This document shows, one piece after another, positions 1-33,070 of a DNA stretch of 33,070 nt. Source of the stretch: Peterkaempfera griseoplana (GTDB taxonomy: Bacteria > Actinomycetota > Actinomycetes > Streptomycetales > Streptomycetaceae); assembly GCF_001418575.1 (NCBI RefSeq), contig NZ_LIQR01000183.1:1-33070 (forward strand). The letters run 5' to 3'. The notes under the pieces were generated by a model that saw only the letters and a list, made by a program, of their open reading frames with translations, was not told where the DNA came from and did no database searches. Each line of letters begins with the position of its first letter. Positions within the stretch are counted from its first letter, which is position 1. The position numbers and the translations under genes were made by a program.

Positions 1-804
1 AAGGGCGGCGTCGGCAAGACCACCACCACGACCGCCCTGGGCGCGACTCTCGCCGTCGAGCGACAGGACCGGGTCGTCGCCATCGACGCCAACCCGGACG
101 CTGGCACCCTCAGCGGCCGCGTACGCCGCGAGAGCGGCGCGACCATCCGCGACCTGGTGGCCGCGATTCCGCAGCTCAACAACTACATGGCCGTCCGCCG
201 CTACACCTCCCAGGCCCCGAGCGGCCTGGAAATCCTTGCCAACGACGTGGACCCGGCCGTCTCGACGGCGTTCGACGACGAGGACTACCGGCAGGTCGTC
301 GGCTGCCTGGGACAGCACTACCCGATCATCCTGACCGACTCCGGAACCGGTCTGCTGCACAGCGCCATGCGCGGCATCCTCGAACTCTCCGACCAGCTGA
401 TCGTCGTCGCCACACCGAGCGTCGACGGCGCCAGCAGCGCCAGCACGACCCTGGACTGGCTCAATGCACACGGCTACACCGACCTCGTCCAGCGCGCCGT
501 CACCGTGGTGTCCGAGACACGCAAGACCAGCAAGATGATCAAGGTGGACGACATCGTCTCCCACTTCCGCGCCCGCTGCCGCGGCGTGGTGGTCATCCCG
601 TTCGACGAGCACCTCGCCGCGGGCGCGGAGGTGGATCTGGAGAAGATGAAGGCCAGGACCCGGGAGGCCTATCTCGACCTGGCCACGCTGGTGGCCGCGG
701 ACATCCCCCGCACCCAGCCCGAGGCCGCCGGCTGGCACTCCCGCCTCTCTGCCTCCCAGTACTCGGGCTACAACGCCGTCCACTACTCGCCGTCCGCACC
801 GTAG
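1..804 (+). CDS. ParA/MinD-family P-loop ATPase, C-terminal part (5' end outside window)
   Basis: The frame is already open at base 1, where it encodes the deviant Walker A motif KGGVGKTT, so only the residues before the P-loop are missing; 267 residues are visible. Further motifs are VVAIDANPD (about residues 23-31, the segment after the switch helix) and IILTDSGTG (about 109-117, Walker B region). The deviant Walker A with its signature lysine defines the SIMIBI/ParA-MinD class, whose members dimerise on ATP and position DNA, pili, secretion or division machinery. Ser/Thr-rich and aromatic residues end the protein after the ATPase fold ([18 protein letters not shown]). The partner genes lie to the left, outside the window, so the cargo cannot be named; CpaE-, EspI- or plasmid-ParA-like roles are all possible. 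The gene is convergent with the response regulator to its right. Confidence 0.85.
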
Positions 805-965
805 TCCCGCACCGCAGCCGGCGAGCCGGCCGGCTTCCGGACACTGACGCCGCCCGGCCCGTCCCCACCACGGCGGCAGCAGGTCGGCAAGCGCCGGGAA
901 CCGTCCGGTTCCGAGAGCTCTCCCCCCGCGACCACATGGCAGGCCCCGCGGACCACGCGGCGGAT

Positions 966-1024
966 CCCCTGCCGGGGACGCGCCCGGCAGGGGTCCGGGT
1001 CACCTGGGTGACCCGGACCCCTGC
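966..1024. terminator. Overlapping hairpins between convergent genes (bidirectional terminator)
   Basis: Two perfect inverted repeats share one arm. Hairpin A pairs 966-976 with 983-993 (11 bp, 6-nt loop). Hairpin B pairs 987-1003 with 1008-1024 (17 bp, loop CTGG). Bases 987-993 belong to both, so the structures are mutually exclusive in one transcript. B lies about 30 bp beyond the stop of the minus-strand regulator and about 180 bp beyond the plus-strand ATPase stop. There is no T-tract, which is usual for Streptomyces terminators. Confidence 0.8.
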
Positions 1025-1053
1025 GCAGATCGGCCCGGCCCCCTGAGCCCACA

Positions 1054-1713
1054 TCACGCCCGCAGATAGGCGAGCACCGCGAGCACCCGGCGATGGGTCT
1101 CGTCCGCGGGCGGCAGGTCCAGCTTGGCGAGGATGCTGCTGATGTGCTTGCCCACGGCGGCTTCGGAGACCACCAGTTCACGGGCTATCGCCCCGTTGGA
1201 CCTGCCCTCCGCGATCAGGGCCAGCACCTCCCGCTCCCGGGGGGTGAGCCGCTCCAGCGGATCGCGGCGGCGGCGCAGCAGCTGCCGTACGACCTCCGGA
1301 TCGACGACCGTGCCGCCCGCCGCGACCTCGCAGAGCGCGTCCACGAACGCCTGCACCTGGCCGACCCGGTCCTTGAGCAGATAGCCGACGCCGGTGCCGT
1401 CCCCGGAGTCCAGCAGCTCCGAGGCGTAGGCCCGCTGCACGTACTGGCTGAGGACCAGGACCGGCAGGGTGGGCCGCTCCGCGCGCAGCCGCACCGCGGC
1501 CCGCAGCCCCTCGTCCTGGAACCCCGGGGGCATGCGGACGTCCGTCACCACGACGTCGGGTGAGTGCCGCCCGACCGCGGCGACCAGCGCCGTAGCGTCG
1601 CCGACCGCCGCGACCACCTCGTGCCCGCAGCGGCCGAGCAGACCGACGAGGCCCTCCCGCAGCAGCACGCTGTCCTCGGCCAGTACTACGCGGAGCGATC
1701 GGTCAACTCGCAA
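1054..1713 (-). CDS. NarL/LuxR-family two-component response regulator
   Basis: 219 residues. The N-terminal receiver has the acidic pair ED (13-14), the phospho-acceptor Asp58 in VVVTDVRMP and the conserved Lys in YLLKDRV. The C-terminal LuxR-type helix-turn-helix starts at LTPREREVLALIAEG and includes GKHISSILAKL. The family is phosphorylated by DesK/NarX-type kinases and binds inverted repeats as a dimer. The TTG start at 1711-1713 was chosen because it is preceded at 5 nt by GGAG and no ATG/GTG lies upstream before the conserved beta-1 strand. The gene overlaps the 3' end of the kinase gene by 28 bp, so the two are co-translated. Likely targets are its own operon and the divergent ABC transporter. 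Confidence 0.9.
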   Translation of the reverse strand: MRVDRSLRVVLAEDSVLLREGLVGLLGRCGHEVVAAVGDATALVAAVGRHSPDVVVTDVRMPPGFQDEGLRAAVRLRAERPTLPVLVLSQYVQRAYASELLDSGDGTGVGYLLKDRVGQVQAFVDALCEVAAGGTVVDPEVVRQLLRRRRDPLERLTPREREVLALIAEGRSNGAIARELVVSEAAVGKHISSILAKLDLPPADETHRRVLAVLAYLRA

Positions 1714-2975
1714 GGAAACTCCACACTCAACAGAGTCGGTCCACCCGGCGGACTGGACAGGGAAACTCTGCCATCCAGAACCGACACCCGGTCGGCCAGC
1801 CCGGTCAGGCCGCTGCCGGTCCCGGCCTCCGCGCCTCCCCGCCCGTCGTCGGACACCTGGAGGAACAGCCGGCCGCCCCGGTGTCCGCCGCTCACCTCCG
1901 CACGGGCCGCCCCGCTGTGCCTGGCGACGTTGGCGAGTGCCTCGCAGACCACGAAGTACGCCGCGGCCTCGACCGCCTGGGGCAGCCGGCCCGGCAGCTC
2001 CAGGGCGACGTCCACGGGCACCGCGGAGCGGTCCGCGACATCGGCGACCGCGGCCTCGAGGCCGTAGTCCGCGAGCACCCGGGGATGGATGCCGTGGATC
2101 AGCTCGCGCAGCTCCGCCAGCGCCCTGCCCGCCTCCTCCTGTGCCACGGCGAGCCGGTCGGCCAGCGGTCCGGGCGGCGCGTCCAGCCGGGCCAGACCCA
2201 GCGTCATCGTCAGCGCCACCAGCCGCTGCTGCGCCCCGTCGTGCAGATCGCGCTCGATGCGCCGCCGCTCCGCCTCGAAGGCGTCCACGAGGCGGACGCG
2301 GGAGCGGGTCAGTTCGACGACCTTCGCGCCCAGGTCGCCGTCGCGCGAGGCGATCAGCAGACGCGTCAGTCCGGCCCGTGCACCGGCTGCGACCCCCAGG
2401 GCGTAGGCACCCAGGCCCATCAGGACGATTCCGAGAACGGCGACCGCGAACGCCGCCGGCCAGCCCCCGACCGTCCACTGCTTGAGCACCTTCACCTCCC
2501 GGCCGTCGCCGACGGTGGCCAGCAGCAGCGGGGTCGCGACCATGGAGAGCGGGACGAGCAGGGCGAGCGTGACGGCGAGGGCGTCCACCGGCCACAGCAG
2601 TGCGGCGAACAGCAGGGCGTACCCGAGCTCCCGCCAGGTCGCCCGCTCCCTCAGCCGGGTGGCCAGCCAGACCCGCAGGCCCCCGGAGGCCGGCACCAGG
2701 TGCTGGTCGGGTACCGGGTCCAGGTCGACCAGACGCAGCCGCCGCCGCTCCAGCCAGGCCACCGGGACACCGCAGAGGGCGGTGAGGAGCAGCAGCGGCA
2801 GCCCCACCAGGGTCACCGCGAGCACGCTGCCGGCCGCCGCCGCGGTCACCGTCGCCACCAGGGTGACCAGCCCGGCCACCGCACCGGTGAGCAGGTAGCA
2901 GGCCGAACGCCACGGCCACCACGACAGCAGGAAACCGGGCCGGGACATGGCCTGCCACACATTCCGGGGACGCAT
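1686..2975 (-). CDS. Sensor histidine kinase, HisKA_3 (DesK/NarX) type
   Basis: 429 residues. The N-terminal half (about 20-210) has paired hydrophobic segments (two hairpins of membrane helices) and resembles the 'sensor' domain common in actinobacterial HisKA_3 kinases. A linker helix then leads to the dimerisation/phosphoacceptor motif ERRRIERDLHDGAQQRL, with His245. The catalytic ATPase domain has the N-box CEALANVARHSGA and the G-box DDGRGG...GSGLTGLADR. There is no large extracytoplasmic loop, so the signal is probably sensed in or at the membrane. The ATG at 2973-2975 starts MRPRNVWQ; a second ATG (MSRPGFLL) nine codons downstream is a possible alternative. The gene overlaps the downstream regulator and diverges from the ABC transporter, an arrangement usual for envelope-stress or peptide-resistance modules. 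Confidence 0.9.
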   Translation of the reverse strand: MRPRNVWQAMSRPGFLLSWWPWRSACYLLTGAVAGLVTLVATVTAAAAGSVLAVTLVGLPLLLLTALCGVPVAWLERRRLRLVDLDPVPDQHLVPASGGLRVWLATRLRERATWRELGYALLFAALLWPVDALAVTLALLVPLSMVATPLLLATVGDGREVKVLKQWTVGGWPAAFAVAVLGIVLMGLGAYALGVAAGARAGLTRLLIASRDGDLGAKVVELTRSRVRLVDAFEAERRRIERDLHDGAQQRLVALTMTLGLARLDAPPGPLADRLAVAQEEAGRALAELRELIHGIHPRVLADYGLEAAVADVADRSAVPVDVALELPGRLPQAVEAAAYFVVCEALANVARHSGAARAEVSGGHRGGRLFLQVSDDGRGGAEAGTGSGLTGLADRVSVLDGRVSLSSPPGGPTLLSVEFPCELTDRSA

Positions 2976-3031
2976 GCGGCCACCGTAGAAGCCCCGTCCC
3001 GGCCGGTGCCATCGGTCCAGGGTGAGGAGAA

Positions 3032-3053
3032 GGGGTAGGGCCTGCCCTACCCC
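3032..3053. promoter_or_regulatory. Perfect palindrome in the divergent promoter region (candidate operator)
   Basis: GGGGTAGGGC and GCCCTACCCC are exact inverted copies separated by two bases. The site lies 57 bp upstream of the kinase start and 142 bp upstream of the ABC ATPase start, in the only non-coding stretch between the two operons. LuxR-type regulators bind inverted repeats of this general size, so it is a reasonable operator for the regulator at 1054-1713. That assignment is inference. Confidence 0.5.
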
Positions 3054-3194
3054 GGGTCTCGGTCCTGCCGCACTGCGCCGAGGCGGCCCCGCGCGGTTGT
3101 GTGGAGCCACCGCGGGAGGGTCGGCGACGGCGTCTCCCCGGGACCCCCTCCGCCCGGAACATGCGGAGGGCCGACACCCGACCAGGGGGGACAG

Positions 3195-3947
3195 ATGGAC
3201 GACTACGCGATCCGGCTGCGTTCGGTCAGCAGGCGGTACGGCTCGGGAAGCAGCGCCGTGACGGCGCTGGACCAGGTCTCTCTCGCCTTCCGCAGGGGGA
3301 CGTTCACCGCCGTCATGGGGCCCTCCGGCTCCGGCAAGTCGACCCTGCTGCACTGTGCCGCGGGACTGGACCGGCCCACCTCGGGGTCGGTCGACATCGG
3401 CGGCACCGAGCTGACGGCACTGAACGAGCGGCAGCTGACCCTGCTGCGGCGCCGGCGGATCGGGTTCGTCTTCCAGGCCTTCAACCTGCTGCCGTCCCTG
3501 ACCGCGGAACAGAATGTGGCACTGCCGCTGCGGCTGGCGGGCCGCCGGCCCTCCGCGGCCCAGGTCCGTGAGGTGCTCGGGCAGGTGGGGCTGGGCGAGC
3601 GGGCGCGGCACCGGCCGTCGGAGCTCTCCGGCGGCCAGCAGCAGCGCGTCGCCCTGGCCCGCGCCCTGATCACCCGCCCCGAGGTGCTGTTCGGCGACGA
3701 GCCGACCGGCGCCCTCGACTCCCGGACCGGTCACGGTGTGCTGGCCCTGCTGCGCGGCATGGCCGACGGCGACGGCCGGACGGTGGTCATGGTCACCCAC
3801 GATCCGGTGGCCGCCTCCTGGGCCGACCGCGTGGTGTTCCTGGTCGACGGACAGGTCGGTGGTGAGCTGACCGGTGCCGGTGCCGACCGTATCGCCGCCC
3901 ACCTGACCGGGCTGGAGCCGGTGGGACCGGGGGCCGTCGCGTGCTGA
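3195..3947 (+). CDS. ABC transporter ATP-binding protein, MacB/LolD-like
   Basis: 250 residues. Motifs in order: Walker A GPSGSGKS (42-49), Q-loop [12 protein letters not shown], signature [15 protein letters not shown], Walker [13 protein letters not shown] and the H-loop His in VMVTHD. The insert pattern and EPTGALD sequence place it in the MacB/LolD/FtsE subfamily, whose partners are FtsX-like permeases that do mechanical work on substrates in or outside the membrane. The ATG at 3195 follows a strong purine-rich site (GGGGGGA). The gene overlaps the permease gene by 7 bp. Transcription probably starts in the divergent region shared with the kinase operon. Confidence 0.95.
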
Positions 3948-6397
3948 CCGTCGCCCTGGCAACCCTGCGCACCCGCTGGACCGTCTTCGCCGGCAGCTTT
4001 GTCGCGCTCTCGCTGGGTGTCGCCCTGCTCACCGCGATGGGTCTGGCCCTCGCCTCCACCGGGGACGCGCCGGAGCGGCAGCCCCAGCGGTTCGCCGCCG
4101 CACCCGTCGTGGTCAGGGGTGCCGACACCCTGCGGGTGCCGACCCCGGCGGGGGTCCGCGTGCAGCGGCTCGTGCACCCCCGTGCGGTGCCCGCGCGGAC
4201 CTTCGCCGCGCTGCGGCGGCTCGGCACCGTCGTCGAGGACCGGTCGTTCGCCGTCCGGGTGCCGGGCGGGCCCGGCGGCCTGGTGGGCCACCCCTGGTCC
4301 ACCGCCGCGTTCGCCCCGTACCGGCTCTCCTCGGGACGGGCGCCCCGCGCGTCCGACGAGGTCGTCGCCACCGGTGACTGGACGGGACCCGGACGGCGGA
4401 TACGGACCGACCGCGGCACCGTGCGGGTGGTCGGCACCGTGGCCGCACGCGGCTTCGAGAACGCGCTCTTCTACACCGACGAACGCGCCGCCCGGCTGTC
4501 ACCGGTCAGCGTCCAGCTGGTCGTGGACGCCGACGCGGCCGCGGTGCGCACCGCGGTGCGCGGCAGCGACGGCGTCCAGGTCCTCACCGGCCGGGCGCGC
4601 AGCGACGCCGACGCCGACCCCGGCCGGGACGGCGAGGCCCTCACCGCGATGAACGCCATGTTCGGCACGGCCGGAGGGATCTCCGCCTTCGTCTCGGTGT
4701 TCGTGGTGGCGTCCACCTTCGCCTTCGCGGTCGCCCAGCGCCGCCGGGAGTTCGGGCTGCTGCGTGTCGCGGGGGCGACCCCCGGGCAGATCCGCCGGAC
4801 GGTCCTCATCGAGGCCCTCGTCGTCGGCGTACTCGCCTCGGTCGCCGGCTGCGCGGCCGGCAGGTACGGTGCGCCGCAGCTCGCCGCCCGGGCGGTCCAC
4901 GGCAGCCTCGCGCCGCGCTGGTTCACCGTCGGCGACCACATCTGGCCGTACCACCTGGCCTTCTGGACCGGACTGCTGGTCGCCCTGTGCGGCGCGGCCG
5001 CCTCCCGGCGGGCGGGCCGTACGGGCCCCGCCCAGGCGCTGGGTGAGGCGTCCACCGACACCGGGACGACGGCCCGGGGCCGCCGGGCGGCCGGTCTGGC
5101 CCTGCTGCTGACCGCCGCCGTGACCCTGGGCTGGGCCCTGGCCACCGACCCCGGCGACCTGCTCCACCGCAAGTCCTATGTGACCCGGCCGATGCTGCTG
5201 ATCAGCGCGGTCGCCGTGCTGGCCCCCACCGTCGTGCGCCCGCTCACCCGGCTGCTCGGCCGGCTCCCCGCCCTGCTGCCCGGCGCCGCCGGCCTGCTGG
5301 TCCGGGAGACCGCCGCCGCCTCGGTCCGCCGCACCGCCGCGGTCGCGGCACCCGTCCTGGTCACCGTCGCCCTCACCGGCTCGCTGCTGGGTGCGACCGC
5401 GACCCTCGACCGGGCGAGGGCGGCCGAGGCGCTCCGGCAGACAGCCGCGGACTTCGTCGTCACCCCCGCGGCCGGCGCGGGCTTCGACGCGGCGACGCTG
5501 CGGAGGCTGCACCGGGTGCCGGGCACCGTGGTGTGCCCGGTCTCCACCGGCACCGTCCACGTCCTCGAGGACGGCGTCGCGCTCATCGCCTCCGAGGCCC
5601 ACGCCGCAGCCCCCGGCCCCCTCGCGGCCACCTCCCGGCTGCCGCTCACCGCGGGACGGACCACCGACCTCGACGACGACTCCGTCATCGTCAACGAGGA
5701 GTGGCAGCGGCACACCGTCGGGCAGCGCGTGGACGTGTGGCTCGGCGACGGCTCCAGGAGGACGCTGCGGATCGCCGCCGTGATGGCCACCGGCACCGGG
5801 GACAACGGCGTCTATGTCACCCCACGCAACGCACCGGGCGCGGCCGTCGAGCGGGTGGATGTCGCCGTCTCCCCCGGGGCCGACCGGGCCTCCGTGGCCT
5901 CCGGGCTGCGGGAGGCGGTGCCCCCCTCGGGGGGACGGGTCCGCACCGGGGAGGAGTGGGTGGCGGCGCGTCACCCGGCGAACGACGGGACGACCCGGCT
6001 GGGCTTTCTGCTGGTCCTCGGCCTCGCCCTGCTCTACACCGGCATCTCGCTGGCCAACACCATGGTGATGGCCACCGCCGACCGGGTGCGCGAACTGGCC
6101 GTGCTCCGCCTGACCGGAGCCACCACGGCGCAGGTGCTGCGGCTGGTGGGCGCGGAGGCGCTGCTGGTGGTCGCCGTCGGCGGGGTGCTCGGCCTCCTGG
6201 TGGCCGTGCTGGATCTGGCGGGCATCTCGGGCGCCCTGGCCCTGCTGTCCGCGGGGAGCGCGATGGTGGTCCCGTGGGCGGCCGTCGGCGCGGCCCTGGG
6301 CGCCTGCGCGGTCCTCGCCGTCTGCGCGTCCGTCGTCCCCGCCGCGTTCGCCCTGCGCCGGGGGGCCGCGCAGCCGGCAGGCGTACGGCGGCGCTGA
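3941..6397 (+). CDS. ABC transporter permease with two FtsX domains
   Basis: 818 residues, the size of the large actinobacterial 'duplicated' FtsX permeases. An N-terminal membrane helix (about 11-35) is followed by a roughly 200-residue extracytoplasmic domain, then a first FtsX block (from about 243: FVVASTFAFAV then RRREFGLLRVAGATPGQIRR). Central helices, a second extracytoplasmic domain and a second FtsX block (from about 686: ALLYTGISLANTMVMA then RELAVLRLTGATTAQVLR) follow. The repeated [LV]LR[VL][AT]GAT motif marks the two coupling helices that contact the ATPases. The GTG start at 3941 overlaps the ATPase stop. Adjacent two-component genes suggest export of, or resistance to, an envelope-active compound; the substrate is not readable from sequence. 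Confidence 0.92.
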   Translation: MLTVALATLRTRWTVFAGSFVALSLGVALLTAMGLALASTGDAPERQPQRFAAAPVVVRGADTLRVPTPAGVRVQRLVHPRAVPARTFAALRRLGTVVEDRSFAVRVPGGPGGLVGHPWSTAAFAPYRLSSGRAPRASDEVVATGDWTGPGRRIRTDRGTVRVVGTVAARGFENALFYTDERAARLSPVSVQLVVDADAAAVRTAVRGSDGVQVLTGRARSDADADPGRDGEALTAMNAMFGTAGGISAFVSVFVVASTFAFAVAQRRREFGLLRVAGATPGQIRRTVLIEALVVGVLASVAGCAAGRYGAPQLAARAVHGSLAPRWFTVGDHIWPYHLAFWTGLLVALCGAAASRRAGRTGPAQALGEASTDTGTTARGRRAAGLALLLTAAVTLGWALATDPGDLLHRKSYVTRPMLLISAVAVLAPTVVRPLTRLLGRLPALLPGAAGLLVRETAAASVRRTAAVAAPVLVTVALTGSLLGATATLDRARAAEALRQTAADFVVTPAAGAGFDAATLRRLHRVPGTVVCPVSTGTVHVLEDGVALIASEAHAAAPGPLAATSRLPLTAGRTTDLDDDSVIVNEEWQRHTVGQRVDVWLGDGSRRTLRIAAVMATGTGDNGVYVTPRNAPGAAVERVDVAVSPGADRASVASGLREAVPPSGGRVRTGEEWVAARHPANDGTTRLGFLLVLGLALLYTGISLANTMVMATADRVRELAVLRLTGATTAQVLRLVGAEALLVVAVGGVLGLLVAVLDLAGISGALALLSAGSAMVVPWAAVGAALGACAVLAVCASVVPAAFALRRGAAQPAGVRRR

Positions 6398-6431
6398 GCG
6401 CCCTGCGGCGCCCGTGGTCCGGCGGGCGCCG

Positions 6432-6495
6432 CCCTCGGCGGCCGGCCCGACCGGAGCCCCGGTCGTCAGCTGGACGACCGGGCGGCCGCCGAGGG
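6432..6495. terminator. Nested hairpins between convergent genes (terminator)
   Basis: An outer perfect 12-bp stem pairs 6432-6443 with 6484-6495. It encloses an inner perfect 10-bp stem pairing 6458-6467 with 6473-6482 (loop AGCTG). The structure starts 34 bp after the permease stop and ends 20 bp beyond the stop of the minus-strand hydrolase, so it can serve both. There is no T-tract. Confidence 0.8.
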
Positions 6496-6515
6496 GAGCC
6501 GAACGAGCGGGCGCC

Positions 6516-7748
6516 TCAGCTCCGGGCCGCGCAGAGCGCATGGTCGGTGAGGGTCTGCACCGCCTGGTTGAGCCGGTCCTCGTCGACGAGGGCGGTGGTG
6601 GACGTCACCGACACCGTCACCGCCCGTCGGCCGTCCGCGCCGACCGCCGGCCGTCCGTACACCCCGAAACCGTCGCCCTCATGCATGTAGTAGACGCCCC
6701 CGCAGGTCAGCGGCACCACCCGCAGTCCGAGGCCGTACCCACCGGGTCTGCCCGAGGGCGGGGTCGGCAGGTCGTCGTAGGGGACCGTCTGCCGCATCAG
6801 CGCCCACTGCGCGGCGGGCAGCAGTCGCCCGCCGGCCAGGGCGCGGAAGAAGGTGTCGAGGTCGGACGGGGTGCTCACCACCCCGGAGTCCGCGGTGTGC
6901 TGGTAGCTCTCCTCGGTGAGGTCCACCGGCACACCCCCGGGACCGTCGATGGTGACCCTCTCGTGAGGTCCCGTCAGATAGGGGTTCTCACCGGGGATGT
7001 AGGTGTGCCGCAGGCCCAGCGGCGCGATGATCCGGTGCTCGACCAGCTCCCGCCAGCCCGCGTCACCCGCCTTCTCCGCGATCATCGCCGCCAGCAGGTA
7101 GTTGGTGTTGGAGTACGCCCACCGGCGCGGCGGCCCGCCGGGCGACGGGGTGAAGAGCGGCGCGTGCTGCAGGGCGAGCGCGACCAGCCGGGACGGCGGG
7201 GTGGCGTCGAACCGGTTCTCGTCGAAGTGGTTGAACAGCTTGTCCTGGACGCCGGGGTCGTTGATGTAGTCGTAGATCCCGCTGGTCTGCTGCAGCAGGT
7301 CGCGCACGGTGATCCGGGAGCCGTCGTAGCCGTGTCCGCTGACCACCCCGGGCAGCCACCGTTCCACCGTGTCGTCGAGCGAGAGCCGGCCCTCCGCGGC
7401 CAGCTGGAGCACCACCACCGCCGTGAAGGTCTTGCTGGTGCTCGCCACCCGGAACTCGGGGTCCCACGGCACGGGCGCGGTCGAGCCCACACCCGCGGTC
7501 CCGTACCGCGCCCGCAGCACGGCGCCACCGGGCCCGTCCACCCGGGCCACCACGTTCACATCGCCGCCCGCGGCGGACCGTACCGCCGCCAGGTCCCGCC
7601 TCAGGTCCGCCGCCGAGTAGCCGCCGTCCGTCGCCCGCGCGCGGGCGCGCGGCCCGTTCGCGGCCCGCGCCCCGGCGGACACCCCGCCCATCCCGCACAC
7701 CGTCAGCGCCGCGATGCACGCCATGGCCGCCGTACGCTTCCCCGTCAC
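6516..7748 (-). CDS. Exported serine hydrolase, beta-lactamase / D-alanyl-D-alanine carboxypeptidase fold
   Basis: 410 residues. An N-terminal signal sequence (hydrophobic run about 9-27, cleavage near ARAA) directs it outside the membrane. The active-site SxxK is S103-T-S-K106 (VASTSKTF), the second motif is YSN (in RRWAYSNTNYLL), and the third is HEG (YMHEGDGFGVYG), where the R61-type D,D-peptidases have HTG. It therefore belongs with Streptomyces R61-like carboxypeptidases and class C beta-lactamase-related esterases (serine acyl-enzyme mechanism). Whether it cuts peptidoglycan, beta-lactams or esters cannot be decided here. The GTG at 7746-7748 was chosen because a purine-rich site precedes it; an ATG eight codons downstream is an alternative. 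It is convergent with the ABC operon. Confidence 0.88.
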   Translation of the reverse strand: MTGKRTAAMACIAALTVCGMGGVSAGARAANGPRARARATDGGYSAADLRRDLAAVRSAAGGDVNVVARVDGPGGAVLRARYGTAGVGSTAPVPWDPEFRVASTSKTFTAVVVLQLAAEGRLSLDDTVERWLPGVVSGHGYDGSRITVRDLLQQTSGIYDYINDPGVQDKLFNHFDENRFDATPPSRLVALALQHAPLFTPSPGGPPRRWAYSNTNYLLAAMIAEKAGDAGWRELVEHRIIAPLGLRHTYIPGENPYLTGPHERVTIDGPGGVPVDLTEESYQHTADSGVVSTPSDLDTFFRALAGGRLLPAAQWALMRQTVPYDDLPTPPSGRPGGYGLGLRVVPLTCGGVYYMHEGDGFGVYGRPAVGADGRRAVTVSVTSTTALVDEDRLNQAVQTLTDHALCAARS

Positions 7749-8158
7749 CCTGTCACCCCTGTGCTCGGGCCGTCTCTCTTCCGACCCTCGACAGTCAACT
7801 CGCGGCGGCCGGCCCGATCGATGGAGCTGCCACCCGGGTGCCGGGTGGGGCTGACCCCCGGTGCGAGCCGGTTCCGGCGTCCTCGCGGGGGTTCGGGTGG
7901 AGCCGTCAGGCCTCCCGGCCCGGACCCGGGAGACCGTCGATCGGTGACACGGCCGCGCGCGTGTCGAGGCTGGGTGGAGCGGAGGCGAAGGCCGCCCGGG
8001 AGGTGGCCGGTCAGCGCGGACCCCTGTCGCGCGGCCGGTACACCCTTCAGGCGCACGGCCAGGCCCGGACCGCCCTGCATGGAACGGCCCGGACCGGGGA
8101 TCCGGGAGAGCCTGCCCCACTTGACGCCCCTGGTGTCGGGGCGTCAGGTGTCGACAGG
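7749..8158. other. Intergenic region upstream of the serine hydrolase
   Basis: 410 bp between two minus-strand genes. It must hold the hydrolase promoter, but I cannot identify convincing -35/-10 hexamers. The only clear structure is the hairpin at 8123-8145 belonging to the CAP-domain gene. No open frame here has a plausible ribosome site or codon pattern. Confidence 0.5.
8123..8145 (-). terminator. Hairpin after the CAP-domain gene
   Basis: GACGCCCC and GGGGCGTC pair perfectly over 8 bp around a 7-nt loop, 13 bp beyond the stop codon of the minus-strand CAP-domain gene. No T-tract follows, as is common in this genus. Confidence 0.7.
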
Positions 8159-8656
8159 TCAGGGACGGTACTGGCAGACCGTCACTCCGGTCCGCGCTCC
8201 GCAGCCGATCTTGGTGAACCGGCTCTGGATCATGTTCCAGTAGTGGCCCCACTGCGTCTTGTAGCCGGCGCTGTTGGGGTCGTGGTCGGGATCGGCGTCG
8301 TACCTGGCCTTCTCGGCGGCCCACTGCGCGGTGGCAGCGGCCGGCCCGACGGTCGACATGTTCTCGGCGCCGTTGAACGACGGCGAGTGTTTCAGCGAAC
8401 CGGGTCCGTTCGGCGTGGAGTCCGGGTTGTCAGCCCAGGCCTGGGCTTCGGCGGCGACGCTCGCGTCCCACGTCAGGGGCGGTGCACCGGCCTTCTCACG
8501 GATGGCGTTGGTCTCGTTGACGATGGTCTGCTGGTCGCCGGGGCTGATGGAGGCGACGGCCGCAGAGGCGCCCGTCGCCAGCACCGTGCTCCCGGCCAAC
8601 AGTCCCGCCGCTATGACGGCCCCTGCTTGGTGGCGTATCCGGCTGGCCTTCTTCAT
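8159..8656 (-). CDS. Secreted CAP-domain (SCP/PR-1-like) protein
   Basis: 165 residues. A typical signal peptide runs from MKKASRIRHQ through a hydrophobic core (about 11-28) to cleavage near ASA (about 31-33). The rest is one CAP domain: NETNAIREKAG at the start, HSPSFNGAENM containing the conserved His and Glu of the CAP cavity, and GHYWNMIQSRFTKIGCG near the end. Bacterial CAP proteins are small secreted proteins; some bind lipids or metals or have proteolytic activity, but most are uncharacterised. The ATG at 8654-8656 follows AGGGGG at about 6 nt. Two Cys near the C-terminus (IGCGA and TVCQY) probably form a disulfide. Confidence 0.9.
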   Translation of the reverse strand: MKKASRIRHQAGAVIAAGLLAGSTVLATGASAAVASISPGDQQTIVNETNAIREKAGAPPLTWDASVAAEAQAWADNPDSTPNGPGSLKHSPSFNGAENMSTVGPAAATAQWAAEKARYDADPDHDPNSAGYKTQWGHYWNMIQSRFTKIGCGARTGVTVCQYRP

Positions 8657-9109
8657 GGCGACCCCCTGGTCGCGGAGAGAGTGGCAGATACCGCCCGCGG
8701 GCCTCACTCGTCACGGAGCCGGGCCGAGTGGCCTGCTCCCGTTTGGTGGCCCGGAGGCGACCCCCGACGGAGTGGCTTGGAGTGGCTGGGTCCGGCCGCC
8801 GTACGGCGACCCCCTGCCCTCACCACCAGCCTAGGTCGGGGGTGTCCACCCGTCGACCGGGGAGGCTCCGGGCGACGTCAACGGCTCGGACAGCAAGGCC
8901 AGTTCACCGTCCGGTGGCTTGCCGCCCCTGCCCCCGGGCCAGGACGGCGGACACCGGAACCCGGTGCCGGACCCGGCCCCCGGCGGCCGGCAGCTGCGCA
9001 GCACGAGCCGCCGCTCCGGGCCTGCGGACCCCTGCGGTGGGGATCGGGCAGGCACGGGCGACGTCCTCCGGGCGGAGTCGGCCCACTCGCGTTACCCTGC
9101 GTGTTTTCC
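8657..9109. other. Intergenic region upstream of the CAP gene, with GAGTGGC copies
   Basis: 453 bp between the kinase stop and the CAP start, both minus strand. The heptamer GAGTGGC occurs four times in the same orientation (8679-8685, 8726-8732, 8770-8776, 8780-8786), the last two exactly 10 bp apart. I see no coding region and no strong terminator after the kinase, only a short 6-bp stem at 8952-8966. Confidence 0.5.
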
Positions 9110-11335
9110 TCATGAAGTGGGGCGGCGGCTTCGAGGCCGCTTCCATCGGCTGTTTCCGCGGACCGCGTCAGCCGACGCACCGGGTGCCGCCGCCCCGTTG
9201 GCGACGAGCTCTTCGCGGTCAACACCAAGGGCGTCTGCTTCACGGGGCGCCGGGAGGGTGAGGACGAACACCGATCCGCGGCCGGGCTCGCTGGTGGCGG
9301 CGACCGAACCGCCGTGCGCCTCGACCAGTTTCCGGACGATGGACAGGCCCAGACCGCTGCCGCCGGTCTGCCGGTTGCGGGACTTCTCGGCCCGCCAGAA
9401 GCGGTCGAAGACCCGCTGCAGATCGTCGGGCGCGATACCCGACCCGGTGTCGGCCACCTCGATCACCGCTCTGTCCTCCGCACGGTGGGCACGCAGGGTG
9501 ACGGTCCCGCCGGGCGGGGTGTGCCGGACCGCGTTGGACACCAGGTTGCCGATCGCCTGCCGCAGCCGCACCGGGTCGGCGTCCACCGCCGGCTGCCGCT
9601 CGGCCGCGGTCAGCAGGGTGACTCCCGCCGCGTCCGCGTTGCCGCGGTGCGCGGTGGCGACCTGCTCCACCAGGTCGGCGACCTCCACCTGCTCGATGTG
9701 CAGCCTCAGCTCGCCCGCGTCGGCCGCGGACAGGTCGCGCAGGTCGTCGATGACATGCTGGAGCAGCACCGCCTCGTCGAGCAGCGAACCCACCAGGTCC
9801 CGGTCGGGGACGACCAGGCCGTCCTCGGCGGCCTCCAGCCAGCCGCGGATGTTCGCCAGCGGGGAGCGCAACTCGTGGGCCACGTCACTGACCATCGCCT
9901 TGCGCAGTTCCTCCGACTGCTCCCGCTGCTCCGACATGGTGTTGAAGGCGGCAGCCACGCCGCCGATCTCGTCGCCCGCCCGCACCTTCACCCGGGCGGT
10001 GAGATCGCCGTCGGTCATCCGCCGGGCCGCCTGGGCCAGGGCCCGCAGCGGGCGGACCATCCGGGTGCCGACGAGCACCGTGACGGCCACGGTGAGCAGC
10101 AGCACCAGGCCGGTGACCTCCACGATCCTGGCCCGGTTACCGGGCGAGAGGTCCAGGAAGGTGGTGGGCGCCCCACCGGGGCTGCTCACGAAGAGCAGAG
10201 CCGGCGGCGCTACGTAGGGGGCGAGCTGCTCGCGGCGGGCGGTCTCGACGCAGGAGCCCACGGCTGCGGTCTGCTGTGCACCGGGCGCGGTTGCGGGCTG
10301 GTCGGACGTCCCGCTGCGGGCGGCGTCCTGCCAGTCCCAGCTCAAGTCGGGGTTCAGGCGCACAGGTGGCACATGACGCCGGGCGAGGCAGGTGTCGACC
10401 AGCCCGTCGAGCTGGGCGAGGGCCCGGGCCTCGGTGGGAGTCGGAGCGTCGAGAGCGGTGGACGGGCAGTCGGTGGGCAGGTACGCGACGGCGGCCGGCA
10501 GCCGGAGGACGGAGCGGCCGGACCGGGTCTCGACGACCGGGACGCTCAGGTGCAGCCTGTCGCGGTAGCACCCGGCGATCCGCAGGGCGACTGCGTGCAG
10601 TCTGGAGCGCTCCGGCGCGGTCAGCCGGAAGGGGCCGACGGCACGGGAGTCGATGGTGCTCGGCGCGGCGGGGTACGGCCCCCCGCTGGGAAGCAGACAG
10701 CGGGTGTGGGGCGGGCAGCCGGTCGCGCCGGGCCCCACGGGGGCCGGGCTGGATGCGGCGCCGGGCCCCACGGGGGCCGGGCTGGATGCGGCGCCGGGCC
10801 CCACGGGGGCCGGGCTGGATGCGGCGCCGGGCCCCACGGCCGGTGTACCTCCCGACTCCACGGTCTGCCCGGCGGACCCCGCCGGCACGGTGGCGGAGAC
10901 GGCCGGGTCCCCGGCGACCAGCGTGCCGTCCACGGCGAGCGGATCGACGGTCGCGGTCGCCTCGGTGGGCAGGTCGGGTCCGGAACGTTCCGGTGCCGGA
11001 CCGTTCTCCGGGGTGCCGTACCGGAAACCGCCGGAGTCCAGCAGGACGACGCGCTTCTCGTCGGTGACGGTGACCCGGTGGCCGCTTCGGCGGGCGAGAT
11101 CGCGGACGGTCCCGGCCGCGCCCGCCCAGTCGTGGTGGGTGGCGGCGTAGCCGAGGAGGGCGTCGTAGATCTGTGCGTCGTCGGCGAGCGCCTGGCCCCG
11201 CTCGTGCTGGATGCCCACCGCGGTGATGCGCACGGTCAGCCAGGCGGTCGCCGTGATGGAGCAGGCCGAGACGACGGCGGCCAGCGCCATGAGCTTGACC
11301 AGCAGGCTGCGGCGCAGCGGGACGTCACCGCGCAC
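9110..11335 (-). CDS. Sensor histidine kinase (HAMP, HisKA, HATPase) with Cys-rich extracytoplasmic domain
   Basis: 741 residues. The first membrane helix is at about 11-35 and the second at about 404-424, enclosing a large outside domain of about 365 residues. A HAMP linker follows (MVRPLRALAQAARRMTDGDL), then HisKA with His487 in DVAHELRSPLANIRG and an ATPase domain with N-box (GNLVSNAVRHTPPGG), G1 (DTGSGI), F-box (FDRFWRAEKSR) and G2 (GGSGLGLSIV). The outside domain has six Cys (207, 213, 256, 290, 316, 362) and a tandem 11-residue Pro/Ala/Gly repeat at about 167-204. Residues about 240-365 resemble the divergently encoded lipoprotein, with matching Cys order. The GTG start overlaps the regulator stop by 11 bp, so kinase and regulator are co-translated. 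The signal is unknown; the paired cysteines make redox state or a disulfide-stabilised ligand domain plausible. Confidence 0.93.
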   Translation of the reverse strand: MRGDVPLRRSLLVKLMALAAVVSACSITATAWLTVRITAVGIQHERGQALADDAQIYDALLGYAATHHDWAGAAGTVRDLARRSGHRVTVTDEKRVVLLDSGGFRYGTPENGPAPERSGPDLPTEATATVDPLAVDGTLVAGDPAVSATVPAGSAGQTVESGGTPAVGPGAASSPAPVGPGAASSPAPVGPGAASSPAPVGPGATGCPPHTRCLLPSGGPYPAAPSTIDSRAVGPFRLTAPERSRLHAVALRIAGCYRDRLHLSVPVVETRSGRSVLRLPAAVAYLPTDCPSTALDAPTPTEARALAQLDGLVDTCLARRHVPPVRLNPDLSWDWQDAARSGTSDQPATAPGAQQTAAVGSCVETARREQLAPYVAPPALLFVSSPGGAPTTFLDLSPGNRARIVEVTGLVLLLTVAVTVLVGTRMVRPLRALAQAARRMTDGDLTARVKVRAGDEIGGVAAAFNTMSEQREQSEELRKAMVSDVAHELRSPLANIRGWLEAAEDGLVVPDRDLVGSLLDEAVLLQHVIDDLRDLSAADAGELRLHIEQVEVADLVEQVATAHRGNADAAGVTLLTAAERQPAVDADPVRLRQAIGNLVSNAVRHTPPGGTVTLRAHRAEDRAVIEVADTGSGIAPDDLQRVFDRFWRAEKSRNRQTGGSGLGLSIVRKLVEAHGGSVAATSEPGRGSVFVLTLPAPREADALGVDREELVANGAAAPGASADAVRGNSRWKRPRSRRPTS
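10725..10839 (-). repeat. 33-bp in-frame tandem repeat (3.5 copies) in the kinase sensor domain
   Basis: Three identical 33-bp units (10725-10757, 10758-10790, 10791-10823) and a 16-bp partial fourth unit. Each encodes 11 residues of the type PVGPGAASSPA, a flexible Pro/Ala/Gly linker outside the membrane. The absence of any difference between copies points to recent slippage or unequal recombination. Confidence 0.95.
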
Positions 11336-12092
11336 GGTGTGGGCCTGGCTCCGCGGCAGGCGCCCGGGGCGTGGGAGGTTCCGCGGCCAGCTTGTAGCCG
11401 ACGCCGTAGACCGTCACCAGCCGGACCGGGCGCTGCGGGCGCGGCTCGATCTTGCGCCGCAGGTTCATCACATGGACGTCGACCGTGCGGGAGGTGAAGT
11501 ACCGGTCGATGCCGTGCTGCCGCTCGATGATCTGGGCGCGGGTGAAGACCCGCCCCGGCTCGGCCGCCAGCAGGCTCAGCAGGTCGAACTCACCGGGGGT
11601 GCACTCGATCCGGCGCCCCTCCACCGTCACCTCGTGCCGCACCGGGTCGACCGTCAGGGCACCCACCCGGAGCACCGGGTCGGGCGGCGCGGCGGCCGCG
11701 ACGCCGGCGGACGCGGCGGCACCGCTTCGCCGCAGCAGCGTACGGACCCGGGCCATCAGCTCACGCGGGCTGTAGGGCTTGGTCATGTAGTCGTCGGCGC
11801 CCAGGTCGAGGGCGAGCAGCAGATCGTCCTCGGCGGAGCGGGCGGTGAGCACCAGCAGCGGCAGCGCGGCCGTCCCGGTCTCCGCACGGAGCACCCGGCA
11901 GACGTCCAGGCCGTCCACCTTCGGCATCATCACGTCGAGCACCATCAGGTCCGGCGGGCGGCGCCTGGCCTCCTCCAGCGCGGCACGGCCGTCGTGCACG
12001 ACGACCACCCGGTGGCCCTCGTGCTCGAGATAGCGGCGGACCAGTTCCGCCTGCTTGGGGTCGTCCTCCGCGACCAGGACGTGTGCGCACAT
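11325..12092 (-). CDS. OmpR/PhoB-family two-component response regulator
   Basis: 255 residues. The receiver has the acidic pocket EDD (9-11), phospho-acceptor Asp53 in LMVLDVMMP, a switch Thr in LLVLTARS and Lys in YMTKPYSP. An Ala-rich linker leads to a winged-helix DNA-binding domain (about 140-240) containing TPGEFDLLSLLAAEPGRVFT and SRTVDVHVMNLRRKIE, with VYGVGYKL at the end. Such regulators bind direct repeats of about 11-bp period; one lies just upstream (12174-12194). The ATG at 12090-12092 was chosen because the receiver begins at residue 4. It is the first gene of the kinase operon and diverges from the lipoprotein/ABC operon. Confidence 0.95.
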   Translation of the reverse strand: MCAHVLVAEDDPKQAELVRRYLEHEGHRVVVVHDGRAALEEARRRPPDLMVLDVMMPKVDGLDVCRVLRAETGTAALPLLVLTARSAEDDLLLALDLGADDYMTKPYSPRELMARVRTLLRRSGAAASAGVAAAAPPDPVLRVGALTVDPVRHEVTVEGRRIECTPGEFDLLSLLAAEPGRVFTRAQIIERQHGIDRYFTSRTVDVHVMNLRRKIEPRPQRPVRLVTVYGVGYKLAAEPPTPRAPAAEPGPHRAR

Positions 12093-12173
12093 GGCGTCGA
12101 GTCTACGAAGCCGGTCATGCCCCGGCCGTCCGTTGTGACGCGGTCCACTGGCATCACCACGGGAGTCGAACTG

Positions 12174-12209
12174 CTTCCTGACAACTTCCTGACAGTCCCT
12201 GCCTAGCGT
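12174..12209 (+). promoter_or_regulatory. Direct repeat of 11-bp period with downstream -10-like element (candidate OmpR-type box)
   Basis: CTTCCTGACA occurs twice in exact form at 12174-12183 and 12185-12194, an 11-bp repeat period that fits two regulator subunits on one face of the helix. TAGCGT at 12204-12209 could be a -10 element; the matching -35 position would then fall inside the repeat, as at class II activated promoters. Transcription from it would start very close to the lipoprotein ATG at 12218. The operator role is inferred from family knowledge and position. Confidence 0.6.
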
Positions 12210-12217
12210 CCTGGCGC

Positions 12218-12928
12218 ATGACGCACCACATCCTCCGACCGGGCGGCACCAGTACCGCGGCCGGGGCCCGGGCCAGGGCGCTGCACCTGGCCGCCCCCGC
12301 GGTCCTCTGCATGCTCGCCCTCCCCCTCGTGTCCGGCTGCGGTAAGAGCGAGACACGGGCGACGCCCAGCGTCGCCTCGCTGCCCACCTCGCAGACCACC
12401 TCGCAGACGACCTCGGATGCGGCCGGCACGTCCGGCACCCCGAGTGACCCCGCCAAGACCCCGTCGTCCCCGGACGCGGGACCGGCGGACGGCGACACCT
12501 CCCGGCGTCCCCAGGAGCGGCTGGATGACACCCCCGAGGAGCGGGCAGCCCTGATCCACGCCTGGGACCAGTGCCTGGTGGACCACGGTGCCCACTGGAC
12601 CACCACGCGGCCCGGAGTGGCGGGCGCACCCGCGACCGTCGCCGACCCCATACCGCCCGCCGCATCCTCCGCGTGCAAGAACAAGCTCCCCCTGATGCCG
12701 CCCGAACTGGATCCCGCGCTCAACCCGCACTACCGCGACGACATGCTCGCCAATATCAAGTGCCTGCGCGCCCACGGCGTCATGGTGCACCTGACCTCGG
12801 ACACCAGTGTCAACGCGAACGGCCTGAGCTGGACCTACGACAGCAGCGACACCCCGCTCCCGCCCAACCAGGGCCAGATCGAGGACAAGTGCCAGATGGA
12901 AGCCTTCGGCGGCGGAAAGGGACAGTAG
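12218..12928 (+). CDS. Lipoprotein with a four-cysteine domain
   Basis: 236 residues. A lipoprotein signal (hydrophobic run 24-39) ends in the lipobox LVSGC with lipidated Cys41, so the protein is anchored to the outer face of the membrane. A Ser/Thr/Pro-rich spacer (42-105) leads to a domain with Cys119, Cys153, Cys182 and Cys225. This domain resembles the outside domain of the divergent sensor kinase: the first two Cys are 34 residues apart in both, CL.. follows the third Cys in both, and LSW appears between the third and fourth. It is the first gene of the adaptor/ABC operon. The ligand is unknown; co-sensing, titration of the signal or delivery to the transporter would all fit. Confidence 0.85.
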   Translation: MTHHILRPGGTSTAAGARARALHLAAPAVLCMLALPLVSGCGKSETRATPSVASLPTSQTTSQTTSDAAGTSGTPSDPAKTPSSPDAGPADGDTSRRPQERLDDTPEERAALIHAWDQCLVDHGAHWTTTRPGVAGAPATVADPIPPAASSACKNKLPLMPPELDPALNPHYRDDMLANIKCLRAHGVMVHLTSDTSVNANGLSWTYDSSDTPLPPNQGQIEDKCQMEAFGGGKGQ

Positions 12929-12931
12929 CCC

Positions 12932-14185
12932 GTGTCCGACAGCACCAGCAGGCACCGGAGCGGCAAGCGCCGGGGCGGCGAGGCCGTGGGCGGCCCGGTC
13001 GTCGACGGTGAGGCCCTCGCGATCGGCACCGCCGGTGTGACGGGCGCCCTTGCCCCGGGAGCCGCTGAATTCCGGACCGGCGCCCGTCGCGGCCGCAGGC
13101 TCGCGGCGCTGGTCGTGGCGCTCGTCGCCGTCGGCGGCATCACCGCCGGCGCCGTCGCCTTCAAACAGCACGCCCATCACCCCGCCGGCGTCCCCACCAG
13201 CGCTGCCAAGGTCGGTGTCGCCACGGTCACCAGGACCGACCTGTCCGACAGCCGCGCGGTGCAGGGCACCCTCGGCTACGGCACGCCGACCCAGGTCACC
13301 GGGCGCGGTAGCGGGGTCCTCACCGGCCTGGCCGCCATCGACACGACGGTCACCCGCGGTCACCCGCTCTACCGGAGCAACGACCAGCCGGTCATGGTCT
13401 TCTACGGCCGCACCCCCCTCTTCCGCACCCTGAAGTCCCCGACCGCCAAGAACCCGCCGATGCGCGGCTCGGACATCTCCGTGGTCGTGGAGAACCTCGT
13501 GGCCCTCGGCTACGACATCGGCTACCAGCCCGCCGACGACGACGGCCGGGGCGCCACGTACACCGCCTCCCTCGCGGCCGCGGTCAAGCGCTGGCAGGGC
13601 AACACCGGTATGACACCCACCGGCACCCTCGGCATCGACCAGATCGTCGTGCTGCCGGGCGCGGTACGGGTCAGCTCGGTCCAGGCGCAGCTGGGCGACC
13701 CGGTGGCCAAGCCCCTGCTGTCCGTCACGGCCACCGGCAAGAGGGTCACCGTGCCGGTCGAGGCGGGCGACACGCAGGGCATCACGGTCGGCGCCAAGGT
13801 GACGATCACCCTGCCAGACGCCCGGACCGTACCCGGCAAGATCACCTCGGTCGGCCGGAGCGTGCAGAGCGGCGGCGCCGGCCAGGAGGCGCCGGGCGGA
13901 CAGGACGCGCCCCCGACCCTCAATGTGTCCATCGCCCCGCTGCATCCCGCGGACGTGGCGAAGCTCGACTCGGCGCCGGTCCAGGTGCTGTTCACCACCA
14001 GCACCCGCAAGGGCGTGCTGGCGGTGCCGGTGACCGCCCTGGTCGCCCTCCGCCAGGGCGGCTACGCGCTCCAGCGCACCGACGGGACGCTGGTCGCCGT
14101 GACCACCGGGCTGTTCGCCAACGGCCAGGTCGAGGTGAGTGGTGCCGGGGTGACCGCGGGTCTGCGCGTGGAGACCGCCTCATGA
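12932..14185 (+). CDS. Membrane-fusion (HlyD/MacA-like) adaptor with peptidoglycan-binding-like segment
   Basis: 417 residues. A charged cytoplasmic N-terminus (1-55) is followed by one membrane helix (about 57-77), so most of the protein is outside. Residues 95-160 form a beta-rich segment with the adaptor-type GTLGYG...GSGVLTGL pattern. About 181-240 resembles a PG_binding_1 module ([30 protein letters not shown]). C-terminal beta-barrel segments follow ([32 protein letters not shown]). In Gram-positive bacteria such adaptors work with MacB-like ABC permeases. The GTG at 12932 begins 3 bp after the lipoprotein stop, preceded by a GGAAAGGGA ribosome site, and the gene overlaps the ATPase gene by 4 bp. 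Confidence 0.88.
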
Positions 14186-14979
14186 CCGGCTTCGCCGTCC
14201 GCCCCGAGGGGCGGTCCGGGCAGGCCCCGACCGGGCCGACGACGTCCGACCCGGTGTCCGCCGGACCGTCGTCGGTCCGGCCCTCGGGGCGGGTGTCGTC
14301 CGGGCCGGTGTTGCGCGTACGTGAGGCCACCAAGTCGTACCCGGGCGGGGTCGTCGCGCTCGCCCAGGTGTCGCTCACCATCGACGAGGGCGAACTCCTC
14401 GCGATCCTCGGACCGTCCGGCTCCGGCAAGTCCACCCTGCTGAACATCATGGGCACCCTCGACCTGCCCACGACCGGCACCGTGGAGGTCGCCGGCCAGG
14501 ACGTGGCGGGCCTGTCCGACCGGCGTCTGTCGGTGCTGCGCGGACGCTGGCTCGGCTTCGTGTTCCAGCACTTCCACCTCACCGACGGGCTGAGCGCCGC
14601 GGAGAACGTCGCCACCGGCCTGCTCTACGCGGGCGTGCCGCGCCGCCGCCGGCTACCGATGGCCCGCGAGGCGCTCGGCCGGGTCGGCATGGGCCACCGG
14701 GTCGGCCACCTGCCGCACCAGCTCTCCGGAGGCGAACGGCAGCGTGTCGCCATCGCCCGCGCCCTGGTCAACTCCCCCGCCCTGGTGCTGGCGGACGAAC
14801 CGACCGGCGCACTGGACAGCGTCAACGGGCAGGCCGTGCTCGATCTGCTCACCCAGCTGAACGAGGAGGGCACCACCATCGCGGTCATCACCCACGACCG
14901 GGACATCGCGGCCCGGCTGCCCCGTCAGGTGGAGCTGCGGGACGGACGCATCGTCAGGGACACAGAGGTGTCCCGATGA
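14182..14979 (+). CDS. ABC transporter ATP-binding protein, MacB/LolD-like
   Basis: 265 residues. Motifs: Walker A GPSGSGKS (77-84), Q-loop [12 protein letters not shown], signature [15 protein letters not shown], Walker [14 protein letters not shown] and H-loop AVITHDRD. The first 43 residues are a Pro/Ser/Gly-rich extension not usual in the family; the conserved domain begins at [14 protein letters not shown]. The ATG overlaps the adaptor stop (ATGA). If translation really starts here the extension is cytoplasmic and disordered; no better internal ribosome site is obvious. Just after the start codon the mRNA contains a 7-bp inverted repeat (14199-14214). Confidence 0.93.
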
Positions 14980-16202
14980 CTGCCGCCACGCCCGCGCACC
15001 CGCACGCCCGCCGGGCCGTACGGCTCTCCCCCGGCGACATCCTGCGCCTCGGCCTGATCGGGGTCCGGGTCCGCAAGCTGCGGGCCGCGCTCTCTGCGCT
15101 GGGCATCTCCATCGGTATCGCCACCATGATCGTGGTCACCGGAATCCCGGCCTCCAGCAAGCAGGCGCTGCTGACCCAGCTCACGGCGCTGGGCACCAAC
15201 ATGCTCCAGGCACAGGCGCAGCCCAACCAGAACCCGCCGGTGCTTCTCCCGCCGAGCGCCGACGCGATGGCCGCCAGGATCGGCCCGGTCACCGACACCG
15301 GTGCGGTCGCCAACACCCACCGGACCGTGCAGCGCAACGACCACTCCGATCCGAGCGACAGTGTCGGCATCAGCGTGCTGGCCGTCCGCGACGGCCTGCT
15401 GTCCGCGGTCAACGGCTCGGTGCACACCGGGCGCTTCCTCACCCCGGCCACCGACCGCTTCCCGACCGTCGTGCTCGGCCACCAGGCCGCCTCCTGGCTG
15501 GGTTTCCGGCAGTTGGTGCCCGGTCAGCCGGCGCCGCAGGTATACATCGACAACCGGTGGTTCACCGTGATCGGCATCCTCAATCCCATGCCGCTCACCC
15601 CCGACCTGGAGCAGTCGGTGATGGTCGGCTGGTCGGCGGCCACCACGTACCTGCACTTCGACGGGCACCCGACGGTGGTCTACCTGAAGGCTTCGGAGAA
15701 TGCTCTGGAGGATGTGCGGGCGGTGCTGCCTGCCACGCTCTACCCGCAGTTGCCGGGCCTGATCCAGGTGAGCCGTCCGTCGGACGCGCTGGCCGCCAAG
15801 AGGGCCACGGAACAGACCTTCTCCGGTCTGTTCATCGGCCTGGCCGGTGTGGCGCTGCTGGTCGGCGGAATCGGCGTCGCCAATACGATGATCATCTCTG
15901 TGCTGGAGCGCCGCCGTGAGATCGGCCTGCGCCGGGCCCTGGGCGCCAACCGGGGCCAGATCCGGGGCCAGTTCCTCACCGAGGCGGTGGTCCTGTCCAC
16001 CCTCGGCGGGGTCGCCGGCGCCGTGATCGGCTCCCTCGGCGTGCTCGGGTACGCGACCTTCCAGGGCTGGCCGCCCGTCATCCCGCCCGCCTCGGTGGCC
16101 GAGGGGATCGGCGGCGCCCTCCTGGTCGGAGTCGTCGCAGGCGTCTACCCGTCGATCCGCGCGGCGCGGCTCACCCCGACCGAAGCGCTGGCCTCCACAT
16201 AG
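14976..16202 (+). CDS. ABC transporter permease, MacB/FtsX-like
   Basis: 408 residues with the standard MacB layout: one N-terminal membrane helix (about 36-57, [19 protein letters not shown]), a periplasmic-type core domain on the outside (about 60-275), then the FtsX domain with three helices ([50 protein letters not shown]) and the coupling motif [19 protein letters not shown]. The ATG overlaps the ATPase stop (ATGA). With the adaptor and ATPase it should form a tripartite efflux or extrusion machine for an envelope-active molecule. The gene ends exactly where the 89-bp att-like repeat begins. Confidence 0.93.
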
Positions 16203-16290
16203 CCCGCACACGGCGTCCCCGACGCGTCCAGTGACGACAAAAGCCCAGGTCAGCGCATCGCTGACCTGGGCTGTCGCGGAGCCGCCCAAG
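16202..16290 (+). repeat. Left copy of an 89-bp att-like direct repeat
   Basis: About 90% identical to 18163-18252. It contains the last codons and stop of an integrase-like frame, a hairpin pairing 16242-16255 with 16259-16272 (14 bp) and a fragment matching the tRNA-Thr 3' edge (GAGCCGCCCAAG against GAGCCGCCTAAG). The T-run of the hairpin reads on the minus strand, as it does beside the intact tRNA. It probably also terminates the upstream ABC operon. The best explanation is a relic attachment site. Confidence 0.8.
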
Positions 16291-16482
16291 TGGGGCGTCC
16301 CGCGGCACGGCCGCCGACAACGACCCAGGCAAGCCCGCCGTCTCCCTCGCGCGGTGAAGGCCTTCCTGGCCGCTCGCAAACAATTGGGGGCCGACCGCCC
16401 GGTCATGGCGCACCGGCCAAGGTTTGACGGAAGCGTGTTGAAAGAATCCGGCCGCTGCCGGACAGGACAGGTTGTGAAATCC

Positions 16483-17058
16483 ATGACGGAACAGGAGACG
16501 CGCAGGACCAGGCAGGCGCGCTTCGAGGGACTGGCGCAGGTGGTGGCGGAACCGCTGCACCGGTATCTGGTGCGACGGACGAACCCCGACATGGCCGAGG
16601 ACATCCTGTCGGAGACGATGCTGGTGCTGTGGCGCCGCATCGACGATGTGCCCGGCCCCCATGCCGGTCCCACGCCCGATCCCGATGACGTGCTGCCGTG
16701 GTGCTACGGAGTGGCGCGGGGCTGCTTGGCCAATGCCCGCCGCGCTGACGGACGCAGGCACCGCCTGGTGGAGCTGCTGATCCGGACACAGCAGCACCCC
16801 GCGACAACGGCCGCCGATCACAGCGACCTGCACGCCGCGCTCGATGGCCTTGGTGAACTGGACCGCGAGATGGTTCGACTGTGGGCGTGGGAAGGCCTGG
16901 CGCCGCGTCAGATCGCGGAAGTGACCGGGCTCACCTCCAACGCAGTGAGCATCCGGCTCCACCGGGCGAAGAAGAAACTCGGCGCACGGCTGCAGCCGAT
17001 GCGAAAGAACACCGACCGGACTGGACACAAGCCGGATGAAGAAAGGAGCAGTCAGTGA
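16483..17058 (+). CDS. ECF-like sigma-70 family RNA polymerase sigma factor
   Basis: 191 residues from this start. Region 2 is recognisable in YLVRRTNPDMAEDILSETM followed by LVLWRRI and the DVLPWCYGVARGCLANARR helix. Region 4 is ELDREMVRLWAWEGLAPRQI followed by AEVTGLTSNAVSIRLHRAKKKL. ECF factors direct RNA polymerase to stress or envelope promoters and are usually held by a membrane anti-sigma factor encoded next to them; the following overlapping gene fits that place. The ATG at 16483 sits about 11 nt after AGG; a GTG three codons upstream (16474) has AGGA at 6 nt and is equally possible. The gene lies inside the repeat-bounded segment next to the integrase remnant. Confidence 0.87.
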   Translation: MTEQETRRTRQARFEGLAQVVAEPLHRYLVRRTNPDMAEDILSETMLVLWRRIDDVPGPHAGPTPDPDDVLPWCYGVARGCLANARRADGRRHRLVELLIRTQQHPATTAADHSDLHAALDGLGELDREMVRLWAWEGLAPRQIAEVTGLTSNAVSIRLHRAKKKLGARLQPMRKNTDRTGHKPDEERSSQ

Positions 17059-17687
17059 ATGACGACGAGCTGTTGGCCCGACTGAGGGCCGCGGACCCGG
17101 CACTGACCCCGAGAGCTCCGCTGCCCGACATCAACCGTCTTGTGGAGACTGCCTTGAACACCGACATCACGCCCGGGTCGGACAAGACCGCGACCGGCTT
17201 CACTATTCGCCCTGTGAAGGCCGTCTCAGGACGGGGACGCCGCCGTCTCCTCACACTCACGGCGGCAGCCGGTCTGCTCATGCTCGGAGGCGGCATCGCA
17301 GGAGGAGTCATGGTGAATCGAGACAGCGGTCACACGTCTGCGTCCGCGTCCGGGCCGCTGACGCTCACCGTCGCGGGCGCTGCGGTTCCCGCCAAGTGCG
17401 TGGAACCGACCCCCGACCGGCTGCGCCAGTACCCGACGCTCTTCGAAGGAACGGTCACCTCCGTCAAGGGCTCCTCGGTCTTCTTCCGTGTCGATCACTG
17501 GTTGCACGGTGGCGACTCGGACGCGGTACGGCTCAGCAGCGACGCCGGCGAGCCGGAGACCCTCACGTTCCTGGTCGGAGAGCACTACATCGTGGCCGCC
17601 ACCAAGGACGGCACCGTCCCGCAGTGCGGCGCGAACATGGCCTCGGAGGAAACCAGGAGCAAGTTCCGCAAGGCATACGGAAAGTAA
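17055..17687 (+). CDS. Single-pass membrane protein, probable anti-sigma partner with NTR/TIMP-like outer domain
   Basis: 210 residues. A cytoplasmic N-terminus (1-63: NDDELLARLRAADPAL...) is followed by a membrane helix (about 65-87) and a roughly 120-residue outside domain. That domain starts at KCVEP (Cys115), contains LFEGTVTSVKGSSVFFRV and FLVGEHYIVAA, and has Cys191 in VPQCGANM. The pattern Cys...F.G.V...F.V...G..Y.V......C resembles the bacterial NTR/TIMP-like OB fold, which is my inference. The GTG overlaps the sigma-factor stop (GTGA) and is preceded by GGAG at 7 nt, so translation is coupled. No zinc-finger anti-sigma motif is visible, so the anti-sigma role rests on position and topology only. 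Confidence 0.75.
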   Translation: MNDDELLARLRAADPALTPRAPLPDINRLVETALNTDITPGSDKTATGFTIRPVKAVSGRGRRRLLTLTAAAGLLMLGGGIAGGVMVNRDSGHTSASASGPLTLTVAGAAVPAKCVEPTPDRLRQYPTLFEGTVTSVKGSSVFFRVDHWLHGGDSDAVRLSSDAGEPETLTFLVGEHYIVAATKDGTVPQCGANMASEETRSKFRKAYGK

Positions 17688-17706
17688 CCGCACACCTCAG
17701 CAGTCT

Positions 17707-18195
17707 GTGAGTCAGAACCCGGTCCCCATCCCGCCACCGTTCAGCCAGTACCTGCGGGAGCACAAGGCGCGCCAGGATGCGGACCGAGCTGCTGCCGGCG
17801 ATCTCTGGCAGGACCACGGCGCTGTGTTCGCCCGCCCCGACGGGCAGCCGCTCGATCCCCGGCAGGACTGGGAGGAGTTCAAGGAGCCGCTCGAAGAGGC
17901 GGGGATCAGTGACCGGCGGCTCTACGACGGCAGCCGTCACACCGCCGGAACGATCCTGAACGAGCTGGGGGTGGACATGGTGACCACCCTGGAGATCCTC
18001 CGGCACACCCAGATCGGCCAGACCAAGCGGTACGTGAAGGGCCGCTCGGAGCTGTCCCGCGACGCCATGCGCCGCATGGGGGACGCCTTCCTGCCTCAGC
18101 TCCGTCCGCAGGGCTCTCCGCCCGCAATTGAGACCACAACTGAGACCACGAGCAGCCGCGCGGCCCGCGCACGGCGTCGCCGACGCGTCCAGTGA
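17707..18195 (+). pseudogene. Truncated tyrosine integrase (pSAM2/AICE type), C-terminal fragment
   Basis: About 162 residues remain of a family usually near 380-400. The visible part starts in the catalytic domain (FSQYLREHKARQDADRAAAG, then LWQDHGAVFA), continues through box II (LYDGSRHTAGTILNE, with the catalytic Arg and His), EILRHTQIGQTKRYVKG (HxxR-type His position and nucleophile Tyr) and ends RRRRRVQ. The N-terminal arm/core-binding domains and the first catalytic Arg are absent. Box II has one extra residue compared with the usual LHDARHTAATLL, and LGH has become LRH, further signs of decay. The fragment follows the preceding gene after only 19 bp with no convincing start. It ends 46 bp from the tRNA-Thr 3' end, where int normally sits. 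Confidence 0.85.
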
Positions 18196-18252
18196 TGACA
18201 AAAGCCCAGGTCAGCGTAATCGCTGACCTGGGCTTTCACTGAGCCGCCTAAG
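18163..18252 (+). repeat. Right copy of the att-like repeat, reaching into tRNA-Thr
   Basis: Matches 16202-16290 with about nine differences, including one extra base in the hairpin loop (TAAT against CAT). It covers the integrase stop codon, the tRNA terminator and the first 11 bases of the tRNA 3' end. Similarity stops inside the acceptor/T-arm boundary. Confidence 0.8.
18201..18236 (-). terminator. Strong terminator of tRNA-Thr
   Basis: A perfect 16-bp stem pairs 18201-18216 with 18221-18236 (loop TAAT), 6 bp beyond the tRNA 3' end. On the minus strand it ends GGGCTTTTGTC, so it is a classical Rho-independent terminator for the tRNA. It can also stop readthrough from the integrase remnant on the plus strand. 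Confidence 0.9.
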
Positions 18253-18315
18253 GGAATCGAACCCTTGACCTACGCATTACGAGTGCGTCGCTCTGGCCGA
18301 CTGAGCTAAGGCGGC
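18242..18315 (-). tRNA. tRNA-Thr (anticodon CGT)
   Basis: 74 nt. The acceptor stem GCCGCCT/AGGCGGC is perfect, with discriminator U. D-stem GCTC/GAGC, anticodon stem ACGCA/TGCGT around loop CTCGTAA with anticodon CGT, and T-arm AAGGG-TTCGATT-CCCTT are all intact. CCA is not encoded. tRNA 3' ends are common integration targets, and the element remnant to the left ends here. Upstream on the minus strand TAGACT (18368-18373) could be a -10 element, giving a leader of about 50 nt that contains a 9-bp inverted repeat (18318-18326 with 18350-18358). Confidence 0.97.
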
Positions 18316-18714
18316 AGTGCCAGTGCCGTTCGCCACGGGGACGAGCATCGCACTGGCAACGAGCCACAGTCTACACAGTTCCGAAGGGTGGCCAGGACCT
18401 CGCCAGGGGACACCGGCCGGGCGCGGCCGGGTGGGCTTCCCGGGCCCCGCGCGGCCGCCTCCGCCGCCCTGCGGGGGAGGCGTCCCTCCGGCTTTCCGGC
18501 CGCCCTTCAGCGCAGCCGGAGATCCGGCGCGGCACCACCGTCACCCGCCCGCGCAGCCACCGGGAGCCCCGCCACCTGCACGGACGGGGCGCTCCCGGGT
18601 CACATCGCCGGATCAGCGACGGGCGGGGCGGTACGGGGAGGATCCGGCACAAGCAGCGCACAAGGTCCCGGCCCGACACTGCCCCGCAGACCGCACTCCT
18701 CGGAAAGGGACATC
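18316..18714. other. Intergenic region between tRNA-Thr and the DoxX-like gene
   Basis: 399 bp shared by divergent genes. It holds the tRNA leader/promoter on the left and presumably the DoxX-like promoter on the right. No open frame here has a ribosome site and conserved look, and apart from the tRNA leader inverted repeat I see no structure. Confidence 0.5.
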
Positions 18715-19188
18715 ATGGCCAACTCCAGATTCGGACCGCAGCTGCTCTCGGTCTACCGCGTGATCATCGGAGGGCTCTTCCTCTGCCACGGCGCAGCCGC
18801 GCTCTTCGGTGTGCTCGGCGGCAGCATGGGCACCGGCAAGGCCGTCGAGGTCGCCGTCTGGCCCGGTTGGTGGGCCGCTCTCATCCAGTTCGTCGTCGGT
18901 GTCCTCGTCGTCCTCGGCCTCGGCACCCGCCCGGCCGCCCTGCTCGGCTCCGGCTCCATGGCGTACGCGTACTTCACCGTGCACCAGGAGCACTCGCTGC
19001 TGCCCATCCAGAACGGCGGGGAGCTCTCCGTGCTGTTCTGCTGGACCCTGCTGCTCCTCGCCGTCACCGGCCCCGGCACCTTCGCCGTCGACACCCTGCT
19101 GTCCCGCAGCCGCGCCCGGCGGGTCGCGCCGGTGACCGCGGTGCGTCTGCCCGCAGCGGCGGCCGGGGTGCCGGTGGCCGCCGAGTAG
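18715..19188 (+). CDS. DoxX-like small integral membrane protein
   Basis: 157 residues with four membrane segments (about 10-32 SVYRVIIGGLFLCHGAAALF; 51-70; 75-93; 103-125 VLFCWTLLLLAVTGPGTFAVD). RVIIGGLFLCHGAAALFG near the N-terminus, the GLGTRPAALLGSG turn and a PIQNGGELSVLFC segment are typical of the DoxX/SURF4-type family. Members are poorly understood; some affect membrane-linked redox balance, and no function should be assigned here. The ATG follows GGAAAGGGA at 4-5 nt. The gene is monocistronic with its own terminator. Confidence 0.88.
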   Translation: MANSRFGPQLLSVYRVIIGGLFLCHGAAALFGVLGGSMGTGKAVEVAVWPGWWAALIQFVVGVLVVLGLGTRPAALLGSGSMAYAYFTVHQEHSLLPIQNGGELSVLFCWTLLLLAVTGPGTFAVDTLLSRSRARRVAPVTAVRLPAAAAGVPVAAE

Positions 19189-19245
19189 GGCCCCCGCTGC
19201 CCACGCAGGCGGGCCGGACCCGCGCCCTTCCAGGGCACACGATGC

Positions 19246-19277
19246 GCAGACGGCCCCTCGACCCGGGGGCCGTCTGC
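19246..19277 (+). terminator. Terminator after the DoxX-like gene
   Basis: A perfect 12-bp stem pairs 19246-19257 with 19266-19277 around an 8-nt loop, 57 bp after the stop codon. No T-tract. Confidence 0.8.
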
Positions 19278-19616
19278 CTGTCCGGCTCGGAGCACTCGTA
19301 CAGCTGGAGAACGCCATCCGGCAGGGCGCCGGAAGGAGCCATGGGCGGGGCGGTGGGGAAGGCCGATGCCGCGCCCTCCGAGCGGCTCGCTGCGATGTGG
19401 ATGCCCCTTGCCCGCCCTCGCCGCCGCGGGTCTGCACATGGTGGTGTGCTGTGCACTGTGCACGGTCACCTGTACGCATTGCTGAGCTGCACTGTCGATG
19501 GGGAGTCGAACCCCTGCGCTGCTCCTCGCGCACCAGGTGTGGGCCGGAATGACCGCCGGCCCGCGGTGTGTGCACGCCTCCGCGACGACTACCTGCTCCA
19601 CATCGTTCCGCCCGGC
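19278..19616. other. Intergenic region between convergent genes
   Basis: 339 bp. A T-arm-like sequence on the minus strand (bases 19499-19514, GGGGTTCGACTCCCC) is present, but no acceptor stem, D-arm or anticodon arm can be built around it. No credible gene or clear terminator for the minus-strand neighbour is visible. Confidence 0.4.
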
Positions 19617-20090
19617 TCAGTCCAGGAGGTCGACCTCCCAGTTCGTCCGCTGGATCCGCATGTCGGTCTCACGGATCTCCCGCGCAAGGACGTCGGCCTG
19701 GGCCCGCAGCTCCGCGACAGGCAGTGCGGAGAGGATCTTCAGTTCGGACCTCAGCTGCCGGACCGTCCCCCGCTGGTCCCTGCCTGAGGCAGCGTCCGCC
19801 GCCGCCGTGATCACCGCATGGCGCAGCCGCAGCACGTCCCTGCGCGCAAGCGCGTCGGTGAGGGTGCCGCCCTCCGTCATCAGCGCCGCCGCGTTGGTCC
19901 GGTTGATCCGGCGGATCAGCGACTCGAGGTCGTCGAGCACCGCGGCGGCCTCCGCCAGCAGGGCCCCGGCATCCTCCGCGGGCGTCTCCCCCTCCTGGTA
20001 CCGGGCGCTGCCGACGACGCGCGCACGCAGCTGTTCCACCCGTCGTGTGGCGTCCGCACGCTGCGCGAGCGCCTCCGCAAGTTTCACCAT
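19617..20090 (-). CDS. DIP1984-family protein, function unknown
   Basis: 157 residues, cytoplasmic and mostly helical. The N-terminus MVKLAEALAQRADATRRVEQ and the middle LIRRINRTNAAALM, followed by DALARRDVLRLRHAVI, are typical of the DIP1984 (DUF6847-like) family, sometimes annotated as septicolysin-related without evidence. Heptad spacing suggests a coiled-coil bundle and oligomer. The ATG at 20088-20090 follows GGGAGGG at about 4 nt. No partner gene is evident. Confidence 0.82.
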   Translation of the reverse strand: MVKLAEALAQRADATRRVEQLRARVVGSARYQEGETPAEDAGALLAEAAAVLDDLESLIRRINRTNAAALMTEGGTLTDALARRDVLRLRHAVITAAADAASGRDQRGTVRQLRSELKILSALPVAELRAQADVLAREIRETDMRIQRTNWEVDLLD

Positions 20091-20200
20091 CAGGCCCTCC
20101 CGCTGTGAGTCCCGGACAGTATGCGGACCTTCCCGTCCCGGCTGCATCCGGATTTCCGGGGGCGTGTGCAGCACTCAGGACGGTGCCTGGTCGACCGGGG

Positions 20201-20977
20201 TCAGACCCCCGTGGAGATCATGAGCTTCACCGCGAAGCCGCCGAAGAGCACGGCCACGCCTCCCGTCAGCCCCGCGGAGAGGCGCCGCCGGCGGCGGAAG
20301 GCGTTCGCCAGGGCGGTCCCGGTGAGGATGAGGGTCGAGAGGTAGAGCACGCTGAAGGTCTGCAGGATGCCGCCCAGCAGGGCGAAGGACAGGGCGGGCT
20401 TCCCGTACGAGGGATCCACGAACTGCGTGAAGAAGCTCAACAGAAACAAGATCGCTTTGGGGTTCAGCAGGCTGACGATCAGGGCCCGGCGGAAGGGGCG
20501 TTCCTGCTTCTCCCCCATGTCGGAGCCCTCCGCGGTCTGCTGCGCGCGGGCGGCCCGGCCCGACAGGGGAACATACGAACGCAGCTTGACCAGGCTGACG
20601 GCCAGGGCCCGGCGCAAGGGCCGCTCGGAGGCGGCGGGCCCCGGGGCGGCGGGGGCGGGCGCGGTGGCGCGGTGCTCGCGCCACAGGGCGCGGGCCGAGC
20701 GGAGCATGCCGATGCCGATCCAGACCAGGTAGGCGGCGCCTCCGTAGCGGACCACGTCGAAGACCAGCGGGTTGGCCCTGAGCAGGGAGGCGACCCCGGC
20801 GGACGCCAGGACGATCAGGGTGGTGTCGCCGGCGAAGACCCCCAGCGCGGCGCGGTAGCCGGTGCGTATGCCCCGGCGGGCGGCCACGGAGAGCACATAG
20901 AGGGAGTTCGGCCCCGGCAGGAGCACGATGATCAGTGCCCCGAGGGTGTAGGTGGCCAGTTCGGGGACTCCCAGCAC
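20201..20977 (-). CDS. LysE/LeuE-type amino-acid exporter with internal duplication
   Basis: 258 residues with about six membrane helices. The N-terminal LIIVLLPGPNSLYVLSVAARRG is the LysE/RhtB hallmark, and the second half has the expected NPKAILFLLSFFTQFVDP, closest to leucine exporters (LeuE). Family members expel amino acids by proton exchange. The cytoplasmic loop before that segment contains a degraded copy of its own leading sequence: ERPLRRALAVSLVKLRS against ERPFRRALIVSLLNPKA, 41 residues apart. The GTG at 20975-20977 follows AGGAAAG. A stable hairpin lies directly upstream (21004-21049). Confidence 0.9.
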   Translation of the reverse strand: MLGVPELATYTLGALIIVLLPGPNSLYVLSVAARRGIRTGYRAALGVFAGDTTLIVLASAGVASLLRANPLVFDVVRYGGAAYLVWIGIGMLRSARALWREHRATAPAPAAPGPAASERPLRRALAVSLVKLRSYVPLSGRAARAQQTAEGSDMGEKQERPFRRALIVSLLNPKAILFLLSFFTQFVDPSYGKPALSFALLGGILQTFSVLYLSTLILTGTALANAFRRRRRLSAGLTGGVAVLFGGFAVKLMISTGV

Positions 20978-21003
20978 AGCACTTTCCTTACTGCTCGGAC
21001 ATA

Positions 21004-21049
21004 CGGGCGGCCAGGAAAGTGTGCCATTGCCACACATCCTGGCCGCCCG
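21004..21049 (-). terminator. Long hairpin between the hydrolase stop and the exporter start
   Basis: A perfect 12-bp outer stem (21004-21015 with 21038-21049), a small internal loop and an inner GTGTG/CACAC stem. It lies 55 bp after the stop of the upstream minus-strand hydrolase and 27 bp before the exporter start. It most likely terminates the hydrolase transcript; being so close to the exporter it could also act as a leader structure. Confidence 0.75.
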
Positions 21050-21104
21050 CCGAGCCGTTCGGGGTCGCCGCCCGGGTCTCCTGGTTCAGTCCGGCTCTCC
21101 TCGT

Positions 21105-22724
21105 TCAGGAGGAGCAGACCTTCCCGTTGCCGGGCGCCTGGCCCTCCAGCAGATAGGTGTTGACCGCCGTGTCGATGCAGTCGCTGCGGCCGCCGTACGC
21201 GGTGTGACCGTCGCCCTCGAAGGTGAGCAGCCGGCCGGAGGAGAGCTGGGCCGCCAGCGCCCTGGCCCACACATAGGGGGTGGCCGGGTCCCGGGTGGTG
21301 CCGACGACGACGATGGGCGGGGCCCCGGCGGCGGCGATGGTGTGCGGGCCTCCGGTGGGCCGCACCGGCCAGTAGGCGCAGGCCAGGGACATCCACGCCA
21401 TGGCCCGCCCGAAGTGCGGGGAGGTCCGTACGAACTGCGCCACCGCGGCCTGGACCTGGTCGGGGCTGCTGAACGGTGCGGGGCTGTCCAGGCAGTTGAC
21501 GGCCTCGTTGGCGAACATCAGGTTGCCGTAGCTGCCGTTGCTGCGGCGGTCGTAGTACGAGTCCGAGAGGGCCAGCAGTCCGGCGCCCTTGCCCTGCTGG
21601 GCGTCCTTGAGCGCGGTGCGGAGCTGGGGCCAGAGGAAGTCGGCGTACATGGCCTGGATGACGCCGGTGGTGGCCAGCGCCTCGGTGAGGCGGCGGCTGC
21701 TCCCGGTGGCCAGGGGGGTGCGGTCGATCGAGCGGAAGAGGGCGTCGAGGCGGGTGCCCACCTCGGCCGGGCTGCGGCCCAGCGGGCAGTCGCTCCTGGA
21801 GGCGCAGTCCTTGGCGAAGGCGGACCAGGCGACCTCGAAACCGGCTGCCTGGCCGAGGGCGGCCTGCCGGGCGTCGAGGGACGGGTCCAGGGCGCCGTCG
21901 AGCACCATCCGGCCGACCCGCCCGGGGAACAGCCCGGCGTAGGCGGCGCCGAGGTAGGTGCCGTAGGACTTGCCGACGTAGGTCAGCTTGGCGTCGCCCA
22001 GCAGGGCGCGCAGCACGTCCATGTCGCGGGCCGCCGCGATGGTGTCCACATGCGGCAGGAGGCTGCGGGACCGCTGCTCGCAGCCGGCGGCGAACTCCCG
22101 CATCTCCTTGACCAGGGCGGCCTTCTCGGCGGCGTCGTCCGGGGTGACGTCGGCGGCGGCGAAGGCGTCCATCCGGGGCCCGCTCAGGCACTGCACCGGA
22201 TCGCTGCGGCCGACGCCCCGGGGGTCGAAGCCGACCAGGTCGTACGTGGCGCGCAGCGGCGGCGCGTAGCTGGCCGTCACGTTCTCCAGGTAGGTGATGC
22301 CGGAGCCGCCGGGTCCGCCGGGGTTGAGCACCAGCGAGCCGGTCCGGGGCCCGGGGCCGGTGGCCTTCTTGCGGGCGGCGGCCAGGGTGAGATCGCCGTG
22401 TCCGGGGTGGGCGTAGTCCAGCGGCACCTTGAAGGTGGCGCACTCGAAGGAGCCGTCGCAGGCCCGCCAGTCGAGCTTCTGCCGGTAGTAGGAGGCCAGC
22501 GCGGCCGGGATCGCGGCGGGCAGCGGCTGCAGCGCGGTGCGGGCGGATCCGCCGGTGGCCGCGTCACCACCGGTGGTCCCGGGTGCCGGGGCGGTGTGCG
22601 AGCTGGTGGACGCCGGTTGGGAGCCGCCGGAGGAGCAGGCGCTGAGCAGCAGCCCGCAGACGGCCAGCAGTGCGGCCCCGCCTCGCCGCGGCCACGCCCC
22701 GAGCCCGTTGTTCGCCCTGCTCAT
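21105..22724 (-). CDS. Exported alpha/beta-hydrolase lipoprotein (tripeptidyl-aminopeptidase-like)
   Basis: 539 residues. A lipoprotein signal ends in LLLSAC with Cys30; a Ser/Thr/Gly-rich spacer follows. The hydrolase core has the oxyanion-hole strand LVLNPGGPGGSG (132-142), FDPRGVGRSDP, the nucleophile elbow GKSYGT with Ser253, the acid strand VVVGTTRDPATPY and the catalytic His in EGDGHTAYG. Six or more Cys after the signal fit an extracellular, disulfide-bonded enzyme. This architecture is that of the Streptomyces secreted tripeptidyl aminopeptidase / proline-iminopeptidase-like family (SlpD/E type), which trims N-terminal peptides outside the cell. The ATG was chosen at the start of the signal sequence. 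It is transcribed in the same direction as the esterase-like gene 197 bp upstream. Confidence 0.92.
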   Translation of the reverse strand: MSRANNGLGAWPRRGGAALLAVCGLLLSACSSGGSQPASTSSHTAPAPGTTGGDAATGGSARTALQPLPAAIPAALASYYRQKLDWRACDGSFECATFKVPLDYAHPGHGDLTLAAARKKATGPGPRTGSLVLNPGGPGGSGITYLENVTASYAPPLRATYDLVGFDPRGVGRSDPVQCLSGPRMDAFAAADVTPDDAAEKAALVKEMREFAAGCEQRSRSLLPHVDTIAAARDMDVLRALLGDAKLTYVGKSYGTYLGAAYAGLFPGRVGRMVLDGALDPSLDARQAALGQAAGFEVAWSAFAKDCASRSDCPLGRSPAEVGTRLDALFRSIDRTPLATGSSRRLTEALATTGVIQAMYADFLWPQLRTALKDAQQGKGAGLLALSDSYYDRRSNGSYGNLMFANEAVNCLDSPAPFSSPDQVQAAVAQFVRTSPHFGRAMAWMSLACAYWPVRPTGGPHTIAAAGAPPIVVVGTTRDPATPYVWARALAAQLSSGRLLTFEGDGHTAYGGRSDCIDTAVNTYLLEGQAPGNGKVCSS

Positions 22725-22921
22725 CGCACCGTTCCTTCGTCTTGGCGGTCGGCCTGTTGCAGAGCGTAGTCGTCCCGGGGGCGGTCCGGGCCCGACGCAT
22801 GCCCGGGGCGTGTCGGAGTGCCGGGGCGCGGACGGCGCCCCGCGGGTCCCCGGCGACGGTCACCGGGGCGGGTCGCGGGGCCGCCCCGGACGGGGTTGCC
22901 CGGGCGGTCGGGCGTGGCCTG

Positions 22922-24028
22922 TCAGGCGTGGGCGGACGCGCCCGGGGCCGGAGTGCCGAGGGACTTGGCGAGATACCGCACGGCCATCCTGACCAGCAGG
23001 ATCCGCTCCTGCTCGACGGCGGCGTCCCGGACGGTCTCGGAGGTCGCCACGACCACGCGGGCGGCCCGGCCGTCCCCGGACGCCAGTGCGTCGCGCAGCC
23101 GGCCGACCTCCTCGCGTCCGGTCAGGTCACGCCGGGTCGCGGCCAGCAGCAGCCGGGAGTCCGGCAGTCCGGCGGCCCCGTCGGCGGCTGCGCGGACCAG
23201 CGCCTCACTGTCGTACCGGCCGGACAGGGCGGCCCCGGCGCCGTACAGGTCGGGCCTGGTCAGCGCGGCCGCTGCGGCGCAGGGCGCGGCGTCGCCGATG
23301 CCGAGCGTCTCCCAGCCGCGCGGGCCGGGGGGCAGGGTGCGGAAGCCGGCAGCGACGGCGGCCCGCACCGCGGTGTCGTCGGGGACGGCCCCGGGGGCTG
23401 CGGTCAGCAACTCGCAGGGGTGCTCGGTGCCCGCGGGCGCCTGCGGGGCAACGACCACGAACGGGCCGGCGCCCTGCTGGGTGGCGGCGCTGGTGAAGCC
23501 GTCGAAGACATAGGGGGCCGCCACGTCGGCGGTGCTCCCCGGGCTGCCGGTCTGCAGCACCACCACCGGGAAGCCGGTCCGGGTGTCCTCCGCGTACTGC
23601 GGGGGCAGCCAGACCCGGACGACGCGCCGGCTGCCGTCCGCGGCGCCGACTGTGCCCTGGAGCAGCCGGCCGCCGGCGGGGTGGCCGATGGTGGCGAAGG
23701 CCGGGGTTGCGGTCGCCGGGTCCCCGGTCGCCGGGGTGCGGTCGCCGGGGCGGCCGGCCACGGCGGCTGCGGCGGCGGCCGGCGGACCCCCGGTGCTGAA
23801 GCGCAGACGGTTGCTGGCGCCGGTGCCGAGCGCCAGCAGCAGCACGAGTGCGCAGAGCCCGGCGGCGACCGAGCCGGCTCCGAGCAGCCGGGTGACGCGG
23901 CGGTCGCCGGCCAGTCCGTAGGCCTCGGCGGCCCTCCGCTCCCGCTTGTGGTCGGCGGCGGCGCGAGCGAGCCGTACCGACGCGACGACGGCGGCGACAA
24001 GCAGCAGGACGAGGATCGAGCGGACCAT
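22922..24028 (-). CDS. Membrane-anchored esterase-like alpha/beta-hydrolase, probably catalytically dead
   Basis: 368 residues. Two N-terminal membrane helices (about 4-21 and 50-70), a Pro/Ala/Thr-rich linker, then an esterase-D-type fold: VVRVWLPPQYAEDTRTGFPV, VVVLQTGSPGS, FVVVAPQAP, and AALTRPDLYGAGAALSGRYD after the elbow. Where active relatives have a G-x-S-x-G elbow, this protein has LGIGDAAPC (242-250), so the nucleophile Ser is replaced by Gly245. No His is seen near the C-terminus at the usual catalytic position. The fold may have been kept for binding. The ATG at 24026-24028 follows a perfect GGAGGT at 6 nt. Confidence 0.8.
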   Translation of the reverse strand: MVRSILVLLLVAAVVASVRLARAAADHKRERRAAEAYGLAGDRRVTRLLGAGSVAAGLCALVLLLALGTGASNRLRFSTGGPPAAAAAAVAGRPGDRTPATGDPATATPAFATIGHPAGGRLLQGTVGAADGSRRVVRVWLPPQYAEDTRTGFPVVVLQTGSPGSTADVAAPYVFDGFTSAATQQGAGPFVVVAPQAPAGTEHPCELLTAAPGAVPDDTAVRAAVAAGFRTLPPGPRGWETLGIGDAAPCAAAAALTRPDLYGAGAALSGRYDSEALVRAAADGAAGLPDSRLLLAATRRDLTGREEVGRLRDALASGDGRAARVVVATSETVRDAAVEQERILLVRMAVRYLAKSLGTPAPGASAHA

Positions 24029-24127
24029 CAGATCACCTCCGGGGCGGAGCCGCACCTCGCGGTCCGCGGCCACCGCGGCGAGGCGCGTCGGCTCCCCACC
24101 CTGCAAGAGCACCCGGAGGTGTTCAGG

Positions 24128-24168
24128 GAGCAATTCGGGCAAATCGCTCGTATCACTCGGACGAGTGA
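24128..24168. promoter_or_regulatory. Two adjacent palindromes upstream of the esterase-like gene
   Basis: TCACTCG and CGAGTGA (24153-24159, 24162-24168) form a perfect palindrome with a 2-bp centre. Just beside it, 24128-24149 is an imperfect palindrome with outer half-sites GAGCAATT and AAATCGCTC. They lie 100-140 bp upstream of the minus-strand esterase-like gene and 58 bp beyond the holB stop. The arrangement suggests cooperative repressor binding; the protein is unknown. Confidence 0.45.
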
Positions 24169-24225
24169 ACAGTGCGGACCGCCTTACGGCCCTGCCGGCT
24201 GCCCGGACGGCGGTACGGGCCGACC

Positions 24226-25440
24226 TCAGCCCGCGCGCAGCGCCAGCGTCATGGCCTCGACCGCGAGCAGCGGATCCACATTGCGGTCGAGCGCGGTACG
24301 GCAGGCCAGGACGGCCTCGATCCGGCGCAGCGTCGACTCCGCAGGGCCGGCGGAGGCCACCCGCTGGAGGGCGGCACGCTGGTCCTCGTTGGCCAGTTCA
24401 CCGGTGCTGCCGAGCTGCAGCGCCAGCACGTCGCGGTAGAAACCCAGCAGTTCGAGCAGTGCCACACCCAGGGTCTCCCGGCGGGTCCGGGTGGCGCGGC
24501 TCTTCTGGCGCTTCTCCAGCTCCTTGATCGCCCCCGCCATGCCCCGGGGGGCCCGGCCGCCCAGCCCCTCGGCGGCGCCGTAGACCGCCTTGAGGTCGTC
24601 GGTCTCCTTGACGTCCCGGGTCTCGGCGAGTTGCTCGGCGTCCTGCTTGGCGGTGTCGACGAGCCGCTGCGCCGCGGCCAGGCACGCCCCGACGTCGGAG
24701 ACCTCCAGGGGGATCCGCAGCACCTCGGCGCGCCGGGCGCGGACCTTCTCGTCCAGCGCCAGCCGGCGGGCCCGCTCCAGGTCGCCCTGGGACGCCCGGG
24801 CGGCGGTCTCGGCGAGCGCCGGATCCACTCCGTCGCGCCGCACCAGCATGTCGGCGACGGCCGGGGCGGGCGGGGTGCGCAGCACCAGCAGACGGCACCG
24901 GGAGCGGATGGTGGGCAGCACATCCTGCACCGACGGCGCACACAGCAGCCAGACGGTGCGCGGGGAGGGCTCCTCCACCCCCTTGAGCAGGGCGTTGGCG
25001 GCCTGCTCGGTGAGGCGGTGGGCGTCGTCCAGCAGGATCACCGACCAGCGGCCGCCGGTGGGGTAGCTGGAGGCGCGCAGGACCAGCTCCCGCATGTCGC
25101 GGACCGGGATGGAGAGACCGTCGTTGCGGACCGTCTTCACATCGGCGTGGCTGCCCGCGAGGACGGTGTGGCAGCCGTCGCAGAAGCCGCAGCCGGGGGT
25201 GCCGCCGAGTTCGAGGTCGGGGCTGGTGCACTGGAGGGCGGCGGCGAAGGCGCGGGCGGCGGTCGCCTGACCGGACCCGGGCGGGCCGGTGAACAGCCAG
25301 GCATGGGTCATCGCCGAGCCCGCCCCCGGCCCGGCGGCGTCCTGCCGCCCGGCGGCCACCACGCCCCGCGCAGCCAGGGCCGCGGCGGTCAGCTGCTCGA
25401 CCACCCGCTCCTGGCCGACCAGGTCGTCCCACACACTCAC
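24226..25440 (-). CDS. holB: DNA polymerase III delta' subunit
   Basis: 404 residues, the usual actinobacterial length. The clamp-loader AAA+ fold starts at VWDDLVGQERVVEQL. The P-loop position reads GPPGSGQAT, with Gln in place of the catalytic Lys, as expected for the non-hydrolysing delta' subunit. A zinc cluster follows (CGFCDGC), then the Walker B-like strand WSVILLDDAHRLTEQAANAL and VEEPSPRTVWLL, with SRC in the sensor-1 region (TIRSRCRLLVL). The C-terminal helical collar completes it. It loads the sliding clamp in the cytoplasm with DnaX and delta. The GTG at 25438-25440 follows GGAG at 8 nt. Its position after tmk is a conserved actinobacterial order. Confidence 0.95.
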   Translation of the reverse strand: MSVWDDLVGQERVVEQLTAAALAARGVVAAGRQDAAGPGAGSAMTHAWLFTGPPGSGQATAARAFAAALQCTSPDLELGGTPGCGFCDGCHTVLAGSHADVKTVRNDGLSIPVRDMRELVLRASSYPTGGRWSVILLDDAHRLTEQAANALLKGVEEPSPRTVWLLCAPSVQDVLPTIRSRCRLLVLRTPPAPAVADMLVRRDGVDPALAETAARASQGDLERARRLALDEKVRARRAEVLRIPLEVSDVGACLAAAQRLVDTAKQDAEQLAETRDVKETDDLKAVYGAAEGLGGRAPRGMAGAIKELEKRQKSRATRTRRETLGVALLELLGFYRDVLALQLGSTGELANEDQRAALQRVASAGPAESTLRRIEAVLACRTALDRNVDPLLAVEAMTLALRAG

Positions 25441-25555
25441 GGGGCCATCTCCACGCCTCTGCTGTCCGTCCCTCCGACCCGGTCGAGCTTAGTCGGCGGG
25501 TCGGACACCCGGGTGCGCGTCCACGGTGGACGGACCGCGCCCCGGCCGGCCCAGG

Positions 25556-25584
25556 GGCGGGGCCGGGGATCCCCGGGCCCCGCC
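25556..25584 (-). terminator. Hairpin between tmk and holB
   Basis: GGCGGGGCCGGGGA (25556-25569) pairs with 25570-25584 except for one bulged G, starting 8 bp after the tmk stop on the minus strand. It may terminate or attenuate transcription before holB, which begins 115 bp further on. Confidence 0.6.
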
Positions 25585-25592
25585 GTGGCCGG

Positions 25593-28500
25593 TCAGTCGC
25601 GGCGGCGCCGGCGGCCGCCGTCGTGCCCGGAGCCGGCCTCGCCCTCGTGCTGCTCCCACTCCTCCCACTCCTCGCGGGAGCCCAGCAGCCGGTCGGTGAG
25701 GCTGGGGAGGTCGTCCATCGGGGTCTCCTCGGCCCAGTCCGGGCGGGGACGGGACGGCTGCGCCGGCGCGCCGGGGGCGTCCGGCGCCCCCGGGTCCACG
25801 GCGGGCATCTCACGGGTGCGCTCGGCCGGGGACTGCTCCGCAGCCGGCTCCGCTCCGGTCCGCTGGGTACGGCCAGGCGCCCGCCCGGCAGGGGCGGCGC
25901 CCTTCCCGTCCTGCACCCGCGGCAGCACCGCCGTCTCGTCCGACACCCTGGGCAGCACCGCGGTCTCGTCGCCGGGCGCCACCCTGGGCAGTACGGCCGT
26001 CTCGTCGGACACCCGCGGCAGTACCGCGGTCTCGTCGGCGGGGGTCGCCCCGGGCCGCCGGGCGGAGGAGCCCTCGGCGGCTGCGACGGCGGCGCGGCGG
26101 TCCTCCTCGGAGATCTCCGTGGTGGCGCCGTCCGGGTCGTGGCCGCCGGCCGTCTCTCCGGGCGCCACCTGCGGGAGTTCCGCGGTCACCTCGGCCTCGG
26201 CGGCAGCAGCGGCCTCGGCCTCGGCGCGCAGCCGGGCCTCCTCCGCACGCTGCAGCGCCTCCTCCGCGCGGCGGCGCTGCTCGGCCCGCTGGGCCTCGCG
26301 CTGCCGCTGGAGCTCCGCCTGACGGGCCGCCTCGGCCTCGATCCGGCGCTGCTCCTCCTCCTCGGCCCTGCGGCGGGCCTCCTCCGCGGCACGGCGGCGC
26401 TCCTCGTCCTCGGCGCGGCGCCTGGCCTCCTCCTCGGCGAGCCGGCGGGCCGCCTCGGCGGCCTGGCGCTCCTCCTCGGCCTTGCGCTGCCGCTCCCGCT
26501 CCTCCTCCTCGGCGCGGAGCCTGGCGAGCATCTCCTGCCGACGCCGTGCGGCCTCCTCCTCCTCGGCCTTGAGGCGGGCCTCCTCCGCGGCCCGGCGCTC
26601 GGCCTCCTCCCTGGCCTTGCGCTCCTGCTCGGCGCGCTGCTGCTTCTCCTGCTCGGAGAGCGGGAGGTCGCGGTCGAGCCGGTGCCGGACGGCCGTGGTG
26701 ACCGCGGTCGCGGGGCGGGAGGCGTCGACGACCAGGTAGCGGGCGGGGTCGGCCGCGGCGAGGGCCAGGAACCCGGCCCGCACCCGCTGGTGGAAGTCCC
26801 CGGGCTCGGACTCCAGCCGGTCCAGCGCCTCGGTGAAGCGCTCCCGGGCAGCCCCGGGGTCGACGTCCAGGACCACGGTGAGGTCGGGGACGAGCCCGCC
26901 GGTGGCCCAGCGGGAGATCCGGGTGACCTCGGTGGCGGACAGGTCGCGGCCGGCGCCCTGGTAGGCGATGGAGGAGTCCATGTAGCGGTCGGTGATCACC
27001 ACGGCGCCGCGCTCCAGGGCGGGCAGGATGATGTTCTCCACGTGCTCGGCGCGGTCGGCCGCGTAGAGCAGCGCCTCGGCGCGGTGCGAGATGCCGGTGT
27101 TGCCGACGTCCAGCAGCATGGCGCGCAGCCGCTGTCCCACCGGGCTGCCGCCGGGCTCGCGGGTGAGCACCACCTCGTGCCCCTTGCTGCGGATCCACTC
27201 CGCCAGTGCCTGGGCCTGGGTGGACTTGCCGGCGCCGTCGCCGCCCTCCAGGGCGATGAAGTAGCCGGTGCCGGCCCGGTGCGGGGGCCTTGCCGGGCCG
27301 CCCTTCAGGGCGTTCCACAGATCGCGGGCGAACGGGGCCGTGGCGCGGCGGTCGTCGGTGCGCAGCAGGACCACGACGGCGAGCACCACGGTCAGCAGGC
27401 CGCACAGTGCCACGGCGAGGCCTGCGCCGCCCTGGTCGAAGGAGAAGGAGCCGGGGGTGCCGTCGCCGAGGTGGCGGGCGTCGATGCCGGCCGCGAGCAG
27501 CGGAACCACCAGCAGGGCGGCGGCGGTGACGGCACGCAGTACCGCGTGCAGGTGCTCCACGACCCGGGGCTGCCTCGTCTCCTCGGTCTCCTGGGCGAGC
27601 AGGTCCCGGCCGGTGGTGACGGCGGTACCGGCGGCGACGCCGGCCAGGGCGGTCAGCACCAGCACCAGGACGTAGTCCGGGACGAGGCCGGCGACCAGCA
27701 GCGCCAGGCCGAGGATCCCGAGCGCGAAGGCCAGCAGCCGGCGACGGGAGAGGCCGGGCAGGGTGGTGCGGGCGGTGCGGATGCCGAGCGCCGGTGCGCC
27801 GGTGACGGCGAGCACCAACAGGCCGTACCCCACCGGCCCGGCGCCGTGGTCAAGGGCGAGCAGCAGGGCGACGGAGGCGACGCCCGCCACTCCCGCGTAG
27901 GCGGCGGCCACGGCGAAGGTGAAGAAGGGGGCGGATCCGGTACGGCCGCGGGAGAGCACGGGACCGGCGGCGTCGGAGGGCGCGCGGAGCCCCTGCAGCG
28001 GAGAGCGCGGGGCCGCGGCGGCGGCGCGTCCGGTGGGGAGTTCCTGGAGGTGGAGCAGGACCGCGGAGGCGGCGAAGAGCAGTGCCGCTCCGACGGCCGG
28101 TGCCGTGCCCTGGTGGATCCGCAGCCAGTCGCTGCCGGTGGCGATCGCCCTGCCGATCAGGGCGAGGACGACGAGGGCGGCGGCGCCCAGCGGAACGGTG
28201 ATCCAGCCGGTGACGAGGTCCAGGGTGCGCACGGTCTCCAGCTGGGAGCCGGAGGGCCTGGCCTCCGCCGAGGGCGCGTAGGGGTCGGCGGGGGGAAGCA
28301 GGGACGGGGCGGTGGCGCCCTTGGCGACGGTCCACACCCGCTCGACGGCGCCGGCAGCGAAGACCGTGGCGAGCAGCCAGATGTAGGCGTCCGCACCGGT
28401 CCAGACGATCCACCAGGGCGCGACACCGATCAGGACGGCCCGCAGTGCATCGCAGCCGAGCAGCGTCCAGCGGCGGTCCGGCCGTCCGGCGAGGAGTGCG

Positions 28501-28931
28501 TGCAGCGGGCCCAGCAGCACCGCGCCGAGCAGCAGGGTGGCGAGCAGGCGCGCGGCGAGCACCACGGCCAGGGTGAACGCGAGCCCCCGGTAGCCGCCGC
28601 CGAGCAGCTGCTGCGCGGCGGAGGCCTGCAGGGTGAGCAGGGTGAGGACCAGCAGGGCGAGCCGGTCCGCCGTGCCGCCGATCAGCTGGGTGGTCCACAG
28701 CCGTCGGTAGGGGCGGATGCGCAGCAGGGCGCGGACCCGCTCACCGGGCGTCCCTGCCGGGCCGACCTCGGGCGCGGAGTTGCCGGGTGCCGCGGGGGTG
28801 CCGTCCGCGCCTGCGGACTCCTGGTCGCCGGCGCCGGCCGGTCCGGGAGGCACCTCTGCTGACGTGGGCGGCGCCTTGGCCACCGCGGCCTCGGCCTCGG
28901 ACTGTGGCTGTGGCTGCTCGTCACGCGTCAT
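25593..28931 (-). CDS. tmk: Thymidylate kinase fused to an N-terminal transporter-like membrane domain and a long C-terminal coiled coil
   Basis: 1112 residues against about 210 for an ordinary enzyme. Residues 1-65 are acidic and disordered; 70-530 hold about a dozen hydrophobic helices resembling an MFS-like transporter. Residues 552-755 are a complete dTMP kinase: P-loop EGGDGAGKST with Lys569, TREPGGSPVGQRLR, DRYMDSSIAYQGAGR and LTVVLDVDP. About 758-925 is an Arg/Glu/Ala-rich charged helix (RAEEEERERQRKAEEE type), predicted coiled coil. The tail contains four DETAVLPRV copies (about 964-1004). The enzyme phosphorylates dTMP to dTDP for DNA synthesis; here it should be held at the membrane. 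A tmk with such an N-terminal membrane domain is known from Streptomyces (the topA neighbour in S. coelicolor). No internal start is needed, as the frame is continuous. Confidence 0.93.
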   Translation of the reverse strand: MTRDEQPQPQSEAEAAVAKAPPTSAEVPPGPAGAGDQESAGADGTPAAPGNSAPEVGPAGTPGERVRALLRIRPYRRLWTTQLIGGTADRLALLVLTLLTLQASAAQQLLGGGYRGLAFTLAVVLAARLLATLLLGAVLLGPLHALLAGRPDRRWTLLGCDALRAVLIGVAPWWIVWTGADAYIWLLATVFAAGAVERVWTVAKGATAPSLLPPADPYAPSAEARPSGSQLETVRTLDLVTGWITVPLGAAALVVLALIGRAIATGSDWLRIHQGTAPAVGAALLFAASAVLLHLQELPTGRAAAAAPRSPLQGLRAPSDAAGPVLSRGRTGSAPFFTFAVAAAYAGVAGVASVALLLALDHGAGPVGYGLLVLAVTGAPALGIRTARTTLPGLSRRRLLAFALGILGLALLVAGLVPDYVLVLVLTALAGVAAGTAVTTGRDLLAQETEETRQPRVVEHLHAVLRAVTAAALLVVPLLAAGIDARHLGDGTPGSFSFDQGGAGLAVALCGLLTVVLAVVVLLRTDDRRATAPFARDLWNALKGGPARPPHRAGTGYFIALEGGDGAGKSTQAQALAEWIRSKGHEVVLTREPGGSPVGQRLRAMLLDVGNTGISHRAEALLYAADRAEHVENIILPALERGAVVITDRYMDSSIAYQGAGRDLSATEVTRISRWATGGLVPDLTVVLDVDPGAARERFTEALDRLESEPGDFHQRVRAGFLALAAADPARYLVVDASRPATAVTTAVRHRLDRDLPLSEQEKQQRAEQERKAREEAERRAAEEARLKAEEEEAARRRQEMLARLRAEEEERERQRKAEEERQAAEAARRLAEEEARRRAEDEERRRAAEEARRRAEEEEQRRIEAEAARQAELQRQREAQRAEQRRRAEEALQRAEEARLRAEAEAAAAAEAEVTAELPQVAPGETAGGHDPDGATTEISEEDRRAAVAAAEGSSARRPGATPADETAVLPRVSDETAVLPRVAPGDETAVLPRVSDETAVLPRVQDGKGAAPAGRAPGRTQRTGAEPAAEQSPAERTREMPAVDPGAPDAPGAPAQPSRPRPDWAEETPMDDLPSLTDRLLGSREEWEEWEQHEGEAGSGHDGGRRRRRD

Positions 28932-29011
28932 GCGGCCAGCCTAGCCGCCGGGCGCGACTTCAAACGGAGGGGTGACCTTCCGCATGCATGTTCATGACGC
29001 GGTTGTGACCC

Positions 29012-29050
29012 GCGGCGGCGGGACCGGCCGAAGCGCGGTCCCGCCGCCGT
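29012..29050 (-). terminator. Terminator of topA
   Basis: A perfect 14-bp G/C stem pairs 29013-29026 with 29036-29049 around a 9-nt loop, 8 bp after the topA stop on the minus strand. It separates topA from tmk. Confidence 0.85.
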
Positions 29051-29057
29051 CGCGGGG

Positions 29058-31979
29058 TCAGACCTGCTCGGAGACCGGAAGTCCGGTCGCGCCGGCGCCG
29101 CTCGGGGCTGCCGGGTCGCCACCCGCCGTCTTCGCCGCGGCCTTCTTGGCGGTGCCGGTCTTCGCCGTGGCCGTCTTCGCGGTCGCGGTCTTCTTGGCCG
29201 CCGTCTTCGCCGTCGCCGTCTTGGCGGTCGCCGTCTTCTTGGCCGCGGTCTTCTTCGCCGCGGTCTTGGTGGCCGTCGCCTTCTTCGCCGGGGCCTTCTT
29301 GGCGGGCGCCTTCTTCGCCGTCTTCTTCACCGGGCCCCGGGCGCGCTTCTCGGCCAGCAGCTCGAAGCCGCGCTCCGGGGTGATGGTCTCGACGTCGTCG
29401 TCCTTGCGCAGCGTGGCGTTGGTCTCGCCGTCGGTGACGTACGGGCCGAAGCGCCCGTCCTTGACCACCACCGGCTGTCCGCTGACCGGGTCGGGGCCCA
29501 GCTCCTTCAGCGGCGGCGCGGCGGCCCGCCGCCCGCGCTGCTTGGGCTGGGCGTAGATGGCCAGCGCCTCCTCCAGGGTCACCGTGAACATCTGCTCCTC
29601 GGTCTCCAGCGACCGGGAGTCGGTGCCCTTCTTGAGGTACGGGCCGAAGCGGCCGTTCTGGGCGGTGATCTCCTGGCCGTCGGCCGGGTCGGTGCCGACC
29701 AGCCGGGGCAGGGTGAGCAGCCGCAGGGCGTCGTCCAGCGTCACGGTGTCCAGCGACATGGACTTCAGCAGCGAGGCGGTGCGCGGCTTGACCGCGTTCT
29801 TGCCCGTCTTCGGGGTGTCCTCGGGGAGGATCTCGGTGACGTACGGGCCGTAGCGGCCGTCCTTGGCCACGATGGGGTGGCCGGTGGCCGGGTCGGTGCC
29901 CAGCTCGTAGTCGCCGCTGGGCTTGGCCAGCAGCTCCTCGGCGAGCTGCACGGTCAGCTCGTCCGGCGGCAGGTCGTCGGGGATGTCCGCGCGCTGCTCA
30001 CCGCGCTCCACGTACGGGCCGTAGCGCCCGACGCGCAGCACGATGTCCTCGCCGACCGGGAAGGAGCTGACCTCGCGGGCGTCGATCGCGCCGAGGTCGG
30101 TGACCAGCTCCTTGAGGCCGCCGAGGTGGTCGCCGTCGCCGTTGCCCGCGTGCGCCGCGGAGGTGTCGTCGACGTCGCCGTCGCCGAAGTAGAAGCGGCG
30201 CAGCCACGGCACCGCCTTGGCCTCGCCGCGGGCGATGCGGTCGAGGTCGTCCTCCATCCGGGCGGTGAAGTCGTAGTCGACCAGGCGGCCGAAGTGCTTC
30301 TCCAGCAGGCCGACGACGGCGAAGGAGAGGAAGGAGGGGACCAGCGCCGTCCCCTTCTTGAAGACGTACCCGCGGTCGAGGATGGTGCCGATGATCGAGG
30401 CGTAGGTGGAGGGACGGCCGATCTCCCGCTCCTCCAGCTCCTTGACCAGCGAGGCCTCGGTGTAGCGGGCCGGGGGCTTGGTGGCGTGGCCCTCGGGGGT
30501 GATCTGCTCGGCGGTGAGCCGGTCCCCCTCGGCGACCTGCGGCAGCCGCCGCTCGCGGTCGTCGAGCTCGGCGTTGGGGTCGTCCGCGCCCTCGACGTAG
30601 GCCTTGAGGAAGCCGTGGAAGGTGATGATCTTGCCGGAGGCGGAGAACTCGACATCCCGGCCGTCGGAGCTGCGGCCGCCGACCCGGACGGTCACCGACT
30701 GGCCGACGGCGTCCTTCATCTGGGAGGCGACGGTACGCATCCAGATCAGCTCGTAGAGCCGGAACTCGTCCGCGCGCAGCCCGGTCTCGGCGGGGGTGCG
30801 GAAGCGGTCGCCCGAGGGGCGAATCGCCTCGTGCGCCTCCTGGGCGTTCTTCACCTTGGAGGCGTACACCCGGGGGGCGTCCGGCAGGTACGACTCGCCG
30901 TAGAGCTGCTTCACCTGCGCGCGGGCCGCCGCGACCGCCGTCTCGGAGAGGGTGGTGGAGTCGGTACGCATGTAGGTGATGAAGCCGTTCTCGTACAGCT
31001 TCTGGGCGACCTGCATGGTGCGCTTGGCGCCGAAGCCCAGCTTGCGGCTGGCCTCCTGCTGCAGCGTGGTGGTGCGGAAGGGGGCGTACGGGGAGCGCCG
31101 GTAGGGCTTGGACTCCACGCTGCGCACCGCGAAGGCGGTGTCGGCGAGCGCCGCGGCCAGGGCACGGGCGGCCTGCTCGTCCAGGTGGAGCACCTGGGCG
31201 GAGGCGGCCTTGAGCCGGCCGTCGGAGCCGAAGTCGCGGCCGGTGGCGACCCGGCGGCCGTCCACGGTGGTGAGCCTGGCGCCGAAGGACTCCGGGTCGC
31301 CGGCGTCGCCGGCCCGGCCGGTGCCGAAGGTGCCCACCAGGTCCCAGTAGGAGGCGGAACGGAAGGCGATCCGCTCCCGCTCGCGCTCGACCACCAGGCG
31401 GGTGGCGACCGACTGCACCCGGCCGGCGGACAGGCCGCGGGCGACCTTCTTCCACAGCACGGGGGAGACCTCGTAGCCGTAGAGGCGGTCCAGGATGCGC
31501 CGGGTCTCCTGGGCGTCGACCAGGCGCTGGTTGAGGTCGCGGGGGTTGCGCACGGCCTCCTGGATGGCGTCCTTGGTGATCTCGTGGAAGACCATCCGGC
31601 GCACCGGCACCTTGGGCTTGAGGACCTCCTGCAGATGCCAGGCGATGGCCTCGCCCTCGCGGTCCTCATCGGTGGCGAGCAGCAGTTCGTCGGCCTCGGC
31701 CAGCAGGGACTTGAGCTTGGCCACCTGGCTCTTCTTGTCGGCGTTGACGACGTAGACCGGCTCGAAGTCGTGGTCGACGTCGACGCCCAGGCGGCGGACC
31801 TCGCCGGTGTACTTGGCCGGCACCTCGGCGGCGCCGCTGGGGAGGTCACGGATGTGCCCGACACTCGCCTCGACGACATATCCGGGGCCCAGGTAGCCCT
31901 TGATCGTCTTCGCCTTGGCCGGCGACTCGACGATGACGAGTCGACGTCCGTCGCGGGCGGTCTCGCTGGTCGGGGACAC
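29058..31979 (-). CDS. topA: DNA topoisomerase I
   Basis: 973 residues. The Toprim domain begins LVIVESPAKAKTIKGYLG and holds the metal-binding TDEDREGEAIAWHL. The strand-passage core includes GYEVSPVLWKKV, LSAGRVQSVATRLVV, the active-site Tyr336 in GFITYMRTDSTTLS and EAHEAIRPS. Four C-terminal repeats with G[RK][YF]GPYV/L (GRYGPYVERG, GRYGPYVTEI, GRFGPYLKKG, GRFGPYVTDG) replace the zinc fingers of enterobacterial TopA. From about residue 880 the tail is Lys/Ala/Thr-rich (KKTAKKAPAKKAPAKKAT...), as in Streptomyces TopA, where lysine repeats support processivity. The enzyme relaxes negative supercoils. The GTG at 31977-31979 gives MSPTSETA, matching the usual start; a purine-rich site lies upstream. 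Confidence 0.97.
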   Translation of the reverse strand: MSPTSETARDGRRLVIVESPAKAKTIKGYLGPGYVVEASVGHIRDLPSGAAEVPAKYTGEVRRLGVDVDHDFEPVYVVNADKKSQVAKLKSLLAEADELLLATDEDREGEAIAWHLQEVLKPKVPVRRMVFHEITKDAIQEAVRNPRDLNQRLVDAQETRRILDRLYGYEVSPVLWKKVARGLSAGRVQSVATRLVVERERERIAFRSASYWDLVGTFGTGRAGDAGDPESFGARLTTVDGRRVATGRDFGSDGRLKAASAQVLHLDEQAARALAAALADTAFAVRSVESKPYRRSPYAPFRTTTLQQEASRKLGFGAKRTMQVAQKLYENGFITYMRTDSTTLSETAVAAARAQVKQLYGESYLPDAPRVYASKVKNAQEAHEAIRPSGDRFRTPAETGLRADEFRLYELIWMRTVASQMKDAVGQSVTVRVGGRSSDGRDVEFSASGKIITFHGFLKAYVEGADDPNAELDDRERRLPQVAEGDRLTAEQITPEGHATKPPARYTEASLVKELEEREIGRPSTYASIIGTILDRGYVFKKGTALVPSFLSFAVVGLLEKHFGRLVDYDFTARMEDDLDRIARGEAKAVPWLRRFYFGDGDVDDTSAAHAGNGDGDHLGGLKELVTDLGAIDAREVSSFPVGEDIVLRVGRYGPYVERGEQRADIPDDLPPDELTVQLAEELLAKPSGDYELGTDPATGHPIVAKDGRYGPYVTEILPEDTPKTGKNAVKPRTASLLKSMSLDTVTLDDALRLLTLPRLVGTDPADGQEITAQNGRFGPYLKKGTDSRSLETEEQMFTVTLEEALAIYAQPKQRGRRAAAPPLKELGPDPVSGQPVVVKDGRFGPYVTDGETNATLRKDDDVETITPERGFELLAEKRARGPVKKTAKKAPAKKAPAKKATATKTAAKKTAAKKTATAKTATAKTAAKKTATAKTATAKTGTAKKAAAKTAGGDPAAPSGAGATGLPVSEQV

Positions 31980-32306
31980 CTTCTGCTCTTCTCTCCCGGT
32001 CGTGGGTGGTGGCCGGCCCGGTGGTGCGCGGCTCCGTTGTCGGCCGCGCCGTTCGACCCGGCCTCCGCCGGGGCCCGCCGCGCTGCACGACGCGCCCCCA
32101 ACTGCGGAGTGTGACCGTACCCCGGCCACCCTTGTCAAACGGACGGATCCCGCTTTTTCACCGGCGGAGCCGACCGACGCCACTCGAACGGTAACCCGAT
32201 GCCGGGTGTTCCCGCCGCGTGGACCGCTCTGCGGGCAGGCCGGGAACTGCTTTCTTGGGCTGTCCTTTACGCAGAAAAGGCGTTTCGCGGGGGGCCGGCG
32301 CGGGAG
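31980..32306. other. topA leader and promoter region
   Basis: 327 bp between topA and the next minus-strand gene. It holds the topA leader and the -35-like element at 32133-32138. An ordinary small stem (CCTTT/AAAGG) lies near 32270 after the DUF3592-like gene. No gene is visible. Confidence 0.5.
32108..32138 (-). promoter_or_regulatory. Candidate topA promoter
   Basis: On the minus strand a consensus -35 TTGACA (32133-32138) is followed after 18-19 bp by TCACACT, a weak -10. Transcription would start about 120 nt before the topA GTG. A long spacer and poor -10 would suit a supercoiling-sensitive promoter, as expected for topA, but this is inference. Confidence 0.4.
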
Positions 32307-32750
32307 TCAGCCGCCGATCGCGGCGGTCAGCACCGCAAGACCGGCGGCAAGGCAGCCGGCGCCGAGAATCATCCAGAAAGCATCGCTCGGCCCGATCCGC
32401 AGCCCGTCGGCGAGCACCAGTCTGGAGGGCTGCCGGGGATCGTAGGAGATCTGCACCAGGGTGCCCGGGGAGAGCCGCGCCGGCCGGCGGAGCCGGGTGC
32501 GGCCCCGCGGGCGGGCGACCAGGGCCTCGGTCCGGTCGGCGAGGGAGTACGCCAGCTCCGGCGCCGGATCGTCCGTCCCGGTGGGGAGCCGGTCCGCGAC
32601 CACCCTGGCCATCGTGTGCACCCCGTGGTGGCGCAGGTAGCGGCGCAGGCGCACCTCCGCGGCGCACCAGTACAGCAGCGCGCCCCCGAAGGCCAGGAGC
32701 ACCGCTCCGGCCGCCACCCCCGTGGGTGCCTCCACGTCCGCCTCCACCAC
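32307..32750 (-). CDS. DUF3592-like membrane protein
   Basis: 147 residues with two membrane helices (about 11-31 GVAAGAVLLAFGGALLYWCA and 122-143 DAFWMILGAGCLAAGLAVLT) flanking a soluble loop of about 85 residues. The loop has TMARVVADRL, a short ELAYSLADRTEAL strand pair and GTLVQISYDPRQPSRLVLAD, the usual DUF3592 pattern (a variable strand set ending V.YDP.NP...). The function of the family is unknown. Two consecutive GTG codons (32745-32750) could both start it. It lies between a permease gene and topA on the same strand. Confidence 0.8.
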   Translation of the reverse strand: MVEADVEAPTGVAAGAVLLAFGGALLYWCAAEVRLRRYLRHHGVHTMARVVADRLPTGTDDPAPELAYSLADRTEALVARPRGRTRLRRPARLSPGTLVQISYDPRQPSRLVLADGLRIGPSDAFWMILGAGCLAAGLAVLTAAIGG

Positions 32751-32857
32751 CGCTGCGGCCGGGGCCGCGCCGTTCGGTCAGACGCCGAGCATCGCGACCG
32801 GCGGCCAACGCCGGACGGCTTCGACGGGTACCCGCGGAGAAGTCCCGGAGGCCAGAA

Positions 32858-32906
32858 GGTGAATCGGCGAGGTGGGTCAGCGAGGTTAATCAGCGAGGTG
32901 AATCAG
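32858..32906. repeat. 13-bp tandem repeat at the permease stop codon
   Basis: Units with consensus GGTGAATCAGCGA: 32858-32870, 32871-32883, 32884-32896 and 10 bases of a fourth (32897-32906), with one to three differences between units. The last partial unit contains the permease stop codon; the array sits in the gap before the DUF3592-like gene. Confidence 0.9.
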
Positions 32907-33070
32907 ACCACATCCAGGGAGGCGCTGCGCCGGCTGCCGCGTTCGAACCAGCGCAGCAGCACCACCGCGAGCAGGGCGTAGCACCCGGCCAGCGCCGCCT
33001 CGGCCGCCAGATCGCGGCCCACCGTGCCGAGCGCGGCCCCGGCCGCCAGCGCCCGGGCGCTGGCGGCCGG
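32903..33070 (-). CDS. C-terminus of a membrane protein, probably an ABC-type permease (5' end outside window)
   Basis: Only the last 55 residues are visible, open to the window edge. They contain one membrane helix (AALAGCYALLAVVLLRW) followed by a short basic tail, FERGSRRSASLDVV. A final helix with a short positively charged cytoplasmic tail is common in ABC-2-type permeases, but so little sequence allows other membrane proteins. The first 32 visible bases form a perfect palindrome. Confidence 0.6.
   Translation of the reverse strand, partial: PAASARALAAGAALGTVGRDLAAEAALAGCYALLAVVLLRWFERGSRRSASLDVV
33039..33070. repeat. Perfect 32-bp palindrome at the window edge
   Basis: Bases 33039-33054 and 33055-33070 are exact reverse complements with no spacer. 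It lies within the permease coding frame (residues PAASARALAAG) and touches the last base of the window, so its full length is unknown. Confidence 0.9.

Follow-up and report, generated by a model that had tools for sequence, protein, structure and literature searches.

Lipoproteins that act, or have been proposed to act, on sensor kinases have been described in several bacteria. In the sigma-E system of Streptomyces, the loss of the lipoprotein CseA raises output, and an interaction with the sensor domain of CseC has been proposed (PMC6767563, PMC9739842), while in Pseudomonadota the accessory lipoprotein QseG binds and activates the kinase QseE, according to a cryo-EM study (PMC12691602). Regarding cysteine-dependent control, the kinase CutS of the Streptomyces CutRS system, which regulates htrA3/htrB, is controlled by two conserved extracytoplasmic cysteines (85 and 103) (PMC12802291). 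MacAB-TolC is under the control of the BaeSR two-component system (PMC4498774).

The window analyzed in the present study, a 33,070-nt stretch of Peterkaempfera griseoplana DNA, contains a locus that was regarded in an initial annotation as having no described counterpart. This view was too broad because CseA/CseC, AfsQ3, and QseG/QseE are lipoprotein-kinase systems, shown or proposed, and CutS is cysteine-controlled; what stands is that a domain common to both partners was not found described in the accessible parts of these sources. A literature search, which was thin in subscription journals, yielded no report of a kinase and its lipoprotein having a domain in common, and no paper on the module. 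The features of the locus are as follows (window coordinates).

9110..11335, minus strand: sensor histidine kinase, 741 aa, with TM1, an extracytoplasmic PAS-type domain carrying a four-Cys tandem-repeat insert, TM2, HAMP, HisKA, and HATPase_c (Pfam and AF2 model)
10211..10654, minus strand: inserted domain of the kinase, residues 228-375, two predicted alpha-beta-beta-alpha two-Cys repeats, C256/C290 and C316/C362 (Cys conservation, hhalign, AF2)
11325..12092, minus strand: OmpR/PhoB-type response regulator, ATG at 12092, MCAHVLVAEDD (Response_reg and Trans_reg_C)
12176..12194, plus strand: putative tandem response-regulator-type box, TCCTGACA-N3-TCCTGACA (sequence, conserved in relatives)
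12204..12209, plus strand: possible -10-like TAGCGT (read from the sequence)
12218..12928, plus strand: lipoprotein, 236 aa, with lipobox Cys41, a low-complexity spacer, and a tandem two-Cys repeat domain
12500..12925, plus strand: repeat domain of the lipoprotein, residues 95-236, predicted tandem alpha-beta-beta-alpha repeats, C119/C153 and C182/C225 (AF2, repeat comparison)
12932..14185, plus strand: protein in the MacA adaptor position, with a PG_binding_1 domain (Pfam PF01471, conserved gene order)
14182..14979, plus strand: ABC ATPase (Pfam PF00005)
14976..16202, plus strand: MacB/FtsX-type permease (Pfam FtsX and MacB_PCD)

The regulator start was read off the sequence and from the MCAH/VCAH kept in relatives, and its stop overlaps the kinase start. 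The HAMP, HisKA, and HATPase_c domains of the kinase exceeded the Pfam cut-offs and an OmpR-type regulator adjoins it, which places the pair in the HAMP/HisKA two-component class; against the BaeS equivalog NF012163, the kinase scored 238 bits, below the curated NCBIfam cut-off of 500. By Pfam, the operon has the ATPase and the MacB_PCD and FtsX permease of MacAB-type transporters, while the adaptor-position protein matched no HlyD/MacA-type adaptor model and is assigned by its position and PG_binding_1 only. Cysteine conservation, the tandem repeats, predicted topology, synteny, and the conserved box were all computed.

Similar to CseA/CseC-CseB as described in the accessible text, the lipoprotein is encoded with a two-component system; however, CseA is co-operonic with sigE-cseBC, whereas the window lipoprotein heads a transporter operon, and no common domain is described there for CseA and CseC, whereas the window pair appears to have a repeat domain in common. 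QseG also differs in being an outer-membrane lipoprotein of Gram-negatives, for which the available text mentions no domain in common with QseE. CutS has two cysteines, with no lipoprotein mentioned, and its pattern of two invariant ectodomain cysteines approximately 18 residues apart was not found in the window kinase, in which four cysteines, spaced 34, 26, and 46 residues apart, lie in the inserted domain. The operon resembles BaeSR/MacAB in combining a MacB/FtsX-type permease and ATPase with a two-component system, but its adaptor carries PG_binding_1 and a tandem-repeat lipoprotein is added. To our knowledge, no TolC is expected in these bacteria.

In the predicted model, the outer ectodomain of the kinase aligned with the extracytoplasmic PAS domain 3cwf (Z 9.0, rmsd 2.7, 89 aligned), and further matches were obtained with 5is1 (Z 7.3), 8biy (Z 6.2), and 5ku5 (Z 6.1). 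The window kinase is an extracytoplasmic PAS-domain kinase with, on this modeling, a PAS/PDC fold between TM1 and TM2. The same outer fold is found in YycG/WalK, CusS, and CitA (PDC/sCache-like), from which the window kinase differs in its predicted Cys-repeat insert, of approximately 150 residues and placed by AF2 before the last strand of the PAS-type domain. The four outside cysteines of the kinase and Cys119/153/182/225 of the lipoprotein are at the positions given in the initial annotation, which omitted Cys25 (in TM1) and Cys207/213 (CPPHTRC, in the linker). The insert cysteines were present in 48 of 48 kinases of the first comparison and in the 59 used later, and those of the lipoprotein were invariant in 42 lipoproteins. 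The first spacing of 34, which had been emphasized, is correct for both window proteins and partly a coincidence, ranging among relatives between 31 and 89 in kinases and between 22 and 43 in lipoproteins.

The domain, which had been described as a single four-Cys unit, is in each protein a tandem pair of a two-Cys alpha-beta-beta-alpha repeat; repeat 1 matched repeat 2 in the kinase (hhalign probability 93%, P 3e-7) and in the lipoprotein (98.9%, P 2.5e-17), and the two-Cys repeat is regarded as the unit because the kinases of loci L131 and L132 retain only one (C3/C4). The window lipoprotein has the two helix-C(L/M)xxxG-...-C copies that define the tandem CMRxxGV-repeat lipoprotein family, and its domain was modeled by AF2 with a pLDDT of 89.5 and pTM of 0.76. 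Since the four cysteines are the sole invariant columns, no conserved ligand pocket is visible in these lipoproteins; the most likely arrangement of the cysteines is disulfide bonding within each repeat. The repeat domain reached the cut-off of no Pfam or NCBIfam family, a PDB sequence search found no relative, and Foldseek returned no match at E <= 0.001 with either the kinase or lipoprotein model. A CHCH/Cx9C-like identity of some lipoproteins was considered and rejected, the Pfam matches being weak (best 5e-4) and judged to be chance.

The putative tandem box has an 11-bp period, and the lipoprotein ATG follows it after 23 nt. No second perfect copy occurs in the 8.24-Mb genome, and the box is conserved near the lipoprotein genes of L003, L013, L014, L054, L058, L129, L130, L131, and L132, while window shuffles gave an expectation of 0.12 tandem boxes at 3 mismatches. 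Considering this conservation across families, the unique perfect copy, and its location just upstream of the lipoprotein gene, the response regulator very probably controls the lipoprotein-MacA-ABC-FtsX operon through this box and likely activates it, in line with the earlier proposal that the sensor feeds this machinery. The TAGCGT is separated by 9 nt from the box and by 8 nt from the ATG that follows; it may be a -10-like element of a leaderless transcript in a PhoB-like layout. A scan for sigma-70-type promoters found nothing.

Whether the kinase insert and lipoprotein domain belong to the same family was assessed by profile-profile comparisons (hhalign). Pairwise BLASTP gave nothing meaningful (best 22 bits, in the wrong register), and profiles of nine members reached a probability of 7% with the register wrong. 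Profiles of 48 kinases and 42 lipoproteins reached 56-61% (P 8e-5 to 1.1e-4), with C1, C2, and C3 in register in the best match; A3 against A4 gave 54% (P 1.3e-4), and 59 against 43 sequences gave 47% (P 1.9e-4) in an alignment spanning all four cysteines. The comparison suggested in the initial annotation thus yielded a moderate match, above 64 decoy slices from real proteins (at most 17.2 versus 28.6) and 450 column shuffles (at most 22.2 versus 32.4; two thirds with the Cys columns fixed). The AF2 models, compared by topology, have the same alpha-beta-beta-alpha order twice over, with equivalent Cys positions. This agreement in element order, together with the profile match, makes homology of the two domains likely, and we hold it with considerable confidence on these comparisons of sequences and models. 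Convergence of two unrelated small disulfide-bonded helical domains, each with a helix-CLxxxG cap, is quite improbable: although the profile probability is only approximately 50-60%, repeats are more alike within each protein than across proteins, and a shuffle keeping local CLxxxG blocks (mean 17.0, 99th percentile 25.1) once exceeded the real score (maximum 29.1), such that much of the profile signal is this local block, the best alignment keeps the cysteines in register across the tandem arrangement, both models show the alpha-beta-beta-alpha order twice, decoys and column shuffles fall far below the real score, and the two genes are linked. A single-repeat model built from lipoproteins found the C1/C3 sites of kinases weakly by hmmsearch (best 7.3 bits versus 5.3 in shuffles). 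A single segment of Rad50 (approximately residues 738-815) aligned to both lipoprotein residues 67-142 and kinase residues 267-341. The L196 kinase was tried as a bridge between the families and rejected, its BLAST match to lipoproteins being non-significant.

The gene order lipoprotein-MacA-ABC-FtsX is conserved, and the lipoprotein family usually precedes such an operon. By hand count, 20 of 23 derived lipoproteins shared their cluster with a 4-Cys kinase, versus 0 of 20 canonical CMRxxGV lipoproteins; the co-occurrence holds for the derived group and fails for the canonical one, and most Streptomyces kinases of the family have no neighboring lipoprotein. The divergent arrangement noted in the window is co-directional in several relatives.

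In these Streptomyces-related soil bacteria, a sensor and a lipoprotein that appear to carry the same repeat module suggest the same recognition target or mutual binding. In the explanation we favor, the locus is a dedicated two-component system whose kinase insert is of the same family as the operon lipoprotein. The phosphorylated regulator would bind the tandem box and most likely activate the divergent operon, while the lipoprotein and insert would probably engage either each other or a common partner that is secreted or located in the envelope and is handled by the transporter, such that lipoprotein production would alter the kinase signal, in the simplest form through negative feedback by competition or binding. 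We consider this explanation as a whole to be evenly balanced, and its shared partner and feedback to be plausible. More tentatively, the kinase may have captured the recognition domain of the lipoprotein, with both recognizing the same molecule or forming a pair and the lipoprotein acting as a feedback decoy, and daughter kinases may have taken the insert and box to a sortase, L,D-transpeptidase, and secreted hydrolases.

The shared ligand, decoy, or hetero-association of the initial annotation gained no backing from pairwise distances, in which pair-specific co-evolution was absent (insert-lipoprotein r 0.875, core-lipoprotein 0.876, FtsX-lipoprotein 0.918; the partial correlation with the kinase core was 0.385, permutation p 0.0005, and fell to 0.165 with FtsX controlled), and it is still something we infer. 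These distances, the canonical lipoproteins with MacA-ABC-FtsX adjoining kinases that lack the domain, the many 4-Cys kinases without a lipoprotein, and the occurrence of the same box before sortase, YkuD, or hydrolase genes elsewhere are consistent with homology and no signaling partnership, in which a generic disulfide-stapled protein-binding module would serve the transporter in the lipoprotein and a separate ligand or dimerization in the kinase, the regulator's control of the operon being the sole link. We find this doubtful because the lipoprotein and 4-Cys kinase adjoin in the distant loci L129, L130, and L132, where no transporter genes were detected within 16 kb, and because the kinase tree places adjacency to a lipoprotein at its base. 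By analogy with the proposal for CutS, unformed kinase disulfides may instead activate the kinase under secretion stress, with the lipoprotein as an exported substrate or second reporter; the conserved extracytoplasmic cysteines, constitutive activity of CutS C85S/C103S (PMC12802291), and envelope or secreted nature of the box targets would fit. This thiol-disulfide sensing is nevertheless unlikely: the cysteines are equally invariant in the non-kinase lipoprotein family, at fixed places of the repeat fold, which suits structural disulfides, and none of the genes noted in the loci was of the HtrA or Dsb type.

The present analysis would provide a description of a family of Cys-repeat lipoproteins to which no Pfam or NCBIfam model could be assigned. 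If a partner shared by the lipoprotein and kinase insert is correct, the locus would be a testable case of a bacterial sensor having a common recognition domain with an accessory protein of the transporter it regulates, and the binding target of the lipoprotein would provide a direct route to the signal of an uncharacterized kinase family common in Streptomyces.

The cysteine positions reported in the initial annotation for the sensor kinase (Cys256, Cys290, Cys316 and Cys362) and the divergently encoded lipoprotein (Cys119, Cys153, Cys182 and Cys225; C1-C4 of each protein) were confirmed in the sequence. The features concerned are as follows.

9110-11335, minus strand: sensor kinase, in one operon with the regulator
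11325-12092, minus strand: response regulator, ATG at 12092
12176-12194, intergenic region: candidate regulator box, TCCTGACA-N3-TCCTGACA
12218-12928: lipoprotein, in a divergent operon with a PG_binding_1 protein, an ABC ATPase and an FtsX/MacB_PCD permease

The ATG at 12092 is regarded as the true regulator start because MCAHVLVAEDD is kept in relatives. Inside both operons genes overlap or almost abut, and the PG_binding_1 protein occupies the MacA position. The kinase operon is adjoined by a secreted CAP/SCP-domain protein (8159-8707, minus strand), which was not seen in the related loci surveyed, and a serine beta-lactamase-fold (PF00144) protein (6516-8324, minus strand). A second ABC ATPase and a large permease of the FtsX type, in which two FtsX stretches occur (3099-6397), lie by a LuxR-type response regulator (1054-3177, minus strand).

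Regarding the proposal that kinase and lipoprotein share a four-cysteine extracytoplasmic domain, their profiles matched with a probability of 47-61% (P about 1e-4), the best alignment placed the cysteines in register with a shifted alternative ranking second, and 450 column shuffles and 64 real-protein decoy slices scored well below the real match. However, the helix-CLxxxG block supplies a large share of the signal, and the profiles by themselves are short of conclusive because a block shuffle keeping local motifs (mean 17.0, 99th percentile 25.1) reached a maximum of 29.1 versus the real 28.6.

The unit is the two-cysteine repeat, as shown by repeat comparisons within the lipoproteins (repeat 1 versus 2, probability 98.9%, P 2.5e-17), within the kinases (93%, P 3e-7) and between kinase repeat 1 and lipoprotein repeat 2 (65%, P 6e-5), and by the kinases of L131 (2253-3968) and L132 (5217-7160), two loci of relatives in which a single repeat (C3/C4) is kept. 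These two kinases fall outside all other four-cysteine kinases in a tree rooted, by a long outgroup branch, on kinases without the insert. Distant lipoproteins carry a unit such as AQCMREHGVDMPDPD...A...C twice, and the kinase and lipoprotein repeats were possibly duplicated independently. The single-repeat kinases, which also have a short additional cysteine pair ahead of the repeat, hint at which cysteines pair. The kinases of L189, L190, L192, L194 and L197 have a Pro/Glu-rich insertion of about 100 residues between C3 and C4.

In the lipoprotein model (pLDDT 89.5), repeat 1 comprises helix 12-28 (Cys25), two short strands and helix 53-58 (Cys59 just after), and repeat 2 helix 78-91 (Cys88), strands 96-100 and 109-113 and helix 124-141 (Cys131). 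The kinase insert (pLDDT mostly >90; model numbering + 33 = kinase numbering) is predicted to form helix 207-228 (Cys223), strands 234-236 and 242-244, Cys257 and helix 260-263, followed by helix 267-286 (Cys283), strands 292-294 and 300-302 and helix 320-341 (Cys329). Both second repeats align with Rad50 residues about 738-815 (lipoprotein 71-142 versus 1f2u_B, Z 4.1; kinase 267-341 versus 1us8_B, Z 7.3), middling scores that serve as a common ruler only, with similar cysteine offsets from the aligned ends. These predictions add weight to a similarity beyond chance. Outside the insert, the predicted ectodomain matches histidine-kinase extracytoplasmic PAS domains (3cwf, Z 9.0; 5is1, 8biy, 5ku5), the four-cysteine domain being inserted between strand 95-97 and the final strand (346-351) of that fold. 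The linker directly preceding it, of highly variable length across relatives, contains GPGAASSPAPV repeats coded by a perfect 33-bp tandem repeat (3.5 copies, 10725-10839).

Streptomyces sp. HPF1205 (L003) also has all six genes together, as do further genomes from this family and from others (L012-L018, L050, L054, L058, L059, L073, L131, L153), and the divergent arrangement is dispensable because kinase and lipoprotein genes are co-directional in L012, L015-L018 and others. Searches detected the ectodomain of the kinase in 51/119 genomes of the order and 26/297 of the class; the lipoprotein family is more widely spread, its distant members adjoining kinases without that ectodomain. By raw counts that ignore phylogeny, a four-cysteine-type kinase lies in the cluster of 20 of the 23 derived RPxxRLD-type lipoproteins (in L131 and L132 it has the single repeat) and of 0 of the 20 canonical CMRxxGV lipoproteins, whose adjacent kinases, where present, have short, mostly cysteine-free ectodomains. 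Elsewhere in the same genome, a canonical lipoprotein-MacA-ABC-FtsX set (L159) lies by a different kinase, similar in the catalytic part only; another two-cysteine-repeat lipoprotein, not closely related to the one studied here, lies near an ABC ATPase and an FtsX-type permease (L160, contig 266, 5384-6082). That the lipoprotein acts together with the kinase, and not with the transporter alone, is best indicated at the genomic level by L129, L130 and L132, where tblastn (1e-3) detected no MacA, ABC or FtsX in 16 kb around the lipoprotein, regulator and kinase.

The initial annotation knew of no described system of this kind. CseA (PMC6767563, PMC9739842), AfsQ3 (PMC9739842) and QseG (PMC12691602) are lipoproteins shown or proposed to be accessory to kinases, and the CutS kinase is controlled by two ectodomain cysteines (PMC12802291); no published case of a kinase and a lipoprotein with a common domain was found in the open-access literature. 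Since the cysteines of the kinase repeats are likewise invariant in the lipoproteins, redox sensing is less likely than structural disulfides within each repeat. The likeliest mechanism is that lipoprotein and kinase insert engage a common partner or one another, and that lipoprotein production would feed back on the kinase; a test for pair-specific co-evolution found none.

The box is the sole perfect copy of TCCTGACA-N3-TCCTGACA in the genome and is kept near lipoprotein genes in multiple families. It is an 11-bp direct repeat, the kind of site that OmpR/PhoB-type regulators usually target. TAGCGT lies 9 nt past the box and the ATG 8 nt further, a spacing that may resemble a PhoB-activated leaderless promoter. 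A similar box occurs near the genes for a sortase and for a small, surface-anchored protein just downstream of lipoprotein-less kinases in Streptomyces (L057, L065, L066, L074, L083), and near secreted hydrolases beside such kinases (L055, L187). It also precedes a YkuD (L,D-transpeptidase) domain lipoprotein gene adjacent to a four-cysteine kinase, with the transporter absent (L061, 6964-7707; L079, 6620-7522). The kinase family and its box seem to be reused for other envelope genes, as at the sortase loci, and, judging from these neighbours, the output is cell-envelope or secreted proteins throughout.
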